From Pseudosulfitobacter pseudonitzschiae (GTDB lineage: Bacteria > Pseudomonadota > Alphaproteobacteria > Rhodobacterales > Rhodobacteraceae): a stretch of DNA of 64,000 bases. Positions 1 through 64,000 of the stretch are shown piece after piece (position 1 is the first letter of the stretch; each line of letters opens with the position of its first letter). The stretch lies in contig NZ_FQVP01000003.1 of NCBI RefSeq assembly GCF_900129395.1, positions 186,001 through 250,000 of the forward strand, read 5' to 3'. The notes beneath the pieces are model-generated. The model searched no databases, was not told the DNA's origin, and was given only the letters and a program-made list of their open reading frames with translations. The position numbers were made by a program, and so were the translations under genes.

Positions 1-43
1 CCGCACCGTCGGCGCCGGCGTGGTGTCGAAAATCGTCGAATAA
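1..43 (+). CDS. tuf: Elongation factor Tu, 3' end only (first tuf copy)
   Basis: The first 43 bases encode the last residues of EF-Tu ([13 protein letters not shown], stop TAA). They match the end of the complete tuf gene at 26738-26780 base for base. EF-Tu delivers aminoacyl-tRNA to the ribosome as a GTPase. The rest of the gene lies upstream of the window. A second tuf copy before tRNA-Trp, secE and nusG is a common arrangement in proteobacteria, and it fits here with accessory genes inserted between. Confidence 0.93.
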   Translation, partial: RTVGAGVVSKIVE

Positions 44-85
44 GATCCTATGCGGGCCCCGCGCCCGGATGACATCTGAAACGAA

Positions 86-115
86 AAGGCCGCAGCAATC
101 GCTGCGGCCTTTTTT
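86..115 (+). terminator. Rho-independent terminator of first tuf copy
   Basis: An 11-bp perfect stem (AAGGCCGCAGC, loop AATC, complementary arm 101-111) runs into six T residues. The same hairpin with the same loop follows the second tuf copy at 26824-26852, so the duplicated segment includes the terminator. Confidence 0.92.
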
Positions 116-176
116 GTATCCCGTGTCGCGGATATACCCCTTGGGGACGCAAGCCGTCGCGCAGGCGATTTGCAAT

Positions 177-200
177 CGGGTGTTGGTGAAACGACACCCG
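177..200 (+). promoter_or_regulatory. 7-bp inverted repeat upstream of dddL
   Basis: CGGGTGT (177-183) and ACACCCG (194-200) form a perfect inverted repeat with a 10-base spacer. It ends 8 bases before the dddL ribosome binding sequence AAGGA (209-213). It could be an operator or an RNA hairpin in the 5' leader. The sequence alone does not decide between these. Confidence 0.35.
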
Positions 201-217
201 CCAACGCGAAGGACCCG

Positions 218-931
218 ATGCACATGACCGACACGTCCCCTTCGACGCAGCTGCGGCTGCGCGATTGTCCGAACTGGACCTATCTGCTGCGCGAGTTCGA
301 TGTGCTGTACCGCAACGGCACTGCCGGTGGCAGCCCGTCGATCCGCAGCCACCGCAAGCGCGTGCGTGACAGGCTGTCGGCCTGCGTGGCAGCGAACCCG
401 GCGGTGCTGCCGCGCCCGCACGAGGCAAAGCCGGTGACCGCCCATTTTGCCCGGGCGCTGGATCTGGGCGAGCGGTCCGCAATGCAGGGCATGGCGCGTG
501 CGCTGCGCGAGGTGCGCGATGATCTGACGTGGGAATATGGCTATGATAAGCTGCCCAAGGTGCTGGCGCAAAAATATGCCTATTGCGAGGTTCTGGGACC
601 GAAGGGTCCGGTTCAGTCCGACACGCTGATCCTCGGTTTTGTGCTGTTTGCGCCCGCCACGACATATCCACAGCACAGCCATCAGGAGATCGAGGAAAGC
701 TATATCTCGGTCGCGGGCGCGTGGTCCGAGAATGACACGGCGGTCTATGCGCCGGGATCGCTGATCCTGAACCGACCGGGGGACGAGCACCGGATCACCA
801 CGGGTGAATTGGACCCCTGCCTTCTGGCCTATGCCTGGACCGGTTCCGCAGGGCGGTTGGCCGAACCGATGATGAAACTGACCGGCACGCGCAAGGCCGG
901 CGAGACTGCAAAGTCACAGGGGCCGTATTAG
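218..931 (+). CDS. dddL: DMSP lyase, DddL-type cupin
   Basis: This 237-residue protein matches the DddL family as I know it. The N-terminal stretch LRDCPNWTYLLREFD is followed by an AGGSPSIRSHR segment. A C-terminal cupin carries the metal-binding pattern His153-x-His155, Glu159/Glu160, Tyr162 and His191. DddL cleaves dimethylsulfoniopropionate to dimethyl sulfide and acrylate and is associated with the cell envelope in the literature. Two ATGs are possible: 218 (SD AAGGA 4 bases away) and 224 (SD 10 bases away, so arguably better placed). A further upstream ATG at 170 lacks an SD. The gene stands alone between the tuf terminator and a bidirectional terminator, so it is probably monocistronic. 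Other members of the DddQ/DddW/DddL cupin superfamily are less likely, because the N-terminal region is DddL-like. Confidence 0.85.
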   Translation: MHMTDTSPSTQLRLRDCPNWTYLLREFDVLYRNGTAGGSPSIRSHRKRVRDRLSACVAANPAVLPRPHEAKPVTAHFARALDLGERSAMQGMARALREVRDDLTWEYGYDKLPKVLAQKYAYCEVLGPKGPVQSDTLILGFVLFAPATTYPQHSHQEIEESYISVAGAWSENDTAVYAPGSLILNRPGDEHRITTGELDPCLLAYAWTGSAGRLAEPMMKLTGTRKAGETAKSQGPY

Positions 932-945
932 TGACGGCATAAAAA

Positions 946-971
946 AAGGCCAGCGCGAAGGCTGGCCTTTT
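946..971. terminator. Bidirectional terminator between dddL and the ferritin-like gene
   Basis: AAGGCCAGC (946-954) and GCTGGCCTT (961-969) form a 9-bp stem with loop GCGAAG. The stem is preceded by a run of A and followed by T residues, so it can stop transcription from both converging genes. Confidence 0.88.
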
Positions 972-988
972 CGGGTGGTAAGAGTGGT

Positions 989-1483
989 TTACGCGGCAGC
1001 CTTGTTCACGCCGCCTGTGGCAATCGCCGTCATGTGGCGGTCGCCATCATAGGTTTCATCCAGCAGCTTTTGCAGCTTGGCCGCGTCATCGTCCAGACCC
1101 AGCCGGTTGGCAAAGGCCACGACGCTGCCGTATCCGGCAAGGGCATAGTGCACCATGCGCTGGTACTGCGTGATGATCACAGCGTCGCGCGCGTCATCGT
1201 CCGAAATGTCGGCCTTGATCCCATGCGCGCGGGCTTCGGTCACCAGGCCTTCCATGCCTTTGCAATGTTCGCCTTTGGGGTCCAAGTCGTGGGTGGCGCA
1301 GATGGTTTTCAGCACGTCCAGACCTTCGGAAATGCCGTTGACGCCGGCGATCAGGGCCTTGCTCAACTCTTCATTCTTGGCGGCGCGGCCCAGTTCGGCG
1401 GTGGCTTCCATCGACTGGCTGCAGGCACTGTGCAGGTCCTGAAGCTGGTCGAAATAGACGTCTTTGAGATTGTTGATGGTCAT
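989..1483 (-). CDS. Ferritin-like YciE/YciF family protein (DUF892)
   Basis: A 164-residue, helix-rich acidic protein resembling the YciE/YciF (DUF892) ferritin-like family. It starts TINNLKDVYFDQLQDLHSAC, has repeated helical segments rich in Glu and Asp, and carries the pattern YQRMVHYALAGYGSVVAFA. Members are four-helix di-iron-type proteins linked to stress responses; their precise reaction is poorly known. The ribosome binding sequence AGGAGA sits just upstream of the ATG on the minus strand. It converges on dddL through a shared terminator. No operon partner is visible. Confidence 0.85.
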   Translation of the reverse strand: MTINNLKDVYFDQLQDLHSACSQSMEATAELGRAAKNEELSKALIAGVNGISEGLDVLKTICATHDLDPKGEHCKGMEGLVTEARAHGIKADISDDDARDAVIITQYQRMVHYALAGYGSVVAFANRLGLDDDAAKLQKLLDETYDGDRHMTAIATGGVNKAAA

Positions 1484-1616
1484 GGTGATCTCCTCTTGCG
1501 GGTGTGCGTTGGCTTCGTTGGCTCAACACGTCGGCAAGGCTTAGAGTTCCGAACATGTGACCCGGCAATCGCGCAAATCGGGTGACAAGAGTCCCATGTG
1601 CTGGCACATCTGGCCC

Positions 1617-2261
1617 ATGACACGTCCCTTTGCAGACCCGACCCTGACACATCCCGTCTTGTTGCCCGACGGCACGCCGCACCTTGGCACGGTGTTTCTG
1701 AAACCTGCCCTGTCGCATCCGCGCATCACGGTGGGCGATTACAGCTATGCCAGCGCCCATGTGCCCCCCGCCGACTGGGCCGCGCATCTGGCCCCCTATC
1801 TCTACGACTTCTCGCCCGAAGCGCTGCACATCGGAAAATTCTGCCAGTTTGCCGACGGCGTGCAATTCATCACCGCCTCGGCCAACCACCGCTATGACGG
1901 GTTCTCGTCCTTTCCCTTTGCCATCTTCGGCGGCGGCGACATGGCGGGCCGTCCGTCGATGCCGGGTCCGGGACCGGACACGGTGATCGGCCACGACGTG
2001 TGGATCGGGCAGGGCGCGCGCATCCTGCCGGGCGCGCAGATCGGATCAGGGGTGATCGTGGGCGCGGGGGCCGTGGTGTCGGGGCAGGTGCCGGATTACG
2101 CCATCGTCAGCGGCAATCCGGCGCGCGTGGTCAGGATGCGCTTTGACCCGGACACCATCGCGGCGCTGCTGGAGATCGCATGGTGGGACTGGCCTATCGA
2201 CCGTATTCTGGACCGCGAGGCCGCGATTTGCGGCGGTGAACTGGCGGCCTTGCGCCGTTAG
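1617..2261 (+). CDS. CatB-related O-acetyltransferase (left-handed beta-helix)
   Basis: From Met 1617 the protein has 214 residues and looks like the xenobiotic (Vat/CatB) acetyltransferase group. It has hexapeptide repeats such as IGHDVWIGQGARILPG and IGSGVIVGAGAVV. The His in the SANHRYDG segment fits the catalytic His of the family. The C-terminus carries the family's helical end (WWDWPIDRI). These trimeric enzymes transfer acetyl groups from acetyl-CoA to hydroxyl groups of antibiotics or sugars. The open frame extends upstream to 1557, but residues before 1617 look unlike the family; the ATG at 1596 is another option. No strong SD precedes any of them. The true substrate cannot be told from sequence. 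Confidence 0.82.
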   Translation: MTRPFADPTLTHPVLLPDGTPHLGTVFLKPALSHPRITVGDYSYASAHVPPADWAAHLAPYLYDFSPEALHIGKFCQFADGVQFITASANHRYDGFSSFPFAIFGGGDMAGRPSMPGPGPDTVIGHDVWIGQGARILPGAQIGSGVIVGAGAVVSGQVPDYAIVSGNPARVVRMRFDPDTIAALLEIAWWDWPIDRILDREAAICGGELAALRR

Positions 2262-2320
2262 GCGACGGAATGGCGCGGGTACTGCGTTCAACCCGGCATT
2301 GATCCCAAGGGAGTTTTCCG

Positions 2321-2812
2321 ATGCCAATTGTCTTTCGCTCATTCCTGATCCTCAGCCTGCTGGAGGCGGGCGCGATCTTTGGATTTTTCTACGCTTGGGT
2401 CTGTTCGACCATGTGGGGGCTGGACGCCGCCCCGCCCGAGGTCGCCATCGCGGCGATGCAGGCGATGAACGCCTCCGTGCGCAACGGCGTCTTTGCGATC
2501 AGCTTTTTCGGCACGCCGGTGGTGCTGTTGCTGACGGTGATTCTGGCCTTTGCCACGGGCCATCGCAGGGCAGGGGTGATTCTGGTGGCGGCTTTGGGGT
2601 TTGCCGTGGCGTCCGTGCTGGCCACGATGTCGGTCAACGTCCCGATGAACGAGGCGTTGGCTCAGGTCAAATTGCCTTTGGAACAGGCGGACGCGATTTG
2701 GGATGCATATTCCGGCCCCTGGCAGCTGTGGAACACGCTGCGCACGCTGACAAGCGGCGCGGCCTTGCTGTTGGTGGGACTGGCGGTGATGCAAGCGGAG
2801 ACCCGTCGCTGA
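2321..2812 (+). CDS. DUF1772-type four-helix membrane protein
   Basis: This 163-residue protein has four predicted hydrophobic helices, at roughly residues 5-28, 57-80, 83-106 and 134-156. A conserved-looking NVPMNEAL motif lies in the loop before the last helix. That pattern fits the DUF1772 (anthrone-oxygenase-like) membrane family, whose bacterial role is unknown. GGGAG upstream of the ATG supports the start. It follows the acetyltransferase by about 60 bp and may be cotranscribed with it. Confidence 0.7.
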   Translation: MPIVFRSFLILSLLEAGAIFGFFYAWVCSTMWGLDAAPPEVAIAAMQAMNASVRNGVFAISFFGTPVVLLLTVILAFATGHRRAGVILVAALGFAVASVLATMSVNVPMNEALAQVKLPLEQADAIWDAYSGPWQLWNTLRTLTSGAALLLVGLAVMQAETRR

Positions 2813-2842
2813 CGATCCTTGGCATTTATGGTCAAAACACAC

Positions 2843-2871
2843 TTGCAATGCGTCCGCGTGCCGCGTAATCA
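2843..2871 (+). promoter_or_regulatory. Promoter of tRNA-Trp
   Basis: TTGCAA (2843-2848) and TAATCA (2866-2871) are separated by exactly 17 bases. The expected transcription start would be a few bases before the tRNA 5' end at 2886. Assignment is by match to the sigma-70 consensus only. Confidence 0.55.
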
Positions 2872-2885
2872 CGCAGCGATCGCGT

Positions 2886-2961
2886 AGGGGTATAGCTCAG
2901 CTGGTAGAGCGACGGTCTCCAAAACCGTAGGTCGAGGGTTCGAACCCTTCTGCCCCTGCCA
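2886..2961 (+). tRNA. trpT: tRNA-Trp (anticodon CCA)
   Basis: A 76-nt cloverleaf. The acceptor AGGGGTA pairs with TGCCCCT (one G-U), followed by discriminator G and an encoded CCA. The D arm contains GCTCAGCTGGTAGAGC. The anticodon stem ACGGT/ACCGT encloses the loop CTCCAAA with anticodon CCA. The T arm is GAGGGTTCGAACCCTTC. The tuf ... tRNA-Trp, secE, nusG order is typical of proteobacteria. Confidence 0.97.
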
Positions 2962-3199
2962 TCATCTTCCTGAACAGTATTGCGGTGACATGACGTCGAC
3001 CTGAATACCCGGCACCGCTGCGTGTCCCGACGACGGCGCCGTAGGGCAAAGCGCTGATACTGCACGCTCTGCAAGGTTGGACAGGCCACGTTCACCTTAC
3101 GTAAACATTGCCATGCTTTTGCCGCAATTCGGACACGTCACGCACATATTTTGCGATTATCCAGCGGATGTTCGTTAACGAGTGCCAAGAGGTTTCCCA

Positions 3200-3814
3200 A
3201 TGTCCGATTCCGTCAAAGCGGGACTTGGTCCGGACACTCTTTCGCTCATTCGCAACATGGTGGCCGAAGCCGATACGGCGGATACACCTTTGGACCGCCC
3301 TGCGGCGCGCCCGCGCGCTGCGGTGGCACAGGCGCTTACTGATGCAGGGGCGCAACCCCTTCAACCTGATTTCGCAAGACAGATGGCACATCAATCCATC
3401 TTACGCGCGCGCAAGTTCCGTCCCAGCCGCCGTCAGATCCTGTGGGCCACGTTCGCGTTGATCGTTCTGCTGCGGCCTGCGTGGATCGTGCTGATGCTGG
3501 TGCTGGGCGCTTTCTTGATCCTGGGTGTCTTCGTGGCCTTTGGTGCGGACCGGGTCTGGTCCGGCGCTGTGGATCTGCTGAAATGGTATATCGCGCGTGC
3601 CCCGGAGCGCGGCGCACGGCTGGTGGAGCGCATGGACCGTTTTGCATGTCGCTGGGACAAACTGCTGGACCGCTTCCCCGATGGCTGGGTCGATGGTCTG
3701 TATCTGCCTGACCTGCAATCGCTGCTGGAGGCGGATGATCGGCATGACGCTGTCCTGGCCACCCGCCTGCAACGAATGCAGACACAGGCGGCGGATCACG
3801 AGGCGGCGGCCTGA
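3200..3814 (+). CDS. Conserved membrane-anchored protein of unknown function
   Basis: Starting at Met 3200 (AGAGG upstream) this gives 204 residues. The first 70 are soluble and Ala/Asp-rich. A basic stretch KFRPSRRQI precedes a long hydrophobic region (about residues 80-115) that can form one or two membrane helices. The C-terminal 90 residues are charged and probably cytoplasmic. I do not recognise a characterised family. It lies directly before secE (about 80 bp), so it may share transcription with the export and transcription genes, but no function follows from that. Confidence 0.7.
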   Translation: MSDSVKAGLGPDTLSLIRNMVAEADTADTPLDRPAARPRAAVAQALTDAGAQPLQPDFARQMAHQSILRARKFRPSRRQILWATFALIVLLRPAWIVLMLVLGAFLILGVFVAFGADRVWSGAVDLLKWYIARAPERGARLVERMDRFACRWDKLLDRFPDGWVDGLYLPDLQSLLEADDRHDAVLATRLQRMQTQAADHEAAA

Positions 3815-3892
3815 GGCGAGACCCCGCAACAGGCCTTGAATTCACGACCGCGGCCCGTTACATGGGCCGGACCAATCCGATAGGAGCCTGTC

Positions 3893-4090
3893 ATGGCCAC
3901 CACCAATCCGCTGCAATTCATTCAGCAAGTGCGTACCGAAATCAGCAAGGTCGTATGGCCCACGCGGCGCGAGGTGATGCTGACCACTGTGATGGTGTTC
4001 ATCATGGCCGCGCTGGTTGCCGTGTTTTTCGCGCTGGTCGACATTCTGATCCGTGGCGGTCTGCAGCAGATCCTGACCTACTTCGGCTGA
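3893..4090 (+). CDS. secE: Preprotein translocase subunit SecE
   Basis: A 65-residue single-span SecE of the short type. The amphipathic segment FIQQVRTEISKVVWPTRREV contains the conserved WPTR motif and leads into one membrane helix (about residues 30-58). SecE clamps SecY in the SecYEG channel. TAGGAG upstream of the ATG is a good SD. The gene sits immediately before nusG, as in most bacteria, but separated from it by a 222-bp gap that carries its own promoter-like sequence. Confidence 0.97.
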   Translation: MATTNPLQFIQQVRTEISKVVWPTRREVMLTTVMVFIMAALVAVFFALVDILIRGGLQQILTYFG

Positions 4091-4144
4091 CCCGCGCCCC
4101 CTGCGCCGGTCCTTGCCAAAAGCCTAACAAACCCGATCAAGGCC

Positions 4145-4173
4145 TTGAAACTCTGCGGTTGTCGGAGTAGATG
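4145..4173 (+). promoter_or_regulatory. Candidate promoter for nusG-rplKA
   Basis: TTGAAA (4145-4150) and TAGATG (4168-4173) with a 17-base spacer lie in the secE-nusG gap. The match is moderate. A promoter here would let nusG-rplKA be transcribed independently of secE. Confidence 0.4.
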
Positions 4174-4199
4174 GCAACCCTGACCTGACAGAGGGCGTG

Positions 4200-4227
4200 C
4201 GGCGATTCGTGTTGCGCGCCGATTTTT
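4200..4227 (+). promoter_or_regulatory. Weak attenuator-like hairpin in nusG leader
   Basis: CGGCG (4200-4204) can pair with CGCCG (4217-4221) and is followed by ATTTTTTG. The short stem and 12-base loop make a weak intrinsic terminator. It lies between the candidate promoter and nusG. Confidence 0.3.
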
Positions 4228-4312
4228 TGTTCAAGTCGTTCGGGCCAAGTGTCTGAAAATTATTAAGAATTTGGCACGTCCGCGTGTCGCACCAAGAGAG
4301 GCAGACGAGCTT

Positions 4313-4846
4313 ATGGCGAAACGATGGTATTCGGTCAGCGTTCTTTCGAACTTCGAAAAGAAAATTGCCGAACAAATTCGTACAACCGCCGCCGAGCAGC
4401 AGCTCGAGGGTGAGATCGACGAAGTTCTGGTGCCGACCGAAGAGGTCATCGAGGTGCGCCGCGGCAAGAAGGTCACGACCGAGCGTCGCTTTATGCCCGG
4501 TTACGTGCTGGTCCACATGGAGATGTCCGACCGCGGATATCACCTGATCAGCTCGATCAACCGCGTCACCGGTTTCCTGGGCCCGCAAGGTCGCCCGATG
4601 CCGATGCGCGACGCCGAGGTGAACCAGATCCTGAACCGCGTTCAGGAAGGCGAAGAAAGCCCGCGCACTCTGATCCACTTTGAAGTGGGCGAGCGCGTCA
4701 AGGTGAACGACGGACCGTTCGAAGATTTCGACGGCATGGTCGAAGAAGTTGATGAAGATGCGCAGCGCCTCAAGGTGACGGTGTCGATCTTCGGGCGCGA
4801 AACGCCCGTGGAGCTGGAATTCACTCAGGTCACCAAGCAGATGTGA
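4313..4846 (+). CDS. nusG: Transcription termination/antitermination factor NusG
   Basis: 177 residues from [17 protein letters not shown]. The N-terminal NGN domain includes the [13 protein letters not shown] core and the GFLGPQGRP segment. The C-terminal KOW domain has the motif [19 protein letters not shown] at about residues 125-143. NusG binds the RNA polymerase clamp, suppresses pausing and couples to Rho or ribosomal S10. The open frame extends upstream to 4271, but the family start and an AGAGG sequence favour 4313. It is followed by rplKA after about 100 bp. Confidence 0.97.
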
Positions 4847-4949
4847 GTGTGAATTGTGGGAGGCGAGGGTGCCGCGGCATCCGGACCGGACCACACAACG
4901 CAAAGCCCCAAGGGACGCGTCCTGCGGGGGTTGAAACAGGAGAAGGCCC
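4847..4949 (+). promoter_or_regulatory. Candidate ribosomal protein leader before rplK
   Basis: The nusG-rplK gap folds into a compact structure. TGTGG (4855-4859) can pair with CCACA (4891-4895), enclosing a GGGTGCC/GGCATCC hairpin (4867-4882). The rplKA operon is autoregulated by L1 in E. coli through a leader that mimics 23S rRNA. I infer a similar control element by position and fold only. Confidence 0.35.
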
Positions 4950-5375
4950 ATGGCCAAGAAACTCGTCGGCACTATGAAGTTGCAAGTGCCCGCCGGTCAA
5001 GCAAACCCCTCCCCGCCGGTCGGTCCGGCGCTGGGTCAGCGCGGCATCAACATCATGGAATTCTGCAAGGCGTTCAACGCCAAGACAGCTGACATGGAGC
5101 CCGGTGCGCCGTGCCCGACCGTGATCACATATTACCAGGACAAGTCCTTCACCATGGACATCAAGACGCCCCCGGCGTCGTATTTCCTGAAAAAAGCGGC
5201 CAAGGTGAAGTCTGGTGCGAAAACGCCCAGCCGTGAAACCGTCGGTACTGTGACAACCAAGCAGATCCGCGAAATCGCCGAAGCGAAGATGAAAGACCTG
5301 AACGCCAATTCGATCGAAGCGGCGATGCAGATCATCCTGGGCTCTGCCCGCTCTATGGGCATCGAGGTGAAGTAA
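4950..5375 (+). CDS. rplK: 50S ribosomal protein L11
   Basis: 141 residues, the normal L11 length. The N-terminal segment carries the proline-rich [21 protein letters not shown] motif that contacts the GTPase centre; the C-terminal half binds 23S rRNA (ending [11 protein letters not shown]). L11 organises the factor-binding stalk base and is needed for RelA-type stringent signalling. An AGGAGAAGG sequence precedes the ATG. rplA begins one base after its stop codon, so the two are translationally linked. Confidence 0.98.
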
Positions 5376-5376
5376 G

Positions 5377-6075
5377 ATGGCAAAATTCGGAAAACGCACC
5401 GTCGCCGCCCGTGAAGCTTTCGCCGGCAAGGACAACCTGACGGTTGAAGATGCTGTCGCGCTGATCAAGAGCAACGCAAAAGCCAAGTTCGACGAAACCG
5501 TCGAGATTTCGATGAACCTGGGTGTTGACCCCCGTCACGCGGACCAGATGGTGCGCGGCGTGGTTGGTCTGCCGAACGGTACAGGCAAAGACGTGCGCGT
5601 CGCTGTCTTTGCCCGTGGCCCCAAAGCCGACGAAGCCAAAGCAGCCGGAGCCGACATCGTTGGCGCCGAGGACCTGATGGAAATCGTGCAAGGCGGCAAG
5701 ATCGAGTTTGATCGCTGCATTGCAACGCCCGACATGATGCCGATCGTCGGCCGTCTGGGCAAGGTTCTGGGCCCCCGCAACCTGATGCCGAACCCCAAAG
5801 TGGGTACGGTCACCATGGATGTGGCGGACGCGGTCAAAGCTGCCAAAGGCGGTGAAGTCCAGTTCAAGGCCGAGAAAGCGGGCGTCGTGCACGCCGGTGT
5901 TGGCAAGGTTTCGTTCGACACGGACAAGCTGGCCGAAAACATCCGCGCCTTTGTCGGTGCCGTGGCCAAGGCGCGTCCCGCCGGTGCCAAAGGCACATAC
6001 ATGAAAAAGGTCTCGCTCAGCTCGACAATGGGCCCGGGCGTGTCGGTTGACGTGGACAACGCGGTCACCGAGTAA
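5377..6075 (+). CDS. rplA: 50S ribosomal protein L1
   Basis: 232 residues, full length for L1, with the conserved [10 protein letters not shown] segment (inside [15 protein letters not shown]) and the C-terminal [18 protein letters not shown]1 forms the mobile stalk at the E site and represses its own rplKA operon in E. coli. The start lies immediately after the rplK stop, with the SD inside the end of rplK (GAGGTGAAG). Confidence 0.98.
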
Positions 6076-6254
6076 GGAATTCGGGGCAGGGGAAACCTTG
6101 CCCCGCACAAGATCCCGCGCAAGCGGGTTGGCGGGGACGCCTTTTGCAAGGTTCCCCCGTTCTGTCCGAGACGGAGGGTGGATGCAGCCGCATTCATAAT
6201 TCCTTCCTGAGATGGGAAACGAGATTTAAAGGATCCGCATCGCGGTGATTTTGG

Positions 6255-6334
6255 CCTCGGTCCCTGAAGCGGACCTAAGTGGTGGCCCCTCGGGGTTGCT
6301 GAATTGAGCCGGGGGGAAACCCCCATACTTGGAG
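6255..6334 (+). promoter_or_regulatory. Probable L10 leader (autoregulatory RNA) of rplJL
   Basis: Before rplJ the 266-bp gap contains an ordered set of hairpins: GGTCC/GGACC (6259-6275), CCCC/GGGG (6286-6295), and GGGGG-GAAA-CCCCC (6311-6324). The last ends seven bases before the rplJ SD GGAG (6331-6334). The position and the final hairpin next to the SD resemble the L10 leader, where the L10-L7/L12 complex represses translation. Assignment is by arrangement, not by covariance search. Confidence 0.5.
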
Positions 6335-6341
6335 TGAAACT

Positions 6342-6857
6342 GTGGATAGAGCCCAGAAAGAGAAAGTGGTCGAGGAACTCGGCCAAATCTTCGAAAGCTC
6401 TGGCGTCGTTGTGGTTGCCCACTACGCCGGTCTGACAGTTGCGAACATGCAAGAACTGCGTGCCCGTGCCGCTGAGCACGGAAGCGCAGTGCGTGTTGCC
6501 AAAAACAGGCTCGCCAAAATCGCCCTTGGTGGAAAGCCGTGCGAAAGCATCGGTGACCTCCTGACGGGTATGACCGTTCTGACCTTCTCCGAAGATCCCG
6601 TGGCTGCGGCCAAGGTGTCTGAGGACTTCGCCAAAGACCACGACAAATTCGTGATCCTTGGCGGTGCCATGGGTGAGAACGCTCTGGACCGGGCTGGTGT
6701 TACAGCTGTGTCGAAAATGCCTTCGCGCGAGGAGCTTATTGCTTCGATCGTGGGCTGCATCGGCGCACCTGCAAGCAACATCGCCGGGGCCATTGGCGCG
6801 CCTGCAAGCAACATCGCATCCATCTTGTCCACAATCGAGGACAAGGCGGCTGCATAA
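6342..6857 (+). CDS. rplJ: 50S ribosomal protein L10
   Basis: 171 residues starting at GTG 6342 ([13 protein letters not shown]), with GGAG 8 bases upstream. The N-terminal rRNA-binding domain includes [19 protein letters not shown] and the basic [11 protein letters not shown]. The C-terminal helix that binds L7/L12 dimers is Ala-rich and contains two near-repeats of IGAPASNIA (about residues 143-165). L10 is the stalk base and the translational repressor of rplJL. Confidence 0.97.
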
Positions 6858-6928
6858 AGCAACGTCATACTGGCGTGTGGTTGACCCATCACGTTGGAAC
6901 ACACATATCGTAACGGAAAGAGCTGAAC

Positions 6929-7303
6929 ATGGCTGATCTGAAAAAACTGGCAGAAGACATCGTTGGTCTGACCCTGCTGGAAGCACAAGAACTGAAAACA
7001 ATCCTCAAAGACGAGTACGGCATCGAGCCCGCCGCTGGCGGCGCTGTGATGATGGCTGGTCCTGCTGACGCCGGTGGCGCAGCCGAGGAAGAGAAGACTG
7101 AATTCGACGTCGTTCTGAAAAACGCAGGCGCATCGAAAATCAACGTCATCAAAGAAGTCCGCGGCATCACAGGCCTGGGCCTGAAAGAAGCCAAAGACCT
7201 GGTCGAAGCCGGTGGCAAGATCAAAGAAGGCGTGTCGAAAGACGAAGCCGAAGAAATCAAAACCAAGCTGGAAGCAGCTGGCGCTGAGGTCGAACTGGCG
7301 TAA
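6929..7303 (+). CDS. rplL: 50S ribosomal protein L7/L12
   Basis: 124 residues, typical L12: an N-terminal dimerisation domain ([22 protein letters not shown]), an Ala/Gly-rich hinge (about 38-52), and a C-terminal factor-binding domain with the conserved [24 protein letters not shown] and [13 protein letters not shown]7/L12 recruits translation GTPases. It follows rplJ by 71 bp. Confidence 0.98.
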
Positions 7304-7339
7304 GCCAAACGCATGGGGCTTGCCTCATGTCGCATTCAA

Positions 7340-7370
7340 GGCTGGACCCGGAGTTTTTCCGGGTCCAGCC
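7340..7370 (+). promoter_or_regulatory. 12-bp perfect hairpin between rplL and rpoB
   Basis: GGCTGGACCCGG (7340-7351) and its exact complement (7359-7370) are separated by AGTTTTT and have no T-run after them. In E. coli the same gap holds a partial terminator and an RNase III site that make rplJL transcripts exceed rpoBC. This hairpin probably has an equivalent attenuation or processing role; the exact mechanism is inferred. Confidence 0.7.
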
Positions 7371-7550
7371 GAACCTGTCTTGGCAAGGGCTTCTGAATGA
7401 AGCGTTTTCCAGGATGTGGTTTCAAAGGTCGGGAGGCACTCGGTGGGACGAGGGCCATGAATTGACCGAAACCCAACCATCTCGACTGGGCGGTGTACCG
7501 TGGCCCGACGGTGCGCGCGCTCGCAGAGAATCTGAAAGGTGACAGTTCAC

Positions 7551-10500
7551 ATGGCGCAATCCTTCCTTGGCCAGAAACGTCTTCGTAAATATTACGGCAA
7601 AATCCGCGAAGTGCTGGAAATGCCGAACCTGATTGAGGTTCAAAAATCCTCGTACGATCTTTTCCTGAACTCCGGCGACGCTGAAACCCCCACCGATGGT
7701 GATGGTATCCAAGGCGTGTTCCAATCGGTTTTCCCGATCAAGGATTTCAACGAAACATCCGTGCTGGAATACGTCAAATACGAGCTGGAAAAGCCGAAAT
7801 ACGACGTTGAGGAATGCCAGCAACGTGACATGACCTACAGCGCGCCGTTGAAAGTGACGCTGCGCCTGATCGTGTTTGATGTCGATGAAGACACAGGCGC
7901 GAAATCGGTCAAGGACATCAAGGAACAAGACGTGTTCATGGGCGACATGCCCCTGATGACGCCGAACGGCACTTTTGTCGTGAACGGCACCGAACGTGTG
8001 ATCGTTTCCCAGATGCACCGTTCGCCGGGCGTGTTCTTTGACCACGACAAGGGCAAAACCCACTCTTCGGGCAAACTGCTGTTCGCCTGCCGCATCATTC
8101 CCTATCGCGGCAGCTGGCTGGACTTTGAATTCGACGCCAAGGACATCGTGTTCGCACGTATCGACCGTCGTCGTAAGCTTCCTGTCACGACCCTGCTGTA
8201 TGCGCTGGGTCTGGACCAAGAAGCGATCATGGACGCCTACTACAAGACCGTCACGTTCAAGCTGGAGAAGAACAAGGGCTGGGTCACGCCGTTCTTCCCC
8301 GACCGTGTGCGCGGCACCCGTCCCACATATGATCTGGTAAACGCAGCTTCGGGCGAAGTGATTGCCGAAGCGGGCAAGAAAATCACCCCCCGCGCGGTCA
8401 AGCAGATGATCGACGCAGGCGACGTGGAAAATCTGCTGGTTCCCTTCGATCACATCATTGGCAAATTTGCAGCCAAGGACATGATCAACGAGGAAACCGG
8501 TGCGATCTACATCGAAGCCGGTGACGAGCTGACGCTTGAGTATGACAAAGACGGCGACCTGATCGGCGGCACAGCCAAAGAGCTGATTGACGCAGGCATC
8601 ACCGAGATCCCCGTGCTGGACATCGACAACATCAACGTCGGTCCGTACATGCGCAACACCATGGCGATGGACAAGAACATGAACCGCGACACCGCGCTCA
8701 TGGACATCTATCGCGTGATGCGCCCGGGCGAGCCGCCCACCGTCGAAGCAGCGTCGAACCTGTTCGACACGCTGTTCTTTGACAGCGAGCGTTACGACCT
8801 GTCCGCTGTGGGTCGTGTGAAAATGAACATGCGTCTGGACCTGGATGCAGACGACACCCAGCGTACGCTGCGCCGCGAAGATATCGTGGCCTGCGTCAAG
8901 GCGCTGGTCGATCTGCGCGATGGCCGTGGCGACATCGACGACATTGACCACTTGGGCAACCGTCGTGTGCGTTCCGTTGGCGAGCTGATGGAAAACCAGT
9001 ACCGCGTCGGCCTGCTGCGCATGGAACGTGCGATCAAGGAACGTATGTCCTCGGTCGAAATCGACACCGTGATGCCGCAGGATCTGATCAACGCCAAACC
9101 GGCGGCTGCTGCCGTACGCGAATTCTTTGGCTCTTCGCAGCTGTCGCAGTTCATGGACCAAACCAACCCGCTGTCCGAAGTGACACACAAACGCCGCCTG
9201 TCGGCGCTTGGGCCGGGCGGTCTGACCCGCGAGCGTGCAGGCTTTGAGGTGCGTGACGTTCACCCGACCCACTATGGCCGGATGTGCCCGATTGAAACGC
9301 CCGAAGGTCCGAACATTGGTCTGATCAACTCGCTGGCGACCTTTGCCCGCGTGAACAAATACGGTTTCATCGAAACACCCTACCGTGTCGTCAAGGACTC
9401 GGTGGTGACGGATGAAGTGCACTACATGTCCGCGACCGAGGAAATGCGTCACACCGTGGCGCAGGCGAACGCCAACCTCGACGAGAACATGCGCTTTGTG
9501 AACGATCTGGTGTCGACACGGAAATCGGGCGATTACACGCTGTCCCCGAACGAAAACGTTGATCTGATCGACGTGTCGCCGAAACAGTTGGTTTCGGTCG
9601 CCGCATCGCTGATCCCGTTCCTTGAAAACGACGACGCCAACCGCGCCTTGATGGGCTCGAACATGCAACGTCAGGCCGTGCCGCTTCTGCGGGCCGAGGC
9701 GCCGCTGGTCGGCACCGGCATCGAAGAAGTCGTGGCGCGCGATTCCGGCGCTGCGATCATGGCGAAACGTGCCGGTATCATCGACCAGGTCGATGCGACC
9801 CGTATCGTTGTGCGTGCCACGTCCGATCTGGAACTGGGCGACGCGGGTGTGGACATCTACCGCATGCGCAAATTCCAGCGTTCGAACCAGAACACCTGTA
9901 TCAACCAGCGTCCGCTGGTCAAAGTGGGTGACACCGTTCAGAAGGGCGAAGTGATTGCCGATGGTCCGTCCACCGATATGGGCGAACTGGCCTTGGGTAA
10001 AAACGTGGTCGTCGCGTTCATGCCCTGGAACGGCTACAACTACGAAGACTCGATCCTGATTTCCGAGCGCGTGTCGCGCGATGACGTCTTTACCTCGATC
10101 CACATCGAGGAATTCGAAGTCGCCGCCCGTGACACCAAGCTTGGGCCAGAGGAAATCACCCGCGACATTCCCAACGTCGGTGAAGAAGCGCTGCGCAACC
10201 TCGACGAGGCGGGCATCGTGTACATCGGCGCGGATGTTGAACCGGGCGATATTCTGGTGGGCAAGATCACACCCAAAGGCGAAAGCCCGATGACGCCGGA
10301 AGAAAAACTGCTGCGCGCCATCTTTGGTGAAAAGGCATCGGACGTCCGCGATACATCGCTGCGGGTGAAACCGGGTGACTTCGGCACAGTCGTCGAAGTG
10401 CGCGTGTTCAACCGTCACGGCGTGGAAAAAGACGAACGCGCCCTGCAAATCGAGCGTGAAGAAGTCGAAAGCCTGGCCCGTGACCGCGACGACGAACTCG

Positions 10501-11687
10501 CGATCCTTGACCGCAACATCTATGCCCGTCTGGGTGACATGCTGTTGGGCAAGGAAGTGGCCAAGGGTCCGAAAGGCGTGAAAGCCGGCAGCACCGTCGA
10601 TGCCGACATGCTGGACGCATACCCGCGTTCTGCATGGTGGCAGATTGCCGTGAAAGACGAGCAGTCGGCACAGGTGATCGAGGCCCTGAACGAGCAGTAC
10701 GAAGTGCAAAAGCGCACTCTGGACGCCCGTTTCGAGGACAAGGTCGAAAAAGTCCGCCGTGGCGACGACCTGCCGCCGGGCGTGATGAAGATGGTCAAAG
10801 TCTTTGTCGCGGTCAAACGCAAGCTGCAGCCGGGCGACAAAATGGCGGGCCGCCACGGGAACAAAGGGGTTATCTCCAAAGTGGTTCCCATGGAGGACAT
10901 GCCGTTCCTTGCGGACGGTACACCTGTCGACTTCTGTCTGAACCCGCTGGGCGTGCCGTCGCGCATGAACGTCGGTCAGATCCTCGAAACCCACATGGGC
11001 TGGGCATCGCGTGGTCTGGGCGTCAACGTGGACGAAGCATTGCAGGAATACCGCCGGTCGGGTGACCTGACCCCGGTGCGCGAAGCGATGCAGTTGGCTT
11101 ACGGCGATGATGTCTACGACGAGGGCATCAAGGACATGGAAGAGCATGTGCTGCTGGAAGCGGCGGGCAACGTGACCCGCGGTGTTCCGATCGCCACGCC
11201 CGTCTTTGACGGTGCGAAAGAGGCGGACGTGAACAACGCGCTCAGCCGCGCAGGCTTTGACACCTCCGGCCAGTCGGTGCTGTTCGACGGTCGCACAGGC
11301 GAGCAGTTTGCCCGTCCCGTGACCGTGGGCGTGAAGTACCTGCTGAAACTGCACCACCTTGTGGACGACAAGATCCACGCGCGTTCGACCGGGCCGTACA
11401 GCCTGGTGACCCAGCAGCCGCTGGGTGGTAAGGCGCAATTCGGTGGCCAGCGCTTTGGTGAGATGGAAGTCTGGGCTCTGGAAGCCTACGGCGCCGCCTA
11501 CACCCTGCAGGAAATGCTGACCGTGAAGTCGGACGACGTTGCCGGACGGACGAAAGTCTATGAGAGCATCGTCAAGGGCGAGGACAACTTTGAAGCCGGC
11601 GTGCCGGAGAGCTTCAACGTTCTGGTCAAAGAAGTCCGTGGCCTCGGCCTGAACATGGAACTCCTGGACGCTGAGGAAGACGAATAA
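7551..11687 (+). CDS. rpoB: DNA-directed RNA polymerase subunit beta
   Basis: 1378 residues from [17 protein letters not shown], the family start. The GTG at 7539 overlaps the SD AAAGGTGA (7535-7542), so 7551 is favoured. The rifampicin region ([30 protein letters not shown]) has the usual wild-type residues. The C-terminus [10 protein letters not shown]-type motif is present as [17 protein letters not shown]. RpoB forms one pincer of the RNA polymerase core. No intein or insertion is seen. rpoC follows after 70 bp. Confidence 0.99.
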
Positions 11688-11694
11688 CGGCGGC

Positions 11695-11714
11695 GGGCGG
11701 GGATAACCCCGCCC
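11695..11714 (+). repeat. GC-rich short hairpin between rpoB and rpoC
   Basis: GGGCGGGG (11695-11702), loop ATAA, CCCCGCCC (11707-11714). The same GGCGGGG-N4-CCCCGCC pattern recurs at 25519-25573 (fusA-tuf) and 48385-48402 (rpoA-rplQ). Confidence 0.75.
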
Positions 11715-11757
11715 TCCCGTTTCCCTCTTCCAATGCCTCCCTTTCAAGGATTTGAAA

Positions 11758-14700
11758 ATGAACCAGGAACTTACAAACAACCCGTTCAACCCGGTCGCAC
11801 CGGTCAAGACGTTTGACGAAATCAAGGTCTCGCTGGCCTCGCCGGAACGCATCCTGTCGTGGTCCTTTGGTGAGATCAAAAAGCCCGAAACCATCAACTA
11901 CCGCACGTTCAAGCCTGAGCGTGACGGCCTGTTCTGCGCGCGTATCTTTGGCCCGATCAAGGATTACGAATGCCTGTGCGGCAAATACAAACGCATGAAG
12001 TATCGCGGCGTCGTCTGCGAGAAATGCGGCGTTGAAGTCACGCTGCAAAAGGTCCGCCGCGAGCGGATGGGCCACATCGAGCTGGCCTCGCCGGTTGCGC
12101 ACATCTGGTTCCTGAAATCGCTGCCCTCGCGCATCGGTCTGATGCTGGACATGACCCTGCGTGATCTGGAACGCGTGCTGTATTTCGAAAACTACGTCGT
12201 TATCGAACCCGGCCTGACGGACCTGACATACGGTCAGATGCTGACCGAAGAAGAGTTCATGGACGCGCAGGACGCGTACGGCATGGACGCTTTCACCGCC
12301 AACATCGGCGCCGAAGCGATCCGTGAAATGCTGTCGATGATCGACCTCGAAGCCGAAGCAGACAACCTGCGTGCGGAGCTGAAAGAGGCCACAGGCGAGC
12401 TGAAGCCCAAGAAGATCATCAAGCGTCTGAAAGTCGTGGAAAGCTTCCTGGAATCCGGCAACCGCCCCGAGTGGATGGTTCTGACCGTGATCCCCGTGAT
12501 CCCGCCGGAACTGCGCCCGCTGGTGCCGCTGGACGGTGGCCGCTTTGCCACGTCGGATCTGAACGACCTGTATCGCCGCGTGATCAACCGGAACAACCGT
12601 TTGAAGCGTCTGATCGAACTGCGTGCGCCCGACATCATCGTGCGCAACGAAAAGCGTATGTTGCAGGAATCCGTTGACGCATTGTTCGACAACGGCCGTC
12701 GTGGCCGCGTCATCACCGGTGCCAACAAGCGCCCGCTGAAGTCGCTGTCCGACATGCTGAAAGGCAAGCAAGGTCGCTTCCGTCAGAACCTTTTGGGCAA
12801 ACGCGTCGACTTCTCCGGTCGTTCGGTCATCGTGACCGGCCCCGAGCTGAAGCTGCACCAGTGTGGTCTGCCCAAGAAGATGGCGTTGGAATTGTTCAAG
12901 CCGTTCATCTACTCGCGGCTGGAGGCCAAGGGCCTGTCCAGCACCGTGAAGCAGGCCAAGAAACTGGTCGAAAAGGAACGTCCCGAGGTTTGGGACATCC
13001 TGGACGAGGTTATCCGCGAACACCCCGTGATGCTGAACCGTGCGCCCACGCTGCACCGTTTGGGCATTCAGGCGTTCGAACCGATCCTGATCGAAGGCAA
13101 GGCGATCCAGCTTCACCCGCTGGTCTGTTCGGCTTTCAACGCCGACTTTGACGGTGACCAGATGGCGGTTCACGTGCCTCTCTCGCTGGAAGCCCAGCTG
13201 GAAGCGCGCGTCCTGATGATGTCGACCAACAACGTTCTGTCGCCTGCCAACGGCGCACCGATCATCGTTCCTTCGCAGGATATGATCTTGGGTCTGTACT
13301 ACACGACCCTGGAGCGCACCGGCATGAAGGGCGAAGGCATGGTCTTCGGCTCGATCGACGAAGTGCAGCACGCTCTGGACGCGGGTACCATCCACCTGCA
13401 CTCCAAGATCACCGCGCGCATTCCGCAGATCGACGACGACGGTCAGGAAATCATGAAGCGTTATGAAACCACGCCGGGCCGTGTCCGTCTGGGTGCGCTT
13501 CTGCCGCTGAACGCCAAGGCACCCTTCGATCTGGTCAACCGCCTGCTGCGCAAAAAAGAAGTGCAGCAGATCATTGATACCGTTTACCGGTATTGCGGCC
13601 AGAAAGAGAGCGTCATCTTCTGCGACCAGATCATGACCATGGGCTTCCGCGAGGCGTTCAAGGCCGGGATTTCGTTTGGCAAAGACGACATGCTGATCCC
13701 TGAAACCAAGTGGACCATCGTTGATGAGACACGCGAACTGGTGAAGGACTTTGAACAGCAGTACATGGACGGCCTGATCACTCAGGGTGAAAAGTACAAC
13801 AAAGTTGTCGACGCCTGGTCGAAGTGTAACGACAAAGTCACTGATGCCATGATGGGTGCGATTTCGGCGGTGCAAACCGACGAAACCGGCGCCGAAATGG
13901 AGCCGAACTCGGTCTACATGATGGCCCACTCCGGTGCGCGTGGCTCGGTCACACAGATGAAACAGTTGGGCGGGATGCGCGGCCTGATGGCGAAGCCGAA
14001 CGGCGACATCATCGAAACGCCGATCATCTCGAACTTCAAGGAAGGTCTGACCGTTCTTGAATACTTCAACTCGACCCACGGCGCCCGTAAGGGTCTGTCG
14101 GACACCGCGTTGAAAACAGCGAACTCGGGTTACCTGACCCGTCGTCTGGTGGACGTGGCCCAAGACTGTATCGTGCGCATGATCGACTGTGGCACCGAAA
14201 ACTCGATCACGGCTGTTGCGGCTGTGAACGACGGTGAAGTCGTGTCGTCGCTGGCAGAGCGTGTTCTGGGCCGTGTCGCGGCCGAGGACGTGCTGAAACC
14301 CGGCACCGACGAAGTTCTGATCGCACATGGCACGTTGATCGACGAACGCATGTCCGACGCCGTTGAAGAGCACGGCGTTGCATCCATGCGCATCCGTTCG
14401 CCGCTGACCTGCGAAGCCGAAGAGGGCGTTTGCGCCACTTGCTACGGTCGTGACCTTGCGCGCGGTACGCGCGTCAACACCGGCGAAGCGGTCGGCATCA
14501 TCGCCGCCCAATCCATCGGTGAGCCCGGCACACAGCTGACGATGCGGACATTCCACATCGGTGGCGTGGCCCAGGGTGGTCAGCAATCCTTCCTGGAAAG
14601 CAGCCACGGCGGTACGGTACGGATCGAAAACGGTGTCACCATCGAGAACGAAGCCGGTGAAACCATGGTCATGGGACGCAACATGAAGTTGGCGATCCTC

Positions 14701-16008
14701 GACGAAAACGGTGAAGAACGTGCCAGCCACAAGGTGGGTTACGGCTCGAAACTGTTCGTCAAGGACGGCGACACCATTGCGCGGTCGGCCAAGCTGTTCG
14801 AATGGGACCCCTACACCCTGCCGATCATCGCCGAGAAATCGGGTACGGCCAAGTTTGTCGACCTGGTCAGCGGTATCGCCGTCAAGGACGAGACCGATGA
14901 TGCGACAGGCATGACCCAGAAGATCGTGATCGACTGGCGCGCGGCCCCCAAGGGCAACGAGCTGAAGCCGGAAGTGATCCTTGTGGGTGAAGATGGCGAA
15001 CCGGTCCGCAACGAAGCGGGCAACCCGGTGACCTATCCGATGTCCGTGGATGCGGTTCTGTCGATCGAAGACGGCCAGGAGATCAAGGCCGGTGAGATCG
15101 TTGCGCGTATCCCGCGTGAAGGGTCCAAAACCAAGGACATCACCGGTGGTCTGCCGCGTGTGGCCGAACTCTTTGAGGCACGTCGCCCCAAAGACCACGC
15201 CATCATCGCGGAAATCGACGGCTATGTGCGCTTTGGCAAGGACTACAAGAACAAGCGCCGCATCGCGATCGAAAGCTCGGAAGATCCGGATCACAAGGTT
15301 GAGTACATGGTGCCCAAGGGCAAGCACATTCCCGTCGCGGAAGGTGACTTTGTTCAGAAGGGCGACTACATCATGGATGGCAACCCGGCCCCCCACGACA
15401 TCCTTGCCATTCTGGGTGTCGAAGCTTTGGCAGACTACATGATCCACGAGGTGCAGGACGTTTACCGCCTGCAAGGTGTGCGGATCAACGACAAGCACAT
15501 TGAAGTCATCGTGCGCCAGATGCTGCAAAAGTGGGAAATCCAGGACAGCGGCGACACCACGCTGCTCAAGGGCGAACATGTCGACAAGCAGGAATTCGAT
15601 CACGCCAACGCCAAGGCGATTTCGAAAAAGGGCCGTCCCGCAACGGGCGAACCGATCCTGTTGGGCATCACCAAGGCAAGCTTGCAAACCCGCAGCTTCA
15701 TCTCGGCGGCGTCGTTCCAGGAAACCACACGCGTTCTGACCGAAGCATCGGTTCAGGGCAAACGCGACAAGCTGGTTGGCCTGAAAGAGAACGTCATCGT
15801 GGGCCGTCTGATCCCTGCGGGCACCGGCGGTGCAACGCAACAGATGCGCAAGATTGCTTCGGACCGCGACAATGTCGTGATCGAGGCGCGCCGCGAAGAG
15901 GCGGAGAAGGCAGCAGCCCTCGCCGCACCCGAGCCGCAGGCGCAGGACGATGTGGTGGGTGGCGACGTGTTCAACACCATCATTTCGGACGAAGACAGCC
16001 GCGATTGA
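11758..16008 (+). CDS. rpoC: DNA-directed RNA polymerase subunit beta'
   Basis: 1416 residues. The N-terminal zinc site is [20 protein letters not shown]. The catalytic magnesium motif NADFDGDQM starts at about residue 461, and the second zinc site includes [12 protein letters not shown]. The AAGGA SD (11746-11750) is correctly spaced for ATG 11758 ([12 protein letters not shown]); a TTG six bases earlier is less likely. The length is normal for Rhodobacterales and the gene is intact. It ends the rplKAJL-rpoBC cluster with a strong terminator. Confidence 0.99.
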
Positions 16009-16030
16009 TCGCACTGACATGAAACTGCAA

Positions 16031-16057
16031 AAGCCCCCGGTTCGCCGGGGGCTTTTT
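16031..16057 (+). terminator. Rho-independent terminator after rpoC
   Basis: AAGCCCCCGG, UUCG-type tetraloop (TTCG) and CCGGGGGCTT, followed by TTT. It lies 22 bases after the rpoC stop and also faces the 3' end of the minus-strand gene beyond. Confidence 0.93.
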
Positions 16058-16103
16058 GCGTTTCAGGGGCCGACACCTTGGTCCACCGGCGGAGCAGGCG
16101 GTT

Positions 16104-19100
16104 TCAGAGCTTGAAACCTGGCTCTGGTGCTGCTGCGGGTTGCGGGGGCTCGACCAACTTGTCCGTCGCCGCGAGAAAAATACCGATCCCGTGCTCTGTC
16201 ACACCGGCACCGGCCGCCGGTGCAATGTCGGCAATGACGATATCCCCGCACGCAGAGCTGTCCTTGGGGATGCTGAAGCTGGCCGACATCGACACGATGG
16301 CCTCTGGCGGTAGGGTGCCTGCATTCCTGAACTCGGGAATGTCGTTGATCTTGCCCTGGCTGGAAACCAGCGTACCGCGTGCAGGATGCGATTTGATGAA
16401 CAGCGTCTTTCGACATTCAGGCGCATCGCCCGTTCCCCAGAACATCACCGGCTCCATCATGTCGGCGCCGGTGTCGTCTTTTCCATATTTGTCATGGAAG
16501 GATGAGACCAATGTTGCAAAGGGGACTGTACCGGGCACCGCGAATGAACGGCTGATGGCGGCGAAATGGTCAAAATCACCGCCGATATGGGTCAGGTTCC
16601 AATATTCGGTGGTCCCGTTTTCCAGCACAAGCACGACAAGTGTCAAAGTCGCACCGACGAGGTCCGGATCGCGGCCTTGCCACGCCGCCTGATAGACGAT
16701 CTTGCCATGTTCAGCCAGCTTCCCAAGGGCCTCGGCCGTGCTGTCGGTCAGGCGGATGCCCAGCAGGTCATATTCCACCTTGGTGCGCATCAAGGTGTCA
16801 CCTTTGGACACCGGGGTATCTGTGGTCGCTGGTGCAGAGGATGGGGCTGGAGAGGCGGCCTTCTCTTTTTCGGGTGGTATCGCAGTTTCCACGTCGGCCA
16901 CCTCGACCAGCGCAAAGGCTTCCGCCGGGATCGGGTCGAACCTGTGTCCGTTTGACGACGTTGGCACCACGCGCAGCAAGCTCAGCGGTACGCCAATGTT
17001 TCCGTTTTTACCCGTCGGGGTCGGGGTGCCTGCCTCGAATTCCAGATAGAGCGCAATGTTTTGGCGTCCCGACATCAGCTGCTCGGCAAGTGCGGGATCG
17101 GCGGGGATGCGCGGCATCGACAGGACGCGATCAGAGAACAGGCCGGGCGTCACCCAATCGCCCCCCTTGGCCAGAATATGACGGATCAGGTTGTTTTCCA
17201 ACGGAACAAAATTATCGGCCCTGATCTCAAAACTCCCATCGCGGCGCAGTTTGAAAAGAGTGTCACCACGCAGGACAATCTCTTGTTTGTCAAAATCATA
17301 GTCGGTGATTTTCGCGGTGATCGTATAGCCAAAGCGCACCGGAGCGGTCAGCGCCGCCCGCTCAATCTGCGCACGGACGTTTTTCAACTCTCTTGCGGCA
17401 AGGAAATTCGGGTCTTTCTCCACCAGATTGTCAGCGTCGAACAGGCCGGAAGTTTCCTCTTCCGGGCGTCGCTTGTAACGGGTCAGATAGCTTGCGACGA
17501 TGGATTTCAGCCTGGCGTCATCCATGGCATCGTTTGCATTGGTCAGCAAAAGCCGCTGATAAGGGGCAAGATCCTGCTTGTCCGACGGCTGTAGCAGCGT
17601 CAGAACATTGTTGCCGCGGGTGCCCTCGACCAGCGTGACCAGCTGAACCTGCGAACCATACCGGGCGCGTGCCGATTTCAGGATCCGATAGGCGCAATCC
17701 CCGACACCGACAAAGGCCATATGTTCCGGGGTCGAAATCTGTTTGATATAGGCATCGGTTTCATCTTCGGGAAAGACCTGCGCATACAGACGTGGTTTGC
17801 CGTCCGTGCCAAACACCTGTTCGACCGCCCCGAGATAGTTTTCCTCTGGCTGGTCCAAGCAAGTCATCTGGACAGTAATCGGCTGCGTTCTGTTTCGCGT
17901 TTCGGGGGTATAGATCAGGTATACGCTTTCACCCTCGCTCTTTCGGGGCGTGAAGGGAACGGTGGGCACGGTTTGCGCCTGCGATACCTCGGCCACGGGG
18001 TCGGCGGGTGGTGGGGGCGTTTCGATCACGGCTGGGGTGGCGGTTTCCTGCACCGGCGGTTGCTCCGGCTCTACCTTGGGCATTTCGGCCCCGGCCAGGT
18101 CCAACAGAAGCTGCCCGTCGGCTGTCTCCAGCCAGAGTCGCGTCACGTTGGCATTCGCCGTCACCCCATTGTCCGCCATGTGAAACGAGGTCGGGTCGAC
18201 CACCATGTCCAGGCGCGCGGTCAGCCTGCCCTGATTGACCAAAAGGCTTTCCGCCTCTTGCGCGTCCAGTGGCAGGCCGTTTCTGCTTAGGTTCGGGAGG
18301 GTCCGATCAAATTGAACCGCAAAGGGAAAAATGGTCCGCCCTATATTCGCATAAGCCAGAAGTTGGAAATAGCTGTCGTCGGATTGCGGGACCATGGCGT
18401 CAGGCACGTCCGAGCGAAACAAACGATTTGTGGCACCGCCGACAACGGAGTTAGTTCCGGCTGCTAAAATCAACGTACCATTGTCGAAATCATAGCGCGT
18501 CGGCTGCCAGTCCTCCACGATGGTCACTGCGACGGGTTCGGTGGCCTTGAAACCCGTGATATAAGCGATCAAGGCATCCAGATCGGCTTCGTTCTGGACA
18601 AAGCTCAGGTCACGTCCCTGCAATTCGCTGCGCGTGAACTGTCCGGTATCGTCCTTGAATGCTCCAACATTCGGCTTGCCGTTTGCCTGGTTGAAAACCT
18701 TGGTAACATAGCGCAGGGCGTCGTTGCGTTTCTCTTCTTCGGATATGGCGAAATCGTAATAGGACAACCACAGACGGGTTTGTGGCGTGAAATCGCCCGC
18801 ATTGGCGTGTAAAGTGGTCGGGCTTTCCGCCTTTGTCTTCAGGATCTGGTCCAGCAGAGCCTGTGTCGGTTGTCCGCTTTGCGGCGCGCCGGTTGTGTTT
18901 TCAAATGCGATGATTGCTGCGCGTGTGCGTCGCCCCATCAAGCCGTCAGACGGTCCGGGATCGAACCCACGCGCAGCCAGAGCAGCCTGTATGTCGCGGA
19001 TCAGGAGGCTGGGCTGCACAACCTCGCGCGGCACAGTCTTTCCCGGTGCGGGGGCAGCCTGTTGCGTTGATGGTCTTGGCGGTTCGGTCTCGTTCGAGTT

Positions 19101-19229
19101 GCGGATCGCCTCGTTGACACCGCGCAAAACCAGCCCCCTGAGGAGGTCTTCGGGTGACTGTGCCTGTGCGGGTATCGCCGATGCCAAACCAAGAATCATA
19201 AAGCCGATGTAAAATTTTTTTGTACGCAT
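16104..19229 (-). CDS. Large exported protein with peptidoglycan-binding-like domain
   Basis: 1041 residues. A Sec signal peptide (basic MRTKK, hydrophobic 7-19, cleavage likely after AQA at 23) leads to a variable stretch. A peptidoglycan-binding-1-like domain follows at about 75-130 (IRDIQAALAARGFDPGPSDG, then LMGRRTRAAIIAFE). A domain of unknown function covers roughly 140-385, then a Pro/Glu linker (about 390-425), then a long C-terminal region. YDFDNGTLIL in the first half and YDFDKQEIVL in the second half sit in similar surroundings, suggesting an internal duplication. No catalytic motif is evident. An AAAGG SD precedes the ATG. It lies alone on the minus strand between rpoC and rpsL, convergent with rpoC. 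A periplasmic, wall-associated role is an inference from the signal peptide and the PG-binding-like fold. Confidence 0.75.
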   Translation of the reverse strand: MRTKKFYIGFMILGLASAIPAQAQSPEDLLRGLVLRGVNEAIRNSNETEPPRPSTQQAAPAPGKTVPREVVQPSLLIRDIQAALAARGFDPGPSDGLMGRRTRAAIIAFENTTGAPQSGQPTQALLDQILKTKAESPTTLHANAGDFTPQTRLWLSYYDFAISEEEKRNDALRYVTKVFNQANGKPNVGAFKDDTGQFTRSELQGRDLSFVQNEADLDALIAYITGFKATEPVAVTIVEDWQPTRYDFDNGTLILAAGTNSVVGGATNRLFRSDVPDAMVPQSDDSYFQLLAYANIGRTIFPFAVQFDRTLPNLSRNGLPLDAQEAESLLVNQGRLTARLDMVVDPTSFHMADNGVTANANVTRLWLETADGQLLLDLAGAEMPKVEPEQPPVQETATPAVIETPPPPADPVAEVSQAQTVPTVPFTPRKSEGESVYLIYTPETRNRTQPITVQMTCLDQPEENYLGAVEQVFGTDGKPRLYAQVFPEDETDAYIKQISTPEHMAFVGVGDCAYRILKSARARYGSQVQLVTLVEGTRGNNVLTLLQPSDKQDLAPYQRLLLTNANDAMDDARLKSIVASYLTRYKRRPEEETSGLFDADNLVEKDPNFLAARELKNVRAQIERAALTAPVRFGYTITAKITDYDFDKQEIVLRGDTLFKLRRDGSFEIRADNFVPLENNLIRHILAKGGDWVTPGLFSDRVLSMPRIPADPALAEQLMSGRQNIALYLEFEAGTPTPTGKNGNIGVPLSLLRVVPTSSNGHRFDPIPAEAFALVEVADVETAIPPEKEKAASPAPSSAPATTDTPVSKGDTLMRTKVEYDLLGIRLTDSTAEALGKLAEHGKIVYQAAWQGRDPDLVGATLTLVVLVLENGTTEYWNLTHIGGDFDHFAAISRSFAVPGTVPFATLVSSFHDKYGKDDTGADMMEPVMFWGTGDAPECRKTLFIKSHPARGTLVSSQGKINDIPEFRNAGTLPPEAIVSMSASFSIPKDSSACGDIVIADIAPAAGAGVTEHGIGIFLAATDKLVEPPQPAAAPEPGFKL

Positions 19230-19470
19230 GGAATGCCTTTCGAAATATCCTTTGGAAAAATAAGCAAAAGCTGCCAGTTGCCGTCAAGGTTTCAAGTCCC
19301 AGAGCCCTGGAAACGCAACGGCGCATGCTGTGGCACCGGTTTGCTCGCAACCTTTGGTTCTCGCGGCCGACCGGTCACGGTTTGCCCTGCGGAGCGCTGA
19401 AAATGTGCAAGAGGGCTTTTTCGTTACAAGATCATCGCTTAGCGTGAGGCCGAACAGGGCAGGGCAGGGC

Positions 19471-20283
19471 ATGGCGGATCAGAAAAAAGTACAGATCAAG
19501 GGGCTGATCCGGTTTTCCTACCTGTCTGAAAACGGCTTTGCCAAGTCCAAGCAGGGTGTCGAGAAAACGCGCCGGATGCTCTATGATCCCGCGCGGCTGG
19601 AACGCCGGTTCGCATGGTTTGAAAAGCTGGCCTTTCACACGCTGACCTTGCAGGACGATACCGATTTTTCCGTCGCGATCCTGATCGGTGACAGCTTTCC
19701 CGACGCCTACCGCACCCGGCTGGAAAAACTGGTCGACGGGTTCGCGCCGGCGCAGATCGTGTCGCTGCCGCCAATGACCCATGTGCAGGCGGTGAAACAG
19801 GCCTATTTCGCGCTGCCCGACGACCCGCAGGCGACGCACATCGCAACCTTCCGGCAAGATGACGACGATGGGATGCACCGCAGCACCATCTCCCGTATCC
19901 GCAAGCTGTCGCGGGCGTTGCTGTCCGCGCGGCCTGTCGATGCGCCGTTTGTCATCGGCTTCAATCGTGGCTTTTACCTGAACACCAGCGCTGACCCAAT
20001 GCTGACGGAACGGTTCGAGCGGACCCCGTTGGGCATCGGCCTGACCCTGGTCGCGCGCAAGGGCGACCACGCGACCGTGTTCCGGCGCAATCATCGCCAG
20101 TTCACGCAATACTATGACTGCTACACCGAGGTGGCCGAACCGATGTTCATCCGCTCGGTGCATCAGGACAACGATTCAGGGGCCGAGCCGTCAGGGCGCG
20201 AGGGCAGCTTGCGCCCGCGCGGCATCCTGCGCGTGCTGCGCAAGGGCTTTGGGCTGACGCCCGAAATGCTGGAAGGTCTCTGA
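19471..20283 (+). CDS. Putative rhamnosyltransferase-family protein (PF11316-like), copy 1
   Basis: 270 residues from MADQKKVQIKGLIRFSYLSE. The pattern fits the putative rhamnosyl transferase family: an RFSY start, the DPARLERRFAWFEKL segment, the IGDSFPDAYRTRLE motif, and the acidic tetrad DDDD at 130-133 (probably metal or sugar-nucleotide binding), followed by FVIGFNRGFYL. The upstream open frame to 19330 lacks family similarity. Its stop TGA overlaps the ATG of the EamA gene (TGATG), so the two are translationally coupled. A paralogue in opposite orientation lies beyond that exporter. The donor and acceptor are unknown. Confidence 0.8.
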   Translation: MADQKKVQIKGLIRFSYLSENGFAKSKQGVEKTRRMLYDPARLERRFAWFEKLAFHTLTLQDDTDFSVAILIGDSFPDAYRTRLEKLVDGFAPAQIVSLPPMTHVQAVKQAYFALPDDPQATHIATFRQDDDDGMHRSTISRIRKLSRALLSARPVDAPFVIGFNRGFYLNTSADPMLTERFERTPLGIGLTLVARKGDHATVFRRNHRQFTQYYDCYTEVAEPMFIRSVHQDNDSGAEPSGREGSLRPRGILRVLRKGFGLTPEMLEGL

Positions 20284-21149
20284 TGTCCCCCAATGTGCTG
20301 GGCGCGTTGCTGATGATGGCGTCGATGGCGTGTTTCACGCTGAACGACACTGCGATAAAACTGACCGACGGGGCGTTGCCACTGGGGCAGTTGCTGACCC
20401 TGCGTGGCATCTTTTCGACTCTGCTGATCTTTGCGCTGGCCCGCTATCTGGGCGCGCTGCGGTTTAATTTGCGGTGGCGTGATTGGGTGCTGGTGGGCAT
20501 CCGTTCGACCAGCGAGGTCGTGGCGGCCTATTTCTTTATCACGGCCCTGATGAATATGCCGCTGGCCAATATCACGTCGATCCTTCAGGCGCTGCCGCTG
20601 ACCGTGACACTGGGCAGCGCGCTGGTGTTCCGTGAGGCCGTCGGGTGGCGGCGGGCGGTGGCGATTGGCGTGGGCTTTGCTGGCATGTTGTTGATCGTTC
20701 GACCGGGAACCGAAGGGTTCAACGTCTGGTCGCTGTACGGTTTGGCTGCGGTGCTGTGTGTGACCGTGCGCGATCTGGCAACGCGACGGCTGTCGCCGGA
20801 TGTGCCGGGCATGACCGTCACCTTCAGCGCCGCTTTTGCAGTGCTGCTGTTTTTCGGCGCTTTCAGTCTGGGCGAAACATGGCAGCCGGTCACGCCGCGC
20901 CTGTGGGCCTTGCTGGCGGGATCGTCGGTGTTCATCTTTGGCGGCTACTATTTCAGTGTGCAGGTGATGCGCACTGGCGACATCGCGTTCATCGCACCGT
21001 TCCGGTACACGGGTCTGATCTGGGCGCTGGTGATGGGGTGGCTGGTGTTCGGCGACTGGCCCGCGCCGCTGACCCTGCTGGGGGCGGCCATCGTGGTGGG
21101 CATGGGGCTGTTCACCCTGTACCGCGAGCGGCAGTTGCTAAAGCGTTGA
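20283..21149 (+). CDS. EamA/DMT-superfamily permease
   Basis: 288 residues with about ten membrane helices in two repeats, typical of drug/metabolite transporters (EamA). The N-terminal MLGALLMMASMACFTLNDTAIKL-type helix is present, followed by RGIFSTLLIFALARY and a second repeat ending FGDWPAPLTLLGAAIVVGMGLF. Members export amino acids, metabolites or lipids. The gene overlaps the preceding glycosyltransferase by one base and its 3' end overlaps the convergent second glycosyltransferase by 12 bases. The substrate is not visible in the sequence. Confidence 0.88.
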   Translation: MSPNVLGALLMMASMACFTLNDTAIKLTDGALPLGQLLTLRGIFSTLLIFALARYLGALRFNLRWRDWVLVGIRSTSEVVAAYFFITALMNMPLANITSILQALPLTVTLGSALVFREAVGWRRAVAIGVGFAGMLLIVRPGTEGFNVWSLYGLAAVLCVTVRDLATRRLSPDVPGMTVTFSAAFAVLLFFGAFSLGETWQPVTPRLWALLAGSSVFIFGGYYFSVQVMRTGDIAFIAPFRYTGLIWALVMGWLVFGDWPAPLTLLGAAIVVGMGLFTLYRERQLLKR

Positions 21150-21947
21150 GAACACCCGCCGCACGTGATCCGCGTCGATGTTGAACACGTCGCGCAGATG
21201 CGCCTCGCCCTCGGCGTCCAGCAACTCCAACGGCACCGGTTTGACGTTGCCCTTCTGACGGCTGTCGTTGAATTCGTTGTGCCCGCGCAGCACCATATCC
21301 TCGTTGGTGATGGTGACCGTGGGCATGTTCTGCGCCACTTTGACGTGGGCAAAGTTCATCACGCTCTGAACAATCTTGGGTTTGAACATCAACCCCAGAC
21401 CGGCCGTGGTATAGGGCAGTTTCGTCGGCATCGCTTCGATCCCCTTGGCGCTGGCGCGCGCGACAAAGCCCTGGTTGAAGTCGATGGCCACATATTTGTT
21501 CTTGGCCGCCAGCCCCTTGATGTCCTGCGCCACCTCGCGCAGCCGCTCGACATAGCGCACGCCTACGGCGTCGTCGTCGTCCATGCGGAATTGCAGACAG
21601 TGTTCCCCGTCAAAGGCGCGCACCTCGTTGATCGCATCCTGCATGATCTTGCGGTGCCGCTTGGGCGGATAGGCGGCAATGATCGCCTGCGGCACATCGG
21701 CCAGCAAGGCGTCGAGCCGTTGGCGGTAATGGTCGGGCAGGCTGTCGCCGATCACCACCAGAAAGGTAAAGTCGGGATCGGTCTGCGCGCGCAGCGGGGG
21801 CAGGGTGATGGTTTCAAAGGTGGCAAAGCGTTCCTCCATCCGCGCAGGGGAATAGAGATAGGCAATGCGCTCTTCCAGCGTGGGGTGGTCCACCTGAAAA
21901 CCGCCGATCGCGGGATACGAAAACCGGCACAGCCCGATCACTTGCAT
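21138..21947 (-). CDS. Putative rhamnosyltransferase-family protein (PF11316-like), copy 2
   Basis: 269 residues from MQVIGLCRFSYPAIGGFQ. It is paralogous to the protein at 19471-20283: RFSY start, YSPARMEERFATFE, IGDSLPDHYRQRLDALL, DDDD at 123-126 in a FRMDDDDAVG context, and VAIDFNQGFVAR. The open frame reaches 22019, but homology begins at 21947. It points toward the exporter and overlaps it. Two such genes around one transporter suggest a surface-glycan or glycolipid modification set, but that is inference. Confidence 0.8.
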   Translation of the reverse strand: MQVIGLCRFSYPAIGGFQVDHPTLEERIAYLYSPARMEERFATFETITLPPLRAQTDPDFTFLVVIGDSLPDHYRQRLDALLADVPQAIIAAYPPKRHRKIMQDAINEVRAFDGEHCLQFRMDDDDAVGVRYVERLREVAQDIKGLAAKNKYVAIDFNQGFVARASAKGIEAMPTKLPYTTAGLGLMFKPKIVQSVMNFAHVKVAQNMPTVTITNEDMVLRGHNEFNDSRQKGNVKPVPLELLDAEGEAHLRDVFNIDADHVRRVFSTL

Positions 21948-22044
21948 TGCACTGCCCTTTGTCCAAATATGCCGGGCGACCATGACAAGGGGCGGGGGCC
22001 TGTGCAAGATGCCTCCCATGGGCTGCGCGCCCGGACCGGTGCTG

Positions 22045-22073
22045 TTGACACCCGCTGCGACTCCCCCTATACG
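22045..22073 (+). promoter_or_regulatory. Near-consensus promoter of the str operon
   Basis: A perfect TTGACA (22045-22050), 17-base spacer and TATACG (22068-22073). It would start a leader of about 270 nt before rpsL. The leader contains several hairpins, including ACGTTC/GAACGT (22178-22201) and GCGCA/TGCGC near 22221-22233. It is among the best sigma-70 matches in the window and fits a highly expressed ribosomal operon. Confidence 0.8.
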
Positions 22074-22348
22074 CGCGTCATCTCGGTGAGGGAGCGGCCT
22101 GCTCTCGTCCCGAAATCAGATATGAAGTGCGCACGAACCGGTCTCCTATGGACCCGTTCCTCTGGAAACACACCGCAACGTTCGCCTCGGTACGGGAACG
22201 TCGCGGTCATTTCTGCATTGGCGCACTATGCGCAACGTATAACGCATCTTTCGAGGTGCACCTGAGTTGGTCCGTGGACGCGCGGACAATTGAATTGAAA
22301 CCGCGGGGTCTTCCCGCAGCACATGTGTAAGACGGGGAAAAAACCGGA

Positions 22349-22720
22349 ATGCCAACGATCCAACAGCTGATCCGCAAGCCGCGCCAGCCTAAAATCCGAC
22401 GTTCGAAATCGACGCACCTGCAAGAATGCCCGCAAAAGCGCGGCGTTTGCACACGCGTTTATACAACAACACCCAAGAAACCGAACTCGGCGATGCGCCG
22501 CGTTGCGAAGGTGCGCCTGACCAACGGTTTCGAGGTCATCAGCTACATCCCGGGCGAAGGCCACAACCTTCAGGAGCACTCTGTGGTTCTGATCCGTGGC
22601 GGCCGTGTAAAAGACCTTCCCGGTGTCCGTTACCACGTACTGCGTGGCGTTCTGGACACCCAAGGCGTCAAAGACCGGAAACAACGTCGTTCGAAATACG
22701 GCGCGAAACGTCCGAAGTAA
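22349..22720 (+). CDS. rpsL: 30S ribosomal protein S12
   Basis: 123 residues, full length. It contains the universally conserved [19 protein letters not shown] and [16 protein letters not shown] loops that sit in the decoding centre; Lys43 and Lys88-equivalent residues linked to streptomycin sensitivity look normal. It is the first gene of the str operon, behind a strong promoter and a long leader. Confidence 0.98.
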
Positions 22721-23354
<634 letters not shown>

Positions 23355-23394
23355 TACGTCGGTTCTCCGACGCAATCTCTGAGGAAGCAGCCCA

Positions 23395-25512
23395 ATGGCA
23401 CGCGATTATCCGCTCGACCGCTACCGCAACTTCGGCATCATGGCGCACATTGATGCCGGCAAAACCACCTGTTCGGAACGCATCCTGTTCTACACAGGCA
23501 AGTCGCACAACATCGGTGAGGTGCACGACGGCGCCGCAACCATGGACTGGATGGAACAAGAGCAAGAGCGTGGGATCACCATCACCTCGGCTGCGACCAC
23601 CACGTTCTGGGAACGCACCGAAGACGGTGAGACACCCGACACGCCCAAGCACCGCATGAACATCATCGACACCCCCGGCCACGTGGACTTCACCATTGAA
23701 GTCGAACGTTCGCTGGCGGTTCTCGATGGTGCGGTTGCCGTTCTCGACGCCAACGCCGGTGTCGAGCCGCAAACCGAAACCGTGTGGCGTCAGGCTGACC
23801 GCTACAAGGTTCCGCGCATCGTGTTCGTCAACAAGATGGACAAGATCGGCGCGGATTTCTTCAACTGCGTTCACATGATTCAGGACCGCACCGGCGCGAC
23901 ACCCTGCCCGATCCAGATTCCGATCGGTTCCGAGAACGAGCTGGAAGGCATGGTTGACTTGGTCACCATGGAAGAGTGGGTCTGGGAAGGTGAAGATCTG
24001 GGCGCAAGCTGGGTCAAGAAGCCGATCCGTGACAGCCTGAAAGATCTGGCTGACGAATGGCGCGCGAAAATGATCGAAGTGGCCGTCGAAATGGACGACG
24101 ACGCGATGGAAGCATATCTGGAAGGCGAAGAGCCCGACGTGCCGACTCTGCGCCGCCTGATCCGTGCTGGTACTCTGGCGATCAAATTCATCCCCGTCCT
24201 GTGTGGTTCCGCGTTCAAGAACAAAGGCGTCCAGCCTCTGCTGAACGCCGTGATCGACTATCTGCCGTCGCCGATGGACGTTGTCGATTATATGGGCTTC
24301 AAACCCGGTGACGAAACAGAAACACGGAACATCCCGCGTCGCGCGGATGATGCAATGGCGTTCTCGGCGCTGGCGTTCAAAATCATGAACGACCCCTTCG
24401 TCGGCACCCTGACCTTCACACGCATCTATTCGGGCGTGCTGAACAAGGGCGACACGCTGTTGAACTCGACCAAGGGCAACAAAGAACGTGTTGGCCGTAT
24501 GATGATGATGCACTCGAACGAGCGTGAAGAAATCACCGAAGCGTTCGCGGGCGACATCATTGCGCTGGCCGGTCTGAAGAACACCACAACCGGCGACACG
24601 CTGTGCGCGGTCAACGACCCGGTCGTTCTGGAAACGATGACATTCCCCGATCCCGTGATCGAGATTGCCGTCGAGCCCAAGACCAAAGCCGACCAGGAAA
24701 AAATGTCGATGGGCCTGCAGCGTCTGGCCGCCGAAGATCCCTCGTTCCGCGTCGAGACCGACATCGAATCCGGTCAGACCATCATGAAGGGCATGGGCGA
24801 ACTTCACCTCGACATTCTGGTGGATCGTCTGCGTCGTGAGTTCAAGGTCGAAGCGAACATCGGTGCCCCGCAAGTGGCCTACCGCGAGACCATCAGCCGC
24901 GAGACCGAGCATACCTACACCCACAAGAAACAGTCGGGTGGTTCGGGTCAGTTCGCCGAGGTGAAAATGATCATCTCGCCGACAGAGCCGGGCGAAGGTT
25001 TCTCGTTCGAGAGCCGTATCGTTGGTGGTTCGGTGCCCAAGGAATACATCCCGGGCGTTGAAAAAGGCATCCGTTCGGTCATGGACAGCGGCCCGCTGGC
25101 TGGCTTCCCCGTGATCGACTTCAAGGTTGCGCTGATCGACGGTAAGTTCCACGACGTTGACTCGAGCGTTCTGGCGTTCGAAATCGCGGCGCGGATGTGT
25201 ATGCGTGAAGGCATGCGCAAAGCCGGTGCGAAGATGCTGGAACCGATCATGAAAGTCGAAGTTGTGACACCGGAAGAATACACCGGCGGCATCATCGGCG
25301 ACCTGACATCGCGTCGCGGTCAGGTTCAGGGTCAGGACACCCGCGGCAACGCGATTGCGATCGACGCATTCGTGCCGTTGGCCAACATGTTCGGCTACAT
25401 CAACACCCTGCGGTCGATGTCTTCGGGTCGTGCGAACTTCACCATGCAGTTCGATCACTACGAAGCTGTTCCGCAGAACATCTCGGACGAGATCCAGTCC
25501 AAATTCGCCTAA
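23395..25512 (+). CDS. fusA: Elongation factor G
   Basis: 705 residues. G1 [10 protein letters not shown]3 DTPGHVDFT and G4 NKMDKIG are all present, and domains II-V follow in normal order, ending with the EF-G C-terminal region that contacts the decoding centre ([16 protein letters not shown]). It catalyses translocation. It lies 40 bp after rpsG, and the gap to tuf contains two GC-rich hairpins. Confidence 0.99.
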
Positions 25513-25518
25513 CGGGAT

Positions 25519-25573
25519 GGCGGGGGATGCCCCGCCCTACCGACCACTCGTAGGGCGGGGCCTGCGCCCCGCC
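25519..25573 (+). repeat. Tandem GC-rich hairpins between fusA and tuf
   Basis: Three overlapping pairings are possible: GGCGGGG-GATG-CCCCGCC (25519-25536), a 12-bp perfect stem GCCCCGCCCTAC/GTAGGGCGGGGC (25529-25561), and GGCGGGGC-CTGC-GCCCCGCC (25554-25573). They share the core motif found between rpoB-rpoC and rpoA-rplQ. There is no T-run, so they are more likely stability or processing elements, or a small repeat family, than terminators. Confidence 0.75.
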
Positions 25574-25604
25574 TCCCCACCAAGACAAATAGGAGACCTC
25601 CCCC

Positions 25605-26780
25605 ATGGGTAAGGCAAAGTTTGAACGTAACAAACCGCACGTGAACATCGGCACAATCGGCCACGTTGACCACGGTAAAACCACGCTGACGGCTGCGATC
25701 ACCAAGTATTTTGGTGACTTCCGCGCGTACGACCAGATCGACGGCGCGCCCGAAGAAAAAGCCCGCGGCATCACCATTTCGACCGCCCACGTCGAATATG
25801 AAACCGAAACCCGCCACTACGCGCACGTCGACTGCCCCGGCCACGCTGACTATGTGAAAAACATGATCACCGGTGCGGCACAGATGGACGGCGCGATCCT
25901 GGTTGTGAACGCAGCCGACGGCCCGATGCCGCAAACCCGCGAGCACATCCTGCTGGGCCGCCAGGTGGGCATCCCCTACATGGTTGTCTACATGAACAAA
26001 GTGGACCAGGTGGACGACGAAGAACTGCTGGAACTGGTGGAAATGGAAATCCGCGAGCTGCTGTCCTCGTACGAGTACCCCGGCGACGACATTCCGATCA
26101 TCCCCGGTTCGGCCCTGGCCGCCATGAACGGCACCGACCCGGAAATCGGCGAAGAGTCGATCAAGAAGCTGATGGCCGCTGTTGACGAGTACATCCCGAC
26201 ACCCGAGCGTGCCGTGGACCAGCCGTTCCTGATGCCCGTCGAAGACGTGTTCTCGATCTCGGGCCGTGGTACCGTTGTGACCGGCCGTATCGAGCGTGGC
26301 GTGATCAACGTGGGCGACGACATCGAAATCGTCGGCATCCGCGACACCAAGAAAACCACCTGCACAGGCGTGGAAATGTTCCGCAAACTGCTGGATCGTG
26401 GTGAAGCTGGTGACAACATCGGCGCCCTGCTGCGCGGCATCGACCGTGAAGGCGTTGAGCGTGGTCAGGTTCTGTGCAAGCCCGGTTCGGTGAACCCGCA
26501 CACCAAGTTCGAAGCCGAAGCCTATATCCTGACCAAGGATGAAGGTGGCCGTCACACGCCGTTCTTCGCGAACTACCGTCCGCAGTTCTACTTCCGGACC
26601 ACAGACGTGACCGGCACCGTGAACCTGCCCGAAGGCACCGAAATGGTTATGCCCGGCGACAACCTGAAGTTTGACGTCGAGCTGATCGCACCGATCGCCA
26701 TGGAGCAGGGCCTGCGCTTTGCGATCCGTGAAGGCGGCCGCACCGTCGGCGCCGGCGTGGTGTCGAAAATCGTCGAATAA
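25605..26780 (+). CDS. tuf: Elongation factor Tu (second, complete copy)
   Basis: 391 residues. [12 protein letters not shown] (G1), [12 protein letters not shown] (G3) and the [11 protein letters not shown] region (G4) identify EF-Tu; domains II and III follow to the VVSKIVE end. Its 3' end, downstream spacer and terminator match the partial copy at the window start apart from one base. A GGAGACC-type SD precedes the ATG. Confidence 0.99.
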
Positions 26781-26823
26781 GATCCTCATGCGGGCCCCGC
26801 GCCCGGATGACATCTGAAACGAA

Positions 26824-26852
26824 AAGGCCGCAGCAATCGCTGCGGCCTTTTT
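26824..26852 (+). terminator. Rho-independent terminator of second tuf copy
   Basis: AAGGCCGCAGC, loop AATC, and its complement (26839-26849) run into five T residues. It is identical in stem and loop to the terminator at 86-115. Confidence 0.92.
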
Positions 26853-26872
26853 GCGTTTCAGGCGGAAGCGTT

Positions 26873-27571
26873 TCAGTTCTGCTTTTGCGTCTGGCTCGAC
26901 AGGCGCTCCGCGTATTCCTTTTCGGCAGCGGCCTGGGCGTAGACAGCCGCGCTGTCGGTTGCGGCGCGGCTCAGCTCGGGGAACAGGTCCACCACGGCGC
27001 CATCCGACCGGGAGTGTTTCGCTTTGGTGTTGCCGGGTTGCAGGCTGTCGGACCAAAGACCATCCCCCATCACCACCGGATGCAAGTCAAACACCAGGTG
27101 GATATAGGTGACGTCCGATGCCACGACCCGTTCAACCCCGTCGTGATCCAGAAGCGCGCTGATCTTGACCAGCTCCTTGGGGGTGTCGCTCTCGTCATCC
27201 TCGGAATCGTTGATCAGGATGCGCTGGTTCGGGTTCAGCAAGCTGTCACGCAGCGGCTGTTTCTTTCCCAGCGCGCCCTTGCGGATCAGCACCGGTTGCA
27301 GATGGGGGTTCTGCGCCAGTTCGGCGGCGGTCAGGCGGCTGGAGCCGATCCAGCGGATCGCCTGATAGCCGCGTTCGCGGGTGATCACCTCGTCGTCGAC
27401 TTCAAGATTTTCGATGGCGACCAGGCCCCTGCGGGTGGAGATTTGCGTGCCGGTGGTAAAGCTGACCATGCGGCGCTCCAGGTCGGGAACGGCGGTCATC
27501 TTGAGGTCTGTGCCAGACCGGTCTGCTCGTGTGCCGGAAAAGGGCTGGTCCGGGGGAATTTGATGGCTCAT
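26873..27571 (-). CDS. Hint-domain (hedgehog/intein-like) protein
   Basis: 232 residues. The central part resembles the Hint_2 domain common in Rhodobacteraceae: TGTQISTRRGLVAIENLEVD, DEVITRERGYQAIRWIGSS, then QPVLIRKGALG, and LNPNQRILI with later VTYIHLVFDLHPVV. In true inteins and hedgehogs this fold performs protein splicing or autoprocessing. The Cys or Ser expected at the start of an autoprocessing block is not obvious here (FTTGTQI), so activity is uncertain. No signal peptide or calcium-binding repeats are seen, unlike longer family members. GGAG lies upstream of the ATG. It is convergent with tuf. Confidence 0.75.
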   Translation of the reverse strand: MSHQIPPDQPFSGTRADRSGTDLKMTAVPDLERRMVSFTTGTQISTRRGLVAIENLEVDDEVITRERGYQAIRWIGSSRLTAAELAQNPHLQPVLIRKGALGKKQPLRDSLLNPNQRILINDSEDDESDTPKELVKISALLDHDGVERVVASDVTYIHLVFDLHPVVMGDGLWSDSLQPGNTKAKHSRSDGAVVDLFPELSRAATDSAAVYAQAAAEKEYAERLSSQTQKQN

Positions 27572-27940
27572 TGCGAGGGCTCCACTGGTTCGAGGATGGC
27601 CCGTGGCAATCCTGCCGCCGGGCGATGCGTGTTCACGTCATTGCAGCTTGGAACCGGTGTGAACGGCCCCTTGCCGTGCCCGAACAGACCTGTCGCACGG
27701 ATTGGCCCCCTGCAGGGCGTCCGAAGGTTGTCCGTTGGCACAAAGCTACACGCATTGCGATAGGCGAGCGAGGCGTGACGCCAACTATCCCCTGTGAACG
27801 GCGGAAAAGAGCCGGAGATTTAACGATCCGGTTTCCGGTTTCGGATCAATCCGCGCCAATCGGGTGAACTGTCCTCGATTCTCGTATAGGGAGAATTTCA
27901 AAGACCGAATCACCTTGACCGCGGTCTGTCCGTCCGGGGC
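27572..27940. other. Intergenic region, no gene seen
   Basis: 369 bases between the PiT gene and the Hint gene. It holds two inverted repeats, ATTCTC/GAGAAT (27878-27896), just beyond the PiT stop, and GATCCG/CGGATC (27825-27847). Neither has a T-run. Presumably the promoter of the Hint gene is inside, but no clear match was found. Confidence 0.5.
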
Positions 27941-29425
27941 TCACCCGGCCACGCTTTGGATGCCAAAGAAGATCACGGCGGACAGGATCGCGGCGGCGGG
28001 GACGGTGATCACCCATGCGGCGATGATCGTCATGAAATGCGACCGGCGCACCAGCTTGCGGCGGCGGCGTTCCTCGGGCGCATAGCTGGCGCGGTCGGGC
28101 ATCGCCAGCTTGGCCTTGCGGATGCGCCGTTCGGCGTCCCATTCGCGGAAGAACCCGACGCCAAAGACGCCGCCCACAGCGATGTGGGTCGAACTGACGG
28201 GCAGGCCCAGCCAACTGGCCAGAATGACGGTGATGGCCGCCGACAGCGCCACGCAATAGGCGCGCATCGGGTTCAGCTTGGTGATCTGGCCGCCGACCAT
28301 GCGGATCAGCTTGGGGCCGAACAGGAACAGCCCGAAAGAGATGCCAAAGGCGCCCATGATCATCACCCATGTCGGGATGCTGACCGCGTCGGTAAAGCTG
28401 CCGGTGCCCGAGGCCTGAACGATGGCCGCCAGCGGGCCAACCGCATTGGCCACGTCATTGGCCCCGTGGGCAAAGCTGAGCAACGCCGCCGAGACGATCA
28501 GCGGAATGCCGAACAGCACCTTGAGCGATTTGTTGCGGTTCTCCAGCCCTTCGGACTGCTTGCGGATCAGCGGGATCATGACGACCCATGTCACGATGCC
28601 GACGACCAGCCCGATCAACAGGGCGCTGTGCAGCTCCACGCTAAAGACCTTGCTCAGCCCTTTCAGTGCCAGGTAGGCGGCAAAAGCCCCCGCCATGATC
28701 CCCACCAGCACCGGCACCCAGGTACGGGCGGCGGCAATCTTGTCCTCGCGGTAGATGATGCGGGATTTGATCAGCGCCAGGAACAGCGCGGCCACGACAC
28801 CGCCCAGCACCGGAGAGATCACCCAGCTGGCGGCGATGGTGCTCATTGTGTGCCAGCTCACGGCGGCAAACCCCACGGCGGCGATGCCTGCACCCATGAC
28901 GCCGCCCACGACGGAATGTGTGGTGGACACCGGCGCACCGACCCATGTGGCCAGGTTGATCCACAGCGCGGCGGACAAAAGCGCCGCCATCATCGCCCAG
29001 ATAAAGGTGGTCGCGTTGCCCATGCTCTCGGGGGCAATGATGCCCTTGGCGATGGTCGAAACCACGTCGCCCCCCGCCAGCAGCGCACCCGCACTTTCGA
29101 ACACCACGGCGATGGCAATGGCCCCGCCCATGGTCAGCGCATTGGCCCCAACTGCAGGTCCCATGTTGTTGGCCACATCGTTGGCACCGATGTTCAGCGC
29201 CATATAGGCGCCCAGACAGGCCGCCACGACCACGATGACCGAATTGTTGGCCTGCTCAAAGAACAGCGCCGCGGCAAGTCCCGCCATCACGACGAAAATC
29301 AGCGCGATACCGGTGCTGACCATCGGGCGCGACACGTACAATGCGGCCAGTTCCACGTTGGAAAAGCGCGCAAGGTCGCGGTCGAGGGTTTCAAGGTGGC
29401 GCGGATCGCCTTCGGGGTGGCTCAT
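27941..29425 (-). CDS. PiT-family inorganic phosphate transporter
   Basis: 494 residues with about ten to twelve membrane helices and two PHO4 signatures: GANDVANNMGPAVGANAL near residue 80 and GANDVANAVGPLAAIV near 330, plus the paired GAPVSTTHSVVGGVMGAG and GLPVSSTHIAVGGVFGVG motifs. These mark low-affinity phosphate permeases driven by the proton gradient, often carrying metal-phosphate. No phoU-like partner lies beside it. The large cytoplasmic N-terminus (about 33 residues) precedes the first helix. Confidence 0.93.
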   Translation of the reverse strand: MSHPEGDPRHLETLDRDLARFSNVELAALYVSRPMVSTGIALIFVVMAGLAAALFFEQANNSVIVVVAACLGAYMALNIGANDVANNMGPAVGANALTMGGAIAIAVVFESAGALLAGGDVVSTIAKGIIAPESMGNATTFIWAMMAALLSAALWINLATWVGAPVSTTHSVVGGVMGAGIAAVGFAAVSWHTMSTIAASWVISPVLGGVVAALFLALIKSRIIYREDKIAAARTWVPVLVGIMAGAFAAYLALKGLSKVFSVELHSALLIGLVVGIVTWVVMIPLIRKQSEGLENRNKSLKVLFGIPLIVSAALLSFAHGANDVANAVGPLAAIVQASGTGSFTDAVSIPTWVMIMGAFGISFGLFLFGPKLIRMVGGQITKLNPMRAYCVALSAAITVILASWLGLPVSSTHIAVGGVFGVGFFREWDAERRIRKAKLAMPDRASYAPEERRRRKLVRRSHFMTIIAAWVITVPAAAILSAVIFFGIQSVAG

Positions 29426-29508
29426 GGGTTCGGTCCTCTTAGCGTTGACCGTACTTGCCCGAAGAGGCGCTGGTGTTCAAGCGTGGCCGGCCAGCTGAGG
29501 CCGGCACA

Positions 29509-29967
29509 TCAAAGCTGGCGCAGGATCATTTGCAGCTCGGGTTCGGCCACCATGTCGGCGGCTTCCCTGGACAATACCCATTTGCGCGTGCGCTCGTGCG
29601 CCTCGGGGAACTCTTCGCTCAACTCGTTCACGGACACCGAATAGACCAGCGTTTCCACGGGCATGTCCCAGCCGGTGCTTTGACGCTTGTCATAGGTATA
29701 GGTGCCGATCGGGGCAGGGGTGGCCTTGCTGTTGCGCACGCCGGCTTCTTCCCAGGCTTCCTGCAAGGCCGCCTCCGAGGATTTCAATCCGCGGATCGGC
29801 CATCCCTTGGGAATGATCCAGCGGCCGGTGTCACGGCTGGTGACCAGCAGAACCTCGGTGTCGTCGCCCTTGGTGCGATGGCACAGCGCCGCCACTTGCA
29901 AACGCTTGGGGCGTTGCAACATCGGGGCCAGGGTGGCCCCCCAGAATTTTCTGAGGACTTCAATCAT
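29509..29967 (-). CDS. Nudix hydrolase
   Basis: From ATG 29967 (SD GAGCAGG) the protein has 152 residues. An alternative ATG at 29985 adds six. The Nudix box reads GWPIRGLKSSEAALQEAWEE followed by AGV, with the glutamates needed for metal binding (QEAWEE). The first Glu of the canonical pattern is replaced by Leu, which recalls the diphosphoinositol-polyphosphate phosphatase-like subgroup. The substrate is unknown: nucleoside diphosphate derivatives or polyphosphate-type molecules are possible. It is divergent from rpsJ and has its own promoter-like sequence. Confidence 0.88.
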   Translation of the reverse strand: MIEVLRKFWGATLAPMLQRPKRLQVAALCHRTKGDDTEVLLVTSRDTGRWIIPKGWPIRGLKSSEAALQEAWEEAGVRNSKATPAPIGTYTYDKRQSTGWDMPVETLVYSVSVNELSEEFPEAHERTRKWVLSREAADMVAEPELQMILRQL

Positions 29968-30004
29968 ATGGACCTGCTCAAACATCTTCTTGATTTTTTT
30001 GTTT

Positions 30005-30032
30005 AATATAGAGTACCGGCGGGAATATGCAA
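30005..30032 (-). promoter_or_regulatory. Candidate promoter of the Nudix gene
   Basis: On the minus strand TTGCAT (plus positions 30027-30032) and TATATT (plus 30005-30010) are 16 bases apart. This places transcription start about 30 bases before ATG 29967. Confidence 0.5.
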
Positions 30033-30085
30033 ACTTGACGCTTACAAAGTAACTAATGCGCATGCAAGTTTTTGCCAGTTGCCCA

Positions 30086-30114
30086 TTGCATTTGCATCCG
30101 ACTCCTCGTAAACG
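30086..30114 (+). promoter_or_regulatory. Candidate promoter of rpsJ operon
   Basis: TTGCAT (30086-30091) and TAAACG (30109-30114), 17-base spacer. It would give a leader of about 115 bases before rpsJ. The match is moderate, and other weak matches exist in this 270-bp divergent gap. Confidence 0.4.
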
Positions 30115-30237
30115 GCCCGAGTTCTCTGAAGGGTGCGCCTATGCGTGCCCTTCTTGGTTCTACACAACACGCGAAGAGGGCGGGCGATGAGCGTCCTTCC
30201 TCCAATCCGTTGAAATCCCAAGTCAAGGGATATGCAC

Positions 30238-30555
30238 ATGGCACAAAGCCAAAACATCCGCATTCGCCTCAAGGCGTTTGACTACCGGGTGCTTGATGCT
30301 TCCACACAGGAAATCGTCAACACCGCGAAGCGCACAGGCGCTTCGGTTCGCGGCCCCATTCCGCTGCCGAACAAAATCGAGAAATTCACCGTTCTGCGTG
30401 GCCCCCACGTTGACAAGAAATCCCGTGACCAGTTCGAGATCCGCACGCACAAGCGCCTGCTGGACATCGTTGATCCGACTCCCCAGACCGTGGACGCGCT
30501 GATGAAGCTCGACCTGGCCGCTGGTGTGGACGTCGAGATCAAGCTGCAATCGTAA
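30238..30555 (+). CDS. rpsJ: 30S ribosomal protein S10 (NusE)
   Basis: 105 residues from [26 protein letters not shown] (30224-30229) is 8 bases from ATG 30238, but only 2 from the earlier ATG at 30232, so 30238 is chosen. The [20 protein letters not shown] segment and RTHKRLLDI are typical. S10 is a 30S head protein and, as NusE, pairs with NusB and NusG in antitermination. Confidence 0.98.
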
Positions 30556-30573
30556 GCGTAGGAGGGTAATCAT

Positions 30574-31449
30574 ATGTTGCGCTCAGGCGTTATCGCGAAA
30601 AAAGTCGGCATGACCCGGCTGTTCATGGAAGACGGCAAACAGATTCCTGTGACCGTTCTCCAGCTCGACAAACTGCAGGTTGTTGCCCAACGCACACCCG
30701 AGAAAGACGGCTATACAGCTGTTCAGCTCGGCGCGGGCACAGCCAAAGTCAAACGCACAAGCCAGGCGATGCGCGGCCACTTTGCCGCCGCTTCGGTTGA
30801 ACCCAAGCGTAAGGTTGCTGAATTCCGTGTTGACCCCGAGGCCATGCTGGCCGTGGGCGAGGAAATCATCGCCGACCATTACTTTGAAGGTCAGTACGTG
30901 GACGTGGCAGGCACATCCATCGGTAAAGGTTTTGCCGGTGCGATGAAGCGTCACAACTTCGGTGGTCTGCGCGCGTCGCACGGTGTTTCGATCTCGCACC
31001 GTTCGCACGGTTCGACAGGCCAGTGTCAGGATCCCGGCAAGGTTTTCAAAGGCAAGAAAATGGCCGGTCACATGGGCGCTGCCCGTGTCACCACGCAAAA
31101 CCTGCAAGTGATCCGCACAGACAGTGCCCGTGGCCTGATCATGGTCAAAGGCGCCGTTCCCGGCTCCAAAGGTGGCTGGGTGACTGTCAAGGACGCGGTC
31201 AAGAAACCGTTCCCGGAAACAGCAATCCTGCCCGCCGCCCTGCGTTCCGCCGCTGACGAAGCTGCAAAAGCAGCCGAAGAAGCAGCCGCCGCAGCAGCAG
31301 CCGAAGCCGAAGCAGAAGCAAAGCGTCTGGCTGAAGAGCAAGCCGCAGCAGAAGCCGAAGCGCTGAAAGCCGCTGAAGCCGAAATCGCAGCCGAAGGTTC
31401 GGACGCCGACAACTCGGACGCCGACGACAAGAAAGAAGGTGACGCATGA
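30574..31449 (+). CDS. rplC: 50S ribosomal protein L3 with extended acidic-alanine tail
   Basis: 291 residues. The first about 215 form a normal L3: the KKVGMTRLF start, [54 protein letters not shown]. Beyond that comes a tail of about 75 residues made mostly of Ala, Glu and Lys (heptad-like [17 protein letters not shown], then [18 protein letters not shown]). Most bacterial L3 proteins are near 210 residues. The tail is helical or coiled-coil in appearance with a disordered acidic end. Related extended L3 proteins may exist in other Rhodobacterales; that is my recollection, unchecked. The stop overlaps the rplD start (ATGA). Confidence 0.96.
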
Positions 31450-32063
31450 AATTCGATGTCATCCAAATGGACGGCGGCAAAGCCGGTTCGGTAGAGCTGG
31501 ACGAGGCCCTGTTCGGTCTTGAGCCGCGCGCCGACATCCTGCACCGCGTCGTGCGCTGGCAGCGTAACAACGCCCAGCAAGGCACGCACAAGGTCAAGAC
31601 CCGCTCGGAAACCTCCTATTCGACCAAGAAGATCTATCGCCAAAAAGGCACCGGCGGCGCACGCCACGGTGACCGCAACGCGCCGATCTTCCGCAAAGGT
31701 GGTATCTACAAGGGTCCGACCCCGCGTTCGCACGGCCACGAGCTGACCAAGAAGTTCCGCAAACTGGGCCTGCGTCACGCACTCAGCGCCAAGATGAAAG
31801 CGGGCGAACTGGTCATCATCGACGCGGCAGTCGCTGCTGGCAAAACCGCCGCTCTGGCCAAACAGGTCAAGGACCTGGGCTGGAAACGTACACTGGTTGT
31901 CGACGGGGCTTCGGTCAACGAAGAGTTCCTGATCGCCGCGCGCAACATCGAAGGTCTGGATATCCTGCCGTCGATGGGCGCAAACGTCTATGACATCCTG
32001 AAAAGTGACACGCTCGTGATCACCAAAGCAGGGGTCGAAGCACTGGAGGCCCGTTTGAAATGA
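31446..32063 (+). CDS. rplD: 50S ribosomal protein L4
   Basis: 205 residues, full length. The tunnel loop carries [21 protein letters not shown]4 lines the peptide exit tunnel; in E. coli it also represses the S10 operon through a leader. The start overlaps the rplC stop by four bases and its own end overlaps the rplW start. Confidence 0.98.
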
Positions 32064-32356
32064 GCGCCAAAGCAAACCACTACGACGTGATCCGCAAGCC
32101 GATCATCACCGAGAAAGCAACCATGGCATCCGAAGCCAACGCGGTTGTGTTCGAAGTGGCGATGGACAGCAACAAGCCGATGATCAAAGAGGCCGTCGAG
32201 GCCGTCTTTGGCGTCAAGGTGAAGGCCGTGAACACGTCCATCACCAAAGGCAAGACCAAGCGGTTCCGCGGCCAGCCCGGCCGTCGCAAGGACGTCAAGA
32301 AAGCCTATGTGACCCTCGAAGAGGGCAACACCATCGACGTGTCCTCGGGACTGTAA
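32060..32356 (+). CDS. rplW: 50S ribosomal protein L23
   Basis: 98 residues. The start [20 protein letters not shown] and the loop [20 protein letters not shown] are typical of L23, which surrounds the exit tunnel and docks trigger factor and SRP. It is the last gene before a strong terminator, unlike the usual direct continuation to rplB. Confidence 0.98.
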
Positions 32357-32376
32357 GTCGTTCGGTATTGATTGGG

Positions 32377-32411
32377 AAAACCCCCGGCTGCGAAAGTGGC
32401 CGGGGGTTTTT
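32377..32411 (+). terminator. Terminator after rplW, inside the S10 cluster
   Basis: A 12-bp stem AAAACCCCCGGC (32377-32388) / GCCGGGGGTTTT (32399-32410) with a 10-base loop, followed by TC. It would split rpsJ-rplCDW from rplB. Confidence 0.9.
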
Positions 32412-32428
32412 CTGTTTTGGCGGTGGTG

Positions 32429-32563
32429 ATGGAGATCGTTCTGGGGGCCTTGATGGACTGGCTGGACCGAAGGCTGGCGCGCCGCGCGCTGCTGAAGTGG
32501 GTGCTGTTGGCGGTTGTCTTCGGTGTCGGGTGCTGGCTGGCCTATCTTGAGTGGTCTGTTTGA
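32429..32563 (+). CDS. Possible small membrane protein between rplW and rplB
   Basis: A 44-residue open frame from ATG 32429 (a GTG lies one codon earlier) begins MEIVLGALMDWLDRRLARR and continues with a strong hydrophobic helix (about residues 21-40, LLKWVLLAVVFGVGCWLAYL). The codon use is compatible with a real gene, but the SD is weak and no homologue is known to me. It follows the rplW terminator, so it would need its own promoter. Confidence 0.35.
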   Translation: MEIVLGALMDWLDRRLARRALLKWVLLAVVFGVGCWLAYLEWSV

Positions 32564-32701
32564 GGACTGCGGGCCGACGATCGTCCGGCGGCTGCGCCTT
32601 GTCCCGGACGGGGAAGGGCGTGCAAACACCCAATCCCCATATTTCCAAGCCTTACCGCTTGACCCCGCTGCCGCGCTCCCCTAAACGACCCCATCGGCAC
32701 C

Positions 32702-32723
32702 AGCCCCGGATTCGTCCGGGGCT
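32702..32723 (+). terminator. Second UUCG hairpin before rplB
   Basis: AGCCCCGGA, TTCG, TCCGGGGCT forms a perfect 9-bp stem, followed by a weak TTGCCTTTG. It may end transcription of the small upstream frame or shape the rplB leader. The remaining gap (about 120 bases to rplB) probably includes the rplB promoter; I see no strong match. Confidence 0.55.
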
Positions 32724-32843
32724 TTGCCTTTGTTCTTGGTCCAGACATTATTCTTGACCTCTGAGCACTCCAAACGGGGACCTTCGGGGCCCTACAACCA
32801 CGGCGACTTCGGTCGCTGACAAGCAAAACGGAAGACAGCAAAC

Positions 32844-33686
32844 ATGGCACTTAAGTCGTATAAGCCGACGACGCCGGGCCAGCGCGGGCTGGTACTGATC
32901 GACCGTTCGGAGCTTTGGAAAGGCCGCCCGGTCAAAGCCCTCACAGAGGGTCTGACCAAGAATGGCGGACGGAACAACACCGGACGGATCACGATGCGCC
33001 GCAAAGGCGGTGGGGCGAAACGCCTCTACCGGATCGTCGATTTCAAGCGTAACAAATTTGACGTGACGGCCACAGTCGTTCGCATCGAATATGACCCCAA
33101 CCGGACCGCGTTCATCGCACTGGTGCAGTACGAGGACGGCGAACAGGCCTATATCCTCGCGCCCCAGCGTCTGGCAGTGGCGGACAAGATCGTGTCGAGC
33201 CAAAAGGCCGACATCAAGCCCGGTAACGCAATGCCCTTCAGCGGCATGCCCATCGGTACAATCGTCCACAACATCGAAATGAAGCCCGGCAAGGGTGGTC
33301 AGATCGCACGTGCCGCAGGCACCTACGCCCAGTTCGTGGGCCGCGATGGTGGCTACGCCCAGATCCGCCTGTCGTCCGGCGAACTGCGTCTGGTGCGTCA
33401 GGAATGCATGGCCACCGTCGGTGCCGTGTCGAACCCCGACAACAGCAACCAGAACTTTGGTAAAGCTGGCCGTATGCGTCACAAGGGCATCCGCCCGTCC
33501 GTACGTGGTGTCGTTATGAACCCGATCGACCACCCCCACGGTGGTGGTGAAGGCCGTACATCGGGTGGTCGTCACCCCGTATCGCCTTGGGGTAAACCCA
33601 CGAAGGGTGCTCGCACCCGCAACAAAAACAAAGCGTCGCAAAAGCTGATCATCCGCTCGCGTCACGCCAAGAAGAAGGGACGCTAA
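32844..33686 (+). CDS. rplB: 50S ribosomal protein L2
   Basis: 280 residues. The start [20 protein letters not shown] and the C-terminal loop [20 protein letters not shown] around the peptidyl-transferase-associated His are normal. L2 is needed for subunit joining. GGAAGACAG precedes the ATG. It opens the block rplB-rpsS-rplV-rpsC-rplP. Confidence 0.98.
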
Positions 33687-33689
33687 TAG

Positions 33690-33968
33690 ATGTCTCGTTC
33701 CGTATGGAAAGGCCCGTTCGTCGACAGCTACGTCCTGAAAAAGGCCGAAGCGTCGCGTGAAGGCGGCCGCAACGAAGTGATCAAGATCTGGTCGCGTCGC
33801 TCCACCATTCTGCCCCAGTTCGTGGGCCTCACATTTGGCGTGTACAACGGCCACAAACATATCCCGGTGAACGTCACCGAAGACATGATTGGCCAGAAGT
33901 TCGGTGAATTCTCCCCGACGCGTACCTATTACGGTCACGCCGCTGACAAGAAGGCGAAACGCAAATGA
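33690..33968 (+). CDS. rpsS: 30S ribosomal protein S19
   Basis: 92 residues: [20 protein letters not shown] at the start, [19 protein letters not shown] and HVPV-type [10 protein letters not shown] later. S19 binds 16S rRNA in the head with S13. It starts 4 bases after rplB and overlaps rplV by four bases. Confidence 0.98.
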
Positions 33969-34345
33969 GCAAGGATAAGAATCCGCGCCGCGTGGCCGAC
34001 AACGAAGCCATGGCAAAAACCCGCATGCTGCGCACCAGCCCTCAGAAGCTGAACCTGGTTGCACAGATGATCCGCGGCAAGAAAGTCGACAAGGCGTTGA
34101 CCGACCTGACGTTCTCGAAGAAACGGATCGCGCAGGACGTGAAGAAATGCCTTCAGTCCGCGATTGCGAACGCTGAAAACAACCACAACCTGGATGTTGA
34201 CGAACTGATCGTCGCAGAAGCGTGGGTTGGCAAGAACCTGACACTGAAACGCGGTCGTCCGCGCGCCCGTGGCCGGTTTGGCAAGATCATGAAGCCGTTT
34301 GCCGAAATCACGATCAAAGTGCGTCAAGTCGAGGAGCAAGCCTGA
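33965..34345 (+). CDS. rplV: 50S ribosomal protein L22
   Basis: 126 residues, with [20 protein letters not shown] and the tunnel hairpin [12 protein letters not shown]22 lines the peptide tunnel. It starts inside the rpsS stop (ATGA) and its TGA overlaps the rpsC ATG (TGATG), so translation is coupled throughout. Confidence 0.98.
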
Positions 34346-35052
34346 TGGGTAACAAAGTCAATCCGATCGGTATGCGTCTTCAGGTGAACCGCACCTGGGA
34401 CAGCCGCTGGTACGCCGACACCAAGGATTACGGGAACCTTCTGCTGGAAGACCTGAAAATCCGTGATTTCATCAAGGATGAGTGCAAGCAGGCCGGTATC
34501 GCCCGCGTGATCATCGAACGTCCGCACAAAAAGTGCCGCGTGACGATCCACACAGCACGTCCTGGCGTGATCATCGGCAAAAAAGGCGCCGACATCGAAG
34601 TTCTGCGCAAGAAGCTGGCGAACCTGACCGACAGCGAACTGCACCTGAACATCGTTGAAGTGCGCAAGCCGGAACTGGACGCGGCACTGGTTGGCGAAAG
34701 CATCGCACAACAGCTGGAACGCCGGGTGTCTTTCCGTCGTGCCATGAAACGTGCGGTTCAGAACGCCATGCGTATGGGTGCCCTGGGCATCCGCGTGAAC
34801 GTGGCCGGCCGTCTGGGCGGCGCCGAAATCGCGCGGACCGAATGGTACCGTGAAGGCCGCGTGCCTTTGCACACCCTGCGGGCCGACATCGATTACGCAC
34901 ACGTCGAAGCGACAACTGCTTATGGTATCATCGGGATCAAGACCTGGATCTTCAAAGGTGAAATCATGGAGCACGATCCGCAGGCGCGTGACCGTAAAGC
35001 ACAAGAACTCCAGGATGGTCCTGCGCCCCGTGGCGCTGGTGGCCGTCGCTAA
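34345..35052 (+). CDS. rpsC: 30S ribosomal protein S3
   Basis: 235 residues from [20 protein letters not shown]. The KH domain has [13 protein letters not shown]; the C-terminal domain has [29 protein letters not shown] (split here only as a description of one continuous segment). S3 shapes the mRNA entry helicase. The open frame upstream to 34222 is out of register with homology and overlaps rplV. Confidence 0.98.
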
Positions 35053-35064
35053 AGGGGAAGAGAG

Positions 35065-35478
35065 ATGCTTCAACCAAAACGCACGAAGTTCCGCAAACAG
35101 TTCAAAGGCTCCATCAAGGGTCTGGCGAAGGGCGGGTCTGACCTGAACTTCGGCACCTATGGTCTGAAAGCCGTTGAGCCCGAGCGGGTCACAGCACGTC
35201 AAATCGAAGCGGCACGCCGCGCGATGACACGTCACATGAAACGCCAGGGCCGTGTCTGGATCCGGATTTTCCCGGACGTTCCCGTCACAGCCAAGCCCAT
35301 CGAAGTTCGTATGGGTAAGGGTAAGGGTTCGGTCGACCGTTGGGCGGCCAAAGTGAAACCCGGCCGTGTGATGTTTGAAATCGACGGCGTCGGCGAAGAC
35401 ATCGCACGCGAGGCCCTGCGCCTGGCCGCGATGAAACTGCCGATCAAAACCCGCGTGGTTGTCCGCGAGGACTGGTAA
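35065..35478 (+). CDS. rplP: 50S ribosomal protein L16
   Basis: 137 residues, full length. Arg82 in [11 protein letters not shown] corresponds to E. coli L16 Arg81, which the oxygenase YcfD hydroxylates. L16 contacts the A-site tRNA elbow. A GGGGAAGAGAG SD precedes the ATG. Unlike in most bacteria rpmC does not follow directly: a terminator and about 2 kb of other genes come between. Confidence 0.98.
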
Positions 35479-35515
35479 AGATTGCGCCCGAGGGCGCAGT
35501 CAGCCGACAAAGTTA

Positions 35516-35551
35516 AAAAAGCCCCCGTCGCGTGATCGACGGGGGCTTTTT
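35516..35551 (+). terminator. Rho-independent terminator after rplP
   Basis: A-run, GCCCCCGTCG, loop CGTGAT, CGACGGGGGC and five T residues. A smaller TGCGCCC/GGGCGCA hairpin (35482-35497) precedes it. Together they end the rplB-rplP block. Confidence 0.93.
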
Positions 35552-35665
35552 CTATTTCCTGCCCAACCACCACAGCCCTTTGTGGCTATGGTCTGGCCAT
35601 CACATCCAAACCCACTTACCGTGGCGTGCAGACGACGTTCCGCTTCCGACACAAAGGCCACTGCG

Positions 35666-35872
35666 ATGAAACAAGTCCCCAAGCCCACCACCGACGAAGA
35701 CCTGATCCGCGAGTTCCTGAACAAGGGTGGCGCGGTCAAGAAAGGCAAGACCAAGCCCATGCCCGCCGACCTGGGGCTCAGCAACAACCAATGGGGCAAC
35801 AAGTTGACCAAGGAAGAAAAGGCGCTGGTGAAAGAGCAGGAAGAGGCACGCAAGGCTGCGAAGAAGGCCTAA
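35666..35872 (+). CDS. Small conserved basic protein of unknown function
   Basis: 68 residues from MKQVPKPTTDEDLIREFLNK. It is highly charged, with a central KKGKTKPMPADLGLSNNQWG and a C-terminal Lys/Glu/Ala helix (LVKEQEEARKAAKKA). It has no membrane segment. I do not know a characterised family. Charge and location raise a nucleic-acid or ribosome-associated role as a possibility only. The open frame extends upstream to 35459, but that part overlaps the rplP terminator. Confidence 0.65.
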   Translation: MKQVPKPTTDEDLIREFLNKGGAVKKGKTKPMPADLGLSNNQWGNKLTKEEKALVKEQEEARKAAKKA

Positions 35873-35896
35873 GCTTTACGTCTTCCGCGCCGCGTC

Positions 35897-36517
35897 TCAC
35901 TCCCAGCGGTAGTTGAACGACACCGACACCCGCTCGTCCTCGCTCATGTTCATCGGCACCTCGTGGCGCAGCCAGCTTTCCCACAGCAGCACGTCACCGA
36001 CGGCGGGTGCGATATAGATGAACGGCTTCATTTCTTCGCGCACGTCTTTCACGCGGGGCGGGGCGGCCATCATCATCGCGTGGCGGGGGTCTTCGAACTT
36101 GATGGCACTGGCGCCTTCGGGCATGGCGACATAGGTGGTGCCGGACACCACCGAATGCGGGTGGATGTGTCCCGAATGGGTGCCGCCCTCGGGCAGGATG
36201 TTGATCCACAGATCCTCCAGCACCAGCTTGCGCCCGTCCAGATCAAAGCCTGCGTCTTCGGCAAAGGCCATCACGTGCTTATCCAGTGACTTCACCAGAT
36301 CGGCAAAGATCGGGAACCGCCAGGGCAGGTCGGTCAGCGACGCATAGGACGTGTAGCCCGGAAACCCGTTCTCTTCGCACCAGTCCTGTCCGGCCTCGTC
36401 ATCCTCGGCGATGGCATAGCACGAGGCCTCCATCTCGGCCGCGTCGATGGCGGGGCCGTGTTCGGACAACAGGGCGTGGTACAGGCGGGTGACGAACAGC
36501 GATTTGATGTTGGACAT
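35897..36517 (-). CDS. Putative 2OG-Fe(II) oxygenase (TIGR02466-like)
   Basis: 206 residues from MSNIKSLFVTRLYHALLSEH. The core fits the putative 2-oxoglutarate/Fe(II) oxygenase family (TIGR02466-like): THSGHIHPHSVVSGTTYVAM holds the metal-binding His cluster (117-121), the distal His185 lies in WLRHEVPMN, and Arg196 in ERVSVSFNYRW can hold the 2OG carboxylate. The family's substrate is unknown. Residues upstream of 36517 (open to 36679) are not family-like. The gene is 25 bp from the SDR gene and points the same way, so they may be cotranscribed. It lies between rplP and rpmC. Confidence 0.82.
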   Translation of the reverse strand: MSNIKSLFVTRLYHALLSEHGPAIDAAEMEASCYAIAEDDEAGQDWCEENGFPGYTSYASLTDLPWRFPIFADLVKSLDKHVMAFAEDAGFDLDGRKLVLEDLWINILPEGGTHSGHIHPHSVVSGTTYVAMPEGASAIKFEDPRHAMMMAAPPRVKDVREEMKPFIYIAPAVGDVLLWESWLRHEVPMNMSEDERVSVSFNYRWE

Positions 36518-36542
36518 GGGGCAGCTTTCTAAAAGGAACGGA

Positions 36543-37295
36543 TCAGGAGCGCAGGGCAGGCAGGCCGACGCCGGTGCTGTCAAAACCGCCGTCCGAGGCG
36601 ACGACCTGACCGGTGACATAGCTGGCTTTCTCGGAACACAGGAAGGTGATGACCTCGGCAATCTCGTTCTCGGTGCCATAGCGGTTCAGCGGGATTGCAT
36701 CGTGATAGGCGTCGATGATTTCTTGACTGTGCACGGCCATCGCCAGCTTGGTGCGCACTGGGCCGGGGCAGACGCAATTTGCACGGATGCCGTATTCACC
36801 CAGTTCGGCGGCTTGTTGTTTTGTCAGATGGATCACCGCGGCCTTTGACGTGCCATAGGCGACGCGCAGGGTCGAGGCCCGCAGCCCCGAGATCGAGGCG
36901 ATGTTGAGCAATGCGCCGCGTGTTTCCTTCAGCGACGGGATGCAGGCCTGCGAGACCAGGAACACGCCGTCCAGGTTTGTTTCCATCACCCGCCGCCAGC
37001 GGGCAAAGTCGGTGTCCGCGATGGGGCCGAAATCGGCCACGCCCGCATTGTTCACCACAGCGTCGATACGGCCAAAGGTGGCGCGCACCTCCGTGACCAT
37101 CTGGTCTACCTGATCAGGCTGCGACACGTCACAGACGAAAGGCGAGGCTTCGTTGATACCCTTGGCGACGCTGGCCAGCTCATCGCCATCGCGGTCCACC
37201 ATGGCCACGCGCCAGCCCTGTTCGATGAACAGGCGTGTGGTGGCAAGGCCAATGCCGCGTGCGGCTCCGGTGACAAGGGCGGTTTTCTGGGTCAT
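36543..37295 (-). CDS. SDR-family oxidoreductase
   Basis: 250 residues from MTQKTALVTGAARGIGLATT. The NAD(P) motif TGAARGIG, VNNAGV, Ser in ASISG, and the catalytic YGTSK are present, and the C-terminus has the FLCSEKASYVTGQVVASDGG segment of classical short-chain dehydrogenases. An Asp after strand beta-2 (AMVDRD) points to NAD(H) rather than NADP(H). The substrate is unknown. An alternative ATG at 37319 adds eight residues; no strong SD supports either. It probably heads a two-gene unit with the oxygenase. Confidence 0.88.
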   Translation of the reverse strand: MTQKTALVTGAARGIGLATTRLFIEQGWRVAMVDRDGDELASVAKGINEASPFVCDVSQPDQVDQMVTEVRATFGRIDAVVNNAGVADFGPIADTDFARWRRVMETNLDGVFLVSQACIPSLKETRGALLNIASISGLRASTLRVAYGTSKAAVIHLTKQQAAELGEYGIRANCVCPGPVRTKLAMAVHSQEIIDAYHDAIPLNRYGTENEIAEVITFLCSEKASYVTGQVVASDGGFDSTGVGLPALRS

Positions 37296-37522
37296 GGCAG
37301 TCTCACTGGTTGCATTCATTCCCGATGCGATACCAGTTTGCCCCCTGTAGAGGCAATCGCCCGCAGGCCGCGCAAAGGTCCGGTTTTTCAATCCGGATCA
37401 GTCCATGGCACAGAGGGCAAAACCGCCCGACGCCCCGCGCGGTCCAACATTCCCCGTCCTATCCTCTAAAGGGGTTGCCATGCGGGGCCATCCCGCGTAT
37501 TGGCACCTTTCATCATGAACTC

Positions 37523-37560
37523 CACCAGAATCATGGTCACCCCTCAGGGGCCTACTGGTG
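37523..37560 (+). promoter_or_regulatory. Leader hairpin upstream of rpmC
   Basis: CACCAG (37523-37528) pairs with CTGGTG (37555-37560), enclosing a CCC/GGG inner stem (37541-37550). It ends just before the rpmC SD AAAGG. It may be a ribosomal-protein leader controlling the new rpmC-led block. A clear promoter in the 260-bp gap was not found. Confidence 0.4.
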
Positions 37561-37579
37561 ATGTTGAAAGGAAAATGGG

Positions 37580-37786
37580 ATGAACGCCCAAGAACTGCGC
37601 GACATGACGCCGGACCAGCTGCGCGACAAGCTGGCCGAGCTGAAAAAAGAAAGCTTCAACCTGCGTTTTCAGCAGGCCACAGGCCAACTGGAAAACCCTG
37701 CTCAGATCCGCACCGCACGCCGCAACGCCGCGCGTGTGAAAACGATCCTGAACCAAAAAGCTGCAACCGCAGCCACAGCTGAATAA
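37580..37786 (+). CDS. rpmC: 50S ribosomal protein L29
   Basis: 68 residues, [20 protein letters not shown] with [20 protein letters not shown], the typical two-helix L29. It begins the spc-like block; in most genomes it directly follows rplP. Confidence 0.97.
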
Positions 37787-37797
37787 GGACGGCCGAC

Positions 37798-38037
37798 ATG
37801 CCCAAGCGTATCCTGCAAGGCGTCGTGACCTCCGACGCAAACGAACAAACCATTACCGTGTCCGTCGAGCGCCGCTTTACGCACCCGGTTCTGAAAAAGA
37901 CCATTCGTAAGTCCAAGAAATACCGGGCGCACGATGAACAGAATGCCTTCAAGGTCGGTGACACAGTCCGCATTATCGAATGTGCGCCGCGCTCGAAGAC
38001 AAAACGCTGGGAAGTGTACGCAGGCGCTGACGCCTGA
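37798..38037 (+). CDS. rpsQ: 30S ribosomal protein S17
   Basis: 79 residues: [20 protein letters not shown], an OB-fold with the [11 protein letters not shown] loop and [11 protein letters not shown]. It binds 16S rRNA early in assembly. It starts 11 bases after rpmC. Confidence 0.97.
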
Positions 38038-38110
38038 ACCACGCTCTCAACATTAATCGAAACCCTGGGGACAAGGCACGCATCGCCCCCCAAAGGTCGG
38101 GAGAAACCAA

Positions 38111-38479
38111 ATGATCCAGATGCAAACCAACCTGGATGTTGCTGACAACAGCGGCGCGCGCCGTGTTCAGTGCATCAAGGTGCTGGGTGGTTCCAAGCGT
38201 AAATACGCATCCGTCGGCGACATCATTGTCGTGTCGGTCAAGGAAGCCATCCCGCGCGGCCGTGTGAAAAAAGGGGACGTCCGCAAGGCCGTCGTCGTCC
38301 GCACCGCCAAGGAAGTTCGTCGTGAAGATGGCACCGCCATCCGCTTCGACCGCAACGCCGCCGTTATCCTGAACAACAACAACGAGCCCGTAGGTACACG
38401 TATCTTTGGCCCGGTTGTTCGTGAACTGCGCGCCAAGAACTTCATGAAAATCATCTCGCTGGCTCCGGAGGTGCTCTGA
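38111..38479 (+). CDS. rplN: 50S ribosomal protein L14
   Basis: 122 residues: [40 protein letters not shown] and [14 protein letters not shown]14 forms part of the intersubunit bridge. Its TGA overlaps the ATG of rplX (TGATG). Confidence 0.98.
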
Positions 38480-38784
38480 TGGCTGCGAAGCTTAAAAAAG
38501 GCGACAAGGTCGTCATGCTCACCGGCAAGGACAAGGGCAAGCAGGGCACAATCGCCTCTGTTGACCCCAAGTCGAACAAGGCTGTCGTTGACGGTCTGAA
38601 CATTGCCATCCGCGCCACACGCCAAAGCCAGACCAGCCAGGGCGGCCGCATCCCCAAGGCGATGCCGGTTGACCTGAGCAACATCGCTCTGGTGGACGCA
38701 AAGGGCAATCCCACCCGCGTGGGCTTCAAGGTTGAAGGCGACAAGAAAGTCCGCTTTGCCAAGACAACAGGGGACGTGATCTAA
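38479..38784 (+). CDS. rplX: 50S ribosomal protein L24
   Basis: 101 residues with the KOW motif [21 protein letters not shown]24 is an assembly initiator near the tunnel exit. Its stop overlaps the start of rplE. Confidence 0.97.
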
Positions 38785-39347
38785 TGCTTGACGATGCAAA
38801 ATACACACCCCGTCTGAAAGAGCAGTACCGCGACACCGTGCGTGCGGCCCTGAAAGAAGAGTTCGGCTACAAGAACGAGATGCAAATCCCGCGTCTGGAC
38901 AAGATCGTCCTGAACATCGGTTGTGGTGCAGAAGCTGTCCGTGACAGCAAGAAAGCCAAATCCGCCCAGGAAGACCTGACCGCGATCGCCGGCCAGAAGG
39001 CATTGACCACAGTTGCCAAGAAATCCATCGCGGGTTTCCGGGTGCGTGAAGACATGCCCTTGGGTGCCAAAGTCACCCTGCGTGGCGACCGCATGTACGA
39101 ATTCCTCGATCGTCTGATCACAATTGCAATGCCCCGTATCCGCGACTTCCGCGGCGTATCGGGCAAATCTTTCGACGGCCGCGGCAACTATGCCATGGGC
39201 ATGAAAGAGCACATCGTGTTCCCTGAAATCAACTTCGACAAAGTTGACGAAACCTGGGGCATGGACATCGTGATCGCCACGACGGCGAAAACCGACGCAG
39301 AAGCCAAGGCGCTGTTGAAAGCTTTCAACATGCCCTTCAATTCGTAA
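38784..39347 (+). CDS. rplE: 50S ribosomal protein L5
   Basis: 187 residues with [40 protein letters not shown] and [18 protein letters not shown]5 binds 5S rRNA and contacts the P-site tRNA. It is translationally coupled to rplX. Confidence 0.98.
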
Positions 39348-39367
39348 GCGCGGGAAGGATTAGAGAT

Positions 39368-39673
39368 ATGGCTAAGAAATCCATGATCGAGCGCGAGAAA
39401 AAGCGCGAAGCCCTGGTCAAAAAGTACGCCGCCAAACGCGCCGCACTCAAAGTGATCATCAACGACGAAAGCCAACCGATGGAGGACCGCTTCCGCGCTT
39501 CCCTGAAGCTGGCGAAACTGCCGCGCAACAGCTCGGCCACACGTTTGCACAACCGGTGCCAACTGACCGGCCGTCCGCACGCGTATTATCGTAAACTGAA
39601 AATTTCGCGGATCGCGCTGCGGGACCTTGGCTCGAACGGCCAGATCCCCGGCATGGTCAAGTCGAGCTGGTAA
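39368..39673 (+). CDS. rpsN: 30S ribosomal protein S14 (zinc-free type)
   Basis: 101 residues, the longer form without the CxxC zinc site: [20 protein letters not shown], then [20 protein letters not shown]. The long form is normal for proteobacteria. It assembles late into the 30S head. Confidence 0.97.
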
Positions 39674-39686
39674 GGAGGGCTTTGGT

Positions 39687-40079
39687 ATGAACGATCCTAT
39701 CGCAGACATGCTGACACGCATCCGCAACAGCCAGATGCGCGGCAAGTCCACCGTCATGACACCAGCGTCAAAGCTGCGTGCGTGGGTTTTGGACGTGCTG
39801 GCCGACGAAGGCTATATTCGCGGTTACGAAGCAAAAACAGGCGCTGACGGCCACCCGGCCCTCGAAATCAGCCTGAAATACTACGAAGGCGAACCCGTCA
39901 TTCGCGAAGTGAAACGGGTCTCGAAACCCGGTCGTCGCGTCTACATGGGCGTCAATGACATCCCCGTTGTCCGTCAGGGCCTGGGCGTGTCGATTGTCTC
40001 CACACCCAAGGGTGTGATGTCGGATGCAAACGCACGGGCGGCCAATGTTGGCGGCGAAGTGCTTTGCACCGTATTCTAA
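39687..40079 (+). CDS. rpsH: 30S ribosomal protein S8
   Basis: 130 residues from [20 protein letters not shown]; the C-terminus has [27 protein letters not shown] precedes ATG 39687; the frame upstream belongs to the rpsN region. S8 binds 16S helix 21 and, in E. coli, represses the spc operon by binding near rplE. Confidence 0.98.
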
Positions 40080-40089
40080 GGAGGGTTTC

Positions 40090-40623
40090 ATGTCTCGTAT
40101 TGGTAAGAAACCGGTCAGCCTGCCCAGCGGTGTTTCCGCAACGGTCAGCGGCCAGTCGATCGAAGTCAAAGGCCCCAAAGGCACACGTTCGTTCAAGGCA
40201 ACGGATGATGTGACCCTGACGGTCGAAGACAACGTCGTGAAAATCACGCCCCGTGGCAAATCCAAGCGCGCGCGCCAGCAGTGGGGCATGAGCCGCACAA
40301 TGGTCGCGAACCTGGTCACCGGCGTGTCCGAAGGCTTTAAGAAAGAGCTTGAGATCAACGGTGTGGGTTACCGCGCCCAGATGCAGGGCAACACCCTGAA
40401 GCTGAACCTCGGCCTGTCCCACGACGTTGACTATCTGCCGCCCGAAGGGGTGACAGTGACCGCGCCGAAGCAGACCGAGATCGTGGTCGAAGGCATTGAT
40501 GAACAACTCGTCGGTCAGGTTGCAGCGAACATTCGCGCCTGGCGGAAGCCCGAGCCCTACAAAGGCAAAGGCATCAAATACAAAGACGAGTATATCTTCC
40601 GCAAGGAAGGCAAGAAGAAGTAA
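40090..40623 (+). CDS. rplF: 50S ribosomal protein L6
   Basis: 177 residues from [20 protein letters not shown], with the duplicated L6 fold and the C-terminal [20 protein letters not shown]. It supports the factor-binding region of the 50S. AAGGAGGG precedes the ATG. Confidence 0.98.
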
Positions 40624-40634
40624 GGACCAGACAG

Positions 40635-40994
40635 ATGGCAAACAGCAAACGGACCCTGTTCCTCAAGCGCCGCCTGCGCGTCCGGAACAAACTTCGCCGC
40701 GTGAACGCAGGGCGCATGCGCCTTTCAGTGCACCGCTCGAACAAGAACATCAGCGTTCAGCTGATCGACGATGTGAATGGTGTCACAGTGGCATCGGCCT
40801 CCAGCCTCGAGAAAGATCTCGGCGTTGTTGGCAAAAACAACATCGACGCGGCCACCAAGGTCGGTTCTGCGATTGCAGAGCGCGCGAAGAAAGCAGGCGT
40901 GGAAGAAGCATACTTCGACCGCGGCGGCTTCCTCTTTCATGGCAAGGTGAAGGCTCTGGCCGACGCTGCGCGTGAAGGTGGTTTGAAAATCTAA
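40635..40994 (+). CDS. rplR: 50S ribosomal protein L18
   Basis: 119 residues: basic N-terminus ([20 protein letters not shown]), then [15 protein letters not shown] and [21 protein letters not shown]18 binds 5S rRNA with L5. A 126-bp gap with a CGCCCC/GGGGCG hairpin (41008-41030) follows before rpsE; it has no T-run. Confidence 0.98.
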
Positions 40995-41120
40995 GACCCA
41001 TGTAAGTCGCCCCTTGCCTTGCGGGGGGCGGCTTCGATGATCCGGGGGCGCAGTTTTATCTGGCCTTGTCCCACCAGGATTGACCCATTCGGCGCAAGCC
41101 ACCAATGAAAGGATGTTCTC

Positions 41121-41699
41121 ATGGCAGAACGTGAAAACCGCCGCGGCCCGCGCCGCGAACGGGAAGAAACACCGGAATTCGCAGACCGTCTGGTCGCGAT
41201 CAACCGCGTCAGCAAAACCGTCAAGGGTGGTAAGCGCTTTGGCTTCGCCGCTCTGGTTGTTGTTGGCGATCAAAAAGGCCGCGTCGGCTTCGGCAAAGGC
41301 AAGGCGAAAGAGGTCCCCGAGGCCATTCGCAAAGCCACCGAGCAAGCCAAGCGCCAGATGATCCGCGTTCAACTGCGCGAGGGCCGCACCCTGCACCACG
41401 ACATGGAAGGCCGCCACGGCGCCGGCAAGGTCGTGATGCGCACAGCACCAGAAGGTACCGGTATCATCGCCGGTGGTCCGATGCGTGCCGTTTTCGAAAT
41501 GCTCGGCGTCAAGGACGTTGTGTCCAAGTCGATCGGTTCGCAAAACCCGTACAACATGATCCGCGCCACCATGGACGGCCTGAAAAAAGAGGCATCGCCT
41601 CGTTCGGTTGCCCAGCGTCGTGGTAAAAAAGTGGCTGACATTCTGCCCAAGCGCGAAGACAACGTCGAGTCGTCCGCTCAAGTGGCTGAGGAGGCATAA
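41121..41699 (+). CDS. rpsE: 30S ribosomal protein S5
   Basis: 192 residues. The N-terminal RNA-binding part includes [20 protein letters not shown] (with D before R), and then [20 protein letters not shown] and the C-terminal [17 protein letters not shown]5 helps decoding fidelity. An arginine/glutamate-rich extension of about 20 residues precedes the core, which is common in alphaproteobacteria. Confidence 0.98.
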
Positions 41700-41701
41700 G
41701 C

Positions 41702-41890
41702 ATGGCCAAGACTATCGTCATCAAACAAATCGGTTCCCCGATCCGCCGCCCTGCAAAACAGCGCGCAACACTGATCGGCCTGGGCCTGAACAAGATGCAC
41801 CGTGTGCGCGAACTGGAAGACACACCTTCCGTGCGCGGCATGATCAACTCGATCCCGCACATGGTCGAGATCATCGAAGAAAAAGGCTGA
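41702..41890 (+). CDS. rpmD: 50S ribosomal protein L30
   Basis: 62 residues with [20 protein letters not shown] and [20 protein letters not shown], the standard L30. It starts two bases after rpsE and precedes a strong terminator. Confidence 0.97.
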
Positions 41891-41935
41891 ACATCTGACA
41901 GGGTGTGATGCCCGACAGATGAAAGCTGAAACAGA

Positions 41936-41967
41936 AACGCCCCGCAGGAAACTGCGGGGCGTTTTGC
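41936..41967 (+). terminator. Rho-independent terminator after rpmD
   Basis: AACGCCCCGCAG, GAAA tetraloop, CTGCGGGGCGTT and a short T-run. It separates rpmD from rplO, which normally follow each other. Confidence 0.93.
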
Positions 41968-42000
41968 TGTTGTGGGTTGGACCGCAGGGCGATGGGCAAG

Positions 42001-42516
42001 TCAGGTCAAAGCCTGCGCGATCTGCGTGCAGGTTTGCTGGGCCGCATCGGATTCTGGGTGGCGGTAATAATCGTGTGGGGCTGCATCAAACACCGTCCAA
42101 TGGGCAGGCACAGTCGCAAGCCATTCGGGCGACGGCTTGCCCGGATCATCCGCACCAAAGAAAACAAAATTCGGCGTCGCAATCGTGGCCTCGTCTCTTA
42201 GGCGTGTAGAAGAGACACAGAATATGGCGGAAAATGAAGATCCGGCTGCGGCCGCCCGCCAAATGGCTGTGCCCCCTGCGCTATAGCCCAAGCCGACCGC
42301 GCCATCTTTTAGGGTCTGTCCCAGAACACGCACAGTTTCCTCGATACCGCCATGCATGAACAAATGCCGGTGCAATGCCTCACCGTTTAACTTGGGTCGA
42401 CCGGACAACGCATTCAAAGACAGCCGTGTTCGGTCATGCCCGGGGGGCAGTCGTGCAGATAGGCACTGCTCTGGCGTAGGCTGGTCGTGAATATCGGTGA
42501 TGACATAGAGTTTCAT
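42001..42516 (-). CDS. Alpha/beta-hydrolase-like protein
   Basis: 171 residues from MKLYVITDIHDQPTPEQCLS (a second ATG lies three bases upstream). A nucleophile elbow GYSAGG is followed by a hydrophobic strand and a putative acid in FFGADDPGKPSPEW and a His in DAAPHDYYRHPESD, matching the Ser-Asp-His order of small serine hydrolases. The total length is short, so only a minimal core is present. It is transcribed away from rplO, between the rpmD terminator and a long gap. The substrate is unknown. Confidence 0.72.
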   Translation of the reverse strand: MKLYVITDIHDQPTPEQCLSARLPPGHDRTRLSLNALSGRPKLNGEALHRHLFMHGGIEETVRVLGQTLKDGAVGLGYSAGGTAIWRAAAAGSSFSAIFCVSSTRLRDEATIATPNFVFFGADDPGKPSPEWLATVPAHWTVFDAAPHDYYRHPESDAAQQTCTQIAQALT

Positions 42517-42519
42517 CAT

Positions 42520-43227
42520 CTGATGGTAATGTGTAGCAGGGGCGGTTGCAAACATTGGGGCGGCTGTCGTGGCTTGTTTGGTGGCGCCGCGGGATTTTGT
42601 TCTGGGCTTTGGTGCCTGGTGGCAAGGCCAATCCCCACACAGACATGCGCACCACGCAGGAGGGTATTGCCGTCACGACTGTGCTGCGGGGCAGGGGAGC
42701 TGGTCGCTGCTTTCAAAGCGGCACGGGCCGCGCCTCCCATTCTCAGCCGCTCGGACCACCTGCGTCAAACCACACAGCGCCAAGGCTGGCGCACCACCGC
42801 GCGCCCCGCTCATCCCACCTTAACCAACGCCGCGTAAACCTTTGCGCGTTGCAACACACCGCTGCGGGGGCGAACACCCCCCAAGGCATCCACAGGATAG
42901 AGGCCCCTGACAAGGGCCACACTGAACGGTTCAGGGTGCAGGCCCCCAAGCCTGTCTCGTATATCCGATCTGGCGGCGCCGCCCTTTTTACCGGCCCACA
43001 CCACCACCCAGATACGAACAGACACCGAAACTGCCCCGACCAACCGTCGCGGCAGTCCTTTCGCGTGCCGAATCGCCGCTGGGCTTGCCCCTATCTCCCT
43101 CTTGCCCCGCAGCCCGCCATCCCTTATACGCCCCCAGTGGCCGAAACTTTGCCACGCAAGAATCATGAAACGCCGCGTTTGACCGCTCCCGTCGCTGGGG
43201 GTCACATCCGGCAAAAGGAGAAGCGAC
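42520..43227. other. Long gap between the hydrolase gene and rplO
   Basis: About 700 bp without a convincing gene. A plus-strand open frame runs through (42546-43241), but its composition (many Pro, His, Arg, no folded-domain look) and its overlap with the rplO start make it unlikely. GGGGG-CGAACA-CCCCC (42867-42882) is one hairpin. The right end holds the rplO promoter (43102-43130). The rest may be a decayed insertion or an unrecognised RNA. Confidence 0.5.
43102..43130 (+). promoter_or_regulatory. Promoter of rplO-secY-adk
   Basis: TTGCCC (43102-43107), 17-base spacer, TATACG (43125-43130). The -10 hexamer is the same as that of the str promoter at 22068. The start would lie about 95 bases before rplO. 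Confidence 0.55.
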
Positions 43228-43701
43228 ATGAAACTGAATGAACTGCGCGATAACGAAGGCGCCACCAAGAAACGCAAGCGCGTTGGTCGTGGCCCCGGCT
43301 CCGGCACCGGTAAGATGGGTGGCCGTGGTATCAAAGGTCAGAAATCCCGTTCGGGTGTGGCGATCAATGGCTACGAAGGCGGCCAGATGCCCCTGTACCA
43401 ACGTCTGCCCAAGCGTGGCTTTACCAAGCCGAACCGCAAATCCTATGCCGTTGTGAACCTGGGCCTGATCCAGAAATTCATCGACGCCAAGAAAATCGAC
43501 GGTTCCGCCGCGATCACCGAAGATGTCCTGATCTCCTCGGGTCTGGTGCGTCGCAAACTGGACGGCATCCGCGTTCTGGCCAAGGGCGAAGTGACCTCGA
43601 AGCTGGACCTGCAAGTCACCGGCGCGTCGAAATCCGCGGTCGAAGCTGTCGAAAAAGCTGGCGGCTCGCTGACAGTCACAACAGCGGCAGCGGCCGAGTA
43701 A
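43228..43701 (+). CDS. rplO: 50S ribosomal protein L15
   Basis: 157 residues: [20 protein letters not shown], then [20 protein letters not shown] and FEGGQMP-like [17 protein letters not shown]. It binds 23S rRNA late in assembly. AAAGGAGAAG precedes the ATG. Here it heads a block after a long gap. Confidence 0.97.
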
Positions 43702-43760
43702 ACCTTACTCGAACCTTGTGGGCCGGCGCAGTCCGGCTTACATAGCCTTGAGTTTTCCTT

Positions 43761-43796
43761 AACGCCGCCCGCCGGAAAACGGCTTGGGCGGCGTTT
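43761..43796 (+). terminator. Hairpin between rplO and secY (attenuator-like)
   Basis: AACGCCGCCC (43761-43770) and GGGCGGCGTT (43786-43795) enclose an inner GCCG-GAAAA-CGGC. A short TTTT follows. Termination here would lower secY relative to rplO; read-through is needed because no promoter is visible before secY. Confidence 0.7.
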
Positions 43797-43818
43797 TCGC
43801 AACAGAAAGAGCCGATAT

Positions 43819-45189
43819 ATGGTATCCGCCGTCGAAAACATGGCCGCCAACACCAGCTGGGCTGCGTTGGGCAAGGCCACGGACCTGCGCAACCGCATCC
43901 TGTTCACCCTTGGCCTGCTGATTGTCTACCGACTGGGCACGTTCATCCCCGTTCCGGGAATCGACGGCGCTGCGTTGCGTGACTTCATGGAAGGCGCGGG
44001 GCAGGGCATCGGCGGCATGGTGTCGATGTTCACCGGCGGCGCGCTGGGGCGGATGGGCATTTTTGCCCTTGGGATCATGCCCTATATTTCGGCCTCGATC
44101 ATCATCCAGCTTCTGACCTCGATGGTGCCCTCGCTTGAGCAGCTCAAGAAAGAAGGCGAACAGGGGCGCAAGAAGATCAACCAATACACCCGCTACGGCA
44201 CCGTGGCACTGGCGACCTTGCAGGCTTACGGCCTTGCCGTCAGCCTTGAGGCGGGCGACCTGGTGACCGATCCGGGCATGTATTTCCGCATGGCCTGCCT
44301 GATCACGCTGGTCGGCGGCACCATGTTCCTGATGTGGCTGGGTGAACAGATCACCGCACGCGGCATCGGCAACGGCATTTCGCTGATCATCTTTGTCGGC
44401 ATCATCGCCGAAGTACCCGCAGCATTGGCACAGTTCTTTGCCAGCGGCCGCAGCGGCGCCATCAGCCCGGCCGTGATCGTGGGGGTGATCGTCATGGTCA
44501 TCGTGACCATCATGTTCGTTGTGTTCATGGAGCGTGCCCTGCGCAAGATCCACATCCAGTACCCACGCCGCCAGGTCGGCATGAAGGTCTATGACGGCGG
44601 TTCCTCGCACCTGCCGGTCAAGGTCAACCCCGCCGGTGTGATCCCCGCGATCTTTGCCTCGTCGCTGCTGTTGTTGCCGGTGACGGTCAGCACCTTCTCG
44701 GGCAACTCGACCAACCCGGTGATGAGCTGGCTGCTGGCCAACTTTGGCCCCGGCCAGCCGCTGTACCTGTTGTTCTTCGTGGCGATGATCGTCTTCTTTG
44801 CCTATTTCTACACCTTCAACGTCAGCTTCAAACCTGACGAGGTTGCAGAAAACCTGAAGAACCAGAACGGCTTTGTGCCCGGTATCCGTCCCGGCAAGAA
44901 AACCGCCGACTATCTGGAATATGTGGTCAACCGTATCCTGGTGCTGGGCGCTGCCTATCTGGCGCTGGTCTGTCTGCTGCCGGAAATCCTGCGCAGCCAG
45001 TTCACCATTCCCTTCTACTTCGGCGGCACATCGGTGCTGATCGTCGTGTCGGTGACCATGGACACGATCCAACAAATCCAATCCCACCTGCTGGCCCACC
45101 AATACGAAGGGCTGATCGAAAAATCGAACCTGCGTGGCAAAGGCAAAGGGGGAAAACCCCGCAAGAAACGGAGCCCCGTGCGTCGATGA
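43819..45189 (+). CDS. secY: Preprotein translocase subunit SecY
   Basis: 456 residues with ten membrane helices. The plug region [20 protein letters not shown], the [20 protein letters not shown] loop, and [20 protein letters not shown] with [17 protein letters not shown] are the SecY hallmarks. It forms the protein-conducting channel with SecE (at 3893) and SecG. Its last bases overlap the adk start. Confidence 0.99.
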
Positions 45190-45827
45190 ATATTATTCTG
45201 CTTGGACCGCCGGGAGCGGGCAAAGGAACACAGGCCCGTATTCTGGTCGAAGAGCATGGCATGGTGCAGCTCAGCACCGGTGACATGCTGCGTGCCGCCA
45301 AGGAAAGCGGCACCGAGATGGGTGACATCGTGGCCGACGTGATGGCCCGTGGCGCATTGGTGACGGATGACATCGTGATCGGCCTGATCCGCGAACAGCT
45401 GAACACGGTCAATGCGAACGGGTTCATCTTTGACGGCTTCCCGCGCACGCTGGCACAGGCCGACGCGCTGACCAACCTGCTGGCCGCCGAAGGCGAAAGC
45501 CTGGATGCCGTGGTCGAGATGGAAGTGGACGACGATGCGTTGGTGGCCCGTATCACCGCGCGGTCGACCTGTGGCGATTGCGGTGAGGTCTATAACGACA
45601 ACACCAAGCCACAGCCCGCCGACGGCAAGTGCAGCAAATGCGGCGCTTCTGATTTCCGCCGCCGCGCAGACGACAACGAGGAAAGCCTCAGAACCCGTCT
45701 GATGGAATACTACAAGAAAACCTCGCCGCTGATTGGTTACTATTACGCCAAGGGCATGCTGACCAAGATCAACGGCCTGGGCGAAATCGCGACAGTGAAA
45801 GCCGCCATCGACAAGGCGCTTTCCTAA
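45186..45827 (+). CDS. adk: Adenylate kinase with zinc-binding LID
   Basis: 213 residues. The P-loop [10 protein letters not shown] (7-16), FDGFPRT (82-88) and [14 protein letters not shown] identify Adk, which interconverts ATP, AMP and ADP. The LID domain carries Cys129, Cys132, Cys149 and Cys152 (CGDC and CSKC), a zinc site that E. coli Adk lacks but many other bacteria have. The ATG overlaps secY (ATGA). Confidence 0.98.
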
Positions 45828-45849
45828 GCCGGGCAAAGGGGATGGGCAC

Positions 45850-46224
45850 ATGCGCTTCAAACAGATTATCGCGGTAACGCTTTTCGGTTTGGCTGCCCTC
45901 CCTGCATCGGCCCAGAACATCCTTAGCAATCCCGGACTGTGTGCCGCCGATGACGGCGAACAGGAACTGGCGGGTGTGGCCTATCTGTACGACACATCCG
46001 TCGAGGCGCATTGGCGCGGCTGTGCATGGGACACGCCGCTGGACTATGCGCCCGGCCTGCTTGCCGAAGTCAACGCGCGCTGTGACGGGCAGGACGGGGC
46101 CGATGACGTGCGGCTGAGGGTCGTGGTGAACGGGCAGGGGCGCGTGACCATCGAGGGGATGGATGGCAGCACCGGATTGCCCGATTACTATTTCCCGTGC
46201 AGCCGCTGGGGCTTTAGGGGCTAG
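45850..46224 (+). CDS. Small secreted protein of unknown function
   Basis: 124 residues with a signal peptide (MRFKQIIAVTLFGLAALPAS, cleavage after ASA at 21). The mature part has four Cys residues (in GLCAADD, RGCAWDT, ARCDGQD and PCSRW), perhaps two disulfides. I recognise no domain. It starts 22 bp after adk with GGGGATGGG-type SD and probably shares its transcript. Confidence 0.7.
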   Translation: MRFKQIIAVTLFGLAALPASAQNILSNPGLCAADDGEQELAGVAYLYDTSVEAHWRGCAWDTPLDYAPGLLAEVNARCDGQDGADDVRLRVVVNGQGRVTIEGMDGSTGLPDYYFPCSRWGFRG

Positions 46225-46269
46225 GTCGCAAAGCCCGCAAATAGCACTGCGCCGCCCCTTTGCGGACTG

Positions 46270-46278
46270 TTATCCACA
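46270..46278 (+). promoter_or_regulatory. Perfect DnaA box next to rpsM promoter
   Basis: TTATCCACA is the E. coli consensus 9-mer. It lies 6 bases before the -35 hexamer of the rpsM promoter, so bound DnaA could influence transcription. A single box can also occur by chance. Confidence 0.5.
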
Positions 46279-46284
46279 GGGGGG

Positions 46285-46313
46285 TTGACCCTGCGCGGCA
46301 AGGCACATAATTA
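46285..46313 (+). promoter_or_regulatory. Promoter of rpsM-rpsK-rpoA-rplQ
   Basis: TTGACC (46285-46290), 17-base spacer, TAATTA (46308-46313). It would give a leader of about 150 bases before rpsM. Confidence 0.7.
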
Positions 46314-46386
46314 GCGCTATCTCGAAAGAGAATCGCAAGTTCTGACCGGGTCGCACCCGACAGGAACAGATCACCTGATCAGCGGC

Positions 46387-46446
46387 GGCCCGTAGCAGCG
46401 ATGCTTCGGGCTTATGTTGTGAAAAAAGGGCCCGGAACTACGGGCT
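46387..46446 (+). promoter_or_regulatory. Leader structure before rpsM
   Basis: GCCCGTAG (46388-46395) pairs with CTACGGGC (46438-46445), closing a 42-base loop that includes a GAAAAAAGGGCCC stretch. It ends 10 bases before the rpsM SD AAAGGAATA. In E. coli the alpha operon leader folds around the first start codon and is bound by S4; here it may be an equivalent, though rpsD is absent from this cluster. Confidence 0.4.
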
Positions 46447-46470
46447 CGCAACGAAAAAGGAATATGACAC

Positions 46471-46839
46471 GTGGCACGTATCGCCGGCGTTAACATCCCC
46501 ACTGCAAAGCGGGTTCCAATCGCCCTCACCTACATCACCGGTATCGGTAACACTTCGGCCAAAGCCATCTGCGAAGCAGTTGGCATCGACGCATCGCGTC
46601 GTGTGAACGAGCTGTCCGACGCCGAAGTTCTGAAAATCCGCGAGCACATCGACGAAAACTACACCGTCGAAGGTGACCTGCGTCGTGACACGCAGATGAA
46701 CATCAAGCGCCTGATGGACCTGGGCTGCTACCGTGGCCTGCGTCACCGTCGCAACCTGCCCGTCCGTGGTCAGCGTACTCACACCAACGCACGTACTCGC
46801 AAGGGCCCCGCAAAGGCCATTGCCGGTAAGAAGAAATAA
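46471..46839 (+). CDS. rpsM: 30S ribosomal protein S13
   Basis: 122 residues from GTG 46471 ([20 protein letters not shown]), with AAAGGAATA upstream. The C-terminus has the basic [21 protein letters not shown]13 bridges to the 50S and contacts the P-site tRNA. Confidence 0.97.
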
Positions 46840-46854
46840 GGGAGGCTCTGATCA

Positions 46855-47244
46855 ATGGCACGCGATAAGACACGTACAAAGAAAAAAGAGCGCAAGAACA
46901 TCGCCGCTGGTGTGGCGCATGTGAACTCTTCCTTCAACAACACCAAGATCCTGATCTCGGATGTTCAAGGCAACGCAATTGCATGGTCGTCGGCAGGCAC
47001 CATGGGCTTTAAAGGGTCGCGTAAATCGACACCTTATGCTGCCCAGATGGCCGCCGAAGATGCAGGCAAAAAAGCACAAGACCACGGCGTGAAAACGCTG
47101 GAAGTCGAAGTGCAAGGCCCCGGCTCGGGTCGTGAGAGCGCATTGCGCGCCCTGGCGGCTGTCGGCTTTAACATCACGTCGATCCGTGACGTGACACCGA
47201 TGGCCCACAACGGCTGCCGTCCGCCGAAACGCCGCCGCGTCTAA
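46855..47244 (+). CDS. rpsK: 30S ribosomal protein S11
   Basis: 129 residues: [40 protein letters not shown], and the C-terminal [12 protein letters not shown]11 lines the mRNA platform. It starts 15 bases after rpsM. Confidence 0.98.
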
Positions 47245-47260
47245 GCTGACTTTTACTATC

Positions 47261-47299
47261 GGGGCTGCGTGTTTGCACGCGGCCCCAATCCGCTTTTTT
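47261..47299 (+). promoter_or_regulatory. Hairpin between rpsK and rpoA
   Basis: GGGGCTGCGTG (47261-47271), TTTG, CACGCGGCCCC (47276-47286) with one G-U pair. Six T residues come 8 bases later, so it is only a weak terminator. It may attenuate rpoA relative to rpsMK. Confidence 0.55.
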
Positions 47300-47356
47300 G
47301 AAACCTCGGGAGTCTGCTCCTTCGGGACATAGGGACAGACAGGAATGGAGGGACGT

Positions 47357-48373
47357 ATGATCCACAAAAATTGGGCTGAATTGATCAAGCCTCAGCAGCT
47401 TGACGTGAAACCGGGCAATGACCCGGCCCGTCAGGCCACAGTCATCGCCGAACCGCTGGAACGCGGCTTTGGTCTGACCATGGGCAACGCCCTGCGCCGC
47501 GTGCTGATGAGCTCGCTGCAAGGTGCGGCCATCACATCGGTGCAAATCGACAACGTGCTGCACGAGTTTTCGTCCGTGGCCGGTGTGCGTGAAGACGTGA
47601 CCGACATCATCCTGAACCTCAAGGGCGTCAGCCTGAGCATGGAAGTCGAAGGGCCCAAGCGCCTGTCGATTTCGGCAAAAGGTCCGGGCGTTGTGACTGC
47701 TGGCGACATCTCGGAAAGCAATGGCATTGCCGTTCTGAACCGCGAGCACGTGATCTGCCACCTGGATGACGGTGCCGATCTGTACATGGAACTGACGGTC
47801 AACACCGGCAAGGGCTATGTCGCAGCCGACAAGAACAAACCCGAAGATGCGCCCATCGGTCTGATCCCGATCGACGCGATCTATTCGCCTGTCAAACGCG
47901 TCAGCTATGACGTGCAGCCGACCCGCGAAGGTCAGGTTCTGGACTATGACAAGCTGACCATGAAAGTGGAAACAGACGGTTCGATCACGCCGGACGACGC
48001 CGTGGCCTTTGCCGCGCGTATCCTGCAGGACCAACTGGGCATTTTCGTCAACTTCGACGAGCCGGAATCGGCATCGCGTCAGGACGATGACGACGGTCTG
48101 GAGTTCAACCCGCTTCTGCTGAAGAAAGTGGACGAACTGGAACTGTCCGTGCGTTCGGCCAACTGCCTGAAGAACGACAACATCGTCTATATCGGCGACC
48201 TGATCCAGAAGACCGAAGCAGAAATGCTGCGCACCCCGAACTTTGGCCGCAAATCTTTGAACGAGATCAAGGAAGTGCTGTCGGGCATGGGGCTGCACCT
48301 TGGCATGGACGTCGAGGACTGGCCACCAGACAACATCGAGGATCTGGCGAAGAAATTCGAAGATTCCTTCTAA
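47357..48373 (+). CDS. rpoA: DNA-directed RNA polymerase subunit alpha
   Basis: 338 residues from [26 protein letters not shown] is correctly spaced, and the ATG at 47345 would overlap that SD. The dimerisation motif [20 protein letters not shown] lies near residues 37-56. The C-terminal domain has [20 protein letters not shown] (with E before L) and [20 protein letters not shown]. It scaffolds core assembly and touches UP elements and activators. Confidence 0.99.
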
Positions 48374-48384
48374 GACGACCCCGA

Positions 48385-48402
48385 GGCGGGGGAGACCCCG
48401 CC
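48385..48402 (+). repeat. GC-rich short hairpin between rpoA and rplQ
   Basis: GGCGGGG (48385-48391), GAGA (a GNRA-type loop), CCCCGCC (48396-48402). It belongs to the same motif group as the hairpins at 11695-11714 and 25519-25573. Confidence 0.75.
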
Positions 48403-48505
48403 CCGGACCACGACCGGGCGAAATGCCCCAAGGAGAGCCCAAGACACGCATCGCGGGCCAGACAAAGCAAAACAGCCCGTAGAGGGCACATCTAGGAGAA
48501 CGAAC

Positions 48506-48922
48506 ATGCGTCACGCACGTGGATACCGCCGCCTGAACCGCACACATGAGCACCGCAAGGCGCTGTGGGCAAACATGGCCGGCTCGCTCATCGAACATGA
48601 GCAAATCAAGACAACCCTGCCCAAAGCGAAAGAGCTGAAGCCGATCATCGAGAAAATGATCACGCTGGCGAAACGCGGCGACCTGCACGCCCGTCGTCAG
48701 GCTGCATCGAAGCTGAAACAAGACGCTTTCGTCGAGAAACTGTTCGCAGTTCTGGGCCCGCGCTACAAAGACCGCCAAGGTGGTTACGTGCGCGTGCTGA
48801 AAGCCGGTTTCCGTTACGGTGACATGGCGCCGATGGCGATCATCGAATTCGTGGACCGCGACCGCGACGCCAAAGGCGCCGCAGACAAGGCGCGCCTGGT
48901 CGAAGTCGAAGCCGAAGATTGA
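48506..48922 (+). CDS. rplQ: 50S ribosomal protein L17
   Basis: 138 residues: [40 protein letters not shown], then [20 protein letters not shown]. The acidic C-terminus is slightly longer than in E. coli. An AGGAGAACG sequence precedes the ATG, and a strong terminator follows. Confidence 0.98.
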
Positions 48923-48952
48923 TTTTTGTTCGGGCCTGCGGGTCTGAGCATG

Positions 48953-48983
48953 AAAACGCCGCCCCGGATCGGGGCGGCGTTTT
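48953..48983. terminator. Terminator after rplQ
   Basis: AAAACGCCGCCCCG, GAT, CGGGGCGGCGTTTT. The A/T-flanked stem can work for both rplQ and the convergent minus-strand gene. Confidence 0.93.
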
Positions 48984-48999
48984 GCGTTTGTGAACGGGC

Positions 49000-49455
49000 C
49001 TAGGCCGCTTCCAGCTCGTGTTTCACGATCTTTTCAATCTCGCTCACCGAATGATTGGTCAGCGTTTTCGGGATCTCGGCCACGATCTTGTCGGTCACTT
49101 CCGAATGCATTTCCTCGCGCAGGATGCCCAGAACCTTCGGGCTGGCCACGATCACCAGCTTCTTGAAGTGACCCGCGTGGGCTTCCTTGTACAGCATGTC
49201 CGACAGGTCCTTGGCAAAACGCTCCTTGGCCAGTTCGTGCCAGTCGGTGTCATCCAGTGCCGAACGTTGGTTCACCCCGCCGTCCTGCATTCGTCCGGGC
49301 CGATTGGCCGATTGGTCGCGATCTGACGGGTTGTCCTGTTGTTCGGTGTCCGTGACCTCGAAATTCGGGTCCTGAAGATCGGTCAGGTTGCGCATGAACA
49401 GCGCCTTTTCACTGTCTGTCACCACGATCCAGGTGTCTTTTTCCAGCTTTGCCAT
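49000..49455 (-). CDS. Host-attachment-type protein
   Basis: 151 residues, similar to proteins named as required for attachment to host cells (Host_attach family, an RNase-like fold related to archaeal/eukaryotic release factor domain 1). WIVVTDSEKALFMRNLTD, DWHELAKERFAKDLSDMLYK, and KKLVIVASPKVLGILREEM are the recognisable parts. Its biochemical role is unknown; the attachment label comes from Agrobacterium-type literature. GGACATT-type SD (AAAGGACATTCG) lies upstream. It is convergent with rplQ and divergent from degP. Confidence 0.85.
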   Translation of the reverse strand: MAKLEKDTWIVVTDSEKALFMRNLTDLQDPNFEVTDTEQQDNPSDRDQSANRPGRMQDGGVNQRSALDDTDWHELAKERFAKDLSDMLYKEAHAGHFKKLVIVASPKVLGILREEMHSEVTDKIVAEIPKTLTNHSVSEIEKIVKHELEAA

Positions 49456-49619
49456 TTCGAATGTCCTTTCCTGAACAGTTTCAGGGGATAAACGGATGGG
49501 AAGGGGCGGGGGTTCCGTGCGCAGCCGACCGGGGGCAAAGCCCCGCCTGTGTCCCCGGTGCCCCAGCCTTGCAATTGCCGTCCCGTCTGGGCATATCCCA
49601 AGGGCAAACCGGAGGTGCC

Positions 49620-51011
49620 ATGAGACGTTTCATCCTTGCCGCTACGTTGGTTTTCACAGCCCTGGGCGCCCAGGCGCAGACCATGGACAAGGTTCCGCAA
49701 AGCCAGGGCGAAATCTCGCTCAGCTTTGCCCCCGTGGTGCGACAGGCGGCCCCCGCCGTGGTCAACATCTATGCCAAATGGGTGACCGAGGGACGCCAGA
49801 CCCCTTTCATGAACGACCCGTTCTTTGACCGCTTCTTCGAGGGCATGGGCCGTCGCGAGCCGCGTGTGCAAAGCTCGCTTGGCTCCGGCGTGATCCTCAG
49901 CGCCGACGGGCTCATGGTCACCAATTACCACGTGGTCGGCATGGCGACCGAAATCCGCGTGGTGCTGACCGACCGAACCGAATATGCCGCCGACGTGCTG
50001 CTGGCCGATGAGGACAGCGATCTGGCGGTGCTGCAACTGGTCGGCGCGCACGATCTGCCCTTTGTCACCCTGCGTGACAGCGCCACGGTCGAGGTGGGCG
50101 AACTGGTGCTGGCCATCGGCAACCCCTTTGGCGTCGGGCAAACCGTGTCCAGTGGCATCGTCTCGGGCCTTGCGCGGTCGGGCGGGGCCGGGGGCGCGGG
50201 GCATGGGTATTTCATCCAGACCGACGCGCCGATCAACCCCGGCAACTCGGGCGGGGCGCTGGTGGACATGGGCGGCCGGGTGATCGGCATCAACACCCGC
50301 ATCGTCAGCAAATCGGGCGGCTCGAACGGCATCGGTTTCGCGATTCCGGCGGGTCTGGTCCACAGTTTTGTCGAACAGGCGCAGGCGGGGGCCACCTCCT
50401 TTGGCCGTCCGTGGGCGGGCATGGCGGGTCAGCCGGTCGATTTCGACATGGCGCAATCGCTGGGCCTGCCGTCGGTGGGCGGCATCGTGGTGTCGGGACT
50501 GCACCCCAGCAGCCCGTTCCTGACCGCCGGGTTCGAGGTCGGCGACGTGATCGCCGCCGTGGACGGCCTGCCGGTGAACACGCCGTCGGAAATGGTGTAC
50601 CGCATGACCGTCGCGGGCCTTGGCAAGACATCGCAGATCACGCGGCTGCGCGACGGCAAGGCAGAGGATGTCGCGGTGGAGCTGGTGGCCGCCCCCGATG
50701 AGCCACCCCGCGACCCGCACAGCTTTGGCCCGCAGTCGCGCTTTCCCGGCCTGACCGTGGCGCGCATCAATCCGGCGGTGATCGCCGAGATGAACTTGCC
50801 GATCGAGGCCGAGGGCGTTGTCGTCACCGGGCTGGAAGGCCCCGCCGCCCGTTCGGGCCTGCGCCCCGGTGACATCATCGAAACGCTGAACGATGTGGTG
50901 ATCACCGATCCGGAAACTTTCAGGAAAACACTTGAGGCTTCGGGCCGCTGGTATGCCTTCGGGCTGATCCGTGACGGTCGTCGTGCCGGACTGCGGTTGC
51001 GCGGTGGCTGA
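49620..51011 (+). CDS. DegP/HtrA-family periplasmic serine protease
   Basis: 463 residues from MRRFILAATLVFTALGAQAQ (signal peptide, cleavage near 20). The catalytic triad is His104 (TNYHVVG), Asp134 (DEDSDLAVLQ) and Ser210 (NPGNSGGAL). Two PDZ domains follow, at about 255-340 and 370-455. It degrades or refolds misfolded envelope proteins. The first part lacks the long Q-linker of E. coli DegP, and the loop LA is short, so DegQ/DegS-like naming would also be defensible. GGAGG (49611-49615) fixes the start. It overlaps rarA by eight bases. Confidence 0.92.
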   Translation: MRRFILAATLVFTALGAQAQTMDKVPQSQGEISLSFAPVVRQAAPAVVNIYAKWVTEGRQTPFMNDPFFDRFFEGMGRREPRVQSSLGSGVILSADGLMVTNYHVVGMATEIRVVLTDRTEYAADVLLADEDSDLAVLQLVGAHDLPFVTLRDSATVEVGELVLAIGNPFGVGQTVSSGIVSGLARSGGAGGAGHGYFIQTDAPINPGNSGGALVDMGGRVIGINTRIVSKSGGSNGIGFAIPAGLVHSFVEQAQAGATSFGRPWAGMAGQPVDFDMAQSLGLPSVGGIVVSGLHPSSPFLTAGFEVGDVIAAVDGLPVNTPSEMVYRMTVAGLGKTSQITRLRDGKAEDVAVELVAAPDEPPRDPHSFGPQSRFPGLTVARINPAVIAEMNLPIEAEGVVVTGLEGPAARSGLRPGDIIETLNDVVITDPETFRKTLEASGRWYAFGLIRDGRRAGLRLRGG

Positions 51012-52314
51012 TCTGTTTGACACCCCCGGCGGACCGGAAGCGCCCGCCAAGGGCCGCCCTCTGGCAGACCGCCTGCGTCCTGCGCGGCTGGACGAGGTGA
51101 TCGGACAGGATCATATCCTTGGCCCCGACGCCCCGCTGGGCGTGATGCTGGCTGGGGACACCCTGAGTTCCCTGATCTTCTGGGGTCCGCCCGGCGTGGG
51201 CAAGACCACCATCGCGCGGCTGCTGGCGGGGGAAACCGACCTGCATTTCGTGCAGATCAGCGCGATTTTCACCGGCGTGCAGGACCTGAAGAAAGTATTC
51301 GAATCCGCCCGCATCCGCCGCCAGAACGGGCAGGGCACATTGCTGTTCGTTGACGAGATTCACCGTTTCAACAAGGCGCAGCAGGACGGGTTCCTGCCGC
51401 ATATGGAAGACGGCACAATCCTGTTGGTGGGGGCGACCACCGAGAACCCCAGTTTCGAGCTGAACGCCGCGCTTATGTCCCGTTCGCAGGTTCTGGTGTT
51501 GCAACGGCTTGAGTTGAAAGACCTTGAATTGCTGGCGCAGCGGGCCGAGCAGGAACTGGGCCGGACCTTGCCGCTGGACGGACCCGCCCGCGAGGCGCTG
51601 CTGGAAATGGCGGACGGTGACGGGCGGGCATTGCTGAACCTGATCGAACAGGTCAGCGGCTGGAAGGTTGACGGCAACCTTGGCCCCGACGCGCTGGCCA
51701 CCCGCCTGATGCGCCGCGCGGCGCAATATGACAAAAGCGGCGAACATCATTACAACCTGATCTCGGCCTTGCACAAATCGGTGCGCGGGTCCGACCCCGA
51801 TGCGGCGCTCTACTGGTTCGCGCGGATGCTGGAGGGCGGCGAAGACCCGCGCTATCTGGCCCGCCGCATCACCCGCATGGCGGTCGAGGACATCGGGCTG
51901 GCCGATCCCAACGCCCAGGCCGTGTGCCTGCAAAGCTGGGAAACCTACGAGCGGCTCGGCAGCCCCGAGGGCGAGCTGGCGCTGGCGCAGGCGCTGACCT
52001 ATCTGGCGCTGGCGCCGAAATCAAACGCGGCCTACGTCGCCTACAAGGCCGCGCGGCAGGCGGCGAAAAAGACCGGCTCGATGATGCCCCCCAAACACAT
52101 CCTGAACGCGCCCACCGGCATGATGAAGGATCAGGGCTACGGGTCCGGCTATGCCTATGACCACGATGCCGAGGACGGGTTTTCGGGGCAGAACTATTTC
52201 CCCGACGGGATGAAGCGGCCGGTTCTTTATAATCCGGTTGAGCGCGGGTTTGAGCGGGATCTGAAAAAGCGGCTGGATTACTTCGTTAAATTGCGGGCCA
52301 AGCGGGAAGGGTGA
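51004..52314 (+). CDS. rarA: Replication-associated recombination protein A (RarA/MgsA)
   Basis: 436 residues from GTG 51004 (MADLFDTPGG), which overlaps the end of the protease gene. Walker A is GPPGVGKTT (61-69), Walker B LLFVDEIHRFNKAQQDGFLP, sensor GATTENPSFELN, and the C-terminal region has ALYWFARMLEGGEDPRYLAR and SNAAYVAYKAA. RarA is a clamp-loader-like AAA+ ATPase that acts at stalled forks with SSB. The upstream frame to 50971 lies inside the protease gene. Confidence 0.95.
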   Translation: MADLFDTPGGPEAPAKGRPLADRLRPARLDEVIGQDHILGPDAPLGVMLAGDTLSSLIFWGPPGVGKTTIARLLAGETDLHFVQISAIFTGVQDLKKVFESARIRRQNGQGTLLFVDEIHRFNKAQQDGFLPHMEDGTILLVGATTENPSFELNAALMSRSQVLVLQRLELKDLELLAQRAEQELGRTLPLDGPAREALLEMADGDGRALLNLIEQVSGWKVDGNLGPDALATRLMRRAAQYDKSGEHHYNLISALHKSVRGSDPDAALYWFARMLEGGEDPRYLARRITRMAVEDIGLADPNAQAVCLQSWETYERLGSPEGELALAQALTYLALAPKSNAAYVAYKAARQAAKKTGSMMPPKHILNAPTGMMKDQGYGSGYAYDHDAEDGFSGQNYFPDGMKRPVLYNPVERGFERDLKKRLDYFVKLRAKREG

Positions 52315-52431
52315 GGGCTGCAAAACCGGCTTTTTGTGTCACATTGTTGGTACGGTTTAAGGGGCGGACAGAGAAGCGGACTTTTGTAGCAAGGGCGGCG
52401 AGGGACCGGTTTGATCCTATTTCTACTTTGA

Positions 52432-52636
52432 CCCTGCGCGGGACAAGGCCGCAGGCCGCCGCGCATCGCCGGGCCGCCCCACGGCACGGCGATTTGGCTG
52501 CTGTGGTGAATAACAGATAGCTTGGAAGTGTTTGGCCGCCATTAAGTGCCAGACACTAAGGGCGGATCGCCGCACCACGGCCCGACGCTGCGCGGCTTTG
52601 CGAACGGCAACTATGTCCGCCGGACTCTCGACGCAG
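52432..52636. repeat. Dispersed intergenic element, copy A (inverted-repeat core)
   Basis: This stretch between rarA and crcB matches 62386-62604 over about 200 bp. The first about 70 bases (from CCCTGCGCGGG) and the 31-base right arm are nearly identical; the middle differs by scattered substitutions and short indels. The core 52458-52596 (139 nt) is bounded by imperfect inverted repeats: the left arm starts GCCGCGCATCGCCGGGCCG and the right arm (52566-52596) is nearly its complement. Each arm may extend to about 30-35 bases. No open frame of interest lies inside. It resembles a MITE-like unit or a structured RNA; no target-site duplication was established. Confidence 0.75.
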
Positions 52637-52767
52637 GGCGAGTAAATGCCTGTATAGGGTCGGATCGGCCTGACACGGCTCGCTGGGAGCCTAAGGCTCT
52701 CCGGCGCACATAATGCGAAAGCCGAGGAAAACTTGACTCTTCCGCGTGGCCGCGCGATGGACGCGCC

Positions 52768-53148
52768 ATGATCTCGACCTTACCCCTCGTTGCCCTCGGC
52801 GGTGCTATCGGTGCCAGCCTGCGCTATTTGTTTGGCGTGGCCGTTATGCGCGTGTTCGGTGCCACCCCGTTCCCCCTTGCGATCATCGGGGTCAACGTCC
52901 TCGGGTCGATCCTGATGGGCGTGTTCGTGGTGGCTGCGGCGCAGCGGGGGCTGACGCATCTGTCGCCTCTGGTGATGACGGGGCTGCTGGGCGGGTTCAC
53001 CACATTTTCCGCCTTTTCGCTGGAAACCGTCGGCCTGATCGAGCGGGGCCAGTATGGCTTTGCCGTGGCCTATGTCACCCTGTCCGTGGGGTGTTCGGTG
53101 CTGGGCCTGATGCTGGGCATGACACTTGCCCGAGGAGCTTTTGTATGA
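52768..53148 (+). CDS. crcB: CrcB/Fluc fluoride ion exporter
   Basis: 126 residues, four membrane helices. The GGAIGASLRYLFG start, INVLGSILMGVF-like VNVLGSILMG, and GLLGGFTTFSAFSLE motif are diagnostic of dual-topology fluoride channels. It expels fluoride passively. No fluoride riboswitch is seen upstream; the preceding gap carries repeat copy A. Its TGA overlaps the ATG of the pseudouridine synthase. Confidence 0.93.
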   Translation: MISTLPLVALGGAIGASLRYLFGVAVMRVFGATPFPLAIIGVNVLGSILMGVFVVAAAQRGLTHLSPLVMTGLLGGFTTFSAFSLETVGLIERGQYGFAVAYVTLSVGCSVLGLMLGMTLARGAFV

Positions 53149-54188
53149 GCCGTGTTCAAACCGTCACCGTGGCCCCCGACGAGGCCGACCAGCGGCTGGA
53201 TCGCTGGATGAAAAAGCGGTTTCCGCAGGTCAGCCAGGGCATGATCGAAAAGTTTTGCCGCAAGGGCGAAATCCGCGTCGACGGCGGGCGCGTGAAATCC
53301 GCCACCCGCCTTGAGGCGGGGCAGACCGTGCGCATTCCGCCGCTGCCCGACGAGGCCGCGCCGGTGATCCAGCGCACGCGCATTTCCGATGCGGACACCA
53401 AGATGATCCAGTCGTGCGTGATCTACCGCGACGACCATGTGATCGCGCTGAACAAGCCCCCCGGGCTGGCCGTCCAAGGCGGGTCGGGTCAGGCGGATCG
53501 CCATGTTGATGCGCTGTCGGATGCGCTGATTTTCGACGCCGAGGAAAAACCGCGTCTGGTGCACCGGCTGGACCGCGACACGTCGGGCGTGCTGTTGCTG
53601 GCGCGCACGCGGCTGGCGGCCAAGGCGCTGACCGCGTCGATGCGCCACCGCGAAACCCGCAAGATTTACTGGGCCATCGTCGCTGGTGTGCCCACGCCCT
53701 ATCTGGGCGAGGTGCGTTACGGGCTGGTCAAGGCCGGCGGTCACGGCAAGGGCGGCGAGGGCGAGAAGATGATCGCCGTGCATCCGCGCGACGTGGACAG
53801 CACACCGGGCGCGAAACGCGCGCACAGCCTTTATGCCACGCTGTTCCGCGTGGGGTCACGTGCGTCCTGGGTGGCGCTGGAACCGATCACCGGCCGCACC
53901 CACCAGCTGCGTGCGCATATGGCCGAAGTGGGTCACCCGATTGTCGGTGACGGCAAATACGGTGGCTCGGGTCAGGAAAACCTGGGCGACGGCTGGGGCG
54001 CGCAACTGGGCGGGATCATCTCGAAAAAACTGCACCTGCACGCGCGGATGATGCGGTTCGAGCATCCGCATACCCGCAAGGTGATCACGATCACGGCGGA
54101 ACTGCCCGACCACATGGCCCACAGCTGGGAGACCTTCGGCTGGACCGAGGATCTGGCGGCAGAAGACCCCTTTGAGTCGTTGCAATGA
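53145..54188 (+). CDS. RluC/RluD-family 23S rRNA pseudouridine synthase
   Basis: 347 residues from MSRVQTVTVAPDEADQRLDR. An S4 RNA-binding domain covers about 14-65. The synthase domain has YRDDHVIALNKPPGLAVQGG and the catalytic Asp143 in HRLDRDTSG, and later PITGRTHQLRAHM. It isomerises uridines in 23S rRNA; RluC is the closest guess because of the S4 domain and its neighbours crcB and HAD, which is common in Rhodobacterales. GAGGAG (53132-53137) fixes the start. Confidence 0.92.
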   Translation: MSRVQTVTVAPDEADQRLDRWMKKRFPQVSQGMIEKFCRKGEIRVDGGRVKSATRLEAGQTVRIPPLPDEAAPVIQRTRISDADTKMIQSCVIYRDDHVIALNKPPGLAVQGGSGQADRHVDALSDALIFDAEEKPRLVHRLDRDTSGVLLLARTRLAAKALTASMRHRETRKIYWAIVAGVPTPYLGEVRYGLVKAGGHGKGGEGEKMIAVHPRDVDSTPGAKRAHSLYATLFRVGSRASWVALEPITGRTHQLRAHMAEVGHPIVGDGKYGGSGQENLGDGWGAQLGGIISKKLHLHARMMRFEHPHTRKVITITAELPDHMAHSWETFGWTEDLAAEDPFESLQ

Positions 54189-54868
54189 CCGCACCGCTGC
54201 GGCTGGTGATATTCGACGTGGACGGCACGCTGGTCGACAGCCAGGGGCATATCGTCGCCTCGATGACCATGGCGTTCAACGCATTGGGCGTAGACGTGCC
54301 CGACCGCGCGGCGATCCTTGGCATTGTGGGGCTGTCGCTGGACGTGGCCATGCCGGTGCTGGCGCCCGCGCTGACCCCGACGCAGCACGCCGCATTGGTG
54401 CAGGGCTACAAGGACAGCTATCGCACGCTGCGACTGGCCCATGGTGCGGCAGAGGCTTCGCCGCTGTATCCCGGCGCGCTTGCGGCGTTGCAAAAGCTCG
54501 CAGCAAGCGATGACATCCTGCTGGGCGTCGCCACCGGCAAATCCAAACGCGGCCTGGATGCGCTGATCGAGGCGCACGGGCTGGAGCGGATGTTCGTCAC
54601 CCGCCAATGTGCGGATTTCCATCCCTCGAAACCGCATCCGTCGATGATCCACACCGCCCTGAGCGAGGCGGGCGTTGACGCGGCCAATGCGGTGATGGTC
54701 GGCGACACCAGCTTTGACATGGACATGGCGCAGGCCGCCGGTGTGGCGGGCATCGGCGTCACCTGGGGCTATCATGCGCCCGAGGCCCTGTCGGCGGCCA
54801 CCCACATCGTGCAGGATTTTGACGCGCTGCACACCACCATTACGACACATTGGAGCCTGCCCGTATGA
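54185..54868 (+). CDS. HAD-superfamily hydrolase, phosphoglycolate-phosphatase-like
   Basis: 227 residues. Motif I is FDVDGTLVDSQG (Asp11 nucleophile, Asp13 acid), followed by a helical cap, motif II in LLGVATGKSKRG, and motif IV VMVGDTSFDMDMAQAAG. It dephosphorylates a small phosphometabolite; Gph-type phosphoglycolate or a sugar phosphate is possible. It overlaps the end of the pseudouridine synthase gene (ATGA). Confidence 0.92.
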   Translation: MTAPLRLVIFDVDGTLVDSQGHIVASMTMAFNALGVDVPDRAAILGIVGLSLDVAMPVLAPALTPTQHAALVQGYKDSYRTLRLAHGAAEASPLYPGALAALQKLAASDDILLGVATGKSKRGLDALIEAHGLERMFVTRQCADFHPSKPHPSMIHTALSEAGVDAANAVMVGDTSFDMDMAQAAGVAGIGVTWGYHAPEALSAATHIVQDFDALHTTITTHWSLPV

Positions 54869-55578
54869 GCGAGTGGAAGCAAAAGAAGTTCTGGACCAAG
54901 TCCGAAGTGACCGAAGCCGAGGGCGGCTTTGGCGTTGCACTGGACGGGCGCGGCGTGAAAACGCCCGCCAAGGCGCCGCTGGTGGTGCCGTCGCGCACTA
55001 TGGCGCAGGCGATTGCCGATGAATGGGCGGCGCAAGAGGGCACCGTCGATCCGATGACCATGCCATTCACCCGCAGCGCCAATGCGGCCATCGACAAGGT
55101 GCGCGTGCAGCACGCCGAAGTGGCCGACCTGGTGGCCGCCTATGGTGACGCTGACCTGTTGTGCTACCGCGCGGCAAGCCCCGAGGGGCTGGTGGCGCGG
55201 CAGGCGGAAAAATGGGACCCGCTGCTGGACTGGGCGCACGTGGCGCTGGGCGTGAGGCTGGTGACACTTCAAGGCGTGATGCACGTGCCGCAAGACCCGC
55301 GCGCGCTGGACACGCTGGTGCGCAAAACCCATGCGCTGGACCCGTTCGAGCTGACCGGTTTTCACGATTTGGTCAGCCTGTCGGGGTCGCTGATCATCGG
55401 TTTCGCGGCCTTGCATGACGCTAGGGCAACCGCTGAGTTGTGGCACCTTTCGCGTCTGGACGAGGAATGGCAGGCCGAATTCTGGGGCAATGACGAAGAG
55501 GCCGACGCCCATGCCGAGATCAAGAAGGCCTCGTTTTTACACGCAAAATCCTTTGTGGATGCCCATCGGGCTGGCTGA
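54865..55578 (+). CDS. ATP12-family F1-ATPase assembly chaperone
   Basis: 237 residues from MSEWKQKKFWTKSEVTEAEG. The VALDGRGVKTPAKAPLVVPS segment, AIADEWAAQEGTVDPMTMPF, and LLCYRAASPEGLVARQAEKW match the ATP12 family. ATP12 helps the alpha subunit of F1 fold in mitochondria and alphaproteobacteria. The ATG overlaps the HAD stop. The four genes crcB to ATP12 are each coupled to the next and probably form one transcript. Confidence 0.93.
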   Translation: MSEWKQKKFWTKSEVTEAEGGFGVALDGRGVKTPAKAPLVVPSRTMAQAIADEWAAQEGTVDPMTMPFTRSANAAIDKVRVQHAEVADLVAAYGDADLLCYRAASPEGLVARQAEKWDPLLDWAHVALGVRLVTLQGVMHVPQDPRALDTLVRKTHALDPFELTGFHDLVSLSGSLIIGFAALHDARATAELWHLSRLDEEWQAEFWGNDEEADAHAEIKKASFLHAKSFVDAHRAG

Positions 55579-55579
55579 A

Positions 55580-55595
55580 TTTGGCGCGCGCCAAA
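55580..55595. promoter_or_regulatory. 16-bp perfect palindrome upstream of bztA
   Basis: TTTGGCGC/GCGCCAAA, a perfect 16-bp palindrome. It begins just after the ATP12 stop and lies 180 bases upstream of bztA. It could be a repressor operator; the symmetry suits a dimeric regulator. Confidence 0.4.
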
Positions 55596-55684
55596 AACAT
55601 GGGCGTCAGGGACCCCTGATCCATCGTTTTCCGTGATCCCACTCTTGACGTACGAAGATGAATCCGACCACACTGACCCTTATC

Positions 55685-55731
55685 GACAGGGGCAAATCCC
55701 TGTCAGTATCGCCTCCGGCTGCAAAAGCCGG
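55685..55731 (+). promoter_or_regulatory. Tandem hairpins in bztA leader
   Basis: GACAGGG-GCAAAT-CCCTGTC (55685-55704) and CCGGCT-GCAAA-AGCCGG (55715-55731) lie 40-90 bases before the bztA start. TTGACG at about 55647-55652 upstream is a possible -35 element, but no good -10 goes with it. They may protect mRNA or sense a metabolite. No known riboswitch consensus was recognised. Confidence 0.4.
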
Positions 55732-55773
55732 TCGAGCCGTCCGAACGGGGCGGAAAATCAGGAAGAGGTAAAA

Positions 55774-56790
55774 ATGAAAAAAACAGCTATTTTTGGTGCA
55801 CTGACCATCGCAGGTCTGGCCGCCGGCGCAGCCGCTGCTGGCACACTTGACGATGTCAAGGCACGCGGAAAACTGAACTGTGGTGTGACAACCGGTCTGG
55901 TGGGTTTTGCGGCCCCCGATGCGAACGGCAAATGGGAAGGCTTTGACGTTGCAGTCTGCCGCGCAGTCGCCGCTGCTGTTCTGGGTGACGGCGACGCCGT
56001 CGAATTCGTTCCGACAACAGGCAAGACACGCTTTACTGCGCTGGCCTCGGGTGAAATCGACGTTCTGGCCCGTAACACCACATGGACCTTCTCGCGCGAT
56101 GTTGACCTGAAGTTCAACTTTATCGGTGTCAACTACTATGACGGCCAGGGCTTCATGGTTCCCAAGGCTCTGGGCGTGTCCTCGGCAAAGGATCTGGACG
56201 GCGCGACCGTTTGTATCCAGACCGGCACAACAACCGAGCTGAACCTGGCGGATTTCTTCCGCACCAACAACATCAACTACGAGCCGGTTCCGATCGAAAC
56301 CAACGCCGAAGCGCAGCAGCAGTACCTTGCCGGTGCCTGTGACGTTTACACGACCGACGCTTCGGGTCTGGCCGCGACACGCGCCACATTCGAGACACCC
56401 GGCGATCACATCCTGCTGCCCGAAATCATCTCGAAAGAGCCGCTGGGCCCGCTGGTCCGTCACGGCGATGACGAGTGGGGCGACGTGGTTGCATGGACCC
56501 TGTACGCACTGATCGCCGCGGAAGAGCTGGGCGTGACCTCGGCCAACGTCGCGGAAATCGGCACCAGCACCAACAACCCCGAGATCAAGCGTCTGCTTGG
56601 CACCGAGGGCACGTTGGGTGAAATGATGGGCGTCGACGCGGACTGGGCTGCCAAAGCCATCGCGGTTGGCGGCAACTATGGTGAAATCTTTGCCAAGAAC
56701 ATCGGTGAAGAAACACCCATCGGTCTGGCCCGTGGCCTGAACGCACAATGGACCAACGGCGGCCTGATCTACGCGCCCCCGTTCCGTTAA
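55774..56790 (+). CDS. bztA: Amino-acid ABC transporter substrate-binding protein (BztA/AapJ type)
   Basis: 338 residues from MKKTAIFGALTIAGLAAGAA (signal peptide, cleavage near AAA/AAG at 20-22). The family start GTLDDVKARGKLNCGVTTGL, GFDVAVCRAVAAAVLGDGDA, RNTTWTFSRDVDLKFNFIGV, and GDDEWGDVVAWTLYALIAAE are distinctive for AapJ/BztA. It captures glutamate, glutamine, aspartate and asparagine in the periplasm and delivers them to BztBCD. The upstream frame to 55633 is leader. A 3' hairpin follows, which would keep the binding protein mRNA more abundant than that of the permeases. Confidence 0.93.
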   Translation: MKKTAIFGALTIAGLAAGAAAAGTLDDVKARGKLNCGVTTGLVGFAAPDANGKWEGFDVAVCRAVAAAVLGDGDAVEFVPTTGKTRFTALASGEIDVLARNTTWTFSRDVDLKFNFIGVNYYDGQGFMVPKALGVSSAKDLDGATVCIQTGTTTELNLADFFRTNNINYEPVPIETNAEAQQQYLAGACDVYTTDASGLAATRATFETPGDHILLPEIISKEPLGPLVRHGDDEWGDVVAWTLYALIAAEELGVTSANVAEIGTSTNNPEIKRLLGTEGTLGEMMGVDADWAAKAIAVGGNYGEIFAKNIGEETPIGLARGLNAQWTNGGLIYAPPFR

Positions 56791-56801
56791 GTTGAAAACG
56801 C

Positions 56802-56831
56802 CGAAGGGCGCGGGTCATACCGCGCCCTTCG
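56802..56831 (+). promoter_or_regulatory. 12-bp hairpin after bztA
   Basis: CGAAGGGCGCGG (56802-56813) and its complement (56820-56831) with loop GTCATA and no T-run. It probably acts as a 3' stabiliser and partial processing or termination point between bztA and bztB. Confidence 0.7.
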
Positions 56832-56931
56832 CGCAATCGGCATGACCATGATGCCAGACTAAAAAATGAACCGGCCGCTATAAGCATCTCAAGATGCACT
56901 GACACAGGCACGGGACACAGGGAACAGTTTC

Positions 56932-58170
56932 ATGACAACACTCACCGACCCCCCCAAGGGTGCGTTCCGGCCATCTATGCTGCTGTACGATTCGCGGTAT
57001 CGGTCGCTGACATTGCAGGCGATTGCGGCCATCGTTCTGGCGTGCTGCTTTTTGTATCTTTATTCCAACCTGGCCGCCAACCTGCGCGCCGCGGGTTTGA
57101 ATATCTCCTACGATTTTCTCGGCAACCCTGCGGGATATGACATCAACCAGACGTTGATCGACTATACCAGCCAGTCCACCAACTGGCGCGCGGCTGTTGT
57201 CGGCATCCTGAACACGCTGCTGGTGGCCTTTCTGGCCTGTGTCACCGCCACGGTCTTTGGCGTGCTGGCAGGTGTCCTGCGGCTGTCGCCCAACTGGCTG
57301 GTGCGCAAGCTGATGGCGTTTTACGTCGAAATCTTCCGCAACATTCCGGTGCTGATCTGGATCATCATCATCTTCACCATCATGACGGCGGTGCTGCCCG
57401 CACCCAGCGCGTTCCGGGGCGAAAATGCCAGCAGTTCGATGTTGTTCGATGCCGTGGCCATGACCAACCGGGGCGTTTACGTGCCCGGCCCCTATTTCAC
57501 GCGGGGCTTTGGTGCCGAGGGCAATGGCGCGCTGAACTGGCTGCTGGTGATCGCGGTGCTGGTCGGATCGCTGATTGCGACACGTATGGTCACCGCCTCG
57601 GCGGATGCAAAACAGGCCGAGACCGGTGTGCGTCCCAAAACGCTGTGGCTGAACCTGGGCATCTGGTTCGTGCCGGTCATCGTGGTGCTGTTCGCGCTGG
57701 GTCTGACGTGGGACTATCCCGCGCTCCAAGGCTTCAACTTTCAGGGTGGCCTGAAAATCGGCGGTCCGCTGATCGCGCTGTGGTTCGCCCTGTCGATCTA
57801 CACCGGTGCCTTTATCGCGGAAAACGTCCGCGCGGGCATTCAGGCGGTGTCCAAGGGCCAGACCGAAGCGGCCGCCGCCCTGGGCCTGCGCCCGCGCCGG
57901 ATCATGGGGCTGGTGGTTCTGCCGCAGGCGCTGCGGGTCATCATCCCGCCGCTGATTTCGCAATACCTGAACATCACCAAGAACTCGTCGCTGGCAATCG
58001 CCGTGGGCTATGCCGACATCACCGCGACGCTGGGCGGGATCACCCTGAACCAGACCGGGCGCGCGATTGAATGCGTGCTGCTGCTGATGCTGTTTTATCT
58101 CGTTATCTCGCTGCTGATCTCGGCGTTCATGAACGTCTACAACAACGCAATGAAGCTGAAGGAGCGTTAA
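56932..58170 (+). CDS. bztB: Amino-acid ABC transporter permease BztB/AapQ
   Basis: 412 residues, longer than most polar amino-acid permeases because of a large periplasmic insertion between helices (about residues 155-275), as is usual for AapQ/BztB. The first membrane helix lies at 25-45. The EAA loop reads SKGQTEAAAALGLRPRRIMG with VVLPQALRVIIPP. It forms the channel with BztC. It starts about 140 bp after bztA. Confidence 0.93.
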   Translation: MTTLTDPPKGAFRPSMLLYDSRYRSLTLQAIAAIVLACCFLYLYSNLAANLRAAGLNISYDFLGNPAGYDINQTLIDYTSQSTNWRAAVVGILNTLLVAFLACVTATVFGVLAGVLRLSPNWLVRKLMAFYVEIFRNIPVLIWIIIIFTIMTAVLPAPSAFRGENASSSMLFDAVAMTNRGVYVPGPYFTRGFGAEGNGALNWLLVIAVLVGSLIATRMVTASADAKQAETGVRPKTLWLNLGIWFVPVIVVLFALGLTWDYPALQGFNFQGGLKIGGPLIALWFALSIYTGAFIAENVRAGIQAVSKGQTEAAAALGLRPRRIMGLVVLPQALRVIIPPLISQYLNITKNSSLAIAVGYADITATLGGITLNQTGRAIECVLLLMLFYLVISLLISAFMNVYNNAMKLKER

Positions 58171-58173
58171 GCC

Positions 58174-59472
58174 ATGTCCGATACACATGCAGAATCCATC
58201 CGCTTTGTGCGTGAAACAACCCTGCCACAGGCCGAGCCGCCTGTGGCCGAACGGGGCATTTACAAATGGGGCCGCGAGAACCTGTTTGCCACGCCCGGCA
58301 ACGCCCTGCTGACGCTGATTGCGCTCTACGTGATCTACGTTGTGCTGTCGGCGGTCCTGCCGTGGCTGCTGAACGGTGTGTGGAACGCAAGCAGCCTGTC
58401 CGAATGCCGCGAGATCCTGGCGGGCGAGACGGGCGGCTGTTTCGCCGTACTGGTCGACCGCTGGCAACAGCTGTTGTTCGGCTTCAAATACCCCTCTGCC
58501 GAATACTGGCGTCCGGCGCTGGCCTTTGTGCTGTTCTTCGTGGCAGCGGCGCCGGTGCTGTTCTTTGACCTGCCGCGCAAGATGCTGGCGTTCACGGCGC
58601 TCTTTCCCTTCCTGGCCTATTGGCTGATCTGGGGCGGTCCGGTTCTGGTGCCGGTCGTCGCGCTGGTTGGTTTCGTGGTGGGCTATCTGGCATACGCCAA
58701 GCTGGTCACGCGCAGCTTTGCGGGCGGCTTTTTTGGCGGCATCGCGGCGGCGGCGGTGACGTGGATCATCGGCGGCTTCATTGTCGACTGGCTGTCCGGC
58801 CCGTCGTCCCTGCTGCGCGCGGTGCCAAGCCGCGATCTGGGCGGGTACATGCTGAACTTTATGCTGGGTGTGACCTGTGTGTCGCTGTCGGTGCCCTTTG
58901 GCATCGCACTGGCACTGGGGCGGCAATCGTCGATGCCGCTGATCAAATGGGTCAGCGTCGTGTTCATCGAATTCATCCGCGGCGTGCCGCTGATCACCTT
59001 GCTGTTCGTGGCAAGCGTGATGCTGGCCTATTTCTTCCCGCCCGACTCGAACGTCGATTTGTTCCTGCGCGTGGTCATCATGATCACCATGTTCTCCTCG
59101 GCCTATATCGCCGAGGTGATCCGGGGTGGTCTGGCGGCCCTGCCCAAGGGCCAATACGAGGCAGCCGACAGTCTGGGGCTGGATTACGCGCAGGCCATGC
59201 GCCTGATCATCCTGCCGCAGGCGCTCAAGATCTCGATCCCCGGCATCGTCAACATCGCGGTGGGCCTGTTCAAGGACACCACGCTGGTTTCGGTGATTTC
59301 CATGTTCGACCTGGTCGGCATGATCCGGGGTCCGATCCTGGCCTCGACCGACTGGAACGGCGTCTACTGGGAACTGCTGGGCTTTGCCGCCTTGCTGTTC
59401 TTTGTCGTCTGTTACGGCATTTCGCAATATTCGCAGTGGCTGGAACGCCGTCTTGCGACAGACCACCGCTAA
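58174..59472 (+). CDS. bztC: Amino-acid ABC transporter permease BztC/AapM
   Basis: 432 residues, also long, with about eight to ten hydrophobic segments. The EAA loop is PKGQYEAADSLGLDYAQAMR with LIILPQALKISIPG. The soluble N-terminus (about 40 residues) precedes the first helix. It starts three bases after bztB. Confidence 0.93.
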   Translation: MSDTHAESIRFVRETTLPQAEPPVAERGIYKWGRENLFATPGNALLTLIALYVIYVVLSAVLPWLLNGVWNASSLSECREILAGETGGCFAVLVDRWQQLLFGFKYPSAEYWRPALAFVLFFVAAAPVLFFDLPRKMLAFTALFPFLAYWLIWGGPVLVPVVALVGFVVGYLAYAKLVTRSFAGGFFGGIAAAAVTWIIGGFIVDWLSGPSSLLRAVPSRDLGGYMLNFMLGVTCVSLSVPFGIALALGRQSSMPLIKWVSVVFIEFIRGVPLITLLFVASVMLAYFFPPDSNVDLFLRVVIMITMFSSAYIAEVIRGGLAALPKGQYEAADSLGLDYAQAMRLIILPQALKISIPGIVNIAVGLFKDTTLVSVISMFDLVGMIRGPILASTDWNGVYWELLGFAALLFFVVCYGISQYSQWLERRLATDHR

Positions 59473-59487
59473 GAGAGAGGTTCAGAC

Positions 59488-60267
59488 ATGACTGAAGCCG
59501 TAAAATCGCCCGCCCAGATGACCGTTTCGGACGAGGTGGCCATTTCCATCCACAAGATGAACAAATGGTATGGCACGTTCCACGTGCTGCGCGACATCGA
59601 CCTGACGGTGAACCGGGGCGAACGCATCGTGATCTGCGGGCCGTCAGGCTCGGGGAAATCGACGCTGATCCGCTGTATCAACGCGCTGGAAGAGCATCAG
59701 AAGGGAACGATCGAAGTCGATGGGACGCTGCTGTCCTCGGATCTGAAGAACATCGACAAGATCCGCTCCGAGGTTGGCATGTGCTTCCAGCACTTCAACC
59801 TGTTCCCGCACCTGACCATTCTGGAAAACTGCACGCTGGCCCCGATCTGGGTGCGCAAGACGCCCAAGAAGGAAGCCGAGGAAATCGCGATGCATTTCTT
59901 GGAAAAGGTGAAAATCCCCGATCAGGCCGACAAATACCCCGGCCAGTTGTCGGGCGGTCAGCAACAGCGTGTGGCCATCGCCCGCAGCCTGTGCATGCGT
60001 CCGCGCATCATGCTGTTCGATGAACCCACATCGGCGCTGGACCCCGAGATGATCAAGGAGGTTCTGGACACCATGATCGAGTTGGCCGAAGAGGGCATGA
60101 CCATGCTCTGCGTGACGCACGAGATGGGCTTTGCCCGTCAGGTGGCGAACCGCGTGATCTTCATGGATCAGGGCCAGATCGTTGAACAGAACGAACCCGA
60201 AGAGTTCTTTAACAACCCGCAATCGCCCCGGACCCAGCTGTTCCTCAGCCAGATCCTCGGGCACTGA
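59488..60267 (+). CDS. bztD: Amino-acid ABC transporter ATPase BztD/AapP
   Basis: 259 residues. Walker [10 protein letters not shown], signature [15 protein letters not shown], Walker [17 protein letters not shown], and His in VTHEMGFA. It drives glutamate/glutamine-type uptake. It starts 15 bases after bztC, completing bztABCD. Confidence 0.97.
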
Positions 60268-60292
60268 GATCCGCGCGCCTTGGGGCGCAGGC

Positions 60293-60784
60293 TCAGATCA
60301 CATCGCTGGGAGTTGCGAAATCCATCGGCTGGCCCTTGTGCCAGCCGATGTCGTTCCAGCCGTCCACATCAAACCGGACCACCAGCGTGGCGCAGGTGGG
60401 ATAGTCGGCGAACCGCAGATGCGCGGGCCGCTTGGCGCACAGCTGCCATGCCATTTCCGCGATGCCGGGATTGTGGCCCAGCATCAGGACCGTGGGCGCG
60501 GTCGCCTTGCGCAACAGGTCCAGCATCGCGTGGCTGTCTTGCAGGTACAGATCGCGCGTGATCGTCGCGGGCACGTCGAAGCCCAACCTGTCAAATGTCT
60601 CGACCGTGCGCGTGGCGGACGACACCAGCGCCGCGTCGGGCAGATGCCCCTGCGCCCGCAGCCAATGGCCCATGGCCGTCGCCCCCTCGCGCCCGCGTGC
60701 GTTCAGCGGGCGATCGTGGTCGTTCAACGTGGCAAGGTTCCAGTCGGATTTGGCATGGCGCATCAGGATCAGGGTGCAGGTCAT
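60293..60784 (-). CDS. SixA-like histidine phosphatase
   Basis: 163 residues. RHAKSDW (9-15, His10 nucleophile), RPLNARGREGA, SSATRTVET, and LGHNPGI mark the SixA branch of the histidine phosphatase superfamily. E. coli SixA dephosphorylates PTS-Ntr NPr. Its ATG overlaps the stop of the ferredoxin-like gene (ATGA), so it is the last of a coupled trio. Confidence 0.9.
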   Translation of the reverse strand: MTCTLILMRHAKSDWNLATLNDHDRPLNARGREGATAMGHWLRAQGHLPDAALVSSATRTVETFDRLGFDVPATITRDLYLQDSHAMLDLLRKATAPTVLMLGHNPGIAEMAWQLCAKRPAHLRFADYPTCATLVVRFDVDGWNDIGWHKGQPMDFATPSDVI

Positions 60785-61395
60785 GTCGGGTGAAAAGCCT
60801 TCATATGGAAATGGGACTGGGCGTCGGGTCGGTCAAAGCTCTGGCTGACGGGACAGGCGCGGCGCACCTTGCAGCCGCGCGTCATGCAATCGGCGCCTGC
60901 GTCGGTTTCCAGAAAGGCCTTGCAGGCGGGCACGTCATAGGGCGGTGTATCGGACAGCGCGCCCACGGGGCAGGCGGCAAGGCAGGGCCTGGCGCAGGTG
61001 TCGCAGGGGCTGGTTGCGTGCGGCGGCGGGAATTCAGGATTGGTGTCAAAGATCAGCGCCCCCCGTATCGAGATCATCATGCCAGCGGTGTCGTGCACCA
61101 TCATGCCCACAGGGCTTTGGAAAAATCGACCCGTGTCCATGGCCCAAGCAATAAACGGCGCATAGGGCGGCCCGTCGGAGGGAAAGGCGGCGGTGGCCCC
61201 GAAAGTTCCGGCCATCGCACCGATGATGCGTTTTGACCAACGGTCCAGCGGGTTCGGGTGCCCGTCGCCGTATTCGGCGCTGGCGGCAAACACCGGCCAA
61301 AAGCCTGCATCACAGCCCACCAGCACGCGGCCCCCGCTGGCCCCCATGACCATCAGCCCGTGCGGCCGACAGGCCTTGGAGATCGCGTCCAGCAT
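60781..61395 (-). CDS. 4Fe-4S ferredoxin-like protein
   Basis: 204 residues from MLDAISKACRPHGLMVMGAS. The C-terminal half has a classic 4Fe-4S motif CDTCARPCLAACP and a second cysteine group (CMTRGCKVRRACP), so two clusters are possible. The N-terminal part resembles the start of epoxyqueuosine-reductase-type proteins only loosely, and the corrinoid-binding parts are missing. Residues upstream of 61395 belong to the desaturase gene. The start overlaps the desaturase stop (TGATG). Confidence 0.8.
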   Translation of the reverse strand: MLDAISKACRPHGLMVMGASGGRVLVGCDAGFWPVFAASAEYGDGHPNPLDRWSKRIIGAMAGTFGATAAFPSDGPPYAPFIAWAMDTGRFFQSPVGMMVHDTAGMMISIRGALIFDTNPEFPPPHATSPCDTCARPCLAACPVGALSDTPPYDVPACKAFLETDAGADCMTRGCKVRRACPVSQSFDRPDAQSHFHMKAFHPT

Positions 61396-62189
61396 CACTT
61401 GCGCAGGAACGGCAAGGCCAGCGACCAGCCAAGGCGGGACGGGCGGTCGTCCTGCCACTGCAGGCCAGTTTGCATCGCGTCATGCCCGTCGCGCGGCTGC
61501 GCGATATAGGTGCCGAACAGGCGGTCCCACAGCGACAGGGAAAAGCCGTAGTTGCTGTCATGCTCTGCGCGGTCCGTTGAATGGTGCACGCGGTGCATGT
61601 CGGGTGTCACCAGCACACGGCGCAGCGGTCGGTCCAGCCACGCGGGCAGGGAAATGTTGGAATGGTTGAACATTGCCGTTCCGTTCAGGATGACCTCGAA
61701 CAGCACCACGGCCAGGGCGGCGGGACCGATCAGATAGACCAGTGCGATTTTCAGCAGCATCGACAGGGCAATCTCCAGCGGATGAAAGCGGATCGCCGTG
61801 GTCACGTCCATGTCGACATCGGCGTGGTGCACCCGGTGCAGACGCCACAGCAGCGGCACCTTGTGTGTCACCAGGTGTTGCGCCCAGATCGCCAGGTCGA
61901 AGATCAGCACCGCCAGCGTGATTTCCAGCCATGCGGGCCAGTCCAGCAGGTTGAACAGCCCCCAGCCGTTGGCCCCCGCATCCACCGCCGCCCCGACGGC
62001 CAGCAGCGGCAGGGCCAGCGCCAGCAGGCGCAGCGTCGCGGTGCTGGCAAGGATGATGCCCCAGTTGGTCACCCAGCGCCCTGTGCGCCCCTGTGCGCGT
62101 GCGCGGCGGGGGATCAGCACCTCGGCCAGCGCCAGCAGGGCGAACAGCCCCAGAAAGACGCCGAGGCGGAGGGTGGTTTCATGTTCCAT
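61395..62189 (-). CDS. Sterol desaturase / fatty-acid hydroxylase-family membrane protein
   Basis: 264 residues with four or five membrane helices and the di-iron histidine boxes HLVTH, HRVHHAD, HSN and HRVHHS. These enzymes hydroxylate or desaturate lipids. The substrate is unknown; ornithine-lipid or hopanoid/carotenoid-type lipids are possibilities. The ferredoxin-like protein encoded next could supply electrons. The repeat copy B lies upstream of it. Confidence 0.93.
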   Translation of the reverse strand: MEHETTLRLGVFLGLFALLALAEVLIPRRARAQGRTGRWVTNWGIILASTATLRLLALALPLLAVGAAVDAGANGWGLFNLLDWPAWLEITLAVLIFDLAIWAQHLVTHKVPLLWRLHRVHHADVDMDVTTAIRFHPLEIALSMLLKIALVYLIGPAALAVVLFEVILNGTAMFNHSNISLPAWLDRPLRRVLVTPDMHRVHHSTDRAEHDSNYGFSLSLWDRLFGTYIAQPRDGHDAMQTGLQWQDDRPSRLGWSLALPFLRK

Positions 62190-62385
62190 GTACCGTTGGT
62201 AGCGCCGCGCGACGCGCCTGCCAAGCGGCGGCGCGTCACATCGGCGTCAGTTTCAGATATCAAGCAAAACCGACTTTTGCGACAGAGCACTGACCCAAGG
62301 TGCGGCGCTGCGTCCGTAGAGCGGGGGCCAAGCGTTTATTCGTGAAAAATGCAGCGAACGGCAGGATTGAGCCCTTTCCACAATC

Positions 62386-62604
62386 CCCTGCGCGGGATCA
62401 AGGCCGCAGGCCGCCGCGCATCGCCGGGCCGTCCGCCGGCACGGCGATTTGGCTACTGTTGTGTTCCACGGATAGCTCGAATGTGCTTGGCTGCCATAAA
62501 GTGCCAGTCACAGAAGTCGGATCGCCGCACCACGGCCCGACGATGCGCGGCTTAGCACTACATTTCAAACGGCAGGAAAGTCCGCTCACCAGACGTTGAC
62601 GCAG
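62386..62604. repeat. Dispersed intergenic element, copy B (inverted-repeat core)
   Basis: Second copy of the element at 52432-52636. Its 139-nt core (62413-62551) has the left arm GCCGCGCATCGCCGGGCCG and the right arm (62521-62551), whose complement starts GCCGCGCATCGTCGGGCCG, a match of 18 of 19. The intergenic space here (62190-62686) otherwise shows no gene. The two copies lie about 10 kb apart and in the same orientation. Confidence 0.75.
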
Positions 62605-62686
62605 ATTAGACCGAAGGTCCGGTTCGGTCAAATATGTTTGGCAACCGGGTCAGCTTTGCACGACTGACGACAGTCAGGGACGGATG

Positions 62687-63547
62687 TCAGCGGCGAATGA
62701 TGCTGCCCGCGCCGTGGTCCGTGAACAGCTCCAGCAGACAGGCATTGGGTGCCCGCCCGTCGAGGATCACGACCGCCCGCACGCCCGACGCGATGGCGTC
62801 CAGCGCGGTTTCGGTTTTGGGAATCATGCCGCCCGCAATGGTGCCGTCGGCAGTCATCTCGCGGATCTGTGCCGCGGTCATTTCGGTCACGACCTCGCCT
62901 TCGGCGTTCTTCACACCGGACACGTCTGTCAGCAACAGCAGCCGGTCGGCCTTGAGCGCACCGGCAATGGCCCCCGCCGCCGTGTCGCCGTTGATGTTGT
63001 ATGTCTCGCCATTGGCGCCCGAGCCCAGCGGCGCGATGACCGGAATCATTTCCTGCGCAAACAGGGTTTCCAGAATGCGCGGGTCCATCTTGTTCGGTGT
63101 GCCGACCAGACCCAGCGCGGGGTCGGTGGGGATACATTCGATCAGGTTCGCATCCTTGCCCGACAGGCCCACCGCACGTCCGCCCTGGGCATTGATCGCC
63201 TGAACGATGCGTTTGTTGACCAGGCCGGACAGGACCATTTCGACCACGTCCATCGTCGCCTTGTCGGTGACACGCTTGCCGTTCACGAACTCGGACTTGA
63301 TGTCCAGCTTTTCCAGCATGGCGTTGATCATCGGCCCGCCACCGTGGACGATCACGGGGTTCACGCCGACCTGACGCATCAGGACCACGTCGGCGGCAAA
63401 TGTCGCCATCGCCTCGTCGCTGCCCATGGCGTGACCGCCCAGCTTAATCACCACGCGCGCGCCGGAATACCGCTGCATATAGGGCAGGGCCTGGCTGAGT
63501 GTACGGGCTGTGGCGATCCAGTCGCGGTTCATATCTTGCTTTCTCAT
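62687..63547 (-). CDS. argB: Acetylglutamate kinase
   Basis: 286 residues. [46 protein letters not shown], and the C-terminal TGGMIPK-like [18 protein letters not shown] identify ArgB, the second step of arginine synthesis. The N-terminal Arg-sensitive helix (about residues 1-25) is present, so feedback inhibition by arginine is likely. GAGGG is 6 bases from ATG 63547, preferred over ATG 63532. Confidence 0.97.
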
Positions 63548-63595
63548 ATGCGTCCCTCGTGGCCTTTTATCGACAAAGGCTGCGGCACCTTCAAG

Positions 63596-64000
63596 TTATT
63601 CCAGCGTGGAGATCAGCGCACGCAGGGTGGGGATGCCCCAACCTTTTTCGCTGCTGGTCACGACAATCTCGGGATAGGCGGCGGGGTGTTTGGCCAATGC
63701 GCCGCGCACCTGTTCGATGATCGCGTCGCGCTGGGCTTCCTTGACCTTGTCGGCCTTGGTCAGGATCACCTGAAATGTCACGGCGGAACTGTCCAGCAGC
63801 GACATGATCTCGTCATCGACCTTCTTGATGCCGTGGCGCGCGTCCACCAGCACAAAGGCGCGGCGCAGGGTTTGCCGGCCGCCAAGGTACTGTTTCAGCA
63901 GCCGCTGCCATTTCTCGACCATCTGCAAGGGCGCGTTGGCATAGCCATAGCCGGGAAGGTCGACCAGATACAGATCATCCCCGGCGGTGAAAAAGTTGAT
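63596..64000 (-). CDS. engB: Ribosome-assembly GTPase YihA/EngB (partial)
   Basis: The window holds the last 135 codons; the N-terminus runs off the 3' end of the window. The visible part starts INFFTAGDDLYLVDLPGYGY (G3 DLPG), continues with VLVDARHGIKKVDDEIM, the G4 LTKADKV, and VTSSEKGWG (G5-like SS). EngB is needed for 50S assembly. It precedes argB on the same strand by 48 bp and probably shares a transcript. Confidence 0.95.
   Translation of the reverse strand: MNFFTAGDDLYLVDLPGYGYANAPLQMVEKWQRLLKQYLGGRQTLRRAFVLVDARHGIKKVDDEIMSLLDSSAVTFQVILTKADKVKEAQRDAIIEQVRGALAKHPAAYPEIVVTSSEKGWGIPTLRALISTLE

Follow-up and report, generated by a model that had tools for sequence, protein, structure and literature searches.

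Populations of REP sequences and REPINs are thought to depend on one domesticated transposase. In the outline of REPINs taken here from Bertels and Rainey 2011 (PMC3116915), an inverted pair of palindromes with a kept spacer length folds into a hairpin or clover, shows compensatory changes, is extragenic and present in tens to more than a hundred copies per genome, and also occurs in solo forms. REPs are known targets of IS110-family elements, among them IS621, ISPpu9, ISPpu10, ISPa11 and ISRm19, according to the relevant part of Tobes and Pareja 2006 (PMC1525189). Among other interspersed repeats, the part of PMC2229807 on which we draw covers the MITEs Correia/NEMIS, ERIC and RUP, as well as the CcrM-associated intergenic repeats (CIRs) of Caulobacter and Brucella (Chen and Shapiro 2003, as reported there), two-armed palindromic repeats of alphaproteobacterial intergenic regions, about 110 bp long, with a GANTC site at the terminal loop of one hairpin.

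Two stretches of the window, by which we mean the whole 64,000 nucleotides analysed, invite comparison with these systems. We think it probable that they are copies of a REPIN-like non-autonomous interspersed DNA repeat, and favour this over a gene-linked regulatory RNA. The element has every feature of the REPIN outline given above, and differs from that outline in its 162-nt core, its extra 5' hairpin, its conserved apical motif and its presence in 81 of 198 genera sampled.

The two copies and their fold

The initial annotation had described two similar stretches without an open frame, each with a 139-nt core ending in inverted-repeat arms. The similarity held up: the pair came out as the longest direct repeat listed for the window, with 158 nt at 85% identity (52444-52601 and 62399-62556), and no ORF of at least 100 aa overlaps either core. 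The arms held up as well, as GCCGCGCATCGCCGGGCCG occurs five times in the window with up to three mismatches, against 0.24 expected and with none of 100 shuffles reaching five; it is exact at 52458 and 62413, and its complement lies at 52578-52596 (two mismatches) and 62533-62551 (one mismatch). The fifth occurrence, with three mismatches, is at 30759. The 139-nt core is real but too short, for the borders refined by alignment to other copies (Table 1) add a 5' hairpin, H1, that had been taken for flank. The stretch AAAACCG noted ahead of both copies lies, at copy 2, within the left end of a larger unit; copy 1 has, by eye, a shorter match to that end.

Table 1. Positions of the two copies, their parts and the outer unit of copy 2 within the window
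Feature	Position	Strand	Remarks
Copy 1 core element	52436..52596	+	161 nt; model R1 match G000:C22:238436-238596, 171.5 bits
Copy 1 5' hairpin H1	52436..52464	+	outer pairs GCGCGG/CCGCGC, inner GGCC-GCA-GGCC
Copy 1 conserved apical motif	52541..52546	+	ATTAAG in copy 1
Copy 2 left target duplication	62246..62250	.	GTCAG; empty sites in relatives
Copy 2 inserted unit	62251..62672	+	422 bp, core inside; ends TTTCAGATATCAAGCAAAACCG and TTTGCACGACTGACGACA
Copy 2 core element	62390..62551	+	162 nt; model R1 match, 182 bits
Copy 2 5' hairpin H1	62390..62419	+	bulge GGATCA; IS110 landing site in other copies
Copy 2 arm a	62413..62431	+	pairs with arm c2 (P0/P1), alternatively with arm b
Copy 2 arm b	62438..62448	+	pairs with c1 (P2)
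Copy 2 conserved apical motif ATAAAG	62496..62501	+	inside TTGGCTGCCATAAAGTGCC
Copy 2 arm c1	62521..62527	+	pairs with arm b
Copy 2 arm c2	62533..62551	+	pairs with arm a
Copy 2 right target duplication	62673..62677	.	GTCAG; empty sites in relatives

The element may be described as two inverted palindromes of about 36 nt around a spacer of near-fixed length, with H1 added on the 5' side. Arms a-b and the reverse complement of arm c align apart from two letters and a 5-nt gap at the loop, and in 95 of 102 copies this inverted doublet outscores every one of 200 shuffles; the length is 160-167 nt in 94 of the same 102 copies, all of subfamily 1. Fold, length and doublet counts rest on these 102 model R1 matches from 96 sources drawn from the collected loci, a set without several copies of the window's genome and without any locus of subfamily 2. 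A single strand may fold as one long hairpin, a with c2 and b with c1, or alternatively as a clover of separate hairpins. The conservation of the fold has direct support: the suspicion that compensating changes keep the arms paired was confirmed across 37 genomes for the 5' hairpin and the long stem, and double changes in H1, inner H1, P0, P1 and P2 exceed all 500 shuffles, also with one copy per genome. The pairing of P3 shows no excess over shuffles. Pairs that are mostly or often mismatched were left out of the P1/P2 count (35-152, Watson-Crick in 51 of 102 copies; 51-141, in 46; 52-140, in 27), as was 38-52 (41 of 102) from the a-b count, and the model alignment A2 omits three loci with an altered bulge (L009, L021, L047). 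The aligned copies share a conserved apical motif, TTGGC..ATAAAG, and the bulge of H1 reads GAATCA in 53 of the 102.

Spread and genomic placement

Further copies abound. At E<=1e-5, there are 35 model matches in the window's own genome, where the 23 listed all belong to subfamily 1, and 44 in G001, 53 in G004, 27 in G202 and 120 in G155, with few or none in G002 (3), G005 (4) and G003 (0); these counts pool both subfamilies, and a few may be reverse-strand matches of one copy. The initial annotation had named two outcomes that would undo its proposal, a lack of further copies and a mere local duplication; neither holds, and a local duplication alone is rejected as the origin of the pair. Scored with strict filters on 14 candidates per genome, so that the counts are lower bounds, the element is present in at least 81 of 198 Rhodobacteraceae genomes, one per genus. 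A sample of 385 genomes of the class, with seven candidates scored in each, gave at least three carriers, all in Rhodobacteraceae, and no model R1 match outside the family; a 36-nt BLAST match in a genome of another family (G060, locus L043) lies, by eye, inside sequence that looks protein coding. Carriage by phages was rejected, as a search of a phage collection returned no match. Subfamily 2 has different stem letters and the same anatomy, being 160 nt long in 23 of 27 copies, and solo forms of the element occur at L024, L025 and L090.

The copies are intergenic, mostly at the 3' ends of genes. Among 113 rows (112 places, L052 and L128 being one place counted twice), 59 lie in convergent spacers, 42 in tandem, five in divergent and seven at edges, and none within genes, compared with 6 convergent, 40 tandem and 6 divergent among the other spacers of the window; genes were called with our own codon-usage program, whose output for the window was inspected by eye. 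Survival would then depend mainly on landing where harm is small, at 3' ends. Relative to tandem genes, 21 copies are sense and 21 antisense, and a named sample, which overlaps other genome sets, has 11 and 9.

Outer units and insertions into H1

Comparison with empty sites, proposed in the initial annotation, gives direct support for a clean insertion of 422 bp that contains copy 2 and is flanked by the 5-bp duplication GTCAG. The insert is missing from this locus in all six relatives searched, five of which (G001-G005) were read at the orthologous spacer. At the copy 1 locus, the element is absent in three of five relatives, and G004 carries subfamily 2 there on the opposite strand; we infer rather than observe the polarity, insertion or loss, at this locus. 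The ends TTTCAGATATCAAGCAAAACCG and TTTGCACGACTGACGACA of the unit resemble ends beside TniQ genes: in G001, left ends of the copy 2 type adjoin an open frame of 524 residues with a match to TniQ (PF06527, E=3e-16), although inspection by eye of the gene calls revealed no other tni gene beside it and no complete transposon was seen. With shared terminal inverted repeats and a 5-bp duplication, the outer unit of copy 2 is what one expects of a MITE of a TniQ-linked transposon, and some copies in the window's genus, copy 2 included, were brought in inside a larger unit whose ends resemble those of a transposon.

In G155, 40 of the 120 matches were examined, and 28 of these 40 have inverted ends that bound a unit of 239 nt exactly. 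Its edges show no target duplication, no offset giving more than 2 of 38 copies at 5 nt once L338 and L356 with their poor ends are set aside, a result from one genome in which older copies could have lost the duplication. Nor do hairpin tips appear to be the rule as insertion sites, a candidate rejected on the outer flanks of the same 38 copies, which are no more complementary within a copy than shuffled ones (mean score 5.5 vs 6.3, with 1988 of 2000 shuffles at or above the observed value). The flank of L348, strikingly palindromic, is an exception. Outer frames change from one genus to the next, so that no single fixed unit can be what moves.

H1 is itself a target, on direct evidence. A single 1153-bp element of the IS110 family sits on identical bases of the hairpin in 17 of its 19 close copies, and the site, the bulge AATCAAGG, is common to both subfamilies despite their otherwise different letters. 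As with the REPs discussed in the part of PMC1525189 cited above, insertion hits a single, precise position in a palindromic repeat between genes; unlike the targets described there, the bulge is shared by two subfamilies with different letters.

Competing readings and their meaning

In MITE terms, the core shares with Correia/NEMIS, ERIC and RUP, as characterised in the cited part of PMC2229807, its size class, inverted repeats, intergenic position and long stem-loops; it departs from them in that the G155 unit has no target duplication at its edges, the arms are complementary in threes, and a parent transposon for the core was not found. The narrower proposal, which counts the core among the MITEs of a DDE transposon family (Tn7/Tn5053-like, TniQ-linked), draws on the 422-bp unit with its duplications and on the TniQ-matching frame in G001. 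Against it, few copies in the genus have such ends next to them (left ends in 5 of 28, right ends in 2 of 28, with 0 and 1 in control windows) and none of 85 elsewhere do, the G155 edges have no target duplication, and at one place, orthologous by eye, a shared frame encloses one subfamily, the other or neither, according to the genome. With ends so rare and no duplication in G155, we reject a MITE of the DDE type as a general account of the core and hold the proposal to be quite improbable. The MITE-like half of the initial annotation thus stands for a dispersed, mobile-like element, given copy number, presence or absence in relatives and spread through the family; in the strict sense it is shown for the outer unit of copy 2 alone and not for the core itself.

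Its other half, a conserved structured RNA, stands as regards the fold; that the element is transcribed as a regulatory RNA is not shown, and we do not favour it. That the element is a small RNA or 3'-UTR element, multicopy by chance and with its fold selected for protein binding or transcript regulation, would suit the compensatory changes, the near-constant length, the conserved apical TTGGC..ATAAAG, the proximity to gene 3' ends and a wobble run on the plus strand (TTTGG/TCGGA), where P3 has 323 G.T against 5 A.C cells. The wobble sign is the opposite elsewhere, with 30 G.T against 80 A.C in P0+P1 and 13 against 103 in P2 (90 of the latter in two mismatch columns), and a strand call from wobble pairs was rejected for these mixed signs. 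Other points tell against the RNA as well: P3 pairing is within shuffles, the copies show no strand bias towards tandem genes and are gained or lost between close relatives, no gene family recurs next to them in the clusters viewed apart from the inserting IS110 and ordinary large families, and the window and ten loci match no Rfam family above the gathering threshold; another search gave a lone chance-level hit, mir-2788 (17 bits, E=0.82, gathering 62). We therefore consider such an RNA unlikely, even if stem conservation could also reflect an RNA function. Less likely still is kinship with the CIRs, with the element kept for its GANTC methylation site. Like CIRs, it is an alphaproteobacterial intergenic palindromic repeat, often with GANTC in one hairpin, and the site is present in the H1 bulge of 26 of 27 subfamily 2 copies (N being A in 15, G in 6 and T in 5) and of 63 of 102 in subfamily 1. 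But the other 39 lack it, N is A in 56 of the 63, the site is in a bulge instead of the terminal loop, and model R1 has no match outside the family with seven candidates scored per genome; as a reason for conservation, GANTC is weak in subfamily 1 and better in subfamily 2. On the description in the cited part of PMC2229807, length, GANTC position and its inconstancy in subfamily 1 set the element apart from CIRs.

The REPIN-like repeat that we favour is directly supported in its dispersal, its intergenic placement and its presence or absence between relatives, and has the inverted palindromic doublet with conserved spacing in many extragenic copies per genome (few or none in G002, G003 and G005). 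Of 36 carriers, 31 yielded no RAYT/Y1 transposase (PF01797), so the enzyme that defines REPINs is mostly missing. It is present in G020, G127, G128, G155, which has one Y1 gene for its 120 matches, and G215, and also in G012, with one weak R1 match; 12 loci fetched around Y1 genes contain no model R1 match, and no REP tetranucleotide tag (GTAG or CGTC) was noticed by eye at the element's end in the alignments. A RAYT-driven REPIN as such was rejected for the mostly missing gene and the empty Y1 loci. A neighbouring mobiliser fared no better: when 458 predicted proteins from beside the copies were clustered and the 25 largest clusters viewed, the recurring families were ordinary large ones and the inserting IS110, the sole repeated mobile gene. 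In addition, the internal ATAAAG and a near-constant length across genera seem to exceed the needs of a mere spacer. Within a genome, the element would spread in folded, single-stranded form, with an enzyme whose gene lies elsewhere acting on it. Rather tentatively, we envisage family-wide, self-dispersing REPIN-like elements moved by an enzyme other than RAYT/Y1, whose core, the H1 bulge and apical ATAAAG, would be recognised by a protein or an RNA and is kept across 34 aligned genera (81 with matches) as the stem letters drift.

Intergenic comparisons and RNA-motif searches in Rhodobacteraceae will keep meeting this element, and some caution is in order. The IS110 with 17 of its 19 close copies in one bulge offers a natural bridge-RNA target, and genomes with around a hundred copies suit the mapping of intermediates. 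With a REPIN-shaped repeat present in 81 of the 198 genera sampled from a single family, for the most part without RAYT, the question of what moves REPs can be put to the test in a tractable group.

Architecture and covariation of the repeat

The two copies in the window belong to one intergenic repeat, as the initial annotation held; its core measures about 162 nt, and the copies are 85% identical over 158 ungapped nt, and the inverted arms described there are in place and exceed chance. The copies were real, but the borders of the proposed 139-nt cores had to be moved: in the alignment with other copies (table), the core starts with a 5' hairpin (H1: GCGCGG, a bulge, an inner stem and CCGCGC) that overlaps the formerly marked left arm. 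No ORF of at least 100 aa overlaps either core, in agreement with the reported lack of an open frame. When folded as RNA, both strands of both copies surpass every one of 200 shuffles in stability (z -3.0 to -4.8), as is expected for a long inverted repeat.

Features in the window, and loci concerned in IS110 insertion
Feature	Position or loci	Basis or remark
Copy 1, conserved core	52436-52596	alignment with other copies
Copy 2, conserved core	62390-62551	alignment with other copies
Copy 2, inserted unit, 422 bp	62251-62672	GTCAG on both sides; comparison with five relatives
Direct repeat	1-114 and 26738-26852	49 + 65 identical nt, one-base offset, 26.7 kb apart; terminates in hairpin with T run
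Rhodo-rpoB RNA	7426-7519	known Rfam family
L2-Alphaproteobacteria leader	32776-32841	known Rfam family
IS110 insertion, at H1 bulge in 17 of 19 close copies (G000, the window's genome, and G001, same genus)	L009, L047, L073, L081, L186, L187, L192-L208	

The direct repeat listed in the table is possibly, at a guess, the 3' ends of a duplicated gene.

In the long hairpin, arm a pairs with c2 (P0/P1) and arm b with c1 (P2), with P3 next to the apex. Covariation was assessed in 102 copies that a model of the family had detected in 37 genomes of 34 genera; they were aligned with MAFFT without regard to structure, and relatedness is controlled only in part. The highest corrected mutual information falls on pair 39-148 (P1), and the top 15 pairs include 37-150, 53-139 (P2), 3-28 (H1), 43-144, 55-137 and 38-149; they also hold 51-141, 51-148 and 39-51, which lie outside the long-hairpin pairing or form part of an a-b hairpin, and the arms thus vary in threes. 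The suspicion that compensating changes keep the arms paired is borne out by the numbers of double-change cells (shuffle means in brackets), given for all copies and then for one copy per genome: P1 90 (18) and 25 (3.4), P2 44 (7) and 11 (1.3), P0 17 (2) and 7 (0.7), H1 10 (0.4) and 5 (0.2), inner H1 13 (1.6) and 4 (0.5), and a-b 52 (10) and 13 (2), the P1 and P2 counts leaving out three often mismatched column pairs. None of 500 shuffles attained any of these counts in either set, and pairing was lower when the partners were slid as a control; in P3, beside the apex, double changes did not exceed the shuffles. The wobble test for the folding strand gave opposite signs in different stems: 323 G.T against 5 A.C cells in P3, 30 against 80 in P0+P1 and 13 against 103 in P2.

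The CCGCGC strand is contested by H1 and P0, and arm a can pair with b or c2, so that two folds compete, the long hairpin and a clover made up of small ones; both have been described for REPINs, inverted doublets of REP palindromes (PMC3116915). In 95 of the 102 copies, a-b scores higher against the reverse complement of arm c than in any of 200 shuffles; in the consensus, a loop gap of 5 nt and two letters set the two apart. Length is 160-167 nt in 94/102 copies (others 170, 201 or, with inserts, 185-189). Besides the stems, the bulge (GAATCA in 53/102) and the apical TTGGC..ATAAAG are largely conserved; most apical letters vary among genera. Variants include an extra 26-nt hairpin in arm a (L018-L023, L025; similar in L129 and L138, from other genera), solo forms with a single palindrome (L024, L025, L090) and loci with hardly more than H1 left (L027, L029, L192).

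A second subfamily, found beside a truncated copy, shares the layout but not the letters: H1 (bulge AGTCA or AATCA) is followed by arms a and b, the apical ATAAAG and an arm c that pairs with a; within this subfamily the inner H1 stem itself varies (GGTGC/GCACC vs GGCAC/GTGCC). The covariance model R1, built from 44 copies with subfamily 2 left out, covers all 24 subfamily 2 loci submitted to it over positions 1-162 (36-84 bits, E 8e-5 to 9e-14). The self-complementarity of the element lets R1 score wrong-strand subfamily 1 copies too, at up to 50 bits, and therefore only the 21 loci above 50 bits are telling.

Distribution and placement among genes

Further copies in the same genome, whose absence would have told against the initial annotation, are plentiful: BLAST with copy 1 finds 34 matching pieces. 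At E<=1e-5, R1 has 35 matches in G000, 44, 3, 0, 53 and 4 in the congeneric G001 to G005, and 27 and 120 in G202 and G155, totals that include subfamily 2 and possibly a few reverse-strand matches (23 of the 35 are listed for G000). Subfamily 2 pieces number 31, 49, 36 and 14 in G000, G001, G004 and G005. With one genome per genus, 81 of 198 genomes of the family have a match (E<=1e-4); a class-wide sample gave 3/385, all from Rhodobacteraceae. In named genomes, a scan for an exact pattern picked up 63 stretches, under titles including Sulfitobacter, Pseudosulfitobacter, Roseovarius, Sediminimonas, Lentibacter, Roseicyclus, Thalassococcus, Mesobacterium, Nioella, Ruegeria and Roseinatronobacter, which we take to be Rhodobacteraceae in the wide sense. 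Plasmid records with the element number 96, of which 91 are Pseudosulfitobacter; the phage collection searched gave no match. A 79.7-kb contig of G000 (C28) is dense in both subfamilies, with nine places by BLAST-type pieces, partial ones included; a Pseudosulfitobacter plasmid of similar size has the element at six.

Placement is REP-like, at the 3' ends of genes. Among 113 rows, 59 are in convergent, 42 in tandem and 5 in divergent spacers, 7 are at edges and none is inside a gene; the 63 named copies, an overlapping sample, give 25, 20, 8, 10 and 0, and the 52 spacers in the rest of the window include 6 convergent and 6 divergent. Tandem copies are 21 sense and 21 antisense (2 and 5 in G000, 19 and 16 in other genomes). 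Placement and strand balance speak against a directional mRNA element.

Insertion and movement

At the copy 1 locus, the flanking genes almost abut in G002, G003 and G005; in G004 the spacer measures 312 bp and carries subfamily 2 on the opposite strand, and in G001 it measures 948 bp and has a different sequence. The copy 2 insert is absent from all six relatives searched, and the comparison of empty sites, suggested by the initial annotation for target duplications, places copy 2 in a larger insertion flanked by short repeats (table). The 24-nt left end of this unit, TGTCAGTTGCCAAGCAAAACCGAC, recurs in the genus, as does the right end, partly complementary to it. In G001 the left end twice adjoins a 524-residue open frame, the one tested being a TniQ match; such left ends beside TniQ-like frames are intact at L322 and L323 (G001) and broken at L324 (G004), and at L318 (also G004) and L319 a tRNA-Arg gene immediately precedes the left end. 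A complete transposon was seen at none of the TniQ-adjoining left ends (L322, L323, L318/L324). At one place, with orthology judged by eye, the outer unit bounded by such ends encloses subfamily 1 (G005), subfamily 2 (G004) or neither (G000, G001). Copy 2 thus came as cargo of a larger unit. Among 28 genus copies, ends of its type were found at 5 (left) and 2 (right); among 85 copies elsewhere there were none.

The 40 copies fetched of the 120 in G155 have a common unit, 239 nt in 28/40, bounded by the inverted sequences TTTTGGCCTGGAGCGGACGTT and AACGTCCGCTCCAGGCCAAAA, which most copies have in imperfect form; no target duplication was found at it. The flanks (L325-L364) are seemingly of two kinds, with within-copy complementarity below shuffled, and look as though the unit sits in either orientation within a larger repeat. 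Recent copies in G202 and G066 have common flanks of ~25 nt left and 35-45 nt right of the core.

Classification and an IS110 target

The element resembles REPINs in how it is built and placed and differs from the REPIN/RAYT system in that the transposase is mostly not found. The Y1/RAYT domain PF01797 is absent from 12/12 element-bearing genomes of one tested set and from 19/24 multi-copy carriers; G155, which has more matches than any other genome, is among the exceptions, and G012 has a PF01797 gene and one weak R1 match. None of 12 loci fetched around Y1 genes holds the element, and the neighbour-gene clusters viewed offered no other mobiliser candidate. Rfam gave no match above threshold, and a search limited to the open-licence literature met no description recognised as this element; one Rhodobacterales-only RNA candidate, HRC-8-4, is by its description found mainly between the cco operons (PMC8632094). 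By build and placement we file the element under the REPIN kind; we keep it out of the REPIN/RAYT system, since tests for the transposase that defines the latter were mostly negative.

An IS110-family element of 1153 bp (PF01548, PF02371) occurs 18 times in near-identical form in G001 and once, at 97%, in G000. The site analysis covers these 19; more distant relatives have 38-53% identity. In 17/19 the insertion bases are identical, AATCAAG|IS|CAAGG in the H1 bulge, the hosts being subfamily 1 in nine (one an H1-only remnant) and subfamily 2 in eight; the other two sit in different places at the same short core. L021 retains a short remnant of an IS110-type end, the IS being gone. Pseudomonas and Sinorhizobium have known IS110-family elements that insert into REPs, and for IS621 this has been shown experimentally (PMC1525189). 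With its one exact IS110 site, the H1 bulge is clearly a natural target on which bridge RNAs could be analysed.
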